Source: Methanomicrobiaceae archaeon (GTDB lineage: Archaea > Halobacteriota > Methanomicrobia > Methanomicrobiales > Methanomicrobiaceae). From it: a stretch of DNA of 64,000 bases. Every line of letters starts with the position of its first letter. Positions within the stretch are counted from its first letter, which is position 1. The notes under the pieces were generated by a model. That model saw nothing but the letters and a program-made list of their open reading frames with translations. It was not told where the DNA came from and did not search any database. Position numbers and translations under genes: made by a program. Below are positions 1-64,000 of this stretch, in pieces. The stretch covers positions 62,001 through 126,000 of the forward strand of contig JAFGNT010000021.1 in NCBI GenBank assembly GCA_016926855.1, in the 5' to 3' direction.

Positions 1-9
1 GGGGCGACG

Positions 10-1749
10 GTGGTGTTGTTCGTCACCGAAGCCCTCAGGGTGGACGTCATTGCCATCGTGGTGATGCTCGCCCTTGCGTGGCTCGGCCTCATCTCTCCTG
101 CAACCGCGTTTTCCGGATTCGCATCAAATGCGGTTATGTCCATCATCGCGGTCATGATTCTCGGCTACGGGATCGACCGGTCCGGTGTTATGAACCGCGT
201 TGCCCGGAAGATCGTGGAGGTGGCGGGCACCGGTGAAAAACGACTGACCGCGTTTTCTTCGGCGGTTGTCGGGATTGTCTCGGCATTCATGCAGAATATC
301 GGATCGGCCGCCCTGTTTCTTCCCGCGCTGCTGAGAATTTCCCGGAGCACCGGAACACCCCCCTCCCGGCTGCTTATGCCGATTGGATTTGCAGCGATTC
401 TCGGCGGCACGCTTACCATGATCGGGTCCAGTCCGCTCATTCTGCTCAACGATCTGCTCCGGCAGGGGGGGCTTGAACCGTTTGGTTTTTTTTCCGTCAC
501 ACCCATCGGACTGTGCCTCCTTGGTGCGGGTATTCTGTACTTTCTTGTTCTCGGACCCTCGGTGCTGCCTGCAGTATCATCCACACCGGGCATCCGGCAC
601 CCGCAACGGGAATTGATTGAGACCTGGCAGCTCCCCTCCTTTATCCACACCTATACCATTCTTGATGACAGCGCCCTGATCGGGCGCACCCGCGAAGAGA
701 TTCCCATGCAGACCCGGTACCACATCAGCCTGCTGGCAATCGAAGAAAAAAAGGATATCTTCTATGCTCCATGGCGATTCACACCGTTCTCCGCCGGTCA
801 GGCGCTCCTCCTGCTCGGCACCGTAGCGGATACCCGGGCATTCGCACGGGATTTCGGCTGTGCTCAAAAATACGAACCGAAGGCACTGCCGGGTGAGGAG
901 GACGCCGCGGGTTTTGCCGAAATTCTGGTCCGTCCCCGCGCAGGGATTACCGGTAAAACCTTGCGTGATCTCACGTTCCGGAAAAAATACGGGCTGGAAC
1001 CGCTTGTCCTGATGAAGGGCGATCGCGAGGAACGCGAAAATATGTCGGATATTCCCCTCACCCCCGGGGATACCATCGTTGTCTACGGATCGTGGCCCCG
1101 CATCCGGGCAATAGGTGCCGATCCGAACTTTGTGCTTGTCACCCCGGTCGAAGGGAAAGGCACCCGCCCCTCTAAAGCGGTATATGCCGTCCTCTGTTTC
1201 GGTGGAGGCATACTGCTGACCCTTGCAGGAGTCCCGATTGCACTCGGGCTTCTTTCCGGCGCCCTCGCCATGATCCTGTCGGGTGTGCTCTCCATTGACG
1301 AGGCGTACCAGTCAATCGACTGGCGGACGGTGTTTCTCCTGGCGGGCCTCATTCCCCTCGGCGCCGCTATGGAATCAACCGGAACTGCCGCTTTTATGGC
1401 AGACGGGCTGGCGGTCATCACCGGCGGCAGTCACCCGGTCGTCGTCCTGCTGGCAATCGCCCTGCTTACGACGTTTTTCACCCTGTTCATGTCGAACGTG
1501 GCGGCGACGGTCCTCCTTGTTCCGCTGGTGATCCTCATCGGCGAGGGATCCGGCATTGATCCCCGGGCGCTCGTCCTCCTCGTAGGGATCTGTGCCTCGA
1601 ATTCGTTCATGCTCCCGACGCATCAGGTCAATGCCTTCCTGATGGCGCCGGGCGGATACCACACTACCGATTACCTGAAGGCGGGCGGGGTGATGTCCGG
1701 CATTTTCATCGTCGTGGCTGTCGGTCTGATTTATATATTATATCTCTAA
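10..1749 (+). CDS. SLC13/DASS-family permease with internal TrkA-C (RCK_C) domains; may be 5'-truncated by the window edge
   Basis: Many hydrophobic TM segments at both ends, soluble middle with two RCK_C-like stretches (LLLLGTVADTRAF, LTPGDTIVVYGS); frame is open to the window start. Confidence 0.8.
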   Translation: MVLFVTEALRVDVIAIVVMLALAWLGLISPATAFSGFASNAVMSIIAVMILGYGIDRSGVMNRVARKIVEVAGTGEKRLTAFSSAVVGIVSAFMQNIGSAALFLPALLRISRSTGTPPSRLLMPIGFAAILGGTLTMIGSSPLILLNDLLRQGGLEPFGFFSVTPIGLCLLGAGILYFLVLGPSVLPAVSSTPGIRHPQRELIETWQLPSFIHTYTILDDSALIGRTREEIPMQTRYHISLLAIEEKKDIFYAPWRFTPFSAGQALLLLGTVADTRAFARDFGCAQKYEPKALPGEEDAAGFAEILVRPRAGITGKTLRDLTFRKKYGLEPLVLMKGDREERENMSDIPLTPGDTIVVYGSWPRIRAIGADPNFVLVTPVEGKGTRPSKAVYAVLCFGGGILLTLAGVPIALGLLSGALAMILSGVLSIDEAYQSIDWRTVFLLAGLIPLGAAMESTGTAAFMADGLAVITGGSHPVVVLLAIALLTTFFTLFMSNVAATVLLVPLVILIGEGSGIDPRALVLLVGICASNSFMLPTHQVNAFLMAPGGYHTTDYLKAGGVMSGIFIVVAVGLIYILYL

Positions 1750-1784
1750 ATACCAGAGTGCCAGAAGGCATACCGGTGGTTTTA

Positions 1785-3176
1785 ATGTATATCCAGCAGT
1801 TTTTCATCCCCGGGATTGCGCACAGCTCCTACCTTATCGCAGGTGATACAGAGTGCGCAGTCGTGGACCCGAGCCGTGATATCGACCGTTACCGTGCAGC
1901 GGCACGGGATCTCGGGCTGCCCATCACCCATATTCTCGAGACGCATCTCCACGCCGATTTCGTATCCGGGCATATCGAACTTGCCGAAGCGACGGGAGCC
2001 GCCATCTACGCACCTGCCGAGGGGCACTGCACCTTCCCCCACACGCCGGTCCGTACGGGCACGACGTTCGAACTCGATCGCATGACCTTCTCCGTCGCGG
2101 ATACCCCGGGGCATACTCCCGACTGCGTTGTCTATATCGTCACCGACCACGCCCGGGGTGACGGGCCGGCGGCAGTCTTTACCGGCGACACCCTCTTCGT
2201 CGGGGATGTCGGCCGCCCCGATCTCTTTCCCGGCAGGGCGAAGGAGCTGTCGCACCTGCTCTTCGAGAGCCTGCGGCATGCCATCCTCACCCTGCCGGAC
2301 GACTGCCTCGTCTACCCCGCCCATGGCGCCGGATCCCTCTGCGGACGCGCCATGGGGGCGATGCGAATGAGCACCATCGGGTACGAGCGGGCCAACAATC
2401 CGGCCCTCGGCATCGACGATCCGGAGGTGTTTGCGGAGACCCTGACCTCCCATATGCCGCCCGCACCGGATCATTTTTCCCGGTGCAGTGAGATCAACCG
2501 GCACGGTGCGCCGCCGCTCTCTATGTTCCCCGATGTGCCCGCACTCTCTCCAAAAGCGTTTCATGAGAAGATGCGGGACGGAAACACCGTCGTTTTAGGC
2601 ATTCGCAATTATGCGGGATTCGGCGGGCTGCATATCCCCGGGAGCTACCACATCGATATCGGCGGTAATTTCTCCACATTCGCAGGCTGGGTCATCCCTC
2701 CCGACCGGGATATCCTGCTGGTGACGGACAATCCCCTGCAGGTACCTGACGCGGCGGTGATGCTCCGGCGTGTCGGGCTCGACCGCATCGCCGGTTATCT
2801 TGCGGGCGGAACGCATGCATGGGTGACCGCGGGCTACGCGGCGGATCATGTGCACCAGCTCTCCCCCGCGGAGGTGCATGCCATGCTGCAGCGTCCGGAA
2901 GTCGTGCTCGTGGATGTGCGGACTCCCGAGGAATTTGCAGAGGGGCATGTGCCGGGTGCCGTCAATATCCTGGCGATGGACCTGCGCTCCCGGCATACCG
3001 ACCTTGACCCGGCGGCTCCGGTGATCGTGATGTGCCGCACCGGCCACCGGTCGAGCCTTGCAAGCAGCATCCTCAAACAGCATGGATTCGCAGATGTCTC
3101 CAATGCTGCGGGGGGGATTACCGGCTATATCGCCGGCGGCTTTATGGCCGGAGCCGCGAAGGACACTCACACCTGA
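1785..3176 (+). CDS. MBL-fold hydrolase fused to two rhodanese domains (persulfide dioxygenase / glyoxalase II-like)
   Basis: THLHADFVSGH metal-binding motif, GDTLFVGDVGRPDLF, PAHGAGS; C-terminal rhodanese with VMCRTGHRSSLA; start chosen at MYIQQFF. Confidence 0.9.
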   Translation: MYIQQFFIPGIAHSSYLIAGDTECAVVDPSRDIDRYRAAARDLGLPITHILETHLHADFVSGHIELAEATGAAIYAPAEGHCTFPHTPVRTGTTFELDRMTFSVADTPGHTPDCVVYIVTDHARGDGPAAVFTGDTLFVGDVGRPDLFPGRAKELSHLLFESLRHAILTLPDDCLVYPAHGAGSLCGRAMGAMRMSTIGYERANNPALGIDDPEVFAETLTSHMPPAPDHFSRCSEINRHGAPPLSMFPDVPALSPKAFHEKMRDGNTVVLGIRNYAGFGGLHIPGSYHIDIGGNFSTFAGWVIPPDRDILLVTDNPLQVPDAAVMLRRVGLDRIAGYLAGGTHAWVTAGYAADHVHQLSPAEVHAMLQRPEVVLVDVRTPEEFAEGHVPGAVNILAMDLRSRHTDLDPAAPVIVMCRTGHRSSLASSILKQHGFADVSNAAGGITGYIAGGFMAGAAKDTHT

Positions 3177-3187
3177 GGTGAAATAGT

Positions 3188-3685
3188 ATGGACTGGACTC
3201 CGTATCTGGCGGGAGCGGGCATCGGTGTTTTAAGCTGGCTTACCTTCCTGCTCTCGAACAAACCGCTCGGCTGTTCGACCGCGTTTGCACAGACATTCGG
3301 CATGATAGAATCGGCTATTCGGCCTGCCTCCCGGGACAAACCCTACTGGAAGAAGGTGCTCCCCACCATCGAATGGCAGTGGATGCTGGTGGTCGGCATC
3401 ATTATCGGCGCCTTTATCTCGTCCGTACTTGCCGGGGAATTCGCACTAATCTGGGTTCCCTCTGTGTATGGCGATGCATTCGGGTACGACCCCGTGTTCC
3501 GCGTCGCCGTTGCACTCATCGGCGGCATCCTGATGGGGCTCGGCGCCCGGTGGGCGGGCGGCTGTACGAGCGGACATGGTATTTCCGGAACACTGCAGCT
3601 TGCCCTCGCGAGCTGGGTCGCGGCCATCTGCTTCTTTATCGGTGGAATTGCAGCGGCGATAGTCATCTACGGGATGGCGGCCTAA
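3188..3685 (+). CDS. YeeE/YedE-family membrane protein (sulfur transport)
   Basis: RWAGGCTSGHGISGTLQLALASW, typical YeeE/YedE motif. Confidence 0.88.
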   Translation: MDWTPYLAGAGIGVLSWLTFLLSNKPLGCSTAFAQTFGMIESAIRPASRDKPYWKKVLPTIEWQWMLVVGIIIGAFISSVLAGEFALIWVPSVYGDAFGYDPVFRVAVALIGGILMGLGARWAGGCTSGHGISGTLQLALASWVAAICFFIGGIAAAIVIYGMAA

Positions 3686-3698
3686 GGAGGCGGAAGCG

Positions 3699-4256
3699 AT
3701 GTTTGAAACACTGCGTACCAATTCCCGGGCACAACTCGTGCTCGGACTGTTTATGGGAATCGCGTTCGGCTTCCTGCTCCAGACCGGAGGAGTGACCGAT
3801 TATAACATTATCATCGGGCAGCTGCTGCTCACTGACTTTACCGTTGTAAAAGTGATGCTTGCGGCGGTACTGGTCGGGATGCCCGGTGTCTACCTGATGA
3901 AGGAATGGGGCTGGGTGACCCTCCACGTCCGGTCGGGAGCGATTGGCTCGACCGTCATCGGCGGCCTCATCTTCGGCATCGGATTCGCCGTCCTCGGGTA
4001 CTGTCCCGGAACCGTGGCAGGGGCGGTCGGCCAGGGGGCACTCGATGCCCTCGTCGGGGGTGTTCCCGGCATTCTCATCGGCACCGGCCTCTTTGCCGCA
4101 CTGTACCCGGTGCTCAGCGAAAAAATCCTGGAAAAAGGACCTTTTCCGGCAGACACCTTCCCTGAACTGCTCGGGGTGAATCCCTGGATGGTCGTCATCC
4201 CGGTGGCGGTCTTTATCCTCGCCATTTTGGCGGGGCTTGAATATCTCGGGCTCTGA
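3699..4256 (+). CDS. YeeE/YedE-family membrane protein, second half/paralog
   Basis: GFAVLGYCPGTVAGAVGQGALDALVGG typical motif; immediately downstream of the first YeeE gene. Confidence 0.88.
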   Translation: MFETLRTNSRAQLVLGLFMGIAFGFLLQTGGVTDYNIIIGQLLLTDFTVVKVMLAAVLVGMPGVYLMKEWGWVTLHVRSGAIGSTVIGGLIFGIGFAVLGYCPGTVAGAVGQGALDALVGGVPGILIGTGLFAALYPVLSEKILEKGPFPADTFPELLGVNPWMVVIPVAVFILAILAGLEYLGL

Positions 4257-4358
4257 CAGGAGATGCGGGCAGGCGGGTAACATGTCGGGGGACATGGTTG
4301 CCTCCGACATTCAATTTTTAAAAAAGGTCCTGCGGGAAGCGTGCTGCACCGAAAAAAA

Positions 4359-5276
4359 TTAATTTCCCTGATAGATGCGAAGCGCCTCATCGACGGACGC
4401 ATCATCCATAGTAATCGCGGATATGGCGTTGCACATCCTCACCGCCTCGTCAAGGGGCTTCTGGTGGATGTTCCTGCCCGTCGCGTTCCCGGACGCCCCG
4501 CCGGAATGGATCTGCTCGTAAAGCTGTGTGAGGAATGCCGCCGCATCCACGCTGGAACCGCCCGCACACACCACTTTCGTGCGTCCGGCGGCTTTGGTCA
4601 CCTCGGTGATCTGGTCTGCGGTGGATATGCCGTCTTTCTTCGGGGCGTTCACTTTCACGAAATCGCTCCCGAGACACGCTGCGGCACCCGCCGCTCCCGC
4701 TATCAGGTGCGGGTCCTTCTCGTCCTTTACCGCGGTACCCCGGGGATAAATCCAGAGCACGGTCACAAGCCCGTGCCGGTGCGCCTTAAACACGAGCTGT
4801 GCCGCCTGCGAGAGCATCTCCGCCTCCGACTCGCTGCCCAGATAGATGGTATACCCCACGGCCGCGATCTTCAGGCCGCTGGATTCACGGAATTTCACTA
4901 CGTCCTTGAGCGAATACAGGCCCGGACTGAAGGGATCCTTCTGGGCCGTCTTGATAAGGTGGGTCTTCGAATTGATCTTGACCAGGTAGGGAATATCCGG
5001 GTAATCCATCCCGTACCGCGCAATGAGGCCGAGCTGCGTGGCAAAAACGCCGATCCTGCCCTGGTCCGCGATCCGGAACAGATGCTCGGGATCGGCGTCG
5101 TCGGGATGAATACCCTCTCCGTAAAAATCATCGTTTAAGTGCTCCATCTTCTGGTCGCCGGCAAAGAGCATCAGCCGCCCCGTTCCTCTGGTAATCAGCT
5201 GGTAATTCTCACGATACATGTCCCGGTAGTCCTCGGGAACGTCGAGCGGGACTTTCACTTCGGATTGCACAGTCAT
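4359..5276 (-). CDS. Class I (DhnA-type) fructose-bisphosphate aldolase-like protein
   Basis: FAGDQKMEHLNDDFYG, SDFVKVNAPKKDG, KVVCAGGSSVD; archaeal DhnA-type aldolase features. Confidence 0.85.
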   Translation of the reverse strand: MTVQSEVKVPLDVPEDYRDMYRENYQLITRGTGRLMLFAGDQKMEHLNDDFYGEGIHPDDADPEHLFRIADQGRIGVFATQLGLIARYGMDYPDIPYLVKINSKTHLIKTAQKDPFSPGLYSLKDVVKFRESSGLKIAAVGYTIYLGSESEAEMLSQAAQLVFKAHRHGLVTVLWIYPRGTAVKDEKDPHLIAGAAGAAACLGSDFVKVNAPKKDGISTADQITEVTKAAGRTKVVCAGGSSVDAAAFLTQLYEQIHSGGASGNATGRNIHQKPLDEAVRMCNAISAITMDDASVDEALRIYQGN

Positions 5277-5350
5277 TCACCCCTTTCAATCTGGTACTCT
5301 TACACTTCGGATTGCATCGTGCTACTCTGTCACATCGGATTGCAACCAGG
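5255..5350. repeat. Three copies of a TTCGGATTGCA-type element, two of them in 28-bp tandem units, spanning the start and 5' leader of the aldolase gene
   Basis: CGGATTGCA at 5261, 5308 and 5336; units GGTACTCTTACACTTCGGATTGCATCGT / GCTACTCTGTCACATCGGATTGCAACCA. Confidence 0.75.
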
Positions 5351-5435
5351 TACTTCGATAATCTCAATGCAGATACATAAATTTTATTCGGTGCGATTTC
5401 CCGTTCCGTTTCATCATGTTTCCGGCTGCCGCTCG

Positions 5436-8267
5436 TCAGCGGATTGCGGTGATGACCCTTCCGCTCTCGGCCTCGTATCGCCGGACCGCGTCCGGAGCGC
5501 CGATCAGCAGTCTCCGTACGGTGTTGTAGACACTCGGGGCGGACTGCTCGTCAACCGTGGAGAGGAGCGAAACGAGAAGCCCGACGAGCGGAACGTGGTA
5601 CACCGGTTCCATCCTGTCGATGTCACCGAAGACGGAGAGTGCGTTTACCGTTGTATATTCGTTCACCCGGGCAAGGCGGATGAGGACATCCTGCAGGTAC
5701 TGCCTGCCGTCCTCAGTCTGGAGCGAAATTTTCCGGTTTCGGGCAAACCGGCCGTACAGGGCCCGCTGATCGTTTGCCTGCTTAATCCTGAAGGACGGCG
5801 AGGCTTCAGCCCGACGAATGAGTGCCAGCGCATCGCTGCTCCCCGACCCGGCGACGGCCGAGAGAAACGCCTCCCACGCGACCGGATGGTGCCCGCTTTC
5901 CTCTAAAAACGCTGCAAACACGGCATCGCGATCGGGGGCGGTACAGGTGAGATACGTTGCAAATGCAACCTGCCTGTCGGTCGCGTTCGGCGAGGTGTCG
6001 AACTGTTTCTTGAGCAGCCGGTGGATCTCCGGGGTGTCCTGTGTTGCCAGAATTCCGATGCAGAGGTTCCTGATCTGGCGGTTCTTTATGTCGGCAATCC
6101 GCGAAGAGATGTCCGGGTTGTCGGTAACACGGCCGGAGTACCGGGCAGAGAGGTCCAGCAGTGTTTCCGTATGACGTTGTGCGATTGCACGCAGGATTGC
6201 GAGCCGCACTTCATAGAGATCCCGGTACCGGTGGGAGAATTCTTCGTCCTCAACCGATTCGAATATCGTCAGGAAATACCCGCCTGCAGTCGCCATCAGG
6301 GTGTCGTCGGAAAGCAGTTCAACGAAGAGATCGGCAAAAGAGTCGGACACAGCAGACCCGGGATTCGAGAGGAGGCGCATTTTTTCGCGATCACATATCC
6401 GGTGGAACGCGAGGAACCTGCCAACGATATCGGTATCCTTTCGTACCTGCAGGTACAGCTCGTCTTCCGGTGCTTCGTATCTCACGATGCCGTAAAAGGA
6501 ATACCCGCGGTTCACGGAGACGAACGCCGGTTTCGGGACGTCCGTAAAACGGATGACTGTTTCCTTCTTTCGGATGACGGCCAGCTGCTCTGCGATATCA
6601 CGCCCGTCTGCATCGACACAGGCGACAGCGAAGGGAAACTCCCAGATAGTATCCCCGATAGTCGCCTGCTGGACGCACCGGAGCGTCATCGTGCGGGCAC
6701 CCGGATCATAATCCGTGGTCACGTGCAGTTCGGGGTACCCCCGCTGCTTGAGCCATGTGCGGGACGTTGCCGTAAAATCCATCCCGGAAACTTCCTCCAT
6801 GGCACCTATCCACTGGGTGCGGGTGGCGTTGCCATGCCCGTACCGACGGTGGTACAGGTCAAGCCCCTCCGCAAAGCGTCCGCTCCCGATGAGGGTTTCG
6901 ATCATGCGCACGAATTCGGGTGCTTTGACGTAGGTGACGCCCGTGATGAGTTCGTTCGGATCATTGAACCCGTCCGGTTCGATCGGAAGGGAGCCCGCCC
7001 CCCGATCATAGGAGAGCGTTCCCCCGTCCGGGGAGAGCAGGGTGAGCACCGTCTGGAGCCTGCTGTATTTCTCCCCGAACAGGAAAGCGTGGTACATTCG
7101 TTCGATATGTACCGTAACCGCTTCGTTGAGCCAGATCTCGAAGGGGCTCCACCCGGTCACTTCCGACCCGTTCAGGTTGTGGTAGAACTCGTGCACCTTG
7201 ACGCTCACCATATACTCAAACGCGGGGTCGGTCATCTGCGTAAAAGGCATGATGCGGTTCGTGGATATTGTCGTGTTGCCGACATTCTCCATGCCCCCGA
7301 AATCGGAATTTTGCATGCCGATCTCGCGATACACGGTTCCCGTATAGGTATACCCGGGAGTGATCGTTTCCATCAGGCGGGCGAGCGATGCCCGGAGCAC
7401 CGGAAGGGCGGCATCAACGCCATCCCTGATAAAAGTGTCGCGTTTCCGCGAGAGCGCATATATCCTGTCGCGAATCTCCCGGCCGATGTGGTATTCGGGG
7501 CCGGTATAGAGGTGCACCCAGAGAATTGCGTCGGCGAGCACGTCGAGCGCACGGTTCGCAGCATCCGGGTCTGAACCCGGCGGGACCAGCAGTTCGAGCG
7601 TAAACTTCCGGCCGCCGGGATACTCGAAGGGGCGGGAAAAGGTGGCATAGGTGCCGACACCGAGGAAAAAGAGGTACGGGGCCATGGGAGTGATCAGATT
7701 TTCATAGGTGATCGCCACCCGTCCGCCGCTTACCGGGTGCCGCGGCACTGCCACGTCTCCGTTTGTGATTAGATTGGTATACCGCTCGTCGGCGATGATT
7801 GTTGTTGTGTACGTGCATTTTGCGGTCATGTCGTCGAGACACGGGACAAGCCGCTGGAAACCCCACTGCTGGCACTGGGTGATCTGCTGCGGTGGGGCTC
7901 CTTTTGGTGTTTCATCGTAATAGAGCCCTTCGAGCACATGTGATGAGGGCCTGCATACCGTCCGCGTCTCAACGGAGAATGATGTGCGGGGAGGAACGGG
8001 ATGGGAAAACACGACCGAGAGGAGGTGCGCGTCCGTATCATACTCGTAACTGACAGCGCCCGTGTCTGATTCAACGCTTACAATCTCAAGATTTTTTGCA
8101 TTCAGCTGCAGGGTCGTGAGAGGTGTTTCACGGGTCTCTGCGGAGAGGATGGAGTGCACGCGGGTATGATCGTCGAAGACGTCGAATGTCAGATCCATAT
8201 GGCGGACGACGACGGGAGGTTCACCGAAATCCTCCGGATAATATTTGAAAAGGCGTTTGGGGCTCAT
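5436..8267 (-). CDS. M1-family metallopeptidase (aminopeptidase N-like)
   Basis: HEFYHNLNGSEVTGWSPFEIWLNEAVTVHIE (HExxH...E zinc motif), GGMENVGNTT exopeptidase motif. Confidence 0.92.
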   Translation of the reverse strand: MSPKRLFKYYPEDFGEPPVVVRHMDLTFDVFDDHTRVHSILSAETRETPLTTLQLNAKNLEIVSVESDTGAVSYEYDTDAHLLSVVFSHPVPPRTSFSVETRTVCRPSSHVLEGLYYDETPKGAPPQQITQCQQWGFQRLVPCLDDMTAKCTYTTTIIADERYTNLITNGDVAVPRHPVSGGRVAITYENLITPMAPYLFFLGVGTYATFSRPFEYPGGRKFTLELLVPPGSDPDAANRALDVLADAILWVHLYTGPEYHIGREIRDRIYALSRKRDTFIRDGVDAALPVLRASLARLMETITPGYTYTGTVYREIGMQNSDFGGMENVGNTTISTNRIMPFTQMTDPAFEYMVSVKVHEFYHNLNGSEVTGWSPFEIWLNEAVTVHIERMYHAFLFGEKYSRLQTVLTLLSPDGGTLSYDRGAGSLPIEPDGFNDPNELITGVTYVKAPEFVRMIETLIGSGRFAEGLDLYHRRYGHGNATRTQWIGAMEEVSGMDFTATSRTWLKQRGYPELHVTTDYDPGARTMTLRCVQQATIGDTIWEFPFAVACVDADGRDIAEQLAVIRKKETVIRFTDVPKPAFVSVNRGYSFYGIVRYEAPEDELYLQVRKDTDIVGRFLAFHRICDREKMRLLSNPGSAVSDSFADLFVELLSDDTLMATAGGYFLTIFESVEDEEFSHRYRDLYEVRLAILRAIAQRHTETLLDLSARYSGRVTDNPDISSRIADIKNRQIRNLCIGILATQDTPEIHRLLKKQFDTSPNATDRQVAFATYLTCTAPDRDAVFAAFLEESGHHPVAWEAFLSAVAGSGSSDALALIRRAEASPSFRIKQANDQRALYGRFARNRKISLQTEDGRQYLQDVLIRLARVNEYTTVNALSVFGDIDRMEPVYHVPLVGLLVSLLSTVDEQSAPSVYNTVRRLLIGAPDAVRRYEAESGRVITAIR

Positions 8268-8320
8268 GCTATGATAGATGGGATGATGAACACATATAAG
8301 GATTGACCGGAGGGACCGGT

Positions 8321-9232
8321 TTACCCGGCGCCCGTGATTTCGTCTTCACCGTAATACCGGGTGATGAATTCCCTGAGTTTGCCTGATTCCACCCAGCCGC
8401 GGTCAAGCTGCTGGACAAGTGCATCGACCTCCATGACCTGTCCCCTGATGGTCGAATCCGTCTCCGTCTCCCCGTGGGAGACGAGACCGAGGATCACCTG
8501 AAGGGGATTTCTTATCTGGTCGCTGAGTCGTGCAAATTCAAGAGTGTTCATTTCCATTTCCTTAAACATTCCCATTTTAAGATTTTCAAGCATCGTCCGG
8601 CTCGTGATGTCGCGAATCACGATGATTACCATCGTCACACTATCGTTATCCATGACGGGAATTCTGCGGATTTCAGCCGGGATGGTGGTGCCTGAAGAAG
8701 TTTCGATTACGAATTCTCCCTCTGTCATTCCTTTTCCGGCAAACACCGCATCAATCCCCTCCCATGCGGCCGTGGGCCACGAGACGAGCAGATCCGGGAG
8801 AGATGCACCGGCAACAGCCCTGTCCGGTTCCTCACCGATTATTTCCGAGAAGACCGTATTGCACATCCGCACCTGCAGGTCACGAGTCACGACGACAATC
8901 CCGTCCCTCAGGGAATCGATCGTGGAATGGTACAGCCGCTCGGAATCCTCAAGGGCACGCTGTGATGTGCGCATTGCCTGTGCATAACTGTGTGTCAGGA
9001 AAAAGACCAGCCATGCGGTGAAGATGATAAAGACGAGTCCGTTGATATTCATGAGCGACTGGATCGTTGCGGTATCGTCGACAGTCCGGAAAAGGATCCA
9101 TGCCGAAAAGAGAAACCAGAGCGCACTGAAAAACGCATAGATAGCTGATATACGAAGCGGACTGAGTGAAAACAAAGAAAAATGACGTGTTTCTGGTTTT
9201 CGTCCATCCTGCATGTACATTCCCTTTCTCAT
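8321..9232 (-). CDS. Membrane PAS-domain sensor protein without a recognisable HATPase domain
   Basis: N-terminal TM segments then PAS (LYHSTIDSLRDGIVVVTRDLQVRMCNTVFSEIIGEE), IVIRDITSR; ends after a DHp-like helix (LSDQIRNPLQVILG). Confidence 0.75.
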   Translation of the reverse strand: MRKGMYMQDGRKPETRHFSLFSLSPLRISAIYAFFSALWFLFSAWILFRTVDDTATIQSLMNINGLVFIIFTAWLVFFLTHSYAQAMRTSQRALEDSERLYHSTIDSLRDGIVVVTRDLQVRMCNTVFSEIIGEEPDRAVAGASLPDLLVSWPTAAWEGIDAVFAGKGMTEGEFVIETSSGTTIPAEIRRIPVMDNDSVTMVIIVIRDITSRTMLENLKMGMFKEMEMNTLEFARLSDQIRNPLQVILGLVSHGETETDSTIRGQVMEVDALVQQLDRGWVESGKLREFITRYYGEDEITGAG

Positions 9233-9427
9233 CTGAAAAATGCAGCCGCAGATATTTAATACATTGGTATTTCACCAGAAAAAAGGAATTTCCAGCGGCC
9301 TGCAACCCGATCCGCTCTTCCCCTGCAAAGAGATGTGCCGGAATATCCTGCGGACCGCTCATCCCCTGTAATATAGAAAGGTATTTATAGCGAAATCTCA
9401 TGAATTTGTTGCTAGGGTGCATTCGTA

Positions 9428-10039
9428 ATGAACACGTTTTACCAAAAATTTGGGACAATTGCCCTGATATTGACTGTACTTATCGGTTTCTGCATGGTCT
9501 CCGGGTGTTCCGGCGACTCGGGATCGGCGACTCCCGCCACACCGGCTGCGACCATGGCGCCGACTGCCCGCGAGACGGGTACCGGAGGGCCCTCCGGTGC
9601 CAGTGCCGTTCACTACACCGAACTTTACCGGTTCTTCCCGACACCGACATCCAACTGGATTGCCGAAGACCCCACCGGTATGACGATGAGTGCCGCGGAC
9701 GGAGAATGGAGCTTCGCCCAGAGGGAATACACGCACAAGACCAATCCCGAGATCGTCGTGGATATCGTCATCCAGGACACGGCAGGAATGGAGGTCGGGT
9801 ATTTCCAGGCATGGGACTCATTTGTCACTATGGATACTCCTGAAATGTCATGGAAGCAGATCACAGTGCAGGGATATCCCGCATGGGAGTTCTATGACAA
9901 AACAGAGAACGTGTATACGCAGGTCATCGGCATCAATGATCGGTTTATCGTCTGGATTAATCTGGAAAACGGAAACCAGAACTATCTCACCGTCTTTAAC
10001 ACGGGCATGGATCTCAAAGGCCTTGCGGCGCTTGCCTGA
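9428..10039 (+). CDS. Secreted lipoprotein, unknown function
   Basis: Signal peptide/lipobox (MVSGCSGDSG), low-complexity Thr/Ala/Pro linker, globular domain. Confidence 0.7.
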   Translation: MNTFYQKFGTIALILTVLIGFCMVSGCSGDSGSATPATPAATMAPTARETGTGGPSGASAVHYTELYRFFPTPTSNWIAEDPTGMTMSAADGEWSFAQREYTHKTNPEIVVDIVIQDTAGMEVGYFQAWDSFVTMDTPEMSWKQITVQGYPAWEFYDKTENVYTQVIGINDRFIVWINLENGNQNYLTVFNTGMDLKGLAALA

Positions 10040-10143
10040 GGCAGGCTCTCCTTTTTTCCCATTTTCGCCGAAAAGGCGGGATCGGCCGGCCGAATCATGA
10101 TGGGCCCGCAAGATATTTTTGGGGAGGATACCTATCCACACCT

Positions 10144-10467
10144 ATGCTTGGTGAGGAAATCTTCCAGTATGCTGCCACGTTCTTCGGATTGGTCGGTGCA
10201 GTCATCACGATATACGGCGGCTTGCAGGCATCGTTACGCATTATTCAGCGGGAAGTGCTCAGGCAGCCGCTCAAATATACCTACATACGCTTAGAATTCA
10301 CCAATAAAATCGTATTCGGCCTGGAATTCTTTATCGCCTCGGACATCCTCACCACGCTGATTGCGCCGACACAGGAGGAGCTCCTGCTTCTCGGGACCGT
10401 CGTCGTCATCAGGGTCGTGCTCGGGTATTTCCTGGAAAAAGAAGCTGAAGAATTCCAGGTCGACTAA
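10144..10467 (+). CDS. DUF1622-like membrane protein
   Basis: Three hydrophobic helices with FGLEFFIASDILTTLIAPT and VVVIRVVLGYFLEKE motifs. Confidence 0.75.
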   Translation: MLGEEIFQYAATFFGLVGAVITIYGGLQASLRIIQREVLRQPLKYTYIRLEFTNKIVFGLEFFIASDILTTLIAPTQEELLLLGTVVVIRVVLGYFLEKEAEEFQVD

Positions 10468-10473
10468 ACCTCC

Positions 10474-11820
10474 TCACCGCCGATCGACCAGCCGTTTCGG
10501 GCGGCCCGTGACCCGGTGCAGTTCGAGGCCGCCGGGTCGTGTAACATGAAACAGGATCGCGAATGTCCCGTCGGCGTATGCACTCGCGAGAAGATCCCTC
10601 CCTGACAGGAACGACCTGAGAAAATTCTCTTCAACAATGCGGCGATCACAGGTACCGGGGTCTTCGCATTCGACGGAGACCCGCATGACGACGTCGCCTT
10701 CCGTATCTCCTCCGTACAGGAACGCCTCGTATTCCCCTGTCAGGTACTCCATGTTCTCCCGGAAAAAGACGCCTTGTTCGATGTCAACCCGGTTGACCGG
10801 TGACCCGTGAATCCATACCGTTTCGGCCTCGCGCTGGGGGGGTCCGATTTTCATGTGCGTTCTCCCGCAGGCGCACGTCTCCCGGGATACCACCACCGTC
10901 GTGTCGTCCGTATCATAGTTGATGAGAATGTTGCCCGACGTCTCCCCCTCCGGAAGCAGGGTTGTGAGAATGATGCGACCGCATTCGCCGTCACGCACAA
11001 ACTGCTGCAGAGCCGGATCGTAGAGATCGATATGCACGAGGTCCTCGGGGACGTGCAGGCCGCTTCGTCGGGTGCACTCCCCGCACATAGTGCCTTCCGT
11101 ACTGCCGTACGTATTGAACACCTCGCACCCCCAGCGTTCTTCAAGATAGGCACGCGACTCCCCGGCAAAACTCTCCCCCCCCACGATGAGGCGCTTTACA
11201 CCCGAGGACGCCGGCTCGATTCCGTCCTTCTCGAGCCTGCGGGCAAGGCGGAGGAGCTTGAACACACTGCCGACGATGCCGGTAGGCCGGAAATTCCGGA
11301 TGACCCGGGTGGGGAACGTGCACTTTCCTTCGGGGATGATCGTAAACCCGACCCGGTGGGCGGCGAGCGTCATGGTATTCGCACCCACGTTCATACCGTA
11401 ACTGGCACATACCGCCACCCGGTCCCCCGGGCCGAAACCCTGCGAGACGAATGCACGGGCATACTTTTCCGCGTACCGCATCCAGTCGTCCCATGTCAGG
11501 AAAAATGCCTTGGGCGTCCCGCTTGTTCCGGATGTCTCATGAATGGTGAAGATGTCCGGGCAGGGAGCACTTTTAAACTCATATGCGGGCGTCTCCGGCG
11601 GCTGGTGTTTCCGGATCATGGCGCCGGATATCACCGGGAGTCCGAGGAGATCTTCGTGCGACCGGATATCGCGGGGGTCGATCCCGTGTTCGTCGAACCA
11701 TTTCCGGTAAAACCGCGTATGGTCGACGGCATACCGGATCGTGTACCGGACCCGGTCGTCAATCAGCGCATCGAGATCTCCCCGGTCCATCGTTTCGATC
11801 GCCTGGTTGAAAAACGTCAT
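10474..11820 (-). CDS. Phenylacetate-CoA ligase / coenzyme F390 synthetase family protein
   Basis: ETSGTSGTPKAFFLTWDDW AMP-binding motif, NTYGSTEGTMCGEC, Cys-rich CACGRTHMKIG; start set at MTFFNQAIE (cat at 11818-11820). Confidence 0.85.
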   Translation of the reverse strand: MTFFNQAIETMDRGDLDALIDDRVRYTIRYAVDHTRFYRKWFDEHGIDPRDIRSHEDLLGLPVISGAMIRKHQPPETPAYEFKSAPCPDIFTIHETSGTSGTPKAFFLTWDDWMRYAEKYARAFVSQGFGPGDRVAVCASYGMNVGANTMTLAAHRVGFTIIPEGKCTFPTRVIRNFRPTGIVGSVFKLLRLARRLEKDGIEPASSGVKRLIVGGESFAGESRAYLEERWGCEVFNTYGSTEGTMCGECTRRSGLHVPEDLVHIDLYDPALQQFVRDGECGRIILTTLLPEGETSGNILINYDTDDTTVVVSRETCACGRTHMKIGPPQREAETVWIHGSPVNRVDIEQGVFFRENMEYLTGEYEAFLYGGDTEGDVVMRVSVECEDPGTCDRRIVEENFLRSFLSGRDLLASAYADGTFAILFHVTRPGGLELHRVTGRPKRLVDRR

Positions 11821-11872
11821 GAGACTCTCCTGATATGAAGGTTTTCGCCCGAAATGATAATGGCATCTCCGC

Positions 11873-12550
11873 TTACCCGAAAAATCCCCGGCTGATATCC
11901 GCGTCCTGCGAATATCCCCGCGACTCCCAGTATCCCCGGTATCCGGGATCGTCGGAGAGTTCGATCGCGGTGACCCACTTGATCCACTTATATCCCCACT
12001 TATCTTCGGCAACCAGGGAAAACGGGTACCCGCGTTCCGGGGGAATAGTGACGTTGTTCATCCGGTACGCGAGAATAATGTCATTGTCCTCGATATATGA
12101 CCGGGGAAACGAGGTCGAATACCCGTCGTATGCACGGAAGATAATGGTGTCGGACCGGGGATCTACGCCCGCGGGGCCGATAAGGTCTTTCACAAGCACG
12201 CCCTCCCAGAAGATTGTCGCGCTCCACCCTTCCACGCAGTCAAGCGTCAGGACTTTTCCGTACCGCGGGAATGATCCGATAATGTCGTCATACCGGTACT
12301 CGAGGGGGCGATTAACGAGCCCTTCGATGGAGAGGGAATAGGTAGTGATGGTGATATGCTGGGGGCCCCTGATGGAATTTTCCCGGAAATCACGGATCGA
12401 AGAGAGATCCTCACCCTCGTAATTCCTGATTTCTTTCGCTGACAACAGGGTGATTTCCGTCGAATCGCTGCCGGGTACCGCGAGCAGGAGGACGGCAATC
12501 AGGACACCACCGGCAATGACAATCAATGCAAGGGAAAGACGGGACGGCAT
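11873..12550 (-). CDS. Molybdopterin-dependent (sulfite oxidase-like) oxidoreductase, membrane anchored
   Basis: VLTLDCVEGWSATIFWEGVLVKDLI, SLVAEDKWGYKWIKWV; N-terminal TM helix; start chosen at MPSRLSLAL. Confidence 0.85.
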   Translation of the reverse strand: MPSRLSLALIVIAGGVLIAVLLLAVPGSDSTEITLLSAKEIRNYEGEDLSSIRDFRENSIRGPQHITITTYSLSIEGLVNRPLEYRYDDIIGSFPRYGKVLTLDCVEGWSATIFWEGVLVKDLIGPAGVDPRSDTIIFRAYDGYSTSFPRSYIEDNDIILAYRMNNVTIPPERGYPFSLVAEDKWGYKWIKWVTAIELSDDPGYRGYWESRGYSQDADISRGFFG

Positions 12551-12632
12551 CCGGATCACTTCATGGATGAACGAACAGGGACGGCGGACGTTAAAAGGGT
12601 TGTCGTGTGAAAAACCAGCGTCCGAAAAAAGG

Positions 12633-13145
12633 TTATTTTTCCCGGATATAATCAATAGCGTCCTGTGAGGCGGAGCGAATATCTTCGTCGGTATCGTTAA
12701 GAAGCTCTTTTAACGCCTCGATCGCGCTTGCGTCCTGTATCTCGCCGAGGGCGACAATCGCCCCCATTTTCACGCGGCGGTCAGTATCATGCAATGCCGT
12801 CGTCAGCGGATCGATGGCCTTTTTCCCGATGAGAATGAGCGCATCTGTCGCCCATAGCTGCACACGTGTTTTTTTGTCCTTAAACAGCTGGATGAGGTGC
12901 GGCACGGCCCGGGCGTCACCAATCTGCCCGAGAGCCCTGACGCAGCCTTCCCTGACCCGCCAGTCGTCGTCGTTCAGTGCTCCGATAAGGGGATACACCG
13001 CAGAATTTCCTTTCCGGACGAGGGCTTCCTCGGCAGCCTTCCGGGTCGGGCGGTCCTTCTCCTCGCGCAGATTCTCGATAAGTTCGGAGACATCTTTCGT
13101 GTCGAATGTCCGTTTATCGCCTTTTAAGAAATCAAAAAATCCCAT
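12633..13145 (-). CDS. HEAT-repeat protein
   Basis: Repeated LIGALNDDDWRVREGCVRALGQIGDARAVPHL units. Confidence 0.88.
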   Translation of the reverse strand: MGFFDFLKGDKRTFDTKDVSELIENLREEKDRPTRKAAEEALVRKGNSAVYPLIGALNDDDWRVREGCVRALGQIGDARAVPHLIQLFKDKKTRVQLWATDALILIGKKAIDPLTTALHDTDRRVKMGAIVALGEIQDASAIEALKELLNDTDEDIRSASQDAIDYIREK

Positions 13146-13279
13146 TGAGGAAAAACCTTACCTTTTTCGTGTAATAGTAGAGTATTTTTCAGTATATATC
13201 AACATTTGCAAAGCAATTGGCCTCGGAAACCACCCCATGCAGTGCACCGGGGTGCTCCTTGCGGATCGGTGTGACGGGA

Positions 13280-13636
13280 ATGACAGCTGACGACGATAAA
13301 GCCGGCAGACGGTACGAAAAACAGGAAAAACGCCTGAAGATTTTTATTGCACACCTGGACCATGACGAGGCGCCATACCGGTGGGGGGCTGCGGAGGCGC
13401 TCGGGCGGATGAGAGATGAGCGTGCCGTTGAACCGCTCATCGGGCGGCTGGATGACGACGACTGGCGGGTACGGCTGAAGGCCGCATGGTCGCTCGGGCA
13501 GATCGGCGATCCGCGGGCGCTGCCGCATCTCCGGCGCCTCATGAAAGACCCGCGGGAAGTCGTCGCCGATATGGCCGGCGAGGCGGTCCGCGGGATTCAG
13601 ATGCGGATGCTCAGAAAGATGCAGGAAAAGGAGTGA
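13280..13636 (+). CDS. HEAT-repeat protein
   Basis: PLIGRLDDDDWRVRLKAAWSLGQIGDPRALPHL; divergent from the 12633-13145 gene. Confidence 0.85.
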   Translation: MTADDDKAGRRYEKQEKRLKIFIAHLDHDEAPYRWGAAEALGRMRDERAVEPLIGRLDDDDWRVRLKAAWSLGQIGDPRALPHLRRLMKDPREVVADMAGEAVRGIQMRMLRKMQEKE

Positions 13637-13755
13637 CATCTCCCCGGATCTCCAGATAGGTATATGCATTCTTCAGCCGGTATAGTCTTGTATACACACC
13701 GGTTCCGGGGCAAAATCGCTCAGGCCGGTGAAAGTACGTGGGTCCGGTGACGAAT

Positions 13756-14313
13756 ATGCTTGAACTTATCGGAATTGCCGTTCTAATCATAGTGCTTGTC
13801 GTACTGGCAGGCTGGTTTGTGAGCATCTACAACAGATTTTTCAGCCTGAAAAACTCGGGTGAAGCCACGCTCGGGCAGATCCGGGTTGCGATGAAGAAAC
13901 GTCTTGATATGATTACCCAGCTGCTCGGCTCGGTGAAGAGTTATGCCGCGTTTGAGAAGGAGACACTCGTAAAAGTGACCGAAATGCGGGGGAGTGTCGG
14001 ATCGGCCGGTGCGGGAGACCTCAACGAAGTCGAGGCCGCATCACGGTCAATCCTCGGCAGGCTCCTTGCCGTCGTTGAAAGCTATCCCGATCTCAAGACC
14101 TCGACTACGGTTAAAGAGCTGATGGCATCCATTCGCGAGGTCGAGGCCGAGATTGCGCGGCAGCGGTATACCTACAATAATATCGCCCAGCAGCTCAATA
14201 CGATGACCGAAACCATCCCCTCGAACATCGTCGCGGGACTCATCGGGATGCAGAAGATGGAGTACCTGCAGTTCTCCGAGGAGATCGAAAAGCCGCCGGA
14301 GATTGCATTCTAG
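13756..14313 (+). CDS. lemA: LemA family protein
   Basis: N-terminal [52 protein letters not shown]. Confidence 0.9.
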
Positions 14314-14325
14314 AGGAGTCCGGCT

Positions 14326-16152
14326 GTGAACGAAACGCGGCAGATTGTACTGCTCGTAGCCATCACCGCAGCCCTTGGCATACTCGCCGTCGCTGCCGTG
14401 GCCGTCATACCATCGCTTCTCGAAGGCGATCTGGTTGTTGACTCCTACGAGGCGGTGCTGCATGAAAACGGGACGCTCGTCGAGCGGTACACCTACGAGG
14501 TGAAGACATCCGGAACATACCGGATGCTCTACCGCACCTGGGATGCCTCCCTGGCATTTGAACCGGTGGATTCTCCGCATGTCGAATATATCGGGATGCA
14601 GGTCCCCGCCGGCGTGATCGGGTATGCGAAAGATGCACAGGGCACGGTCATACTGGAGGGTGCAGGGGACGATTCCGCCCGGGCGTTTGTCCGGGAGCGT
14701 GCCCTCGCAAACGAGGTGGGCCTCTACCGTCCCGCATACTTCGGTGCGGGAACATACACCGTGGAGTATGTGTTCCGCATCGCTCCTCCGATTGAATACG
14801 ATGCCGATGCTGTGCACCTGAACCTGCAGTTCGCACGCAGCCATATCCCGTACCGCCGTGTTTCGATCACCCTTCCCGCCCGCGGTGTGGAGGCTGTCTA
14901 CCCGCACCCGCCCCTGCTCACGACCACGCAGGCGGGAGATGCCATTCGTATAACAGGCAGTTCACCGCAGGACGACCTCCTCGAGATCGAACTGCTGCTC
15001 GCTCCCGGTATGCAGGACTCCCTGTACGGGTTTCCCCGTTCCGTCCCGGATGTCCGTGCACAGACGGAATCTGCCAATGCTCTTTACAGCGCCCCCTTCA
15101 CCGCCGCGAGTGTCCTCGGACCGTTAGCCGTGCTGATTGTTCTTGCCCTGCCGCTCCTCCTTGCCGGGCTCTGGTACCGTTCAGGGCGGGAAGCGGACGT
15201 GACGGTGCCGGAGTTTCTCAGTTTTGTCCCGAACCCGAAACTGAAACCCTGGCAGGTTACCCTGCTCTTTCAGGGCGACGCAGGGGATTTCAGCGAAAAC
15301 GGGTTTCAGGCGACACTGCTCGATCTTCACCGCCGCGGTCTGCTGCGGATCGAGGAGAAAGAGGGCGGGAAGGGCGTGATCATCACGATACCGGACAGTC
15401 ACGTGATCGACGCCCCGGAGACGGATGCCTACGAACGCCGTGTCATGACATTCATCTCGAACGCCGCAACGGACGGGCGGCTTGACACCGGCGAATTCGA
15501 GGCGCTCGCCGGGGCGGCCCGCGATTCGCTGCAGACGCGGACAGAGGTGATGCGGATCCAGCAGACGCTCACGGCGCTCATGGGTACCGCCGACAGGTCG
15601 ATCGTCCGCACCTACGTGGTCGAGGGACGGGAGCGGCTGCTCCCGTTCGCGTTCCTCGGCGCCATCCCCCTCGGCCTTGTCATTTTAATCCTTGTACTCG
15701 CACCGGGCACAGTGCAGATCCTTGCCGGGGCTGTAGCGCTGTATGCCGTGGTGCTCATCCAGGTCGTCATCGCCGCACTCTTCCCGACCACTCTCTTCGG
15801 CCAATGGAAAGGCGACGGGTATGCGGAAAAGCTCAGATGGGACGCATTTACGCATTTCCTCTCTGACCTTGCCCTCATCCGCCAGTACTCCCCCGACGAT
15901 ATGAGTATGTGGGGCGAGTGGCTCGTGTACGGCACGGCGCTCGGTGTCGGCGACAGGGTGGAGGCGGCGATGAAGGACCTCAACATCACCGTACGCGATG
16001 CGGGCGTCCCGCTCTACTCGCATATGCACCTTGCATTCGTCCCCATCATCGCCTTCGCCCCGCCGTCATCCGGCGGCGGAGGAGGATTTGGTGGGGGCGG
16101 GGGATTCGGCGGCGGAGGCGGATTCGGCGGTGGCGGTGCGGGCGGCCGCTGA
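14326..16152 (+). CDS. DUF2207 domain membrane protein with Gly-rich C-terminus
   Basis: GTG start; DSYEAVLHENGTLVERYTYEV; C-terminal SSGGGGGFGGGGGFGGGGGFGGGGAGGR; adjacent to lemA as in many genomes. Confidence 0.85.
   Translation: MNETRQIVLLVAITAALGILAVAAVAVIPSLLEGDLVVDSYEAVLHENGTLVERYTYEVKTSGTYRMLYRTWDASLAFEPVDSPHVEYIGMQVPAGVIGYAKDAQGTVILEGAGDDSARAFVRERALANEVGLYRPAYFGAGTYTVEYVFRIAPPIEYDADAVHLNLQFARSHIPYRRVSITLPARGVEAVYPHPPLLTTTQAGDAIRITGSSPQDDLLEIELLLAPGMQDSLYGFPRSVPDVRAQTESANALYSAPFTAASVLGPLAVLIVLALPLLLAGLWYRSGREADVTVPEFLSFVPNPKLKPWQVTLLFQGDAGDFSENGFQATLLDLHRRGLLRIEEKEGGKGVIITIPDSHVIDAPETDAYERRVMTFISNAATDGRLDTGEFEALAGAARDSLQTRTEVMRIQQTLTALMGTADRSIVRTYVVEGRERLLPFAFLGAIPLGLVILILVLAPGTVQILAGAVALYAVVLIQVVIAALFPTTLFGQWKGDGYAEKLRWDAFTHFLSDLALIRQYSPDDMSMWGEWLVYGTALGVGDRVEAAMKDLNITVRDAGVPLYSHMHLAFVPIIAFAPPSSGGGGGFGGGGGFGGGGGFGGGGAGGR
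16070..16149 (+). repeat. Coding GC-rich tandem repeat encoding (GGGGGF)n tail
   Basis: ggcggcggaggaggatttggtgggggcgggggattcggc... within the DUF2207 gene. Confidence 0.8.
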
Positions 16153-16156
16153 CTTT

Positions 16157-16447
16157 TCAGTCGGCTGCAGGGACGGGCAGGAATGTCTGCCCTTCACGGC
16201 CGGCGGGACGGGTACCCCCGTCCTCCTTCTGTTCGATCTCTTTAAGCATTTCAACAAGCACGGAGAAGACCGCCGCTTCGAGAGGATCGTCAAACGCATA
16301 GAACCCCTCGCTCGCGTGCTTCTTCGCCATCTCCGAAATTCGCTCCGCATATACCTGGTCCTCCTTTCTCATTGCCTTTCGTGCCCGCATCCAGCGGTCC
16401 GACGTGTTCTTCACTCCGAGCCTGATGCTCTCAAAACTTCTTCCCAT
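16157..16447 (-). CDS. Small helical protein, unknown function
   Basis: Complete ORF with plausible composition (MGRSFESIRLGVKNTSDRWMRARKAMRKEDQVYAERISEMAKKH). Confidence 0.65.
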   Translation of the reverse strand: MGRSFESIRLGVKNTSDRWMRARKAMRKEDQVYAERISEMAKKHASEGFYAFDDPLEAAVFSVLVEMLKEIEQKEDGGTRPAGREGQTFLPVPAAD

Positions 16448-16566
16448 GGCATGTCACCACCAGAGATGTCAGGGCGGCAGTGATAAGACCCCGGGTGCGG
16501 GTGAGGTGAAAGTAACGGCGCAGGGCCGGATACTTTATGGGCGAATCGCGACTATATGCCGGTACA

Positions 16567-18348
16567 ATGCCACCGGACGGTTATGCGGGCAGGATTCTCG
16601 CCGTGGATCTCTCCCGGAAAACACTCTCGAACGAGCCCCTTCCTCCTGAATGGAAGGACCGCTATCTCGGCGGCCGGGGATTCGGCGTTGCAGCGGTGCG
16701 CGAACGCGTCAGGCCCGGGACGGATCCCTTCGCTCCGGAGAACGTGCTCGTTTTTGCAGCAGGCCCCCTCACGGGAAGCGGCATGCCCCTCGGTGCACGG
16801 TATGACGTGGTCACCGCATCGCCCCTCACCGGGACGCTGACATCCGCGAACAGCGGCGGGTTTTTCGGTACGGCATTAAAAAGGGCGGGGTTCGATGCCG
16901 TGATCATCTCCGGCGCCTCCGCAACCCCCCTGTACCTGTACATCGACGGACAGGCGGAACTCCGGGATGCTTCCGCGTACCACGGCATGGGAACCGGGGA
17001 GACCGCCCGGGCGATTGCCGCCGATACGGGGGAGGCGGGGATCCGGGTGGCCGCGATCGGCCCCGCCGGTGAACGACGGTGCCGGATGGCGGCGGTGATG
17101 AACGACGGGGGACGGGCCGCAGGACGGGGCGGGGTCGGCGCCGTGATGGGCGCGAAGAACGTAAAAGCGGTGGCGGTGCTGGGTACCGGCACGGTCGGGG
17201 TTGCCGACCCGGAGCGTGCCCGCGATGTCGGGAGGCAGATCCTCCGTACCCTGAAGGAGACGGGTCTCACTACCGGCAGCCTCCGGACACACGGAACTGC
17301 GGGGGTGCTGCCACGGATAAACGGGCTCGGTATCCTGCCGACCCGGAACTTCCGGGAGGGGATGTTTGAGGGTGCGGAAAACGTCTCCGGAGAGCGGATG
17401 ACCGAAACGCTGCTGAAAGGCAGAAAGCCCTGCTATGCATGCAGCGTCGGGTGCGGGCGGATCACCGAATCCGGCGGTGTGTCGGGCGAGGGGCCGGAAT
17501 ACGAAACCATCTGGGCGCTGGGCCCGGCATGCGGCATCGACGACCTCCCGAAGATTGCAGAGGCAAACTACCTCTGCAACGAGCTCGGGCTCGATACGAT
17601 CTCCACGGGATCCACCATCGCCTGTGCCATGGAGATCGCGGAAGACGGCCATATCGACACCGGTTTCCGGTTCGGGGATGCCGGGGCGCTCGGCAGGATC
17701 GTGCGGATGATCGGGTATCGCGAGGGTATCGGGGATCTCCTTGCCGAGGGCTCGTACCGCACGGCGGCTTTTGTCGGGCACCCGGACTATTCCATGAGCG
17801 TGAAGGGGCAGGAGCTCCCGGCATATGACCCGAGAGGGCTGCAGGGGCTCGGCCTGAACTATGCGACCTCCGTCCGGGGCGGGTGCCACGTCTACGGGAA
17901 TATGCTGTACGCGGAGGTGATCGGCTCGCCCGTCAGACTCGACCCGTATACGACGGAGGGGAAGGCGGAATGGACGAAGGAATTCCAGGATCTCGGTGCC
18001 GCCATCGATGCGGCCGGGATCTGCATCTTTACCGAACGGGTGCTCTGGGCGCCGGAGTATGCCCTGATGGTCGCTGCCGTCACCGGACGGGAAATCGACG
18101 CGAAGGGGCTGCTCCGGACCGGCGAGCGCATCTGGAACCTCCAGAAGCTCTGGAATATCGGGGCGGGGCTGACCCGGGACGACGACACTCTTCCGGCCCG
18201 CTTCCTGACTGTTCCGCTCCGCGAGGGGCCGCCTGCCGGCGAAGTCTGGCGACGGGACGAGCTCCTCCCGGCATATTATGCGGCACGCGGGTGGGACGAA
18301 CAGGGTGTGCCGAAACCGGAGACACTCCGGGCGCTGGATATTGCCTGA
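16567..18348 (+). CDS. aor: Tungsten-containing aldehyde:ferredoxin oxidoreductase
   Basis: GGRGFGVAAVRER, GRAAGRGGVGAVMGAKNVKAVAV, CYACSVGCGR [4Fe-4S] motif, LGLNYATSVRGGCHV. Confidence 0.93.
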   Translation: MPPDGYAGRILAVDLSRKTLSNEPLPPEWKDRYLGGRGFGVAAVRERVRPGTDPFAPENVLVFAAGPLTGSGMPLGARYDVVTASPLTGTLTSANSGGFFGTALKRAGFDAVIISGASATPLYLYIDGQAELRDASAYHGMGTGETARAIAADTGEAGIRVAAIGPAGERRCRMAAVMNDGGRAAGRGGVGAVMGAKNVKAVAVLGTGTVGVADPERARDVGRQILRTLKETGLTTGSLRTHGTAGVLPRINGLGILPTRNFREGMFEGAENVSGERMTETLLKGRKPCYACSVGCGRITESGGVSGEGPEYETIWALGPACGIDDLPKIAEANYLCNELGLDTISTGSTIACAMEIAEDGHIDTGFRFGDAGALGRIVRMIGYREGIGDLLAEGSYRTAAFVGHPDYSMSVKGQELPAYDPRGLQGLGLNYATSVRGGCHVYGNMLYAEVIGSPVRLDPYTTEGKAEWTKEFQDLGAAIDAAGICIFTERVLWAPEYALMVAAVTGREIDAKGLLRTGERIWNLQKLWNIGAGLTRDDDTLPARFLTVPLREGPPAGEVWRRDELLPAYYAARGWDEQGVPKPETLRALDIA

Positions 18349-18357
18349 AAATGCGTT

Positions 18358-19338
18358 TTAATCGTTTCGCTTCGCCAGAAGGCGGACGAGCGATACGGTG
18401 GCGGGGTGCGGCGCCCCTGCGGGAACGGCATACCGGCTGCCGCCGAGTGCATCGATGATGGCTCGGATTGCTTCGCCTGCAGACGGGCTGTAGCCACCCT
18501 CGAGCAGGATGGCGGCAGGGAGGCGGACGGCATCCGTGAGAAGCGTTGTAAACATCCCGAAATCCCGGGGAAACAGCGCCATTCCCCCCAGCATATCATC
18601 ATGCAGCGAATCCTGGCCCGCCGAGATGATCAGTGCTTCGGGGCGGTACTGCACGATCGCGGGAAGAAACACATTTGTGAATACATGCGCATAATCCGCT
18701 CCCGTTGATCCGCCCTCGAGCGGGGCGTTGATGGAATATCCCTCGCCCGGGCCGACTCCCGTCTCCCACGGCATGCCGCTCCCGGGAAATATACCGCCAT
18801 GGTGCACGGAAAGGTAGAGGACGCGGTCGGTATGGTACCAGATATACTGCGTGCCGTTGCCGTGGTGGACGTCCCAGTCGACGATTGCCACCCGGTCGAC
18901 CGAGGTCAGTGCGGCCGCCGCTGCGATTGAGGGGTTGTTGAAGATGCAGAATCCCATCGAGTGGTTCGGGAGGGCGTGATGGCCGGGGGGACGCATCAGC
19001 GACAGCGTGTGCGTGCCGCCGAGCGCCTGCTCCACGGCCTGGACGGCCGCTCCCGCCGCATACCGGGCAATTTCGTAGGAATCCCGGGTAATGTAGGTAT
19101 CGGGGTCTAAAAACCTGACATCACCATCCGGGCAGCAGTCGCACGCGTTTTGGACGAGGGCGATGTGCCCGGGCAGGTGGACACGGCGGATCTCTTCGAT
19201 CGTCGCCATCCGCGCCTCACGACGGGGAGTGCCGGCAGGCACGCCCGAACAGGCAATCGCGATGCGCTCCTGCGACTCCGGGTGTCCCGGCAGATCATGG
19301 AGGGCACAGGCGGGATGCGTGATCACCGAACATGTCAT
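18358..19338 (-). CDS. Histone deacetylase-family (acetoin utilisation/AcuC-like) protein
   Basis: HPESQERI, RPPGHHALPNHSMGFCIFNNPSIAAA, VDWDVHHGNGTQ, LEGGYS. Confidence 0.92.
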   Translation of the reverse strand: MTCSVITHPACALHDLPGHPESQERIAIACSGVPAGTPRREARMATIEEIRRVHLPGHIALVQNACDCCPDGDVRFLDPDTYITRDSYEIARYAAGAAVQAVEQALGGTHTLSLMRPPGHHALPNHSMGFCIFNNPSIAAAAALTSVDRVAIVDWDVHHGNGTQYIWYHTDRVLYLSVHHGGIFPGSGMPWETGVGPGEGYSINAPLEGGSTGADYAHVFTNVFLPAIVQYRPEALIISAGQDSLHDDMLGGMALFPRDFGMFTTLLTDAVRLPAAILLEGGYSPSAGEAIRAIIDALGGSRYAVPAGAPHPATVSLVRLLAKRND

Positions 19339-19391
19339 TGCAGAGCACTACAGCCTGCCGGTTCATGAACCTGCCGGTGGAAGGGAATGGT

Positions 19392-20540
19392 TCAGCCGAT
19401 GATCCGCCGGAGAATGGGCGTTTTAACGTCCACCGCACCGGAGGGGCAGAGTTCCTGGCAGCAGAAGCACCTGATGCAGAGGCTGTAGTCGATATCGGGT
19501 ATGCTGCCCTTCGAAAATGCAATGGCCCCCGGCGGGCAGTCTTCCGCACAGACACCGCACCGGACACAGCGGCCGGGATCGATCACGGGGCGGTTCGCAA
19601 GCAGACGATCCGCAATGGCGAAGAAGGCGGGGGGAATCCGGCCGAGGTCCCGCACGTCCGGGTGCCGGAAGCCGGATACCCGCACATCTTCAAGGGGGGG
19701 ACCGTGGAGCGGTATCTCCTCCATGCCGCCGGGCCCGGAACCACGTTCCAGCGCACACGTGATCGTCGGCACGGAAAAAGGATCGATCCCGACGATACTG
19801 GTGGCGACGAAATCAATCGCGGGGCAGCTCCGGCCCGCAAGAACGAGGCCGATCTGACGCGGCGTTCCGGACTGGGGCCCGGTGCCTTCCATGCCGACCA
19901 CCGCATCCATGACGGTCAGGTCGGGCGGAAACGTGTCATGCAGGTCGAGCAGCAGTTCCGCAAATGTGGTGACGTCCCTGCCGGCGTGCAGGTGATACTC
20001 GGCCTTGATAATGCCGGGGATATACCCGTACAGCAGTTTGACGGCGCCCGTGAACAGGGTGAACTGGTGCGTCTTGAGTTTGGGGAGGCAGATGACCGCA
20101 TCCACCGCATCGAGCATCGAGGTGACGGTGAATTTCTTAAACGTCCTCGCCCGGTCGGACACCCGTTCCATGCGGGGCTCGTCGAAGTACGCCATGGTCG
20201 CCCCGGTCTCCTCGATAACATCCAGAATGCCGGTTTTTTTAAGCAGCGCCCGGTACGAGGCCGGGGTATTCCGCCCGCCCGGCGAGTCCCCGACAATCGC
20301 CTCGGCGCCGCATTCCTGCACCATGCGGATGACCGCCCTGACGATCTCCGGGTGGGTGGTCACCGCGTCCTCCGGGCGTTTCGCCGCAAGCAGGTTGATC
20401 TTCAGGAGAATACGGCTCCCTTCCCGCGCTACGGATGCGATTCCGCCGAAGGGGACTAGGCTTTCTTCAATCGCCTGCCTGACGATCGCGGGGTCATACG
20501 AATCGCACCGGGCAATGGCGACGTCATAGGGCACGGGCAT
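19392..20540 (-). CDS. DUF362 protein with C-terminal 2x[4Fe-4S] ferredoxin domain
   Basis: KINLLAAKRPEDAVTTHPEIVRAVI, VGDSPGG, CVRCGVCAEDCPPGAI and CIRCFCCQELCPSGAV. Confidence 0.9.
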   Translation of the reverse strand: MPVPYDVAIARCDSYDPAIVRQAIEESLVPFGGIASVAREGSRILLKINLLAAKRPEDAVTTHPEIVRAVIRMVQECGAEAIVGDSPGGRNTPASYRALLKKTGILDVIEETGATMAYFDEPRMERVSDRARTFKKFTVTSMLDAVDAVICLPKLKTHQFTLFTGAVKLLYGYIPGIIKAEYHLHAGRDVTTFAELLLDLHDTFPPDLTVMDAVVGMEGTGPQSGTPRQIGLVLAGRSCPAIDFVATSIVGIDPFSVPTITCALERGSGPGGMEEIPLHGPPLEDVRVSGFRHPDVRDLGRIPPAFFAIADRLLANRPVIDPGRCVRCGVCAEDCPPGAIAFSKGSIPDIDYSLCIRCFCCQELCPSGAVDVKTPILRRIIG

Positions 20541-20581
20541 ACAGGGGTATCGGCATACCGCGTAAAAAAGGTGTTTCCCGG

Positions 20582-21337
20582 TCACCCGGACGGGACGACG
20601 ACCGGGTGGCCGTGAAAGGTCTCGATGGAGACGGGCACGCCGTACACCTCCTCAATATCGGCCGGCGTGACGTCGTCGCGTGATTTTGCCGCATATATCG
20701 TGCCGTTTTTCAGGAATATGCAGGTGTCGGCAAACCGGAGCGCGAGGTTGAGGTCGTGCATGGTCATCACGGCGGAGACGGGGTGCCCCCGCACCACCTC
20801 GCGGATCAGGCGGAGAATCTCCATCTGGTTCCTGAGGTCAAGGCTGCTCGTCGGTTCGTCGAGAAGCATGACCCTCGGCTCCTGCACGACCGCCCGGGCG
20901 ATGCTCACCTTCTGCAGTTCGCCGCCGCTCAGTTCGTCGATATACCGGAGGGAAAGCGCCTCCATGTCAAACCGGCGGAGTGCCGCTTCGACGAGCCTGA
21001 TGTCATGGTCGGATGCATTCCACGTGATATGCGGTTTTCTGCCCAGCAGCACCGCGTCAAATGCCGTGAGCCGGCCGGTTTCGCACCGCTGGGGAACATA
21101 CCCGATCTTTTTTGCGATCTCGGGCTGTCCGAGCCGCATGATGTCCTCCGTATCGACGAGCACCGTTCCCGCCTTCGGGCGGAGGATGCCATTCATGCAT
21201 TTGAGAAGCGTTGTCTTGCCGACACCGTTCGGGCCCAGTATCGCAAGCACTTCGTGCTGGGAGACCCGGAACCCGATGTCCCGGATCACGTCACGGCTCT
21301 GGTACCGGAATACCACGCCGTTCACATCGAGCATCAT
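20582..21337 (-). CDS. ABC transporter ATP-binding protein (FecE/BtuD type)
   Basis: Walker A GPNGVGKTTLL, LSGGELQKVSIARA signature, LLDEPTSSLD. Confidence 0.92.
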   Translation of the reverse strand: MMLDVNGVVFRYQSRDVIRDIGFRVSQHEVLAILGPNGVGKTTLLKCMNGILRPKAGTVLVDTEDIMRLGQPEIAKKIGYVPQRCETGRLTAFDAVLLGRKPHITWNASDHDIRLVEAALRRFDMEALSLRYIDELSGGELQKVSIARAVVQEPRVMLLDEPTSSLDLRNQMEILRLIREVVRGHPVSAVMTMHDLNLALRFADTCIFLKNGTIYAAKSRDDVTPADIEEVYGVPVSIETFHGHPVVVPSG

Positions 21338-22404
21338 CGCCGGTACCCCCGCAGAAGCAGCCAGATAAAGACCGGTGCACCTAAGAACGCGGTGAGAATC
21401 GCCACCGGAAGGATATGGGGGGCAAGCATCAGCCGTGCCGCCGTGTCGGAGGCAAGGAGCAGCACGCCGCCCGCGATGCACGACCCGGGGATCAGGAACC
21501 GGTGATCGTCGCCGATGACCCTGCGCACCATGTGGGGGCAGACGAGGCCCACGAACCCGATAATCCCGAGGAATGCAATCGTGATCGCAGTGATCAGTGA
21601 TGCGACAAGCATCCCGAAGAGGCGGACCCTCTCCACGCGGACACCGAGCCCCTTTGCCGTTTCGTCACCGGCATCGATCGCGTTGTAGTTCCAGCGGTGG
21701 CAGGTGAAGTAGAGGATTGCCGCGAGGGTGACCACGGACAGGAGCCCGAGTTCGCTCCAGTCAGCCCGTCCGACATCGCCGAACGTCCAGAAGACAACCG
21801 CGGCGAGCTGGACGTCATCGGCAAAATACTGGAGAAACATCGTTCCGGCGGTGAACAGCGATCCGATGGCGACACCGGCGAGCACCATCACTTCCGGTGA
21901 CGCACCGCGGATGTTTGCAATCAGCAGGATGATGCCGGTTGCGATCATGCAGAAAAGAAACGCTACGATGGTCGTGATATAGGGATTGTCGAGCACGACG
22001 GCATCGGCACCCGTACTGTGCATGGTTCCGGTGCCGAGGACGATGACCGAGAACGCCGCCCCGAATGCCGCCGCATGCGATATCCCGAGAGTAAACGGGG
22101 ACCCGAGCGGGTTCCTGAGGATCGACTGCATCGCGGCGCCGGACACGGCAAGCCCCGCTCCCGCAACCACGGCGGTGAGCGCCTGCGGCAGCCGTATGTT
22201 CCAGACGATTACCTGCCACTGCGGCAGTGTTTCGAAGCCTACCAGGGCACGGACAACATCGTCGACGGGTATCCTGCAGGCGCCGACCGATATCGATACG
22301 ACAAGCAGCAGGAGCAGGAGCAGCATCCCCGCAATACACCACGAGATCTTCCTCGCGGTATATTCCCGGTATGCCTTCGGAATTTCACCGTCTGCCAGAT
22401 GCAC
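21334..22404 (-). CDS. FecCD-family ABC permease
   Basis: IVWNIRLPQALTAVVAGAGLAVSGAAMQSILRNPLGSPFTLGIS, GLVCPHMVRRVIG. Confidence 0.93.
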   Translation of the reverse strand: MHLADGEIPKAYREYTARKISWCIAGMLLLLLLLVVSISVGACRIPVDDVVRALVGFETLPQWQVIVWNIRLPQALTAVVAGAGLAVSGAAMQSILRNPLGSPFTLGISHAAAFGAAFSVIVLGTGTMHSTGADAVVLDNPYITTIVAFLFCMIATGIILLIANIRGASPEVMVLAGVAIGSLFTAGTMFLQYFADDVQLAAVVFWTFGDVGRADWSELGLLSVVTLAAILYFTCHRWNYNAIDAGDETAKGLGVRVERVRLFGMLVASLITAITIAFLGIIGFVGLVCPHMVRRVIGDDHRFLIPGSCIAGGVLLLASDTAARLMLAPHILPVAILTAFLGAPVFIWLLLRGYRR

Positions 22405-22487
22405 TGTTTATCACGTCCCGGGTTCCGGCAGGATATGCCAAAACGGTGTATGCCTGTGAATACTGCATGTCACTCGTGTTTCCTTCC

Positions 22488-23618
22488 TTATGCGGAGAGA
22501 GAGAGGCGGGTGAAGACATACCCGCCGAATAACTCGTTCATTTCGGAGAACACCGGTTCTCCGACGAGGAATGTATAGATCTCATCGGCCTCGGCCGCGG
22601 GATCCACATCGGCAAACCTGTCGGGATAGAGCACCGTCCCGATGTAATAGGCATCCGCGATGATTGAGCCGTGGTTCTGGGTGTACCAGTTGTACGGGAG
22701 CACGCCGTAGACCTCCCCCGACTTCACGGCCGTGAGCCCGAGGTAGGCCGGATCGGTGCCCAGCTCGTCGATTGCAGAGGGATCGGTCTGCAGGGTGGAG
22801 AGGTCCACGAAGAGGATGCCGGGGTCCCATTCGACAATCTTTTCCTTCGCGACATCCGCATGGGTGGTCCCTGCTTCGGCGGCAGCGTTGTTCGCGTTTA
22901 CAGAGAGGAACGGGGGATAGAGCGGTTCGGTTGACTGGAACCCGTGCGGCCCCTGGTATGCGATGCCGCCGATATAGACGGTTTTCTTCCGGTCGGCAGG
23001 TATGTCTGCGGTTCGCGTGTCGAGATCGGCGATCCGGTCATCGAAGAATGCAATGACGGCTTCGCCACGCTCCTCCGCATCAAGCACCGTTGCCATCAGC
23101 CGGAGCGAGGCGTACATGTCGTCACGGTACGTCCCGAGATCGCCGTATCCGAGCGCTACGACCGGCACTCCGGTCTTTGCAGAGAGTTCGTCCGCGTCAT
23201 CGGCCGAATCCACGTATGTCTTGAAGATGACATCCGGCGCCAGAACGGCAATCTTTTCCGGGTCATCGGCGCCGCGGAATTCGCCGATCATGGGAAGAGA
23301 GCGGAACTGCGGGTTCGCAAGGGAATACGGGCGGGCGTCAAAGATGGTTTCCCGGAGTTCGATGTCATCAACGCCCACAATGCGGTCCTGCTCCTGCAGG
23401 TACGTGAGGTACCGCAGGCATCCCGCACCCGAACAGACAACCGATGCGGGATCTTTCGGCACCGTGACCGTCCGCCCGAGCGAATCGGTAATTGTTATCA
23501 TCTCTCCGCCGTCCTGTGATGAAACCGGTGCGATACCGGCACCGGTGCAGCCGCAGGCGGCGATTATCGCCACGATGAGCAGCATTGCTCCAGGTCCATA
23601 AATACTGCTACTTCTCAT
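22488..23618 (-). CDS. FecB/TroA-like substrate-binding lipoprotein
   Basis: Lipobox IIAACGC, TITDSLGRTVTVPKDPASVVCSGAGCLRYL, LAPDVIF; upstream of the permease/ATPase genes on the same strand. Confidence 0.9.
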   Translation of the reverse strand: MRSSSIYGPGAMLLIVAIIAACGCTGAGIAPVSSQDGGEMITITDSLGRTVTVPKDPASVVCSGAGCLRYLTYLQEQDRIVGVDDIELRETIFDARPYSLANPQFRSLPMIGEFRGADDPEKIAVLAPDVIFKTYVDSADDADELSAKTGVPVVALGYGDLGTYRDDMYASLRLMATVLDAEERGEAVIAFFDDRIADLDTRTADIPADRKKTVYIGGIAYQGPHGFQSTEPLYPPFLSVNANNAAAEAGTTHADVAKEKIVEWDPGILFVDLSTLQTDPSAIDELGTDPAYLGLTAVKSGEVYGVLPYNWYTQNHGSIIADAYYIGTVLYPDRFADVDPAAEADEIYTFLVGEPVFSEMNELFGGYVFTRLSLSA

Positions 23619-23809
23619 GATAATCACATCAATAGACACAGAATGTTTCAATAATATTAAGAAATTTCTATTTCGTATGAATTATTGTTACAAGAATACA
23701 TTTTATATATCATGAATAAAAAATGTTTTTTTATTGTTGCTACGGCACCGTTCCTCACACCGCCACGGACACCAGAACCATTAACAGCCCGGTGTGCAAA
23801 AAGAAATTC

Positions 23810-24007
23810 ATGCAGAGTGAGGTGAAATGGGGAATCGGACTGATCATCTTCGGGGTTCTTCTCATCCCTGTTCTTCAGGCCGCATACTCTGTCCCGCTCG
23901 TTGCCACCCTGTACATCACCGTCCCCCTCATCGTGATAGGAATCGCCCTGATTGCGTTTAGGGGGCGTGAAGCGATGATAGAAGGGATTTTGGAGGAAAC
24001 GCAATGA
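23810..24007 (+). CDS. Small two-TM membrane protein
   Basis: MQSEVKWGIGLIIFGVLLIPVLQAAYSVPLVATLYITVPLIVIGIALIAF; overlaps the next ORF start. Confidence 0.65.
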   Translation: MQSEVKWGIGLIIFGVLLIPVLQAAYSVPLVATLYITVPLIVIGIALIAFRGREAMIEGILEETQ

Positions 24008-24315
24008 TTCTGACCACAACCAGTGAAATACCCGGAAAAGAGATGGAAATACTCGGTGTCGTCTTCGGAAATACCGTCCGGTCAAAGCATATCGGCAAAG
24101 ACATCATGTCCGGGCTGAAGAGTGTCATCGGCGGAGAGCTGCAGGAATACACCGAAATGCTCTCCGATTCGCGGCAGGAGGCCCTGAACAGGATGGTGAA
24201 CGAGGCACAGCGGCTTAATGCGGACGCGGTCGTCACCGTACGGTTCACGACAGCGGCAACCATGGCCGGGGCGGCGGAGCTGCTTGCGTACGGCACCGCC
24301 GTCAGGCTTGTGTGA
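24004..24315 (+). CDS. YbjQ/DUF74-family heavy-metal-binding-like protein
   Basis: VFGNTVRSKHIGKDI...GGELQEYTEMLSDSRQEALNRMVNEAQRLNADAVVTVRF. Confidence 0.9.
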   Translation: MILTTTSEIPGKEMEILGVVFGNTVRSKHIGKDIMSGLKSVIGGELQEYTEMLSDSRQEALNRMVNEAQRLNADAVVTVRFTTAATMAGAAELLAYGTAVRLV

Positions 24316-24937
24316 CGGGCGGCATCTGCGTCTCCGCGGGGGCAATCTCGAGGAGCGCCACCCGAGTATCGCCTGTGCCGGAACCATTGTTAACATCGGT
24401 CAGGTTTCCGGAAAAGACAACATAAAATCCTTCTTTTTGATATTCCGGATCGAGATGATCGGGGAGGTAAACAGTGCCGTCGTCACCGAGAATTCCATAT
24501 CCTCCGTCCCCGACAGCGACAACACGGCCGAATTCCGTGACCGTTCCCTCATATATCGAGTCGTTCAGAGCCCGTGCACGGGGATCGGCGGGCCGGATTG
24601 TGATGAGATCCACGGGGAGGCCCCACTGCCCGATTTCTATCCTGTCCGTCCGCACTTTCGCGGCAAAGATCACCCGCACGCCCGGCGCACGGTACGGATC
24701 ATCGAGGTTCAGGGGGCGGTACCGTGCTCCCCCTTCGGTGACGATGCCGTAAAAACCGCCGTCCTCCGGAACAAACGTGATAGTCCCCGTTCCGGAGAGC
24801 ACCTGCTCCGGTGTTCCGATGCCCGTCATGCACCCGCACACCCCGATCAGCGCCGCCAGTGCGAGGAGGCAGCAAAGAACCCTCCCTGCAGGTGTCGCCT
24901 CTCTCGCTTCCGTTACAGGTCCGGCCACAATCATCAC
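24302..24937 (-). CDS. Putative lipoprotein, unknown function
   Basis: Lipobox LIGVCGC after hydrophobic signal. Confidence 0.65.
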   Translation of the reverse strand: MMIVAGPVTEAREATPAGRVLCCLLALAALIGVCGCMTGIGTPEQVLSGTGTITFVPEDGGFYGIVTEGGARYRPLNLDDPYRAPGVRVIFAAKVRTDRIEIGQWGLPVDLITIRPADPRARALNDSIYEGTVTEFGRVVAVGDGGYGILGDDGTVYLPDHLDPEYQKEGFYVVFSGNLTDVNNGSGTGDTRVALLEIAPAETQMPPVTQA

Positions 24938-25761
24938 TTCTTCGCGACTTTTCGTGCGATTTTCACGGCGATTCCTCCGCCCGGCACGATGAGATCGACG
25001 ACATCCGCACCGAGATCGAAGAGGTCGTGGTGGGAAATGACCTCGTGCATTTTCTGCTTCAGCGTCACGCCGCCGTGCCGGACATCCAGGGTGACCGCAT
25101 CAAGCTCGAGCGTTGCGGTCTTCTGTTTCGAGGGCCAGGCATACTCGAACGCGTATACGGGGCGGAAATAGAGATGCAGGGTGTCAACCGTGATCTCCTC
25201 GACCGCAATATGATCCGCCTCAACGGGACGAAGCATCTCTGCAACGATTGTGCGGGTCAGGGTCGACGCCTTCACCTTTGCCGGAACGACGATGACATCA
25301 TCGTTTTCCAGCTCTTCGGGCCCGGAAATCCCTGTAATGGGGCTGGTGATATGACGGGCGAAGGAGCGCTGGTCACCGGTCACGGCATCCACGAACGCCG
25401 CGACCGACAGTCTCTCGACACAGTGCTCAAGGCCCTGCAGTGCGAGTTTCCCGGACCGGGGGTGATACTCCCGTTCATCGATGACGACCGACTGCACGGC
25501 CGGACTCATCTCGAGAGTATACCTCCGCTGCCGCTCGTATTCGATATGGGTGCTGTAGTGGAGGTGCCAGAAGGGTTCGTACCGTTTTTCTACATACCGG
25601 AGGTTCGTTTCGTCTTTCCGCGAGAGGATACGGAGTTTGTCCAGGGTCCCGAATGCCTGGCCTTTCAGCTCCTCCGCCTTTTTTTTCGCCCGCTCCATCC
25701 CGACCAGATCATCAAGCGCAAATATTTTCTGGTCACCAACGTTTATGTCCACACGACACAA
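24934..25761 (-). CDS. Conserved-looking hypothetical protein
   Basis: Complete ORF overlapping the downstream lipoprotein gene; typical composition. Confidence 0.65.
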   Translation of the reverse strand: MCRVDINVGDQKIFALDDLVGMERAKKKAEELKGQAFGTLDKLRILSRKDETNLRYVEKRYEPFWHLHYSTHIEYERQRRYTLEMSPAVQSVVIDEREYHPRSGKLALQGLEHCVERLSVAAFVDAVTGDQRSFARHITSPITGISGPEELENDDVIVVPAKVKASTLTRTIVAEMLRPVEADHIAVEEITVDTLHLYFRPVYAFEYAWPSKQKTATLELDAVTLDVRHGGVTLKQKMHEVISHHDLFDLGADVVDLIVPGGGIAVKIARKVAKK

Positions 25762-25843
25762 TAGGCACGGTCAGGGAAAAGGATAGCGACACGTTAGCTC
25801 TTCGGTCCCCTGCCCGACACGAGAAACACCATCAGGAGGATAA

Positions 25844-27052
25844 ATGTCCGGCCCGAACGATATATACGCCGAATCGCTTGCCCTTCACGAGCAGCACCGG
25901 GGAAAACTTGAGGTGCGGTCAAAGGTCCCGATCCACACGCGCCATGACCTGAGCCTCGCCTATACGCCGGGCGTGGCCGAAGTTTCCCGAAAGATTGCCG
26001 AAGAACCGGATCAGGCGTTTCGTTACACACTCAAGGGAAATTCGGTTGCCGTGATCAGCGACGGGTCGGCAGTGCTCGGGCTCGGCAATATCGGCGGGTA
26101 CGGCGCCATCCCGGTCATGGAAGGAAAGGCAATCCTTTTTAAGGAATTCGCCGGCATCGACGCATTTCCGATCTGTTTCCATTCACAGGAAGGGGACCTT
26201 GTCGAACAGATTAAAAACATCGCACCTGTTTTCGGGGGTATCAACCTCGAGGACATCGCGGCGCCCCGGTGCTTTACGATCGAGGAGGAGCTGCAGGATA
26301 TCGGCATCCCGGTCATGCATGACGACCAGCACGGGACCGCCGTCGTGGTGCTCGCCGCCCTGATCAACGCCTGCAGGGCGACGGGAAAGGATTTCACCCA
26401 TCTCAGGATTGCTGTCAGCGGTGCCGGTGCAGCAGGATATGCCATCGCCCGATTGCTGAAATGCCTTGGAATCAGAAACAGGGCATGCATCATGGTCGGA
26501 GACCTCATCGTCTGCGACAGGAAGGGCATCATCTGCAAAGGACGCGACGACCTCTTCGAAAACTACCACAAGTACATCCTCGCCCACGAGACAAACACCG
26601 GGTACCGGACCGGAACCCTTGCCGATGCCCTTCGGGATGCGGACGTCTTCATCGGGGTATCCGCCCCGGGGCTCGTCACCCGTGAGATGGTGCACACGAT
26701 GGCCCCGGACCCGATCGTTCTCTCTCTCGCAAACCCCGTTCCTGAGATCATGCCGGAAGAGGCGCACGCAGGCGGGGCGGCGGTGGTCGGCACCGGGCGG
26801 AGCGATTACCCGAACCAGATCAACAACGTCCTTGCCTTTCCGGGAATCTTCCGGGGGGCCCTTGATGCGGGCGCTTCCCGCATCACCGATGAGATGAAGC
26901 TCGCTGCCGCCCACGCCCTCGCCGACTACGTGAAAAAACCGACCCGGTCCCGCATCCTCCCGAACGTGCTGGACAAGGGGGTCACGAGGGCGGTCGCCGA
27001 AGCGGTGCGGGCCGAGGCGGTGGCATGCGGCTGCGCCCGGTTCGTTGCCTGA
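25844..27052 (+). CDS. NAD(P)-dependent malic enzyme
   Basis: SLAYTPGVAEVSRKI, GLGNIGGYGAIPVMEGKAILFKEFAGIDAFPI, HDDQHGTAVV, NNVLAFPGIFRGALDAGA. Confidence 0.94.
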   Translation: MSGPNDIYAESLALHEQHRGKLEVRSKVPIHTRHDLSLAYTPGVAEVSRKIAEEPDQAFRYTLKGNSVAVISDGSAVLGLGNIGGYGAIPVMEGKAILFKEFAGIDAFPICFHSQEGDLVEQIKNIAPVFGGINLEDIAAPRCFTIEEELQDIGIPVMHDDQHGTAVVVLAALINACRATGKDFTHLRIAVSGAGAAGYAIARLLKCLGIRNRACIMVGDLIVCDRKGIICKGRDDLFENYHKYILAHETNTGYRTGTLADALRDADVFIGVSAPGLVTREMVHTMAPDPIVLSLANPVPEIMPEEAHAGGAAVVGTGRSDYPNQINNVLAFPGIFRGALDAGASRITDEMKLAAAHALADYVKKPTRSRILPNVLDKGVTRAVAEAVRAEAVACGCARFVA

Positions 27053-27163
27053 TACCTCCGTCCCGTCCGGCGGCAATACTTTTTTAAGGTTTCTCCCTCC
27101 CATGTCCCCCTATGGCAGAACCCGGATCCCGGAAAACCGGTGATCGCGGGACGGGAGGTTGAT

Positions 27164-29140
27164 ATGGCGAAATGGAAATGCAGCGTCTGCGGCTACGTGT
27201 ATGATGAGGAGCGGGGCGAACCGGCGACGAAAACCCCTCAGAACACCCGGTTCGGGGACCTGCCGGACGACTGGAAATGCCCCGTCTGCGGGGCGGACAC
27301 GAGCGCTTTCGAACAGCTCCCCGAAGGAGCGGCACCCGGGCCGGCACGGGCCGTGACGAAATGGAAATGCAGTGTCTGCGGGTATCTCTATGACGAGGAG
27401 GCCGGCGAGCCGGCGACGGACACTTCCCCGCACACGCGGTTCGGGGACCTGCCTGACGACTGGAAATGTCCTGTCTGCGGCTCGGGAAAGAATGTCTTCG
27501 AACCGGTGCTCGGGGAAGCGATGCACGAGACCGCGGATACGACGGTCTCCGACGTGCTGATCGCGGAGATGGAGGCATGGGGGATCTCCCTGATCTTCGG
27601 GCTGCCGGGAACGTCATCCCTCGGGCTTGTCGATGCTGTCCGGAAGAACCCTGCCATGCGGTACATCGTGGTCAGGCACGAAGAGAATGCGGCCATGGCG
27701 GCGTCCGCATACCACAAGCTCACCGGCAAAATCGCCGCCTGCCTCACGATTGCGGGGCCCGGTGCGACGAACCTTGCGACCGGCCTCTATGATGCGAAGG
27801 AGGATCACGCATCGGTGCTCTCGATCAACGGACAGGTCGCCACCCAGTACACCGGGCCGGGCGGCATCCAGGAGATCGACCAGGACGCCTTTTTCCGGCC
27901 TGTTACCGTCTACAACAACACGATCTACGACCGGAAGATGGCGGTCCTGCTGCTGACGAAAGCGCTGAAATATGCCACTCTCCACGAGGGCGTCGCCCAG
28001 CTGTCGGTCCCGAACGACATTCAGAAATTGCCCCTCAGCGCACCCCACAGCTCCCGTGAAACATGCATCCGTGGCTTACCTATCGTTCCCGCAGGGCACG
28101 ACCTCCGGGCTGCGGCGGATGCGATCAACGCCGCACACCGTCCGGTAATCCTCGCCGGATGGGGGGCGCACCAGGCGGCGGATGACGTCGTCCGCCTCGC
28201 AACCACCCTTCAGGCACCCATCGTCACGACATTCCGCTCCAAGGGAATCCTCCCCGATACGCATGAATGGCTCATCGGAATCCTCGGGTCGGTCGGGTCG
28301 CCGCATGCGCGAAAACTGGTCACCGAATCCGACCTCCTGATCACACTCGGTGTCGGCTTTTCAAAATTCACCAATGTCCCGCTCGATAAGAAAATGGTGC
28401 AGGTCGACACAAATCCCGTGAAACTCGGAAAGAACGCCGATAGCATTCCGCTGTGGGGCAACTGCGTGCACCTGCTCCCGCTCCTTATCCCGCTCCTGAA
28501 AGCGCGGCCCAAGGACGGCATGACGGACCGTATCGCCGCAATGAAAGACGAGTGGAGGGCACTCCTCGACCGCGAGGCGGACGCAGACGCGGTTCCGATC
28601 CGCCCGCCCTATATCATGAAAGTGCTCTCGGGCCTGATCCCCGATGATGCGGTCATCGCACTGGACGTGGGCGAAAACCAGTGGTGGTTCGGGCGCAATT
28701 TCCTGATGAAGCACCAGCGGTTCGCCATGTCCGGCTACCTCGGCACGATGGGATTCGGCCTCCCTGCCGCAATCGCGGCAAAATGCGCGTATCCCGACAA
28801 AACCGTCTTCTGCATCACGGGAGACGGCGGGTTTGCCATGGCGATGGCCGATTTCGTGACCGCCGTCAAGTATGACCTCCCGATGGTGGTCGTGGTGCTC
28901 TCGAACCGGCAGCTCGGCATGATCCGGGTGGAGCAGATGATGGAGCAGTACGAGAACTACGCGACCGATCTCCTGAATCCCGATTTCGCCGCCTATGCCG
29001 ACGCGTGCGGGGGGGTGGGCATCCGGGTGGAACGGCCCGGCGACCTCGGGCCCGCGATCGAGCGGGCGATGGCACTGAACCGTCCCGTCATCGTCGATGT
29101 TCTCACGGACCCGGACCGGTTCGGCACCAGAGGGGAGTGA
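27164..29140 (+). CDS. Two N-terminal rubredoxin domains fused to a TPP-dependent acetolactate synthase/pyruvate oxidase-like enzyme
   Basis: Two [19 protein letters not shown]...WKCPVCG rubredoxin units, then [62 protein letters not shown] (TPP motif). Confidence 0.92.
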
Positions 29141-29144
29141 CCGT

Positions 29145-30854
29145 ATGCCGGACCCGGTCGTTCATACCCATGATGTCTGCATCATCGGCGGGGGCCTTGC
29201 GGGCCTTCGTGCCGCTCTCGCGTGCTCGACGGCCGGGCTCGATACCGCCGTTATCTCAAAAGTCCACCCGCTCCGGTCCCATTCGGTCGCTGCACAGGGC
29301 GGGATCAACGCGGCGCTCGGGAATGCGGAAGGAGCGGAGCACGATGACTGGGAAGCACACGCATTCGACACCGTCAAGGGCTCAGATTACCTCGCCGATC
29401 AGGATGCGGTGGCACGGTTGTGCCGCGATGCGCCCGCGGCTGTGATCGAACTCGAGCACATGGGGACTGTCTTTTCCCGGCGTGATGACGGCAGAATTGC
29501 CCAGCGGCCGTTCGGGGGTGCCGGGGTCCCGCGTACCTGCTATGCGGCGGACCGGACCGGCCACAATCTCCTGCACACCCTCTATGAGCAGGTGACCGCC
29601 CGGGGCACCCGGGTTTACGAGGAATATTTCGTCACGTCGCTCGTGCGAAACGGCGGCCGGTGCACGGGGTGTACGGCAATCGCGATACCTTCCGGGGAGC
29701 TGCACGGCTTTTCGGCACCCGCCGTCCTGCTCGCAACCGGCGGATTCGGGCGGATCTTTTCGCGGTCCACGAACGCTCTCATCAACACGGGCGACGGCGG
29801 AGCGCTCGCACTCCGTGCCGGGGTGCCGCTGAAGGACATGGAGTTTGTGCAGTTTCACCCGACATCGCTCTTCGGCACGAACATTCTTATTACCGAGGGC
29901 GCCCGGGGCGAGGGAGCGATCCTGAAAAACCGCGGCGGAGAGCGGTTCATGGAACGGTACGCCCCGGCATCCGTGGACCTCGCGCCGAGGGACGTGGTTG
30001 CGAGGGCGATCGAGACGGAGATTTCCGCAGGGCGGGGATTTCCCGGGGGATTCGTCCATCTCGATCTCACGCACCTCGGGGCAGAAAAGATCATGGAGCG
30101 GCTGCCGGGGATCCGGCAGATCGCCATGGACTTCGCCGGTGTTGACCCCATCCTCGAACCCGTTCCCGTGCAGCCCGCCCAGCACTACTCGATGGGGGGC
30201 ATCGACGTGGACATCGATGGCTCCACCCGTCTTCCCGGCCTCTACGCAGCCGGTGAATGCGCCTGTGTGAGCGTACACGGCGCAAACCGCCTCGGCGGCA
30301 ACTCTCTTCTGGAGACGGTCGTCTTCGGGAGGCTCGTCGCGAATACGATGATCGCGGATCTCCCGTCCCTCCCGCCACCGGACGGGGCGCTTGTCAGAGA
30401 AGCGGTCCGTGCCGAAAAGTCACGCATCGACGCTATCCTCGCTCGAAACGGGGATGAACGGGCTCCGGCAATCCTCCGTGACATGAAAGCGGCGATGTTT
30501 GAGCACTTCGGCATTTTCCGCGACGAAACGACGATGCGTGAGGGTCTTGCCGCTATTACCGCCCTGCAGGAGCGGTGCCGGCGGGCATCCGTCGGCAACA
30601 AAGGCACTGTCTTTAACCAGGCGCTGCACCGGCTGCTCGAGCTCGAAGGGATGCTCCTGCTCGCCGAAGCGGTGGCACGCGGGGCGATGTTCCGGAAGGA
30701 AAGCCGCGGGTCCCATACCCGGACCGATTTCCCGGATCGAAATGACACGGAGTTCCTCGTCCACACCCTCGCGTCACTTGACGACGGAAAGATGGCAATC
30801 ACGCAATCTCCGGTCACACTCGGGATGTTCGAACCCCGGGAGCGTGTATATTAA
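29145..30854 (+). CDS. Fumarate reductase / succinate dehydrogenase flavoprotein subunit
   Basis: [78 protein letters not shown]. Confidence 0.94.
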
Positions 30855-30855
30855 A

Positions 30856-31638
30856 ATGATTCTCAGGATATTCCGCTACGACCCCGCCACAGGCACTCCG
30901 CGGTATGATGACTTTGAGATCGATCCGGATCCCGGGATGACCGTCCTTGCAGCCCTTTTTGCCGTGCAGGAGCAGTATGACGATTCCCTCGCGTTCCGCT
31001 ACTCGTGCCGGGGTGCCGTCTGCGGCACCTGCGCCGTGCTCGTGAACAAGGTCCCGCGTCTTGCCTGCCGGACACAGGTGCAGGCGCTCCTCGACGGAAC
31101 GGATGAGATGACGCTTGTCCCCTCCCCCGGCAGTGCAGAGACGCACCCGTTCGACCCTGCCCGGGAGATCCTCATCGAGCCGCTTCCCCACCTGCCCGTC
31201 ATCCGCGACCTCGTCGTTGATTGGGACGAGTTTTTCGAAAAATACCGTGCTCTCGGCCCTGTCTTTCGCCCGAAGGACTCCCCGCCGGAGAACGAGCGAC
31301 TGATGGAGCCCGGGGCGGTGCACGCGCTCGAGGCCTATACGAACTGCATTCTCTGCGCCGCCTGCTACGGCGCCTGCCCGGTGGACGGGAAAGATCCCGC
31401 GTATTCCGGGCCGGCGGCCCTCGCGAAGCTGTACCGGTTCCACAGTGATCCCCGCGAGGCGCGGGACGGGAGCCGGCTCGCCGCCGCAGACAGTCCCGAG
31501 GGCTGGTGGGCGTGCGAATTCCATACCAACTGCCGCCGGGTATGCCCGAAGGGTGTCCCGCCGGACATCGCAATCGGTAAAGCACGGCAGGAACTGCAGA
31601 GGGGTGGCAGAAAGCCGTCCGGTCCGGGGAGGCCCTGA
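30856..31638 (+). CDS. Fumarate reductase / succinate dehydrogenase iron-sulfur subunit, short form
   Basis: SCRGAVCGTCAV (2Fe-2S), CILCAACYGACPV and CRRVCPKGV cluster motifs; no CCG domain follows before the stop. Confidence 0.9.
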   Translation: MILRIFRYDPATGTPRYDDFEIDPDPGMTVLAALFAVQEQYDDSLAFRYSCRGAVCGTCAVLVNKVPRLACRTQVQALLDGTDEMTLVPSPGSAETHPFDPAREILIEPLPHLPVIRDLVVDWDEFFEKYRALGPVFRPKDSPPENERLMEPGAVHALEAYTNCILCAACYGACPVDGKDPAYSGPAALAKLYRFHSDPREARDGSRLAAADSPEGWWACEFHTNCRRVCPKGVPPDIAIGKARQELQRGGRKPSGPGRP

Positions 31639-33047
31639 TGCCGCGGTCGGAGAGGGATTCCCTCGGCACCCGTGAGGTGCCGGAGGATGTCTACTGGGGC
31701 ATCCAGACGCTGCGGGCGATTGAGAATTTCCCGGTGAGCGGACGGCGGGAACGGCCCGAACTGGTGCGTGCCTATGCGCTCCTCAAGCAGGCGGCGGCGC
31801 AGGCGAATACCTCCCTCGGCGAGCTCGACCCGGTCCGGGCGGAGGCGATCGTAACTGCGGCGGAGGAGTGCGCCACCGGCAGATTTGCGGACCAGTTCCC
31901 GGTCGATATCTTCCAGGCCGGTGCGGGCACGTCGTTTCACATGAACGTCAACGAGGTGATTGCCAACCGGGCGCTTGAGATCCTCGGGCACCCCCGGGGC
32001 GAATACACGTTTCTCAGCCCCAACGACCACGTCAACCGCGCCCAGTCGACGAACGACACCTTCCCGACGGCATCGCATATCGCCGCACTCTTCGCGGCCG
32101 ACACTCTGCTCGAAGCGCTCGCCGTCCTTGCAGCGTCGTTCAGGGCGAAAGGGGAAGCATTCATCCGTCTCCCGAAGTCGGGGCGCACCCACCTGACGGA
32201 CGCCCTTCCTCTCACCCTCGGAAACGAATTCTATGCCTACGCCGTGGCTGTCGAACGGGCGGCCGGACGCCTCAGGGAGCGCCGGGACGATCTCCTCGAG
32301 GTGCCGATCGGGGGGACTGCCACCGGCACCGGTGCGAATGCCCATCCCCGGTTTCGTGAAAAGGTGCTGGCAGAGCTTACCGGTATCACCGCCCTCCCGT
32401 TCGTTCCCGCACGCGACAGCTTCGAAGGGCTCCAGAGCCGGGCCCAGCTCGCAGCATTTTCGGGAGCCCAGAGAGAACTCGCTCTCGAACTGATCCGGAT
32501 CGCAAACGACCTCCGCCTGCTCTCCTCCGGCCCCACGACCGGCCTTGCCGAGATCACGCTGCCCGCCGTGCAGCCCGGCTCCTCGATCATGGCGGGGAAA
32601 GTGAACCCCGTAATGGCCGAATGCCTGAATATGGTCTGTTTTCAGGTCATCGGAAACGACACCGCCGTCATGATGGCGGCGACTGCAGGGCAGATCGACC
32701 TCAACGTGATGACGCCCGTCATGATCGCAAATATACTCGATTCCTGCTCCCTGCTCTCGGCATTCCTCCCGGTCTTTGCCGCCCGCTGTATCGACGGCAT
32801 CACCGCCGACGAGACGCGGCTCCGGGAGTACGTTGTAAAAAATCCCATCCTCTCCACCCTGATCGCCCCCGCAATCGGGTACCTGAAGGCGGCGGAGATC
32901 GCGAAGATGGCGTTTGACGAAGGCACGACGGTGCGTGAGATTGCAATCAGGGAGGGGCTCCTGTCGCCAGAGGAGGCGGACCGGCTTCTCGACCCTGTCC
33001 GTGCGTCGGAGAGCCTGTACCCCCCTCCGGACCCGCCGGAGGCCTGA
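31638..33047 (+). CDS. Class II fumarase / aspartase-family lyase
   Basis: THLTDALPLTLG, signature GSSIMAGKVNPVMAE; overlaps the stop of the preceding gene. Confidence 0.88.
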   Translation: MPRSERDSLGTREVPEDVYWGIQTLRAIENFPVSGRRERPELVRAYALLKQAAAQANTSLGELDPVRAEAIVTAAEECATGRFADQFPVDIFQAGAGTSFHMNVNEVIANRALEILGHPRGEYTFLSPNDHVNRAQSTNDTFPTASHIAALFAADTLLEALAVLAASFRAKGEAFIRLPKSGRTHLTDALPLTLGNEFYAYAVAVERAAGRLRERRDDLLEVPIGGTATGTGANAHPRFREKVLAELTGITALPFVPARDSFEGLQSRAQLAAFSGAQRELALELIRIANDLRLLSSGPTTGLAEITLPAVQPGSSIMAGKVNPVMAECLNMVCFQVIGNDTAVMMAATAGQIDLNVMTPVMIANILDSCSLLSAFLPVFAARCIDGITADETRLREYVVKNPILSTLIAPAIGYLKAAEIAKMAFDEGTTVREIAIREGLLSPEEADRLLDPVRASESLYPPPDPPEA

Positions 33048-33093
33048 ACGGTCCGGGGCGTCACCTTGAAGTACCCCGGTACCCATACACCCC

Positions 33094-34013
33094 GTGAGAA
33101 TCATGCCGCCGACGATACAGGACTCCGTGCCGGATTCCGGGGAATGGGAAAAACGCGGCGATGCCCTGCTTGAGAAAGGTAAGTACACGGAAGCGATCGA
33201 GGCCTACCGGCAGATCCGGGCCACGGATCCGGAATATCTCGCCGCCTGCAACCGCATCGGCAACGCACTCGCACAGCTCGGCCGCGAAGAGGAGGCGCTT
33301 GCCGAATTCAAAAAAATTATCGAACTCCGGCCGGACAATCCGTTGCTTGCCGATGTCGCACTGAATAATGCCGTCCACGTGCTCAGGAACCTCGGGCGGG
33401 AGAACGAGGCGCTTGCCCTGTTCCGGAGGGTGCTCGACGAAGAGCCGGATAACGCCATGGCGCTCACCAACATGGGCAACCTGCTCTCCGACCTCAGCGG
33501 GAGGAGGAAGCGCTCGCGGCATACGATAAAGCGCTTGCCGTCGAGCCGGACAACGCAGCAGTATATGCCAACAAAGGGTATGTGCTCTCACTCCTCGACC
33601 GCCCGGCTGAGGCTCTTGCCACGTACCGCGAGGCGCTCAGGCAGGATCCGGCAAACACACGTGTCCTGAACAATACCGGCAACCTGCTCTCGGATCTCGG
33701 GCTCTGGGAGGAAGCCGTCGAGCACTACGACCGGGCGCTCGAGCACGAACCGGACACAGCAGGCATCCTCTACAACAAGGCAAATGCGCTTGCCGCACTC
33801 GGCCGGCAGGAGGGGGCGGCCGAAGCCTACCGTCATGCCCACGCTGCCGATCCGAAGAATGTCTACATCCTGAACAACCTCGCCTGCACGCTCCGGGAGC
33901 TGGGGCGTTTCGACGAGGCACGGGATGCATACGAGAAAGCCCTCGCCCTCTCCCCCGACGATCCCGTGCTCCGGGCCGGCAGGAATGACATGCGCCGGAT
34001 TACCGGGAAATAG
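33094..34013 (+). pseudogene. TPR-repeat protein split by a -1/+2 frameshift near 33493-33503
   Basis: TPR units in frame 1 up to NMGNLLSDLS; TPR units continue in frame 3 as EEEALAAYDKALAVEPDNAAVYANKGYVLSLLDRPAEALATYREAL... Confidence 0.8.
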
Positions 34014-34166
34014 GGAAAGACCAACACCCCGGTTTCCGGCGACGAAAGCGAGCTCTTCGGGCCGGTCTTCGCTGGATGCATTCGGCGGGGAAGCGGGGCA
34101 GGCAGCATTTCTTTCACGGGCGGCGGGAGATCTGACACGGGACCGCGGTGTGGACCTCCGCCTCGA

Positions 34167-34763
34167 TCATCGTCCGTCCCTGCCACCCACCGCGAGCTCA
34201 TCCGTGAAGGCCTCGAGATAACGGACAAGTACCTCGTGCCGCTCCTGTGCCATGCGGCGGGCGCTCGCGGTATACAGCCGGTCCCGGAGCAGGAGCAGCT
34301 TGTCCGTAATGTGGTCGGCGGCGTCCGCCATGTCACCGCCGCGCTCCCCGGCCTGCATAAACGTCCGGGCAATCCCGACGGCCCCCATGGCATCCAGTTT
34401 GTCCGCGTCGGAGAGTATCCGTGCCTCACGGGTCTCCGGTATCGTCGCCGACCGGAACCGGTGCGTCCGGATGGCGTGGACAATCGCCGGGATGAGCGCA
34501 TCGTCGTATTCTACCGACCGGAGATAGCGCTCGGCAATCCGGGCTCCTTCCTCCTCGTGCGGGATCCCGGTTTCTTCCTCAAAGGGCCGGGAGATATCGT
34601 GAAACAGCGCTGCGGGGAGCAGGATACGCATGTCTGCCTTCTCACCGTCGCCCAGCCGTTCACAGAGGCGCGTGACCCGGAGGACATGGTCGAATCCGTG
34701 GGACCCCGACCCCTGAAACGCCGATTGCACGTATATGGTCATTGCAGCAAACTGGTCTTCCAT
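34167..34763 (-). CDS. HD-domain phosphohydrolase
   Basis: GSHGFDHVLRVTRLC, AALFHDISRP, HEEEGARIAERYL, ILSDADKLDAMGAVG. Confidence 0.9.
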   Translation of the reverse strand: MEDQFAAMTIYVQSAFQGSGSHGFDHVLRVTRLCERLGDGEKADMRILLPAALFHDISRPFEEETGIPHEEEGARIAERYLRSVEYDDALIPAIVHAIRTHRFRSATIPETREARILSDADKLDAMGAVGIARTFMQAGERGGDMADAADHITDKLLLLRDRLYTASARRMAQERHEVLVRYLEAFTDELAVGGRDGR

Positions 34764-34834
34764 GGAATCACGTCGTCTTAGTATTAGTGTGAATACATCG
34801 ATAAAAACCTGTTTCCGGCATCTCCGCCCGAGTC

Positions 34835-35896
34835 CTATTTCACCCCGGCAAAGGCCTCCTTTACCAGTTGTTCCTGTTTTTTTGTCAGTTTTTCGGGAAT
34901 CTTTACCACCACTCTGACGAGCAGGTCGCTCCGGTTGTCGGAATTCAGGTACGGCATCCCCTGTCCCCTGAGGCGGAAGAGGGTGTGGCTCTGGCTCCCC
35001 GGCGGTATCGTTAAGGAGGCCGTTCCCGTGATCGTCGGCACGGTGATCTCGCCGCCAAGAAGCGCGGTGCCGAGCCCGATAACCGTCGTGCTATAGAGAT
35101 CATCACCGTGCCGCTCAAATACCGGGTGCTTCCGGATATGGATGACGAGGTACAGGTCACCCGGGGAACCCCCGTTGCTTCCCGGCTCACCCTCACCGGC
35201 AATTCGCAGGAACCGGCCGTCTTCCACACCGCGGGGGATGGATACGTCAATGCGTCTCGTTTTTCGTATCGATCCTCTCCCGTGGCAGGTCTCACAGGGC
35301 TTTCCGATGATCTTTCCCCGCCCCCCGCAGTCGGGGCAGGGAGCGATCGTCATCACCTGCCGCTGGCCACTCCGCTGCACCTGCCGGACCTCACCGGTCC
35401 CCTTGCAGGTGGGGCAGTCCCGCATAAAACCGGGCTGTCCGCCGGTGCCGTGGCAGGTACCGCACTCATAAAAATGGGGAACTTCAAGCGTGTTTTTCGT
35501 ACCATAGAATGCGTCGGTGAGAGAGATTTCGATATCATATCGGAGATCAGCGCCGGCCCGGCTTCGTTGTCTCCCGGAACCGGTGGAAAATACATCAAAG
35601 ATGTCGCCCAACCCGAAGTCGCGGAAGAGATCGTCGTAACTGGGGGTCTGGTACCCGCTGAAGTCCCCGGGTTTGAACGCCGCATGTCCCACCTGATCGT
35701 ACTCGGCCTTTTTCTGCGGGTCGCTCAGTACCTGGTAGGCAACATTGATCTCCTTGAACTTTTCCTCTGCTGCTGTGCTCCCTTTGTTAAGGTCCGGGTG
35801 ATACTTTCGTGCAAGCTGCCGGAATGCCTTTTTTATGTCATCCTGTGACGCCTCACGGGTGACGCCCAGCGTTTCGTAATAATCCTTTTTTTCCAT
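34835..35896 (-). CDS. dnaJ: Chaperone protein DnaJ
   Basis: [33 protein letters not shown]; four CxxCxGxG-type zinc motifs. Confidence 0.96.
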
Positions 35897-35913
35897 CGGT
35901 CTCAAAAAAATGG

Positions 35914-37794
35914 TTATTTCTCGTCATGAACCCTGAAGTCGGCATCCACGACATCCTCATCGCCTTTCCGGCTCTCCCGCTCCGGCTGCTCTCCGCCTTC
36001 CGGACCCCCCTCGCGGCCCGCAGCTCCCTGCGCCTGCTGCCGGGCGGCTTCCTGGTAGATGGCAGTGCCCACCTCGCCGAGCACTTTCTGGAGTTTTTCG
36101 GTCTCTGCCCTGATTGCAGCGGTATCCTTTCCTTCCAGTGCCGCCTTCACCGCCGTGATCGCCGCATTCACCCTGTCGGTCAGTTCGGTGGAGAGTTTTC
36201 CGGAAATTTCGACGAGTGTCTTTTCCGCAGTATACACGAGCGAGTCGGCAGTGTTCCGGGCCTCGACCTCTTCTTTTCGTATGCGATCCTGCTCCTCGAA
36301 CTGTTCCGCCTCGCCGACCATCTTTTTGACATCGGAGTCAGCCAGTTTTGTCGAGGCGGTGATGGTCATCTTCTGCTCTTTCCCTGTCCCGAGGTCCTTT
36401 GCGGAGACGTTGAGGATGCCTGACGAATCGATATCAAAGGAGACCTCTATCTGGGGGACACCCCGCGGTGCCGACGGAATGCCGACGAGGTTGAACTGCC
36501 CGAGGCTGACGTTGTCGGCTGCCATGGGCCGTTCGCCCTGGAGCACATGGACCGTGACCGATGTCTGGAAGTCGGCGGCGGTGGAAAATATCTGGCTTTT
36601 TTTCGTGGGAACCGTTGTATTCCTCTCGATCAGCGGGGTCCTCACGCCGCCGAGGGTCTCGATTCCCAGGGTCAGGGGCGTCACGTCGAGCAGCACCATG
36701 TCGGTGATCTCGCCGCCGAGAATCGCACCCTGGATCGCTGCTCCCATGGCAACGCATTCCATCGGGTCAATTCCCCGCTCCACCTTCTTCCCGATGTGAT
36801 CCTCGATAAATTTCTGGACGGCGGGCATCCTCGTCGGCCCGCCGACAAGGATCACTTTCTGAATATCATCCTGTTTGAGGCCGGCATCCTTGAGTGCCTG
36901 TTCGAAAGGATGGATGCAGCGTTTGATGATCGGTTCGATCAGCTGCTCGAGTTTAGCCCGGCTCAGCTTCATGGAGAGGTGTTTGGGGCCTGCCTGCGTG
37001 GCGGTGATATAGGGGAGGTTGATTTCGGTTTCAAGAACGGTCGAGAGCTCGATCTTTGCCTTTTCAGCCGCTTCTTTGACCCGGTTGATGGCCATTTTAT
37101 CGTTTCGAATATCTATCCCCTCGAGTTTCAGGAACTCGGCTGCAATCCATTCGAACACCGCAGTGTCCATGTCAGTGCCGCCCAGCTGGGTATCGCCGGA
37201 GGTGGCAAGCACGTTGAATGTTCCGTCCCCGAATTCCATGATGGTCACGTCGAGGGTCCCGCCGCCCAGGTCAAAGACCAGGATCTTATACTCGCCGCCG
37301 CGGTCGAGGCCGTATGCCATGGACGCAGCGGTGGGTTCGTTGACGAGCCTCACCACATCGAGGCCGGCGATTTTCCCGGCGTCCTTTGTTGCGGTCCTCT
37401 GGTTGTCATTGAAATAGGCCGGAACCGTGATCACGGCTTTTTTCACCGGTTCTCCGAGAAACGCTTCCGCATCCCGCTTTATCTTCTGCAAAAGGAATGC
37501 CGAGATCTGCTGGGGCGTGTAGTCCTTGCCGTACAGTTTATAGACATGATCTGTGCCCATCTTTCGTTTTGCTGCCGTTACCGTGCCTTCCGGATTGCTC
37601 ACTGCCTGCCGTCGCGCCGGTTCGCCCACCAGGAGCTGCCCGTCGGAGGTAAACGCGATATACGAGGGAAACATCTTTCCGGCGACGGTCGCACCTTCCG
37701 CCGAGGGAATGATTGTCGGTTTGCCGCCAAGCAGCACCGCAGCCTCGCTGTTGGATGTCCCGAGATCAATGCCGATAATTTTCTCTTTCGCCAT
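35914..37794 (-). CDS. dnaK: Chaperone protein DnaK (Hsp70)
   Basis: [39 protein letters not shown]. Confidence 0.97.
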
Positions 37795-37805
37795 TTTTTT
37801 CACCT

Positions 37806-38315
37806 TCATCGTTTTGCCATATGTTCTGCAATCTTCACTTTCGACGGCCGGATTACCTTTGATTTCAACCGGTATCCCTTCCCGATCTCCTCGATAACGG
37901 TCTCGGGCTCAAAGTCGCACTGCTCCCTGCAGAGCGCCTCATGAACAGCCGGGTCGAACTTTTTCCCCACGCACTCGATGGGCTGCAGCCCGTACCCGGC
38001 CAGGATTTTGACCATTTTTGTAAAGACCATACGCATCCCTTCACTGTTTTTTTCACCGTCAAGGGCCGGCAGGGCCCGTTCGAAATCATCGAGGATCACG
38101 AGGAGGTCGGTAATCAGGTGCTCGTTCGCGAGCGTGATGATGGCCCCTTTCTCCTTCTCAAACCATTTCCGGTAATTGTCAAAATCTGCCTGAAGGTATT
38201 TCAGCCGTTCCAGGCACTCGTCTGTACGCCGGGCCTGTTCTTCGAGTTCCTGTTTCAGCTGTTCACTCTGCTCCTCCTGCGGTCGGTTCGTGAGCGTGAT
38301 TTCATCCTCTGACAT
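37806..38315 (-). CDS. grpE: Nucleotide exchange factor GrpE
   Basis: [50 protein letters not shown]; upstream of dnaK. Confidence 0.93.
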
Positions 38316-38469
38316 TGAAAGGGGTTTATAAATCTCCGGATATTTTTACTTTGCCTTATCCGGCGCATGCGAGTTTCCGTGGGAGGACCCCGGCCTCCGG
38401 AGGGTTTACCGGTCCCGGTTCCCTCCCGCACACCCGCGAAATTCGCAACAACACTTTTTCAGACTACCG

Positions 38470-39594
38470 TTGATGAGAGCAGCCCCCTTTCGAACAGGGG
38501 CGAAACGGCGATGGGTGGGATTATCAGATACAAGGGACACACTACTCCCTGAACGGATCCCCCAGAAGCACACCCGGAGCGTGACACGAACGGACGAACA
38601 ATCCCCCGGACCCGATATACCGCCATCCGGCACCGATATCATCACCCTTTCGCATCTGACGAAGATATTCCGGAACAGGACGGACGTTGTTGCAGTGGAC
38701 GATGTCAGTACCGTCGTGAAGGCCGGGGAGATTTTCGGGCTGCTGGGGCCCAACGGGGCCGGGAAGACCACCGTTATCCGGATGCTCACCACGCTGATGC
38801 GTCCCACTTCGGGAACGGCATTCGTGGGCGACTACGAGATTACGCGGGACCCGGGTGCGATCCGGAGGATCATCGGCGTATGCCCCCAGCAGGGGACGCT
38901 GGACCCCGACCTCACGGCACGGGAGAACCTGAACTTCTACGGGAAACTTCTCGATCTCAGCGACGCGGAGCGGAAGGAGCGGATCCCGGAACTGCTTAAA
39001 ATGGTCGGCCTTTCCGACCGGGCGAACACACCGGCCGGCACGTTCTCCGGCGGGATGAAGCGGAAACTCGAGATCGTGCGGGCATTCATCCATCACCCCC
39101 GCATCCTCTTCCTGGACGAGCCGACCATCGGGCTTGATCCCGACTCACGCCGCGACATCTGGAAGCACATCAGGACACTCAACGAAAAGGGCACCACGGT
39201 GATCCTCACCACGCACTACATGGATGAAGCGGAGCACCTCTGCGACCGGGTCGCCTTCATGGTCGACGGGAAGCTGGTCGCCGTCGACACGCTGGAGAAC
39301 CTGAAACGGGCGATGCCCGGGGGCGACCTGATCGAAATCGGCACGGAGGGAGTGGAGAGCACCGTGACGGCCGATCTTTCCCGGCTCGAGAACGTGATAC
39401 GGGTGCGGGAAGCCGACGGGATAATCCGTATTTCCGCCCACAACGGAAGCAGAACACTCCCATCAATCGTCTCCCTGCTGGAGCACCGGGAAGCCGTGAT
39501 CACCTCGATCACCATCAGGTCCCCGTCCCTCGAGGACATCTTCATCCACATCACGGGAACGAAACTGGATGCACGGAGCGGGGGACCGGTATGA
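38470..39594 (+). CDS. ABC transporter ATP-binding protein (DrrA-like)
   Basis: GPNGAGKTTVIRMLTTL, FSGGMKRKLEIVRA, LFLDEPTIGLDP; the exact start is uncertain. Confidence 0.9.
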   Translation: MMRAAPFRTGAKRRWVGLSDTRDTLLPERIPQKHTRSVTRTDEQSPGPDIPPSGTDIITLSHLTKIFRNRTDVVAVDDVSTVVKAGEIFGLLGPNGAGKTTVIRMLTTLMRPTSGTAFVGDYEITRDPGAIRRIIGVCPQQGTLDPDLTARENLNFYGKLLDLSDAERKERIPELLKMVGLSDRANTPAGTFSGGMKRKLEIVRAFIHHPRILFLDEPTIGLDPDSRRDIWKHIRTLNEKGTTVILTTHYMDEAEHLCDRVAFMVDGKLVAVDTLENLKRAMPGGDLIEIGTEGVESTVTADLSRLENVIRVREADGIIRISAHNGSRTLPSIVSLLEHREAVITSITIRSPSLEDIFIHITGTKLDARSGGPV

Positions 39595-40661
39595 TCAAGG
39601 GCGCACTTGCCATATTCGAACGGGATCTCAGGAAGTTTGTACGAACACCGGTCCTGCTGCTCATGTCCGTCATCTTCCCGCTGGTCTTTCTGATTATCTT
39701 TGGAAATGCGCTCGGGGGGACCATCGACCACATCCCGATCGGGGTGACTCAGGAAGATCTCTTTCGCGGGGAGACGCCGCTTTTCAGTGCGGCGATGCAG
39801 CGGATGCAGGAGACCGAAACCTTTGACATCACCCTGTACCGGAGCGAGGAGCATGCCAAAACGGCGCTGGATGACGGGGCCGTCTATGCAGCGGCCGTGT
39901 TTCCCGCACCCTACCGCACCGGGGGCGCCATACGCCTCTACATCGACAGTTCGGAGTATCTCATCCCCTCCGTCATCGAATCGGGCTTTACGGGTCTGAT
40001 ATACGGGCTCGGGACACCTGCGGACATCGAGATACTCCCGATCTACGGGGAGATCGAGTACTTCCAGTTCTTCGGCGTCGCGGTGATTGTGCTTGCGATC
40101 TTCACGACCACCATGTTCGGCGGCGGCAACACGATCATCATGGACCGGGAGATGGGGATTATCGAAGGATATCTCACAACCCCGGTCAAACGCTCCAGCA
40201 TCGTGCTCGGGATGATCGGGAGCGGCACCGTAAAGGCGATGTTTGCCGCATCGATTATTCTCATCGTCGATGTCCTGATTGCGGGGGTCATCATCAGGAG
40301 TCTCGAAAACCTCATCCTGATCCTCTTTGTCCTCCTGATGATCAGCCTCGGCATCACGAGTTTCATCATTTCGTTTGCATCCCGCTTTGAGAGCCATGTC
40401 GCTTATTCCGCACTCGTGGCGTTTTTCAACCTGCTCCTTTTTATCACGAGCGGTGCGTTTTACCCGCACATCGGGATGCCCGACTGGCTCACGTGGGTAT
40501 CGTGGGTGAACCCCGAGTTTTATTCGGTGCATGCCCTCCGCTGCATTATCCTCCGCGGGCAGGGGCTCGACGTGGTCTATTTCGACCTTGTCATGATCTC
40601 GGTCTTCTCGCTCGCGGCCATCGTCTTCGGGATCACGACGTTCCGGAGAACGCTCGAATGA
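39591..40661 (+). CDS. ABC-2 type permease (DrrB-like)
   Basis: Six hydrophobic segments, overlaps the stop of the ATPase gene, NTIIMDREMGIIEGYLTTPVKRSSIVLG. Confidence 0.9.
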   Translation: MIKGALAIFERDLRKFVRTPVLLLMSVIFPLVFLIIFGNALGGTIDHIPIGVTQEDLFRGETPLFSAAMQRMQETETFDITLYRSEEHAKTALDDGAVYAAAVFPAPYRTGGAIRLYIDSSEYLIPSVIESGFTGLIYGLGTPADIEILPIYGEIEYFQFFGVAVIVLAIFTTTMFGGGNTIIMDREMGIIEGYLTTPVKRSSIVLGMIGSGTVKAMFAASIILIVDVLIAGVIIRSLENLILILFVLLMISLGITSFIISFASRFESHVAYSALVAFFNLLLFITSGAFYPHIGMPDWLTWVSWVNPEFYSVHALRCIILRGQGLDVVYFDLVMISVFSLAAIVFGITTFRRTLE

Positions 40662-40749
40662 CCGCGGCGCCTGCCGCTCCCGCACCGGAATGCCCGGCCT
40701 GTGCTACCTCTGCCGCCAGGTATAATACGCCGGCGGTCGAGATACGAGC

Positions 40750-42198
40750 GTGTTTCGGGATAGTCTCACCACCGGACCCGGCGGGTGCGGCAGCGGATCC
40801 CCGGGGATCGCATTCGACCGGGCCGTCGACCGGCATGCGCCGGAGCTTCTCGCGGCGGTGCAGGAGCTTGTCAGGATCCGGAGTGTCGCAGGCGAGCCCT
40901 CACCCGGCGCCCCGTTCGGCACCGGCCCGGCGGAGGCGCTTCGTGCAGCACTCGCCATCGCAAATCGCCTCGGCTTTCCGACCGTGAATCTCGATAACAT
41001 CGTCGGGTATGCGGAATCCGGCGCAGGGGACGACTATGTCGCAGTCCTAGGCCACCTCGATACCGTCCCTGAAGGGGAGCACTGGACCTACCCGCCGTTT
41101 GGAGGGGAGATCCACGACAAAAAGATCTACGGCCGCGGGGCCCTCGACGACAAGGGCCCGGCCCTCGCCGCACTCTTCGCCTTAAAAGCGGTCATCGAGA
41201 GCGGTGTGCCGCTTTCGAAAAGAGTCCGGGTCATCTTCGGGACCGCCGAGGAGACGGGCGGCACCGACATACCCTCCTATACGTCGCGGGAGCGGCCGCC
41301 GGTTTCGGGATTCACTCCCGATGCAAATTTCCCCGTCGTGTTTGCCGAGAAGGGCCTCCTCTGGATCGAACTGGAAAAGCCGCTGAATACCGTGGATTCG
41401 TCCGGTGCGGCCCTCGTTTCCCTCTCCGGCGGGACGGCACCGAACATGGTGCCCGAGGCAGCGGCGGCCGTTATCCGGACGGACGATCCCGGTGCGATAC
41501 TCAGGGCCTCTGAAGAATTTCCTCGGAGTCCCGGATGTTCGCTTGATGCCGCAATCGAGGGCGATCGGGTGGTAATCCGGTCCGGGGGTGTGAGCGCCCA
41601 CGCGTCGACTCCCGAAAAGGGGCGGAATGCAATCATGCAGCTCCTTGCCTTCCTCGCCACGCAGGAGTTCGGTCCCTCCGGTGCCGCCGGTGCGATCCGT
41701 TTTTTTGCCCGGACCATCGGCACGGAGACAAACGGCGCATCCTTCGGGCTGGCCCTCTCGGACGAGCCCTCGGGAGGCCTGACCCTCAATGCCGGCACAA
41801 TTGATGTCACAGGGACGACATTCCGCATCACCCTCGACATCAGGCACCCGGTGACGGTGGAGAAAGATACGGTGCTTGACCGTATCGAGGCATCCCTCCG
41901 GGACACCGGATTTTCCGCGACAATCCGGAAATATGATGCGCCGCTTTTCTACCCGACAGACTCGGAGCTGATACAAATACTCACGGCCGTGTACCGGGAA
42001 GCGACCGGCGACGAAACACCCCCGGTGGCGATCGGGGGCGGCACCTACGCCCGCAAACTCCAGAACACCGTTGCTTTCGGCCCGTACCGGCCCGGAACAA
42101 ATCCCCCGATTCACCGCAGGGACGAGTATGTCGGCTGCGATGAGCTGATCGCGATGGCGAAGATCTACGCACGGGCGATCTATGCGCTGGCGAAATAA
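40750..42198 (+). CDS. M20-family dipeptidase (Sapep/PepV-like)
   Basis: VAVLGHLDTVPEGEHWTYPPFGGEIHDKKIYGRGALDDKGPALAALFALK, FGTAEETGG, GGGTYARKL. Confidence 0.92.
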   Translation: MFRDSLTTGPGGCGSGSPGIAFDRAVDRHAPELLAAVQELVRIRSVAGEPSPGAPFGTGPAEALRAALAIANRLGFPTVNLDNIVGYAESGAGDDYVAVLGHLDTVPEGEHWTYPPFGGEIHDKKIYGRGALDDKGPALAALFALKAVIESGVPLSKRVRVIFGTAEETGGTDIPSYTSRERPPVSGFTPDANFPVVFAEKGLLWIELEKPLNTVDSSGAALVSLSGGTAPNMVPEAAAAVIRTDDPGAILRASEEFPRSPGCSLDAAIEGDRVVIRSGGVSAHASTPEKGRNAIMQLLAFLATQEFGPSGAAGAIRFFARTIGTETNGASFGLALSDEPSGGLTLNAGTIDVTGTTFRITLDIRHPVTVEKDTVLDRIEASLRDTGFSATIRKYDAPLFYPTDSELIQILTAVYREATGDETPPVAIGGGTYARKLQNTVAFGPYRPGTNPPIHRRDEYVGCDELIAMAKIYARAIYALAK

Positions 42199-42218
42199 GG
42201 AAAGAAACGAGGGGATTT

Positions 42219-42653
42219 TTACTGCCGGGCCAGCGGGCAGCCGGCATTCCCGCACCGGAGGCAGACACAGGTCCGGATCTCAATCGCCGCCACCCCGACA
42301 AGGACCCAGAATACCACAAACAGTCCGGGCCGGGCAACCAGCCATGCCTGCGGGAGGAGGACGATGACGAGCACCGCGAGGGCGACCGCCGCATAGTCCC
42401 CTGCCGTATAGGGCCCGGTGCGCCGGGGGAGAAACCGCTCCGCAAGCATGCCCGGGACGCCGTGGGCACAGCCGGCCCCCTGTTCGGGGCATTTCGTGCA
42501 GAAGGCGCCAATCATCAGCATGGCGGACGCCGCACTGAGGAGGACGTAGCCGGTCGCATGGGCGGGGGACGAACCGTACAGCACGTATGCGGCGAGTGCT
42601 GCGGCGACGAAGAGCAAACCGAGGGCGATACGGCCGTGAAGGCGTCGTGTCAT
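42219..42653 (-). CDS. Cys-containing small membrane protein
   Basis: Four hydrophobic helices plus CTKCPEQGAGCAHG and CVCLRCGNAGCPLA. Confidence 0.7.
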   Translation of the reverse strand: MTRRLHGRIALGLLFVAAALAAYVLYGSSPAHATGYVLLSAASAMLMIGAFCTKCPEQGAGCAHGVPGMLAERFLPRRTGPYTAGDYAAVALAVLVIVLLPQAWLVARPGLFVVFWVLVGVAAIEIRTCVCLRCGNAGCPLARQ

Positions 42654-42678
42654 CCTGATCCCTTCCACACCAGTCCGA

Positions 42679-43200
42679 TCATGCACTCTCTTCCCCGGCA
42701 GCCGTGATGCCCAGCTTTCCCGGCAGCGACGCCGCCCAGGCCCGGATCGCGTCCCCGTCGCGGGCGTCCTTTGTCTTCGTCTCGTCGTACCGCATAAAGA
42801 AGCCGAGAACAGGCAAGTAGGTGGGATTCATCCGGCCGGCAAAGGTCCCGAGCTCCGCAAGGTCGACATGGGCCCGTATCGGTTTGAGCGCCTTTTCCGC
42901 CTTCGCCATCGTACCGGCCTCCGGTTTGGCAAACGTCATGCCGACAAGAAATCCCGCAACAGGCCGGCCCCGGAGCGGGGCTTCGTGCCGGGCGGCGAAT
43001 GTCACGGCATCCTTCACGACGCGGCCTATGTAGATCGCCGTGCCGAGCACGACGGCATCGTAGCCGGCAACGTCGGTGACCGAGGATGCGGCGGTGACGT
43101 CGACGTCGAGGCCCTTCGACCGGAGAGTTTCGGCCATGGCCCCGGCGATCTCCCGGGTGGTGTTGTGCTTCGTTGCGTAGGCGATGAGGATTCGGGTCAT
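42679..43200 (-). CDS. Flavodoxin-domain protein
   Basis: MTRILIAYATKHNTTREIAGAMAETLRSKGLDVDV; GYDAVVLGTAIYIGRVV. Confidence 0.92.
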   Translation of the reverse strand: MTRILIAYATKHNTTREIAGAMAETLRSKGLDVDVTAASSVTDVAGYDAVVLGTAIYIGRVVKDAVTFAARHEAPLRGRPVAGFLVGMTFAKPEAGTMAKAEKALKPIRAHVDLAELGTFAGRMNPTYLPVLGFFMRYDETKTKDARDGDAIRAWAASLPGKLGITAAGEESA

Positions 43201-43290
43201 AGGTAATGGGTAGTTGGAGAATGGGGGTAATAAGGGGTGTGATGGTGAGGAGGGTTTTTGAAAGTGGTATCATATCGCTGTGTCTGAAAT

Positions 43291-43470
43291 TGGTCAGGAT
43301 TGGTTTACAATTCCGGCCGTCAAGGCCTGATTGTACTATTCTCCTGACAAATTTTTAATGGCAGGCTAAATTGTCAGGATTGGTTGACAATCCCGACAAT
43401 AACCGTCTAATTGTAAATTTTTCCTGACAACTCCCTATCGAGCAGTTAATTTGTCAGGATAAGTTGACAA
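43291..43470. promoter_or_regulatory. Operator-like array: five 20-bp sites, consensus TTGTCAGGANNNNNTNNACAA-like (all contain GTCAGGA and end in ACAA), exact 40-bp pitch, alternating strand
   Basis: Sites 43291-43310 (+), 43331-43350 (-), 43371-43390 (+), 43411-43430 (-), 43451-43470 (+); read directly. Confidence 0.9.
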
Positions 43471-43518
43471 AAAAATGCACTTATTTACTTTGGACGTGTA
43501 AGAGTACATTGTGGAACT

Positions 43519-44667
43519 ATGAAGAGCGAGAGAGCCGGAAGATTTGAAACTCAAAAAGCAGGCTATAATGCATTCATTCCCAAGCCACTGCCACCGGAGG
43601 GATTGGATGTAGATGAGGGACTTCAACTTTTATTATCGAAAGCAGACAGCACACTCGCAAGACTTGACGGAGTTACCTATATCCTTCCCAATCCGGACCT
43701 GTTTGTTGCAATGTACATTAAAAAGGAGGCTCTTTTAAGTTCACAAATAGAGGGAACACAGGCATCATTACAGGGAGTTCTTGAATTCGAAGCAAATATG
43801 AAGCCTAAAGAGGATATTAACGAAGTTATTGAAGTTATAAATTATATTAAAGCGATGGATCACGGAATTGAAAAACTTCAATTTTCAAGAATTTCAATTG
43901 AATTATTAAATGAAATCCATCGATTTTTAATAAAAGTCAGCAGAGGGACCCATAAACAGCCAGGACGGATAAGAGATGTACAAAATTGGATTGGGCCGCC
44001 CGGTGGGACAATTTTTGATGCCGTCTATATACCACCACCTCCCGGGATAGTAATGGAAACGATGAGAGATCTTGAAAAATTTATTCTCGCGAGCGATAAA
44101 TTACCTTCATTAATAAAGATTGCATTAATTCACGCCCAATTTGAGACCATACATCCATATCTGGATGGCAATGGGAGGATGGGGCGATTATTAATAACCT
44201 ATTATCTCTGTTGGAAAGGGATATTGTCACGTCCTCTGCTGTATCTGAGTATTTATCTCAAAAAAAACCGTGACGAGTATTATAAGCTGTTAAATCGTGT
44301 AAGATATGAAGGAGATTGGGAATCCTGGATAGAATTCTTTTTAAAGGGTATTATTGAAGTTTCGAACAATTCGATTGAAACTGCAAAAGACATTATTTTA
44401 CTGAAAAATAATCTCGTGGAAAAGCTGCTCCGGCACAATATTGGAGGCGTTTATGCCGTAAAACTCATCGATGTTCTTTTTGATAATCCGGTAATAACCG
44501 TAAAACAGGTTGCTGAATGTATTGGTACAAGCAGACAAACAGCGAACCTCCTGGTGAAAAAATTTGAAGAGAATGATATATTAGTTGAAATTACCGGGAA
44601 AAAGAGCTTTAAACAATATATGTTCGTGGATTATGTCTCAATTATTCAAAAAGGGACGCAGATGTAA
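43519..44667 (+). CDS. Fic-family protein (class II: N-terminal SSQIEG inhibitory motif) with C-terminal winged HTH
   Basis: HPYLDGNGRMGRLLITYYL catalytic motif; SSQIEGTQASL; C-terminal VKQVAECIGTSRQTANLLVKKFEENDIL. Confidence 0.93.
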   Translation: MKSERAGRFETQKAGYNAFIPKPLPPEGLDVDEGLQLLLSKADSTLARLDGVTYILPNPDLFVAMYIKKEALLSSQIEGTQASLQGVLEFEANMKPKEDINEVIEVINYIKAMDHGIEKLQFSRISIELLNEIHRFLIKVSRGTHKQPGRIRDVQNWIGPPGGTIFDAVYIPPPPGIVMETMRDLEKFILASDKLPSLIKIALIHAQFETIHPYLDGNGRMGRLLITYYLCWKGILSRPLLYLSIYLKKNRDEYYKLLNRVRYEGDWESWIEFFLKGIIEVSNNSIETAKDIILLKNNLVEKLLRHNIGGVYAVKLIDVLFDNPVITVKQVAECIGTSRQTANLLVKKFEENDILVEITGKKSFKQYMFVDYVSIIQKGTQM

Positions 44668-44739
44668 TTTTTCAGATCTCCCCCATTCATATCGCCACGT
44701 CGTGTGACTTCGGCGCTCGCGGCAACCCCGACCTCAAGG

Positions 44740-44845
44740 CCCGGCGATCTCCCGGGTGGTGTTGTGCTTTGTGGCATATGCGATGAGGATTCTGGTCATA
44801 GATACCGATAGTTGGGGGATGGGGGTTATAAGGGGTGTGGTGGGA
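44740..44845 (-). pseudogene. Truncated duplicate of the flavodoxin gene 5' end (MTRILIAYATKHNTTREIAGP*) plus its upstream region
   Basis: 44740-44845 aligns to 43141-43245 with about 5 mismatches in the first 60 nt and one gap later. Confidence 0.85.
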
Positions 44846-44931
44846 TGAACGGATGGGCCAAAAGACCTACACTTTCAGTCCGCTCAACAGGTTTTTACGA
44901 TCATGGATAACAATATCCTGACAGGACATCA

Positions 44932-46194
44932 ATGACAGACGAGTTTATTGCGCTTGATATGTTTGCCGGTGGAGGTGGGCTTACAGAAGGATTTAACCGG
45001 GAAAACTTCGATTTTGCCGCACACATCGAGAAGGACCCTTCCGCCGCCCAGACCCTTGAGACGCGCCTGCATTATCATGAACTCGTTCGAAATGGTAATT
45101 CCGCACTTTATTCTGCATACTATAAGGGTAAAATCCCGCGTGATAGATTCATCCGTGAAGCAGAAACGCTTATGGCCGGGAATCATCCGGTTATTTGTGA
45201 GGAAATTACACAATCTACCGAAAAATCGATTATAAAAAAGATCAGGAATGATCTGAAGACAAATTTCGGCAGAAAGAGTGTTGATATCGTGATTGGCGGC
45301 CCTCCATGTCAAGCATATTCTCTTGTCGGAAGAGGGCGGGATCTGAACGGGATGGAGGATGACCCAAGGAACCACCTGTACAGGCATTATATACACTTCC
45401 TCCGCGAGTTTAAACCGGAAATATTTGTTTTTGAGAATGTTCCAGGAATTCGAAGTGCAAAGAAAGGAACAATTTTTTCCGATCTGCTTGCTAAGTGCAG
45501 TGATGCAGGATACACCCTTCAGGCGAATACCCTGAATGCAAAGGATTTCGGCGTCCTGCAGGACCGGAAACGTGTCATTATCATCGGATGGAAAAAGGAG
45601 CACGACTTTGAATATCCGGATTTTTCACAGGTTTCCCTGACAGGAAACGTTAGAGATCTGCTTAGAGATCTTCCGGTACTGCAGGCAGGAGAGGGTGAGG
45701 ATGCTTTTCAACGGTACCGCAGAGTGAAACCTGCAAAATATCTTATCGAAACCGGCATCAGAAACGGTTCTGGTGGCATCCGTCATCATGCTGCCCGGTT
45801 CCATAATGAAAGAGACCGGAAGATCTACCGGACCGCTATCATAAAGTGGTTCGAAAATGGAAAAAGACTGAAATACAACGAACTTCCTGAAGAACTTCAG
45901 GGTCATAAAAATAAATCTGCATTCCTTGATCGTTACAAGGTTGTTGACGAAAATAACAACTCTCATGCCGTTGTCGCGCATCTTGCAAAGGATGGGCACT
46001 ATTTCATTCATCCGGATATCCGGCAGGCACGATCACTGACGATCAGAGAAGCAGCACGGGTTCAGTCGTTTCCCGATGACTATCTCTTTGAAGGATCGCG
46101 GGGTGCGAAATATACCCAGATTGGTAATGCAGTTCCTCCACTAATGGCCGAGGGAATTGCACGGGAAATCAAACGTATGATCAGGATGACATAA
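44932..46194 (+). CDS. C5-cytosine-specific DNA methyltransferase
   Basis: Motif I FAGGGGLTEGF, motif IV GGPPCQAYS, ENVPG, QDRKRVIIIG, IGNAVPPLMAEGIA. Confidence 0.95.
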   Translation: MTDEFIALDMFAGGGGLTEGFNRENFDFAAHIEKDPSAAQTLETRLHYHELVRNGNSALYSAYYKGKIPRDRFIREAETLMAGNHPVICEEITQSTEKSIIKKIRNDLKTNFGRKSVDIVIGGPPCQAYSLVGRGRDLNGMEDDPRNHLYRHYIHFLREFKPEIFVFENVPGIRSAKKGTIFSDLLAKCSDAGYTLQANTLNAKDFGVLQDRKRVIIIGWKKEHDFEYPDFSQVSLTGNVRDLLRDLPVLQAGEGEDAFQRYRRVKPAKYLIETGIRNGSGGIRHHAARFHNERDRKIYRTAIIKWFENGKRLKYNELPEELQGHKNKSAFLDRYKVVDENNNSHAVVAHLAKDGHYFIHPDIRQARSLTIREAARVQSFPDDYLFEGSRGAKYTQIGNAVPPLMAEGIAREIKRMIRMT

Positions 46195-46280
46195 CACCTA
46201 AATAAGAATATTTAATGCTTCATAAATATCATTTCAGACAGGTAGCGAGTTTTATCGCAATATCTATGGAATGAAATTGT

Positions 46281-47789
46281 ATGAATTCCGGTATACCGGG
46301 CGCTTATGATATTGTGAATCCGGATCCCGGCGCTCTTATCGAATCCTTACGGGCTTTTGGGTACAATCTGGAGACTGCTGTTGCTGATCTGATTGACAAC
46401 AGTATTGCAGCAGGTACTCGAAATATTCATCTAGATTTCACTTGGAAAGGAGCAGAATCTACAATTTCAATCGTTGATGACGGCCATGGAATGTCAGAAG
46501 AGAGGCTGGTCAACGCAATGCGACCTGGCAGTAGCAATCCCCTTGACACCCGTGATCCTTCGGATCTCGGGCGTTTTGGTCTGGGTCTGAAAACAGCTTC
46601 CTTTTCTCAATGCCGGAAATTGACGGTCGGCTCAAAAGCTCCGGGAGATGCTATTGCCATTAGGAGCTGGGATCTGGATTATGTAAATAAATGTGGGGAA
46701 TGGCGCCTTCGCCGGGAGAACCCCGATTACGGAAATAAAATTTTTTCCTCCCTTGAGACCCGGAAAAGCGGAACAATTGTTCTCTGGGAAAATATGGACA
46801 GACTTGTTGGAGGTGCAGATCGTAATGATCCAAAGCGCAGAGACCTGTTTTACGAGCATGTAGATGCAGTTAAAAGTCATCTGGCGATGGTTTTCCATCG
46901 TTTCCTTGAGACCCGGAATGCTCTTCAGATATTTATCAACAATCGTCCTCTTGAACCGTGGGATCCCTTTATGAAAAATCATCCTGCAACCCAGCACCTC
47001 CCGGAAGAACCATTCAGTCATGTTGAACAGAAAATAATAGTCCGGCCATATGTTCTCCCACACCGTTCAAAACTTGATGATAAAACATTTGAACGGGCAG
47101 GTGGTCCGGGTGGCTGGAATGTCCGACAGGGATTTTACATATACCGCAATAATCGCCTGATTGTTGCTGGAGACTGGCTGGCCCTCGGTTTTAGAAAAGA
47201 GGCGCATACCAAACTCGCCCGTATCCTTGTGGATATCCCGAACTCAATGGATGATGACTGGAAGATTGATGTCAGAAAATCTGTTGCCCGTCCTCCCGCT
47301 CATCTCAGAGATGATTTCAAACGTATTGCCCGTCTGACGATTGAACGGGCAACAGCAGTGTACCGCCACCGAGGGAAGATTGTTGAACGTCAGACTGCAG
47401 GTGATTTTGTATTCCCGTGGAATACAAACGTCAGAAATGGCACATATTTCTATACAATCAATCGCAAGCACCCTCTTGTTGGAGCCGTTCTCGAGAATTC
47501 TGGTGATGATAAGAAGAAAACCGAGGCCATGCTGAGGTTGATCGAGGAGACCGTCCCAGTACCGACAATTATCCTGAATAGTACGGATAATCCGGACCGG
47601 CTTCACCGTCCTTTCGAAAACCGTCCATCAGAAGAGCTTCTTGCGGTGATGGAAGAGATCTGGATTTCCATGATAAGCACCGGGATGAATGCTGCTGAAG
47701 TAGGAAAAAGACTCACCAGTATGGAACCGTTTTGTGATTACCCGGAACAGGTCTCAGAATTTCTCGAATCGATGGAGGGAGAATTATAA
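46281..47789 (+). CDS. GHKL (MutL/MORC-like) ATPase of a modification-linked defence system
   Basis: ETAVADLIDNSIAA, IVDDGHGMSEERL, GRFGLGLKTAS Bergerat motifs. Confidence 0.9.
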   Translation: MNSGIPGAYDIVNPDPGALIESLRAFGYNLETAVADLIDNSIAAGTRNIHLDFTWKGAESTISIVDDGHGMSEERLVNAMRPGSSNPLDTRDPSDLGRFGLGLKTASFSQCRKLTVGSKAPGDAIAIRSWDLDYVNKCGEWRLRRENPDYGNKIFSSLETRKSGTIVLWENMDRLVGGADRNDPKRRDLFYEHVDAVKSHLAMVFHRFLETRNALQIFINNRPLEPWDPFMKNHPATQHLPEEPFSHVEQKIIVRPYVLPHRSKLDDKTFERAGGPGGWNVRQGFYIYRNNRLIVAGDWLALGFRKEAHTKLARILVDIPNSMDDDWKIDVRKSVARPPAHLRDDFKRIARLTIERATAVYRHRGKIVERQTAGDFVFPWNTNVRNGTYFYTINRKHPLVGAVLENSGDDKKKTEAMLRLIEETVPVPTIILNSTDNPDRLHRPFENRPSEELLAVMEEIWISMISTGMNAAEVGKRLTSMEPFCDYPEQVSEFLESMEGEL

Positions 47790-47809
47790 CGAATACGTAT
47801 GATAGAGCA

Positions 47810-50545
47810 GTGTCACTGGTTCTTATGATGCTGACAGATAAGTCCAGTCCAACCCCTGAAACAATTCAGAAAAAGACGGATCTCGTGATTGGAATGCTGC
47901 AGGCGGAGGGAAATCCAGATTCCGTAGACAGGGACAGGTTAATCCGAGAGATTGAATCCCGCTGCGAGATCTGGCGGGGTTCGGCCACCGTACTGGAGAA
48001 TAAAAAAAATCACACTGTATGGCTTCCGTACAGGAAAAGTCAAATTGAATGGAAATTCTGGAAACGATATGAACGCTATCTGATGGAGAAGAAGAAATTC
48101 TCCGAACAGAGCATAATGACTTTGGATGACCTCACCGAACGGGTCCTTGAACGACTTGAAGATCCACAGCGGGAGGAATACTGGGACCGTCGTGGAATGG
48201 TGGTCGGGCATGTCCAGTCAGGGAAGACCGCGAATTATACGGGTCTCATTTGTAAAGCAGCCGATGCAGGATATAAACTTATTATCGTTCTCGCTGGTAT
48301 GCATAAAAGCCTTCGAAGTCAGACGCAGTTGCGTCTCGACGAGGGCTTCCTCGGATTTGATACTCAGCTGAATCGTGCATTTAATCAGGAAAATCTCCGG
48401 ATAGGTGTCGGAAGCCTCCCTGGAGAGGAATTTATAACGGTCCACTCCCTCACCAGCAGTGCTGACAGAGGTGACTTTAACCGAACAGTTGCATACCAAG
48501 TGGGTGTACTTCCGGGAGGAAGCGATCCTGTTCTACTCGTCGTCAAGAAGAACAAATCAGTTCTTGAAAACCTCATCAACTGGGCAATAAGTGTCAAGGG
48601 TGTTGAAGATCCCCGGACTCATAAGAAGATTGTCCACGGCATTCCACTCCTTATCATTGATGATGAAGCAGATAATGCATCAGTTAATATAAAAACAGTT
48701 CCCCAGGATGAAAACGGAGTCCCTCTGGAAGATTACGATGTCAGTGCAATAAATGGTAAAATCCGCTCCCTCCTCAGTCACTTTGAGATGAGCGCATATG
48801 TAGGCTATACTGCGACGCCGTATGCAAACATCTTCATATTTCCGGAGGGTGAGACATCAACTCATGGTGAAGATCTGTTCCCACGTGATTTCATTATCAA
48901 TCTCCCGACTCCACCGAATTACATAGGTCCGTCTCAGATTTTTGGTATTAACGGGTCTGATGGAGAGGAACAGAGTGGCCTCCCGGTAATCAGAGTTATA
49001 AATGACTATCACAGGTTCATGCCTGACTTTCATAAAAAGGAGCACAATCCGGAGAAGCTTCCGGACTCGCTAAAACAGGCGATTAAGACATTCATTATCT
49101 CTTGCGCAGCACGAATGGCAAGGGGCGAGCAGAAAAACCATAATTCAATGCTCGTTCATGTAACCCGCTTCACTGCTGTCCAGGAGAAAGTCGGCAGACT
49201 GGTCAATGACGAACTGACCGTAATCCGCAGACTGCTGGAGTATAGCGATCCTTCTTTTCCGGATGGTATATTCAGAGAAATGGAAAATATTTGGAATTCT
49301 GATTATATTCCGACTACAAACTCCATTCTTCAGCAGATCAGGGATCCCCTGATCACCGAACTGACTTGGAATGAAGTGGAGCGTTACCTTTTTGATGCGG
49401 CAGCCCGCATCCGGGTTAAACTGATAAACGGGACGGCAAGCGATTCACTGGACTATAATGAACATCCGGATGGCCTGAGCGTCATTACCATAGGGGGCGA
49501 TAAATTATCCCGTGGACTGACACTGGAGGGACTCAGTGTCAGCTATTACCTTAGGGCGTCACGGATGTATGACACCCTGATGCAGATGGGAAGATGGTTT
49601 GGATTCCGCCCGGGATACATCGATCTGTGCCGACTTTATACATCCCGGGATCTGGTCGAGTGGTATAAGCATATCAACTTTGCATCCGAGGAGTTACGGA
49701 GTGAGTTCGACTATATGGCAACCCTGAATGCCACTCCGTCCGATTACGGCCTCCGTGTCCGGACACACCCGGACGGGCTGCTTATTACCGCTGTCAACAA
49801 GATGCGGAATGGAACGGTTATGGATGTTTCGTATGCCAATTCCCTCATTGAAACAGTTTTCTTCCATAAGGATCCGGATATTCTCAGAAATAATCTGAAT
49901 GTGATCGATCATTTTATCCGGGATCTGGGCTCTTCATCCGATTCCTCCGGGCAGAATCTTCTCTGGAATAATGTACCGACATCCTCAGTTCTCGGAATGT
50001 TAAATGAGTATCTTATTCATGAGGCTTCCAGAAAGGCGAATCCGGGACTTCTGAAAGAATATATTGAGAAGCGTTCTTCCCAAGGTGAACTTATACACTG
50101 GACTGTTGCCCTGATCGACAACAGTAAGGCAACGCGGACTCTTTCCTTGGGTGGTCATCAAATTGGTCTCACCATACGCAGACCTGATGAAAATAATTCA
50201 TCAGATTCGAAGTATGCACTCAAAAAGGCGCACATTATCGATCCCAAACATGAATTCATCGACCTCACTCCTGAACTGGTTGAGGAGGCTCGCCAAATGA
50301 TGCTGGCTGATCCGAACAGAAATTCCCGTTCAGAGAAAGAACCGAAAGTTCCGAGCGGCCCGTACATCCGGAGGGTCCGGCCCCGGCAGCAGGGATTACT
50401 TCTTATATATCCCCTTGATCCCGATCCTCCGCAAGTCGAAGTTGCGGTGATGGGACTGGCATTCAGTATTCCAGACAGCCAGAGGGACGTGAAGGTGCAG
50501 TATCGGGTGAATAATATCTACTGGGAGCAGGAGTTTGGCAGCTGA
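47810..50545 (+). CDS. Z1-domain SF2-like helicase/ATPase
   Basis: GHVQSGKTANYTG (Walker A), LLIIDDEADNA, VGYTATPYAN, GGDKLSRGLTLEGLSVSYYLR, QMGRWFGFRPGYIDLCRLY. Confidence 0.94.
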   Translation: MSLVLMMLTDKSSPTPETIQKKTDLVIGMLQAEGNPDSVDRDRLIREIESRCEIWRGSATVLENKKNHTVWLPYRKSQIEWKFWKRYERYLMEKKKFSEQSIMTLDDLTERVLERLEDPQREEYWDRRGMVVGHVQSGKTANYTGLICKAADAGYKLIIVLAGMHKSLRSQTQLRLDEGFLGFDTQLNRAFNQENLRIGVGSLPGEEFITVHSLTSSADRGDFNRTVAYQVGVLPGGSDPVLLVVKKNKSVLENLINWAISVKGVEDPRTHKKIVHGIPLLIIDDEADNASVNIKTVPQDENGVPLEDYDVSAINGKIRSLLSHFEMSAYVGYTATPYANIFIFPEGETSTHGEDLFPRDFIINLPTPPNYIGPSQIFGINGSDGEEQSGLPVIRVINDYHRFMPDFHKKEHNPEKLPDSLKQAIKTFIISCAARMARGEQKNHNSMLVHVTRFTAVQEKVGRLVNDELTVIRRLLEYSDPSFPDGIFREMENIWNSDYIPTTNSILQQIRDPLITELTWNEVERYLFDAAARIRVKLINGTASDSLDYNEHPDGLSVITIGGDKLSRGLTLEGLSVSYYLRASRMYDTLMQMGRWFGFRPGYIDLCRLYTSRDLVEWYKHINFASEELRSEFDYMATLNATPSDYGLRVRTHPDGLLITAVNKMRNGTVMDVSYANSLIETVFFHKDPDILRNNLNVIDHFIRDLGSSSDSSGQNLLWNNVPTSSVLGMLNEYLIHEASRKANPGLLKEYIEKRSSQGELIHWTVALIDNSKATRTLSLGGHQIGLTIRRPDENNSSDSKYALKKAHIIDPKHEFIDLTPELVEEARQMMLADPNRNSRSEKEPKVPSGPYIRRVRPRQQGLLLIYPLDPDPPQVEVAVMGLAFSIPDSQRDVKVQYRVNNIYWEQEFGS

Positions 50546-51560
50546 AGGTTTTGACCGGATTTGGACAGATTTGGAGCAGCACGCCACAGTCACTGCCAGA
50601 GAAGGCATTCTCACGCTGAGAGTACTTCCTGACTCAGGGTTCGATTTCCTACTCGGTATTCAGAGACCAGAGAATATACGGATGCTTCTAATCCGTATCA
50701 GCCGGGAAAACGTAATCAACCAGTGGTCGCTCCCGCGTTTAAAAGGCTTTGAAGTCAGGCAGGCCGTTCTACCGGAAGATCGGGGGCACTATGCAACAAT
50801 TCAGCTGGTCCTGAACGATCGCCGCTATCAGGATATCTTCTCGCGGCTTACGGAGGATGTTGCGTCATCGTGTTCCCGGGAGTTTTCGGAGAAGGCAATG
50901 ATCCGGGCTCTATTCCAACGGCTGGAGATGTGGCAACAGTTCCTTGACCGGTATGGAGGGGAGGGATTGAGTCCTGCTGCACAACGGGGCCTGTATGGCG
51001 AACTCAGGTTCCTCTTTGACTATTTTATACCTGCTGTTGGTGCTGAACAGGCTGTTTCAGCATGGACGGGACCACATAAGACACAGCAGGATTTCCAGAT
51101 GTCCGGCATTGCTATTGAGGTAAAGACCAGCACCGCCAAGCAACATCAGAAAGTATCAATCGCAAGTGAACAACAGCTCGATGATATAGGACTTGATGGT
51201 CTGTATCTTTACCATCTCTCAATCCGGGAAATACATGACGGGGGTGAAACATTACCGGGGATAATCGACGGTATCCGGAACCTCCTCGCAGAAAATCCTA
51301 CTGCATCAGCTCCATTTGAAAATTTACTATTTCGTGCAGGCTATCTCGATGAACACCGGATGAAATATGAGGAAACAGGTTACACGGATCGGTCAACACA
51401 GGTATTTTTCATCGGGGAGAATTTTCCCAGAATTATCGAGCGGGATCTCATGAGCGGCATCGGGGATGTTCAGTATTCGGTAAGCCTGGCCGCCTGTGCC
51501 CCGTTTACAATGAATGATGAAGATTTCAGGGACATTATTGCACGGTGCAGACATGAGTGA
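50535..51560 (+). CDS. PD-(D/E)XK motif protein (DUF4420-like)
   Basis: GLYGELRFL, GPHKTQQDFQMSGIAIEVKTSTAKQHQKVSIASEQQL; overlaps the Z1 gene end. Confidence 0.9.
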   Translation: MAAEGFDRIWTDLEQHATVTAREGILTLRVLPDSGFDFLLGIQRPENIRMLLIRISRENVINQWSLPRLKGFEVRQAVLPEDRGHYATIQLVLNDRRYQDIFSRLTEDVASSCSREFSEKAMIRALFQRLEMWQQFLDRYGGEGLSPAAQRGLYGELRFLFDYFIPAVGAEQAVSAWTGPHKTQQDFQMSGIAIEVKTSTAKQHQKVSIASEQQLDDIGLDGLYLYHLSIREIHDGGETLPGIIDGIRNLLAENPTASAPFENLLFRAGYLDEHRMKYEETGYTDRSTQVFFIGENFPRIIERDLMSGIGDVQYSVSLAACAPFTMNDEDFRDIIARCRHE

Positions 51561-53673
51561 CTCAGACTTCGAACAGTTTGCTGAAAGTTTTCATCAGGAC
51601 ATTATTTCATACTCACGTGACGCTGATACAGAATCGTTCACCGAAGATCAGTTCACCGAACTGATGCTGGAGTATATGGCTGACGCAGGTGAAATCGATG
51701 ACCGCGAAAAATGTTCCCATCAGTCCCGTGGTATCAAGGTTAACGGTTATGCCTTAAGTAATGATAATGAGAATCTGGATCTTTTTGTCTCAATTTATAA
51801 AGGCGAATGTCCGCCCACAAAGGTTTCGAAGACCGAGATTTCCACTCAGATCAAGCGGCTCAGGACTTTTTTTGACAGAGCATTACGCAGGGATTATTCA
51901 ACGCTTGAAGACTCATCCCCTGCATTTGATCTGGCTGACAAGATATACCAGTCCCGGAATGACCTCAGCCTGATTCGACTATTTGTACTGACCGATGGTA
52001 TTGCAAACGTTGACGTAATTAAAGATGATATCGCCGGCCCCTATAGGATCTCACATCATGTCTGGGATATACAGAGGCTCTACCGGTTGCGGAGTTCCGG
52101 CAGTCGGCCAGAGCCGATAGAGATCGATTTTGAAGGTGAATTCGGGAGATCGGTTCCCTCCCTCCCGATGCCGGATGAAAATTCGGTTTATTCCAGTTAT
52201 CTATTCATCCTCTCCGGTGACACTCTTGCGGATCTGTACGGTAAATTCGGACCCAGACTTCTTGAAAGGAATGTACGCGCCTATCTCCAGATGCGTGGTG
52301 GCGTCAACAAGGGTATTCGGGATACAATCATCAATGAACCTCATATGTTTCTTGCCTATAACAACGGCATCTCTACGACAGCCAAAAATATCGAACTGAT
52401 TGATTTACCCAATGGAATCCTTGCAATACGCCGTATCTGTGATTTTCAGATAGTTAATGGTGGTCAGACAACAGCATCTATCTATCACACTCGCACGAAA
52501 GACAAACAGAATGTTTCCCGTGTCTATGTTCAGGTCAAGCTGACTGTGCTGAAAAATCCGGATAATGTCGACTCAATCGTTCCGAAGATATCCGAATGCG
52601 CCAACAGCCAGAACAAGATTAATGCTGCCGATTTCACCTCCAATGATCCCTTTCATATCCACATCCAGAAGATCTCCCGTTCACTATGGGCTCCGGCAAA
52701 GCGGGGGAGCCAGCAGGAGACCCATTGGTATTATGAGCGGGTACGCGGGCAGTATCAGGATGATAAAGGGCGTGAGAAAACACCAAAACAGAGAAAAATA
52801 TTTGGTGAAAGGAACCCGACAGGGCAGCGGTTTACCAAGACCGATCTCGCCAAGTTTGAGAACTCATGGGATCTGCTCCCACATATCGTCAGCCTCGGAG
52901 CAGAGAAGAACTACCGTGAGTTCATCGACCAATACCGTAACCTCGGGGAATTCGAGCCCGATGCCGATTATTACCGTCTTCTTATTGCGAAAGCAATTCT
53001 ATTCAGACGAACGGATAAGATTGTCCAGAGCCTGAAGTTCGGCGGCTATAAGGCAAATATCGTTACCTACACGATAGCCCTTCTGTCACTACATACAAAG
53101 CAACGTATTAATCTCGAACGGATCTGGAAGGAACAGGCACTATCGCAGGCTCTTGAAGAGACAATTATCAATCTCTCAAGGATTGTACAGGCTCATATCA
53201 CTAGCCCGCCGGGAGGAAAGAACATCACAGAATGGTGTAAGAAGGAGGATTGCTGGAAATCGCTGCAAATCACGGAGATTGAACTGCCGGATGCGCTGAC
53301 TGCAGAACTGGTCGATGAAAACGCTGTCAGAGCGCGTGATATCAGGGCCAGACAGAAAGCAGGGATTATCCCGGAAACTGATGATGAACAGGTAGCGGAT
53401 TCGTCGGGAGGATCGGATGCCGGAAGTCAGACATCCCTATCTGAAAATGACCAGTACATCCGGAATCTCACTCCTCAAAAATGGCTGAAAATTATCCGGG
53501 AGGCAACTGAGGCAGATATGTTTGCTCCGAAGCAGATTTCACTTCTCAGGCGGATGCAGAAGCTGTCAGGTAGAAAAATAAAACCGAATACGTATCAACT
53601 TGAGGGGACCCGGGAAATCCTGTTGGCTCTGGCAGAAGAGCACCGATATAGCACAGATGAAGCTGAAAACTGA
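51553..53673 (+). CDS. AIPR (abortive infection phage resistance)-family protein
   Basis: FLAYNNGISTTAKNIE, IVNGGQTTASIYHTR, ECANSQNKINAADFTSNDPFH; start overlaps the preceding stop. Confidence 0.92.
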   Translation: MSDSDFEQFAESFHQDIISYSRDADTESFTEDQFTELMLEYMADAGEIDDREKCSHQSRGIKVNGYALSNDNENLDLFVSIYKGECPPTKVSKTEISTQIKRLRTFFDRALRRDYSTLEDSSPAFDLADKIYQSRNDLSLIRLFVLTDGIANVDVIKDDIAGPYRISHHVWDIQRLYRLRSSGSRPEPIEIDFEGEFGRSVPSLPMPDENSVYSSYLFILSGDTLADLYGKFGPRLLERNVRAYLQMRGGVNKGIRDTIINEPHMFLAYNNGISTTAKNIELIDLPNGILAIRRICDFQIVNGGQTTASIYHTRTKDKQNVSRVYVQVKLTVLKNPDNVDSIVPKISECANSQNKINAADFTSNDPFHIHIQKISRSLWAPAKRGSQQETHWYYERVRGQYQDDKGREKTPKQRKIFGERNPTGQRFTKTDLAKFENSWDLLPHIVSLGAEKNYREFIDQYRNLGEFEPDADYYRLLIAKAILFRRTDKIVQSLKFGGYKANIVTYTIALLSLHTKQRINLERIWKEQALSQALEETIINLSRIVQAHITSPPGGKNITEWCKKEDCWKSLQITEIELPDALTAELVDENAVRARDIRARQKAGIIPETDDEQVADSSGGSDAGSQTSLSENDQYIRNLTPQKWLKIIREATEADMFAPKQISLLRRMQKLSGRKIKPNTYQLEGTREILLALAEEHRYSTDEAEN

Positions 53674-53690
53674 GGCAGTATCTCCCATAT

Positions 53691-54110
53691 TCAGGATTCA
53701 AGAATCCGAACGATTTCTGCCACAACACTCTCAGGATCCTTCCTCACCCGGTGCTCCCAGAAACGTAGGACTTTCCATCCATCGGTCTCCAACTTCTGAT
53801 TTACGTCGTGATCCCGCTTAACATTTGCATCAATTTTATTCATCCAAAATTCTTTCCGGGTCTGAGGTTCCTGAAAACATTCTGGACATTTATGCCAAAA
53901 ACAGCCGTCGATAAAAATTGCTATCCGCTTTTTAATAAAAACAATATCTGGCTTCCCGGGGAGCTTGTAATGTACCCTGTAGCCCTGTATGCCTCGTGTA
54001 TAAAGCATCTTCCGGATCTTCAGCTCCGGGGAGGTGTCTTTACCCCGAATCCTAGACATGTTGTATTTTCGTTGTTCCTTGGTTAGAACATCTACCATTG
54101 TCCATTTCAA
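53691..54110 (-). CDS. vsr: Very-short-patch mismatch repair endonuclease Vsr
   Basis: RKYNMSRIRGKDTSPELKIRKMLY, GKPDIVFIKKRIAIFIDGCFWHKCP, WKVLRFWEH. Confidence 0.95.
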   Translation of the reverse strand: MKWTMVDVLTKEQRKYNMSRIRGKDTSPELKIRKMLYTRGIQGYRVHYKLPGKPDIVFIKKRIAIFIDGCFWHKCPECFQEPQTRKEFWMNKIDANVKRDHDVNQKLETDGWKVLRFWEHRVRKDPESVVAEIVRILES

Positions 54111-54291
54111 TTTAGTAGGATGAATATTATTGTTTTCCGTAGGTAATCATTTTAATTTTTTTTCGGCATCGTCAGTGAACCCCTTATTCTCATCAGTCAA
54201 TACTGAAGGCGGGATGGCAAGAGTTCCTATTCGCGCAGATACAGAGAAATATTTCTGCAAGATATCATCGATATGTGATGGTCAGCCAGGC

Positions 54292-54753
54292 CTACCCGGA
54301 CGTGAGGGAGTCGATATACCGGTAGAAATCGATCTTTCCCAGAAATCGTTCTACGGCCGGAATCCCTCCGTCACGATAGAGGCCGCCGATGATCGCTTTG
54401 AAGCATTCCGCAAGTGTTACGGAACCTTTCTTCTCCCAGTTCCGTTGATTCATCTCATTGCTGCTCCAGAGCACGGCCTCATCGAGCTTCAGGTAATCCC
54501 GTGAGATTTTCTGGAGGGTCTCGTTATTCCCGTATTTCATCCGTTTTTTATCATAATATTTGAGTTCGGAGTTTTCAGGGGTGAAAAAACGGGTAAAAAT
54601 GCAAAAATCAAGGACGGCACCTCCCAATATATCAAGCCCTTTCTGGTGTTTCATGCCGGGAGTGTCTTTTACTACCCGGTCTTTTCGCGTAATGCTCTGA
54701 AGATACAGTTCCTGATCGTTAAAAGAACGGGAAAGGATTTGATTGATATCCAT
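54292..54753 (-). CDS. RNase III-fold protein with apparently inactivated catalytic positions, no dsRBD
   Basis: KGLDILGGAVLDFCIFTRFF and NETLQKISRDYLKLDEAVLW...SVTLAECFKAIIGGLYRDGGIPAVERFLG align to RNase III signature regions. Confidence 0.65.
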   Translation of the reverse strand: MDINQILSRSFNDQELYLQSITRKDRVVKDTPGMKHQKGLDILGGAVLDFCIFTRFFTPENSELKYYDKKRMKYGNNETLQKISRDYLKLDEAVLWSSNEMNQRNWEKKGSVTLAECFKAIIGGLYRDGGIPAVERFLGKIDFYRYIDSLTSG

Positions 54754-54828
54754 ATGTAATCGACCTCCCTTTTTCTCTCCTGCCACTATCAAGATATCCC
54801 CGGGGGCGGCCTTGGTTACTTTCATCGG

Positions 54829-54940
54829 TTACCCGTCACTTTTTTCCAGGTACCTCTTGTACCACACAAACCATGGTGTGTCCAGGAATCCGATGATATT
54901 CTTGGCCACGATCTGGCCGATGATGAGGGGTAAAAGAGGG
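54829..54940 (-). pseudogene. C-terminal remnant of an integral membrane protein (possibly VUT/queuosine-precursor-transporter-like)
   Basis: Minus frame reads PLIIGQIVAKNIIGFLDTPWFVWYKRYLEKSDG*, with no intact upstream frame. Confidence 0.45.
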
Positions 54941-55231
54941 GCCGAGACAGCCTCACCCCTGGCCACTCGCTGCAAGCCTCACAAACTGGATGATGAAGTG
55001 GCCGGCAGTTGTGAAGAAACGGTTCGCCTTGCCAGCTCAGGCGATTGAGGGCCTAGGTGCGCCGGTCAACGCTTGAAGAAGGATGCGAAGCGGGGAAATA
55101 TAAACGAAGAGGAGGATTTTTGAAAGTGAGGGATTAAAAATGAAAATCGTGACCTTTATTTTCATTCGATTAATAAATAGTAGTAATAAGGTAATGATTC
55201 ATTCTTTGAAGATTTTGGATGTCGTGGTCTT

Positions 55232-58200
55232 ATGGTCGAGCTATCAGAAGAATTAGAAAAACTTCGTTTAAATTTACTAGATCAGACATTAAGAAATGGA
55301 TTGTTAAATTATCGTACTTCAAAAAGGCGGACCATAGAGATTGTTGATGAAAGTCTGAAAGAGTTATATGACATTCTTGTTCTTCAAGAAAAATCAATGC
55401 GGTTCAAAGCTACAAAACTCGAGAAAGAGGATGTTTCTGGGAAAACGGCACCTGAAGAAGAAAGCACAGCACCGAGAATCTGGCAAAAGAATGATCCATC
55501 TGAAAAAGAATCCGAGCTTTTTTTTGATAATTTTCTTAACACGCCCTATAATTTTGAAGACCTGAATAAACGTCTTTTTTATGCATATAACCAATCAAAA
55601 TCAATTTTCGAGGAACAGGGATACTCAGTACTCTATATAGCTCTCGGTTTTTTGGAATGGAAGGAATCGACTCTTTCTGGTAAATCAATGAAGGCACCAT
55701 TGATCCTCGTACCTATTGAACTTACAAGAACTGGTGAGAAGAGGATTTTTTCGCTTAAATGGACAGGCGACGACATTTATACAAATCTTACCCTTCAAGG
55801 AAAACTTGACGTTATCGGTGTTCGTCTTCCTGAATTTGAGATGCCGGAGGACAAATCAGGAATTGATGAATATTTTGAAGCCATTATTGACGCAATTGAT
55901 GAACAGAGTGAATGGAGAGTTCTTGATGAAAGCTCTGTTGATTTCTTCAATTTCCGAAAATTTGTAATGTATAAAGATCTGGACCCGGCAACATGGCCTA
56001 AAGGTGAATCGCCTGCGGATCATGACCTGATTCGGGACATTTTTGATCCACAACCCGCAGAACCGAATGATTACGTAATATCTGAGGATGAAGTGGATGA
56101 GAAAGTCAATCTGTTTACTTCATACAATATCCTTGATGCCGACTCTTCTCAGATTGCTGCAATTCAAGCTGTAATTGGAGGGAAAAACCTCGTAGTTCAG
56201 GGTCCTCCGGGAACCGGAAAGTCACAGACTATCGCGAATATCATTGCAGAGCTCCTAGCTATCGGGAAATCTGTGCTTTTTGTCAGTGAAAAAATGGCCG
56301 CACTTGAGGTTGTGAAATCTCGTCTGGATAAGTCGGATTTAGGGGATTTTTGTCTTGAATTGCATAGTCATAAAGCAAAAAAGACGGCAGTTCTTGAAGA
56401 ATTGCGAAGATCAATCAACTTAGAGAGCCCGTCAAAATATGAAAATGACCAAGAAATTCATGAACTAGAAGACCTAAAAAGGGAGTTAAATGCATACGTT
56501 ACCACAGTTCACACGCCGATTGGAAAACTCGGACTCTCACCGTTTGAATTATTTTCGTTAAAAGCAAAAACAGAGTCCCATTTTCAATATCATGGACGTC
56601 GTATGCAAAACATACGCATTCTCAACTCCGAATCATGCACCAAAGAACAATGGCTGAATACAATAGTTACTCTTAAAAATATTCAGGAAATTCTTACAAT
56701 TCTCGGATCAATAAACGATAATCCGTGGAGAGGATGTAATCCGGGAATGATTCTTCCTCCCGAAAGAAATCGTATCAATGACGACATTGATGAATCTCTT
56801 GCACAATATGAGATGTTACTTCGAAATTCTCAGGCTTTATACGAATGCAGCGGTATTATGCCTCCTGTTTCAGGGACGGACATTAATTCAAGATACGAAG
56901 CTGCAGAAAGAATTGCCAATGCGCCTCAAGTCACCGAAGAAATGCTGAAAACTTCTGAATGGGATAGAGAGTCACCCGCATATTTAGGTGAAATACTTAA
57001 TAAAATTGAGACATATAATTCTTTAAAACAAGAAATTATTAGAATTTTTAACGATTCAGTATTTGATGTTGATTTCCGTGAATTCATTGAAAAATATAAT
57101 CATTTGATGAAACGAGCCAGACAAGAATTTTCCTCATATTACGATTCGACACCAAATGATTTCGAAAGTATATATTCTCATCTCAAGTTTCTCGGGAGGC
57201 ACAAGTCATTAAAGTCCGCGATTATCTCCTTCGACGAACAAAGTCAGCATATATTTGGAAAATACTGGCTTGGTCCCAAGAGCAATCCGCAACAGCTGAA
57301 AGATTTTAAAGAGTTTTGCCTGAGATTTTACTATTTGTTGAAAAAAGACCTTGTTCCCCAAAATTCTGTAATATTCCTTGAAAATGGAATAAGTGCCAAT
57401 ATTTTAAAAAACATTGAAAATTCAGATGAAATAGCAGAGCTGATTCAGTATATTGAGCAATATCATCAATTGAAATGCAGTGTCAACGCAATATTCAATC
57501 CGACAATCCTGAATGAAGATATTGAAAATTTGCGTGAAGAATACAGCAAGCATTCAAAAAAGATTTTCAAAATAATCTCTTTCCGTTATAAAAATTTAAA
57601 ATCATTAATTACGCAATATTATCTTACCCCTCCAATAGATGATGCCCAAATTTTACAGGATCTCAATCAGGCTAATGAATTGAGCCGGATTCAACAGTTG
57701 ATCAAATCAAGGAATGAGGTGGGATTTGCTTATTTTGGTAATTACTGGAAAGGACCTGAATCGAATGTCCGGCAATTATCTGAGATAAGTGAATTGGCCA
57801 GATGCCTTACGGATGAGTTGAACAGAGGCAGAATTAAGGATACCATATTATCATTGATTTCTGAAGGAATTCCTGGAGAAATTCTGGGAAATTCATCTTG
57901 GGACACTCATATAGAGGAAATTGATACCGTTATTGCAAATCTTGCTGAATTTCAAGATCTCGATAAAATGATCAAATCAATATTCGACGGAGCAATTGAA
58001 AAAACTGATATTCATGAGTATCTTTTTGAATTCGATGACTATTCAAATGAAATAAAAGATACCGTTGCCCCTTACTATTGTGGTGAGGGGACATTCAACG
58101 TAGATATTGTAATCAGTTATCTCGAAGATGTGGCGAAGGCAAAAGAGATTGACAGTGATCTTAGAGAATCTCCCGAAGGATTACAATTATTTGGTGTACA

Positions 58201-60895
58201 TTGGAACGGCGTTAACTCAGATATAAATCTTCTCAAAGATTACTCTGAATGGATTGTGCATTTCAGGCATTTATTCAATTCTGGTGTTTTTTCAGAGTTA
58301 TCGATCCAAAAAATTGTTGAAGGAAATGCGCATAAAGATGTGCTTGATATCGAATGTCAAGTAGACAATTCAAGTAGGGAATTTCTGGAGTTAATTCGAA
58401 ATATCTCGGAATGCATCAATGCAAATCTTCTAGAGGTTTTTGGTGACGATATCGAGTCAGTGAAATATGAACTGCTGCATTCAAAGTTGATAGCATGGTC
58501 AGATTCAATATCCTTATTAGAAAAATGGGGCCTGTATCTAGACCGCCGGAAAAAAATTGACGCAACAATAGCCGCCCCACTTGGAAAATTGGTTGATGAA
58601 GAAGAAATAGAATTCATAGATATAATTCCAGCATTCGAAGGAAATTTTGCCGATGCGTTGTTGAGAGTTGCGTTTGTAAACACACCGTTACTTGCAACTT
58701 TTTTGAGGGAAATTCATGTACGAAAAATTGAAAAGTTCAGAGAATTGGATAAAAGGATCATTGAAGGTAATCGAAAGCGTCTTATTGTTAAGGCTTTTTC
58801 ATATAAACCCGAAATCATCACAGGTGTTTCTCGAAACTCTGAAGTTGGGATATTATTAGGAGAATTACACCGCAAACGGCGGATAATGCCTATCAGGAAG
58901 CTTATGCTCAAGGCAGGGAAGCTGATTCAAGGTATCAAACCCTGTTTCATGATGAGCCCATTATCAATCGCTCAATTCCTCGATCCCCATTCAATCGAGT
59001 TTGACGTAGTGCTTTTTGACGAGGCAAGTCAGGTCAGACCAGAAGATGCTCTTGGAGCAGCGTTAAGAGGGAAACAATTAGTCGTGATGGGAGATTCACG
59101 ACAGTTACCCCCAACTCGTTTCTTTGACGTTCTGGTCGATTCTCAAGAAGATGAGGAAGAGGAAACCGCACTTGCAGGTGATATGGAGAGTATTTTGAAT
59201 TTATGCAAGGGAAGCTTCATGACAAAGACTCTCCGCTGGCATTACCGTTCTCGTCATGAATCTCTGATTGCGGTATCAAATCAGGAATTCTATGATAACC
59301 GTTTGTATGTATATCCCTCCCCTATGCATGATTCTCCGGAGTTGGGGCTTAAATTTGTCCATCTCCCAGAAGCAGTATATGATCGTGGAAAGAGCGGGGT
59401 AAATCGCATTGAGGCCCAGAGAGTTGCACGAATGGCCGTGGAGCATTTCAAAAAATATCCGAGGAAAACACTAGGTATTGGCACATTTAATGTAAAACAA
59501 CAAGAAGCTATTCTGGAAGAAATCGAGGTATTAGTTAATCAGGATCCCGTCATTGAGCAGTTCTTTAAAAATGATGCTGGTGAAGACTTCTTTGTCAAAA
59601 ACATCGAAACGATACAGGGCGATGAGCGTGATGTCATCATTGTGAGTGTCGGGTTTGGATTTGATAGGCATGGAAAATTATCGAAGAATTTTGGCCCCAT
59701 AAACCAAGACGGAGGGGAGCGGAGACTCAACGTTCTGATGACTCGCGCAAGAGAGAAATGTGTGATTGTCGCGAATTTCACCGCAAGAGATTTGCAGATT
59801 GATTCTCATGCTCCGTTTGGTTTGAGGTCGCTGAAAGTATTCCTGGAATTTGCTGAGAGTGGTACTCTTACAACAATAGAGCGACCACTCGAAGATACAG
59901 AATCTCCGTTTGAAGAGGCTGTATATGAGTTCCTGCGGGATTCAGGTTATGAGGTACACAAACAGGTTGGTTGCGCGGGCTATCGAATTGATCTTGCGGT
60001 TGTCGACCCTGCGCAAGCCGGACAGTATATCATTGGAATTGAATGTGATGGTGCTCAATATCACGCTTCGAAGGTGGCACGCGATCGCGACAGGCTCCGA
60101 CAGGATGTTCTCGAAGGCCTTGGGTGGACAATATACAGAGTATGGTCAACAGACTGGTATCGTAATCGGCACGGTGCAAAGGAGGCACTCCTCAAAGCGG
60201 TGGAAAGAGCTAAATCGGCCGCAAAAAATGGATTTGTATATGAAAAACAAGACATTTCTGACATAATAGAAACAACGGTTGAAGATGATAGCGAAGAAGA
60301 AATTCAAGCGATTGAAAAAGAAACCATTCTTCCTTCTCTTGAAGACCTTGTAAGAGAATATGAATATTATACATCATTAGATCTGCCTCATTCTCCCGAT
60401 TTGACAGGTATTAATGATACTCGCCTTATTAAGGCAGTCGTATCCTTAGTTGAACATGAGGGTCCAATCCACAGGGAAGCAGTAATACAAAGGATATGCG
60501 ATAATTGCGGAGTAAAACGAATCGGGAAAAGAATAAGAGAACTTGTCGATCATATGATTGAAAATGCACTTGATCGAGGGAGAATTCTTTCAAAGGGTAA
60601 TTTCTTATGGCCACCGGGCATGGAAAGATGCAGATCAATCCTCCGAAAAAGGACGAATGGGGAAACGCTTAACATTGATTGGATATCTCCTGAAGAAATT
60701 GCTGAGGCGATAATCTTTATCTTGGAACATCAGCATTCGACCCAGATGGAAGATCTCATAACACAAACCTCTAGAATTCTTGGTTTTAAGAAAACCCGAA
60801 AGAATGTTCAAAGTTCGATAAAAAAGCAGATCCATAAGATGCTAAGGAAACATGAGTTGCATAAATTGCCAAACGGAATGCTGAATATCAAATAG
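55232..60895 (+). CDS. Giant DUF4011 - SF1 helicase - Vsr-like (MTES_1575) REase - DUF3320 defence protein (Hhe-like)
   Basis: GPPGTGKSQTIANIIAELL, FDEASQVRPEDALGAALRGKQLVVMGDSRQLPPT, RRLNVLMTRAREKCVIVAN, C-terminal YRIDLAVVDPAQAGQYIIGIECDGAQYHASKVARDRDRLRQDVLEGLGWTIYRVWSTDWYRN. Confidence 0.92.
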   Translation: MVELSEELEKLRLNLLDQTLRNGLLNYRTSKRRTIEIVDESLKELYDILVLQEKSMRFKATKLEKEDVSGKTAPEEESTAPRIWQKNDPSEKESELFFDNFLNTPYNFEDLNKRLFYAYNQSKSIFEEQGYSVLYIALGFLEWKESTLSGKSMKAPLILVPIELTRTGEKRIFSLKWTGDDIYTNLTLQGKLDVIGVRLPEFEMPEDKSGIDEYFEAIIDAIDEQSEWRVLDESSVDFFNFRKFVMYKDLDPATWPKGESPADHDLIRDIFDPQPAEPNDYVISEDEVDEKVNLFTSYNILDADSSQIAAIQAVIGGKNLVVQGPPGTGKSQTIANIIAELLAIGKSVLFVSEKMAALEVVKSRLDKSDLGDFCLELHSHKAKKTAVLEELRRSINLESPSKYENDQEIHELEDLKRELNAYVTTVHTPIGKLGLSPFELFSLKAKTESHFQYHGRRMQNIRILNSESCTKEQWLNTIVTLKNIQEILTILGSINDNPWRGCNPGMILPPERNRINDDIDESLAQYEMLLRNSQALYECSGIMPPVSGTDINSRYEAAERIANAPQVTEEMLKTSEWDRESPAYLGEILNKIETYNSLKQEIIRIFNDSVFDVDFREFIEKYNHLMKRARQEFSSYYDSTPNDFESIYSHLKFLGRHKSLKSAIISFDEQSQHIFGKYWLGPKSNPQQLKDFKEFCLRFYYLLKKDLVPQNSVIFLENGISANILKNIENSDEIAELIQYIEQYHQLKCSVNAIFNPTILNEDIENLREEYSKHSKKIFKIISFRYKNLKSLITQYYLTPPIDDAQILQDLNQANELSRIQQLIKSRNEVGFAYFGNYWKGPESNVRQLSEISELARCLTDELNRGRIKDTILSLISEGIPGEILGNSSWDTHIEEIDTVIANLAEFQDLDKMIKSIFDGAIEKTDIHEYLFEFDDYSNEIKDTVAPYYCGEGTFNVDIVISYLEDVAKAKEIDSDLRESPEGLQLFGVHWNGVNSDINLLKDYSEWIVHFRHLFNSGVFSELSIQKIVEGNAHKDVLDIECQVDNSSREFLELIRNISECINANLLEVFGDDIESVKYELLHSKLIAWSDSISLLEKWGLYLDRRKKIDATIAAPLGKLVDEEEIEFIDIIPAFEGNFADALLRVAFVNTPLLATFLREIHVRKIEKFRELDKRIIEGNRKRLIVKAFSYKPEIITGVSRNSEVGILLGELHRKRRIMPIRKLMLKAGKLIQGIKPCFMMSPLSIAQFLDPHSIEFDVVLFDEASQVRPEDALGAALRGKQLVVMGDSRQLPPTRFFDVLVDSQEDEEEETALAGDMESILNLCKGSFMTKTLRWHYRSRHESLIAVSNQEFYDNRLYVYPSPMHDSPELGLKFVHLPEAVYDRGKSGVNRIEAQRVARMAVEHFKKYPRKTLGIGTFNVKQQEAILEEIEVLVNQDPVIEQFFKNDAGEDFFVKNIETIQGDERDVIIVSVGFGFDRHGKLSKNFGPINQDGGERRLNVLMTRAREKCVIVANFTARDLQIDSHAPFGLRSLKVFLEFAESGTLTTIERPLEDTESPFEEAVYEFLRDSGYEVHKQVGCAGYRIDLAVVDPAQAGQYIIGIECDGAQYHASKVARDRDRLRQDVLEGLGWTIYRVWSTDWYRNRHGAKEALLKAVERAKSAAKNGFVYEKQDISDIIETTVEDDSEEEIQAIEKETILPSLEDLVREYEYYTSLDLPHSPDLTGINDTRLIKAVVSLVEHEGPIHREAVIQRICDNCGVKRIGKRIRELVDHMIENALDRGRILSKGNFLWPPGMERCRSILRKRTNGETLNIDWISPEEIAEAIIFILEHQHSTQMEDLITQTSRILGFKKTRKNVQSSIKKQIHKMLRKHELHKLPNGMLNIK

Positions 60896-61049
60896 CTCAG
60901 CTGCACCTCCTGAGGCTTTCCTTGGTGTAACAGAGTGCTTAAACAATTTGATAGGATGTAGACACTGTGAAAGAGCGATTCCTTCCTCAAGCAAAGTTGG
61001 TGAAATCTTACGCAATTACCTTAATGTAAGGGAAAAAAATTACTCAGTT

Positions 61050-61637
61050 ATGATCGATCAAACAAAATTCAAATTCATAAAAGAGAAGTATGGATATTAC
61101 GCAAGCTGGGCAATTTGGGCTGATGCCGGAACAAAACCAAAAGACAATGTTGGCGACCTGGGTGTTTTTGATATAAATACAAATACTGGCCTTTTACACC
61201 AATTGAATCCTGACATCATTCTGGTTGGACTCAATGTATCGCGTGGAATGATTAAGGTTCCACTAGCAAATTTTCACGATGAACGGCCTGAAGCAATGGA
61301 TTTCAAGATTAGATATGCATTGAGTGGTTCCCCTTTTTGGGGCGCATACATGACAGATATAATCAAGGATTTTGATCAAAAAGTATCCGGAAAATTTATG
61401 AGTTTCTTAAGGACACATAAATCGTTTGAATTAGAGTATATAGAATCTTTTCGTGAGGAAATAAATGATTTAGGAAGTCATAATCCTACGATAATCGCCT
61501 TTGGAGGAGATGCTTATTCGATTCTGACCAGAAACTTCTCGAATGAATACAAGATTCTCAAAATACCCCATTACAGCAAATTTTGCAGCAAGGAAAAATA
61601 TAGAGAAGAAGTATGTTGCATTTTGCAGTATCAATAA
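61050..61637 (+). CDS. Putative uracil-DNA-glycosylase-fold-like protein (DUF1643/UDG-like), unknown function
   Basis: LNPDIILVGLNVSRG and HNPTIIAFGGDAYSILTR...KILKIPHYS resemble the UDG-fold first strand and HPS-like motif; start chosen at MIDQTKF. Confidence 0.5.
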   Translation: MIDQTKFKFIKEKYGYYASWAIWADAGTKPKDNVGDLGVFDINTNTGLLHQLNPDIILVGLNVSRGMIKVPLANFHDERPEAMDFKIRYALSGSPFWGAYMTDIIKDFDQKVSGKFMSFLRTHKSFELEYIESFREEINDLGSHNPTIIAFGGDAYSILTRNFSNEYKILKIPHYSKFCSKEKYREEVCCILQYQ

Positions 61638-62019
61638 AACAACCCTAAAGCGAAAAACGGATAGGAGACGTCTGGCCTGGGGGATGCGGAGAGATAGGGA
61701 TACTTGCCTATACCCCGGGGTGACGCAAGGTCGGAAGAGTCGAAAAAACACACCTCCATTACGTTAATCGGCTAGGTAAAATTCCAAAAAATGCGGCCGA
61801 TTTCTAATTTTAACTTTGATTAGGGTTTCTAATGAGCCAAATCTTCATTGATTAATGGTTCATAGATACAAGAACAAGGTCGATATTTTTTTGCTTTGAG
61901 TGTTTCCTCCAAGAAGATGATTGTAGTAAATCTGATGATTTTATTCGCCGGTGGCTACCTTTATGCGACAAATAGACTCAATCCCATCCTCATGTATTAT
62001 TAACACGACTCGATTTTTT

Positions 62020-62184
62020 CTAATACAGCTCCATGGCCTCCATATCATCATCGAGATCATCGGGCCATTCCAGATCCAGGACAACCGATCCGTCGTTCAA
62101 GAGGTCGCCAATCTCCACAAACTGGTTCGGCGGCAGATCGATCTCTTCGATGTCGCCGTTTGTTCGCCGCACTGTCACCCACAT
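62020..62184 (-). CDS. 54-aa acidic small protein MWVTVRRTNGDIEEIDLPPNQFVEIGDLLNDGSVVLDLEWPDDLDDDMEAMELY
   Basis: Complete short ORF below the supplied track cut-off; translated by hand; protein-like composition. Confidence 0.55.
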   Translation of the reverse strand: MWVTVRRTNGDIEEIDLPPNQFVEIGDLLNDGSVVLDLEWPDDLDDDMEAMELY

Positions 62185-62371
62185 AAAAAATCCATGCACA
62201 TTTCAGGTGATAAAATTTATTGCCGGAAGTCAGTGCCGGAGGGATTGTAAGCAGAGTTTACCGCGATCTACCGCGACACCACCCCGATCCGCGCAAAAAC
62301 CGCGGTAGTCACGTTCATATCCCGGCCTCAGTCCGGATACTGTGCAGCAAGAGGGTTCACGACAAAGCGCA

Positions 62372-62474
62372 ATCTGTCAACAACTGTAAATATTAGAAAA
62401 ATTTACAGATACTTTTATATTTTCATAGACTGTTATGATCTGTAAGAAACTGAAAATATTACTAAAATTTACAG
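62372..62474. promoter_or_regulatory. Two 37-bp direct repeats (62372-62408 and 62438-62474) with a TATA-like element between them, upstream of the second Fic gene
   Basis: ATCTGTCAACAACTGTAAATATTAGAAAAATTTACAG vs ATCTGTAAGAAACTGAAAATATTACTAAAATTTACAG, 31/37 identical; each includes a CTGTAAAT...ATTTACAG-type dyad. Confidence 0.85.
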
Positions 62475-62495
62475 TTTGTGTGAGGACATGCGCCC

Positions 62496-63827
62496 ATGAA
62501 AATACCTGAAAAACCCCGTGATCCGAATGTAATTATTGAAAATATGGGGGAAGAGTTCTCCAATTTTTTTCTGGCATACAGTATTGGAGATGAAAAATCC
62601 GCCGGGATCCGGGAATACGTACGGAAGTACAATGAGCTGCATTATTCTCACTGGGATGATCTCAAACGAAAAAAAATCCCTTACGATACAGAATTGTTCT
62701 GGCTGCTCCTGAAGGTTCTTCGAAGGGAAAGATTCACTAAAATCGGGATCGGGGACGAAACTTTCACATTTGTCATGCTTGGAAAATTCCAGCGAAAGCT
62801 CCATCAGATTGACAAAGAGTCGCCTGCACCGATAGACGGACTGACAGGAGAAAAGCCGGGCGAAGCGAGCAAACGGCAGTATTTGTCCAATTCAATCATG
62901 GAGGAGGCGATCGCTTCAAGCCAGCTGGAAGGCGCAGCGACAACGAGGGCGATTGCGAAAAAGTTCCTGCGGGAAGGCAAATCTCCGCGGAACAAATCCG
63001 AGCGGATGATCCTGAACAACTACCGGACGATTCAGAAGCTGAAGGAGATAAAGGACCTCCCGCTCTCCCTGGACCTGATCACCGATATTCACATGGAGAT
63101 TACCAACGGAACGTTGGAGAAACGGGACGATGAAATCTTCTTCCGGACGAGTGATGATATAGTTGTCCGGGACAGGGCGGACTATACCAAAATCTATCAT
63201 CAGCCGCCAAGCTTTGAAGCAGTCCCGGCAATGCTCGATAACCTCTGTACTTTTGCCAATGACGATGAGATATTTATCCACCCGATACTCAAGGCAATCA
63301 TCATCCACTTCCTTATCGGGTATATTCATCCTTTCAATGACGGCAACGGGAGGACTGCTCGTGCATTATTCTACTGGTACGTGCTGAAAAACGGCTACTC
63401 CCTCTTCGAGTATCTTTCAATATCCCGGATATTCGTACATTCCCCTGCAAAATATGCCCGGGCATACCTGTACACCGAAAATGATGAAAACGACATGACC
63501 TATTTCGTCGAGTTCAATCTCGATAGTATCAGCCGGGCAATGGATGAGCTTAAAACGTATATTGAGGAGAGTCAGGCCGAACAACGGGAAGCAATCCGCC
63601 TTGCCGGGGCAATTCCGGGCGTCTCGTTCCGGCAGGCGGAAATCCTCAAGGATTTCATCAGCCACCCCGACCGTTCGTATGCAATCAGCGAGATGGCGGG
63701 CAAGTACAAAGTGTCGATGCCGACGGCGAGGAGTGATCTGCTTACGCTTGAAGGACTCGGGAAACTCAGAAAAATCAAAGACGGGAAACGATGGGTCTTC
63801 CTGTTGAGCGACACATGGGCACAATGA
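62496..63827 (+). CDS. Fic-family protein (class II: SSQLEG) with C-terminal winged HTH
   Basis: HPFNDGNGRTARALFYWYVL; EAIASSQLEGAATTRAIAKKFL; AISEMAGKYKVSMPTARSDLLTLEGLGKLRK. Confidence 0.95.
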   Translation: MKIPEKPRDPNVIIENMGEEFSNFFLAYSIGDEKSAGIREYVRKYNELHYSHWDDLKRKKIPYDTELFWLLLKVLRRERFTKIGIGDETFTFVMLGKFQRKLHQIDKESPAPIDGLTGEKPGEASKRQYLSNSIMEEAIASSQLEGAATTRAIAKKFLREGKSPRNKSERMILNNYRTIQKLKEIKDLPLSLDLITDIHMEITNGTLEKRDDEIFFRTSDDIVVRDRADYTKIYHQPPSFEAVPAMLDNLCTFANDDEIFIHPILKAIIIHFLIGYIHPFNDGNGRTARALFYWYVLKNGYSLFEYLSISRIFVHSPAKYARAYLYTENDENDMTYFVEFNLDSISRAMDELKTYIEESQAEQREAIRLAGAIPGVSFRQAEILKDFISHPDRSYAISEMAGKYKVSMPTARSDLLTLEGLGKLRKIKDGKRWVFLLSDTWAQ

Positions 63828-64000
63828 TACACGGTGTGACCGGGAGAAATATCCTGAAATAGTAAAACAAGGTTCCGAAAAGAGAGTACACTATCGAGCA
63901 TTATATACTGATTCCGGCAGATCGATTCTTCATTGAAGAATGACGGGAGCCGGGGAACAATGCAGGATCATTATGTCGGAGATGTCGGGGACTTCGGGAA

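Follow-up and report, generated by a model that had tools for sequence, protein, structure and literature searches.

Gene content of the locus

The window (the whole stretch of 64,000 nucleotides that was analysed) contained an RNase III-like gene on the reverse strand at positions 54292-54753, with the stop codon included and the frame read from 54753 to 54292. Based on Pfam, alignment, AlphaFold and Foldseek, the gene encodes a protein of 153 aa which has an RNase III domain only and is predicted to be catalytically dead. The frame is open throughout, and a good ribosome-binding site is provided by a Shine-Dalgarno-like GGAGGT (54763-54768, reverse strand) found in the sequence 5' of the ATG at 54753. 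An alternative ATG at 54825 would produce a protein of 177 aa. The start at 54753 was preferred because of its ribosome-binding site and because the extra 24 residues showed no likeness to the N-termini of relatives. The protein is about 20 N-terminal residues shorter than those of clade B, the group of relatives described below.

The initial annotation had placed this gene between two defence systems, and both were identified here. The left-hand system was MZA, with all of its genes on the forward strand; a C5-cytosine DNA methyltransferase (44932-46194; Pfam DNA_methylase 7e-62, PADLOC DrmMII/MTase_II), MzaB with a HATPase domain (46281-47789; PADLOC PDLC02204, 8.5e-119), MzaC with a Z1 domain (47810-50545; PDLC02205, 7e-225), MzaD with DUF4420 of the PD-(D/E)XK type (50535-51560; PDLC02206, 1e-29; NCBIfam NF041934, 2.2e-51, below cut-off) and MzaE with an AIPR domain (51514-53673; PDLC02207, 9e-102; Pfam AIPR). 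The left neighbour of the RNase III-like gene was a Vsr-type DNA mismatch endonuclease on the reverse strand (53691-54110; Pfam Vsr 2.6e-25; TIGR00632 9.2e-42, above cut-off). The right neighbour was a divergent gene on the forward strand (55232-60895) for a helicase-nuclease of 1887 aa, assigned by PADLOC and NCBIfam to the Hhe/PDC-S37/ProA type (PADLOC PDC-S37 E=0 and Hhe 4e-213; NCBIfam ProA and Hhe both below cut-off). In addition, two related Fic-family proteins were observed at 43519-44667 and 62496-63827, one on either side of the MZA-Hhe region.

A truncated relic (54829-54936) lies between the two defence systems, in the same orientation as the RNase III-like gene and directly upstream of it. 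The relic consists of the last 35 codons and the stop of a gene for a membrane protein of about 240 aa. It was recognised by comparison with other genomes, since it shares 91% identity with the C-terminus of an intact protein of about 240 aa in a member of the family (G108) and 88% in G085 and G089; we take it to resemble a VUT/queuosine-precursor transporter. No intact copy was found in the host genome (89% complete), where the relic was the sole match. The truncated transporter-like gene indicates that the spot between MZA and the Hhe-type system has been disrupted.

Fold and active site of the RNase III-like protein

The protein matched Pfam PF14622 (5.5e-10, 39.9 bits against a cut-off of 35) and PF00636 (8.5e-10, 39.8 bits against a cut-off of 27), and since both scores exceed the curated cut-offs the likeness to RNase III is well above chance. 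A phmmer search of the PDB gave E. coli RNase III at 8e-6 over residues 6-138, and the two signature regions aligned likewise. The AlphaFold model, built with 29 sequences as input, had a mean pLDDT of 93.3 and a pTM of 0.90. Foldseek against the PDB matched it to RNase III nuclease domains with a probability of 1.00 (TMq 0.70-0.79 for the top seven), the best matches being from Campylobacter, E. coli and Thermotoga, together with the RNase III domain of Dicer. The mitoribosomal chains 6ywe_9 and 5mrc_9 were among the weaker matches, none of the 50 best PDB matches was named as Mini-III, and the viral matches were RNase III of giant viruses, iridoviruses and ascoviruses. A chance similarity to RNase III was ruled out by Pfam, phmmer and Foldseek, and the likeness across both signature regions proposed in the initial annotation was borne out by these results and by the predicted structure. 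The absence of a following double-stranded RNA-binding domain (dsRBD), also claimed there, was found as well; the protein ends directly after the RNase III domain and produced no dsRBD match, and its nearest relatives are likewise without one. Overall, the protein is predicted with high confidence to be a complete RNase III domain and nothing else. E. coli RNase III relies on its dsRBD to reach its RNA, and strong dsRNA binding is not to be assumed for a protein that lacks it.

Alignment with E. coli RNase III showed that positions 38, 41, 45, 65, 114 and 117 are occupied by K, D, G, L, E and K, so that all five substitutions listed beforehand (E38K, E41D, D45G, D114E and E117K) were correct. 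E65 is also lost while E100 is kept. The metal ligands E41, D45, D114 and E117 thus read D, G, E and K, which is not the set of a catalytic RNase III, and the score with TIGR02191, the equivalog model of catalytic RNase III, reached 36.5 bits where the curated cut-off is 166.25. Among the E. coli mutants tabulated in PMC8708148 (Table 1), rnc70 (E117K) binds dsRNA but shows no activity either in vivo or in vitro, and D45A lacks activity in vivo. RNA cleavage is therefore predicted to be lost with the two essential metal ligands D45 and E117, and cleavage by the standard metal-dependent mechanism would be very unlikely. Gly45 is encoded by GGT and Lys119, at the E117 position, by AAA; each is a single transition away from Asp or Glu codons, which would allow for a recent inactivation.

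Compared with bacterial RNase III (E. coli Rnc, TIGR02191), the protein shares the fold and the signature regions and carries the rnc70 substitution, but it has no dsRBD and has also lost D45, E38 and E65. Catalytic loss in an RNase III fold that is kept for a non-cleaving role is known for the mitoribosomal proteins mL44 and mL57. Maize RNC1 has likewise lost catalysis and is kept for a non-cleaving role (PMC8708148). However, RNC1 and the mitoribosomal proteins are conserved within their respective lineages and differ in architecture, whereas the protein in the window is a singleton. Mini-III of Bacillus and cyanobacteria is also a stand-alone RNase III domain without dsRBD, but it is catalytic and matures 23S rRNA (PMC8708148), and its intact site is lost here.

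Relatives in Methanomicrobiales

At 1e-3, the protein matched 127 of the 232 genomes of the order, and an alignment of clade B matched 165 of the 232 at 1e-6; most of these order-wide matches belonged to clade A or to other RNase III types. A maximum-likelihood tree of 70 rows, including 14 of clade B, recovered clade B as a single group (bootstrap/SH-aLRT 100/97) with the protein of the window inside it, and clades A and B as sister groups (96/93). Clade A is a widespread single-domain form of RNase III in Methanomicrobiales, in which D45 and E117 were kept in 18/18 sequences, all of them with E38D, D114E and a changed position 41 (A, once C). Clade B is a patchy group with 15 copies in the 232 genomes, mostly in relatives of Methanoregula (the named loci are from Methanoregula, Methanoregulaceae and unclassified Methanomicrobiales MAGs). 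The protein of the window was the deepest row of clade B and had its longest end branch, at 1.34 changes per column.

Among the aligned clade B relatives, D45 was kept in 13/13 and E117 in 12/13, D114 and E41 were variable, and E38 and E65 were essentially absent. The protein in the window, placed in clade B by the tree, is thus the sole member without D45. The single relative without E117 (L013/L084, Methanoregula sp. PtaB.Bin085) carries D114G and E117K with D45 kept, and its E117K arose separately because the sister of this pair keeps E117 in the tree. The other clade B members, with D45 and E117 in place, are probably active dsRNA nucleases. A conserved family of pseudo-RNase III was ruled out since the relatives keep this catalytic pair, and the RNA-binding or regulatory pseudo-RNase III suggested in the initial annotation was not upheld as a conserved part of archaeal defence.

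No close orthologue was found in the genomes, viral contigs, phages or plasmids searched. A viral, phage or plasmid origin was rejected, as no relative was present in viral contigs or phages and the plasmid search produced only ordinary Klebsiella rnc (E 3e-4). Little was found in the archaeal literature. The host genome also holds a clade A copy with intact D45 and E117 (G000:C22:53936-54331), which adjoins genes that by eye are pdxT-like and peptidyl-prolyl isomerase-like. A third, remote RNase III-like protein of the host was observed at G000:C27:243677-243955 (L143); it has 237 aa with an N-terminal extension and the motifs GDAALK and TLVES, scored 31.6 bits with Pfam, under the cut-off of 35, and adjoins a flavoprotein-like gene.

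Clade B showed pairwise dN/dS values of 0.05-0.22 in six usable pairs, which indicates purifying selection and that the clade as a whole is maintained. Its possible link to defence genes was seen at 4/7 other clade B loci with long context, where strong PADLOC matches (E<1e-50) were present; PbeA/PbeC at L032, DpdF at L039, a helicase at L042, and PDC-S41 and PDC-S02 at L044. At L034, with short context, a NERD-UvrD helicase lies directly upstream and two HsdM genes downstream. HepT was also among the defence genes near these five loci, most of which keep the catalytic pair. The same look at 10 clade A loci showed no strong PADLOC match. The difference between the clades gave a Fisher P of 0.015 without the window locus and 0.007 with it, in a small sample in which the largest neighbour genes were chosen and the clade B loci were viewed before the clade A control. 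It is suggestive only of a tendency of clade B to sit near defence genes, with no constant partner.

Predicted inactivation, decay and possible function

When 31 sequences of clades A and B were compared, 20 positions were conserved in 85% or more of them; the protein has lost seven of these 20, among them D45, E117 and G97 as well as four within the first helices. The non-catalytic conserved positions that were altered include 17, 20, 25, 29 and 97. Much of the core of the fold remains, with W96, W106, A115, Y126, G130 and L138 in place. In neutral simulations run until seven losses, 8% of the runs kept a stop-free frame, or 1% when frameshifts were counted at 0.05 indels per substitution; with two losses the values were 50% and 31%. 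Since the simulated neutral runs seldom kept an open frame, purely neutral drift throughout this branch is unlikely, while the open frame would fit a recent release from selection quite well. A decaying fragment had been anticipated in the event that homologues elsewhere retained the catalytic residues. Those homologues do keep the pair, but the gene is not a decayed fragment, as the sequence and the AlphaFold model showed the entire domain in an open frame.

On balance, we consider it probable that the gene is a lone, fast-evolving, inactivated copy of clade B that is tied to neither neighbouring system and is most likely under relaxed selection. Its parent family would be a small accessory clade scattered in Methanoregula-like methanogens, often in defence-rich regions, and the gene would have landed, or been left, in the disrupted spot between MZA and the Hhe-type system with no demonstrable tie to either. 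RNA cleavage by this complete single-domain protein would have been lost with D45 and E117 through missense changes; the product would still fold and may keep at most weak dsRNA binding or dimerisation. A one-off inactivated copy is preferred over a new conserved regulator because the relatives keep their RNA-cutting residues.

The principal competing explanation, to which we give appreciable weight while regarding it as unlikely, is a pseudoenzyme maintained by selection, in which the dead domain would dimerise and bind dsRNA, or pair with the active clade A RNase III in mixed dimers that are inactive, and so protect transcripts or sense viral dsRNA. The open frame, the good ribosome-binding site, the confident predicted fold and the improbability of neutral drift over the whole branch would all suit such a role, as would the intact clade A paralogue in the same genome and the independent loss of D114 and E117 in another clade B member. 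The E110K substitution of Aquifex RNase III presumably corresponds to E117K of E. coli. The Aquifex E110K protein has been solved with dsRNA (1rc7, 1yyo), and in E. coli the E117K protein still binds but no longer cuts, with dominance over the wild type (PMC8708148). However, no relative has the substitutions of this protein, several conserved non-catalytic positions are lost too, there is no dsRBD for strong RNA binding, and gene debris adjoins the gene. Judged on this one sequence, relaxed selection is more likely than a selected non-catalytic role. The more specific proposal that the dead stand-alone domain, from a defence-island RNase III family of methanogens, is kept as a dsRNA-binding decoy or dominant-negative partner of the active single-domain RNase III of the host is doubtful.

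Two further explanations were given very little weight. Residual nuclease activity would require D41, E100, E114 or other acidic residues to hold one metal ion for weak cleavage; these three positions are acidic and clade A, with E41A and D114E, is presumably functional, but a positive charge at 117 and a glycine at 45, together with the complete loss of activity of E117K in vivo and in vitro despite all other ligands (PMC8708148), make this very improbable. A working component of MZA or of the Hhe-type system is the least credible, although the gene is placed between the two and shares its strand with vsr, from which it lies 181 bp upstream. The strand is opposite to both operons, a clade B gene was present in 0/14 other MzaC genomes and 0/33 other PDC-S37 genomes of the order, and within the order no clade B genome except the host had MzaC or PDC-S37. 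The search for conserved neighbours that had been proposed also showed none consistently shared among the clade B loci, and membership of either system was rejected on these counts.

A separate observation was made in a genus of the same order (g19 of family f4, L154-L183), which is probably Methanoculleus. A full-length RNase III of about 258 aa, with the domain and what reads as a dsRBD, was present in 33/35 genomes and had D45 replaced by N in 29/29 sequences read, with E38, E41, D114 and E117 kept and a median dN/dS of 0.20. A paralogue (L190, L192) was 45% identical and also had N45, with N at 114. A catalytic substitution fixed across an archaeal genus may possibly be more interesting than the protein of the window.

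Overall, the protein of the window alone is a singleton inactivated enzyme, and the families around it matter more. Methanomicrobiales have a widespread single-domain RNase III with two of its four metal ligands changed, and the accessory RNase III that tends to sit near defence genes and the genus-fixed D45N in a full-length RNase III are further material for tests. Together, these families offer a test of whether RNase III serves archaea against dsRNA, and of how small a part of the active site suffices.
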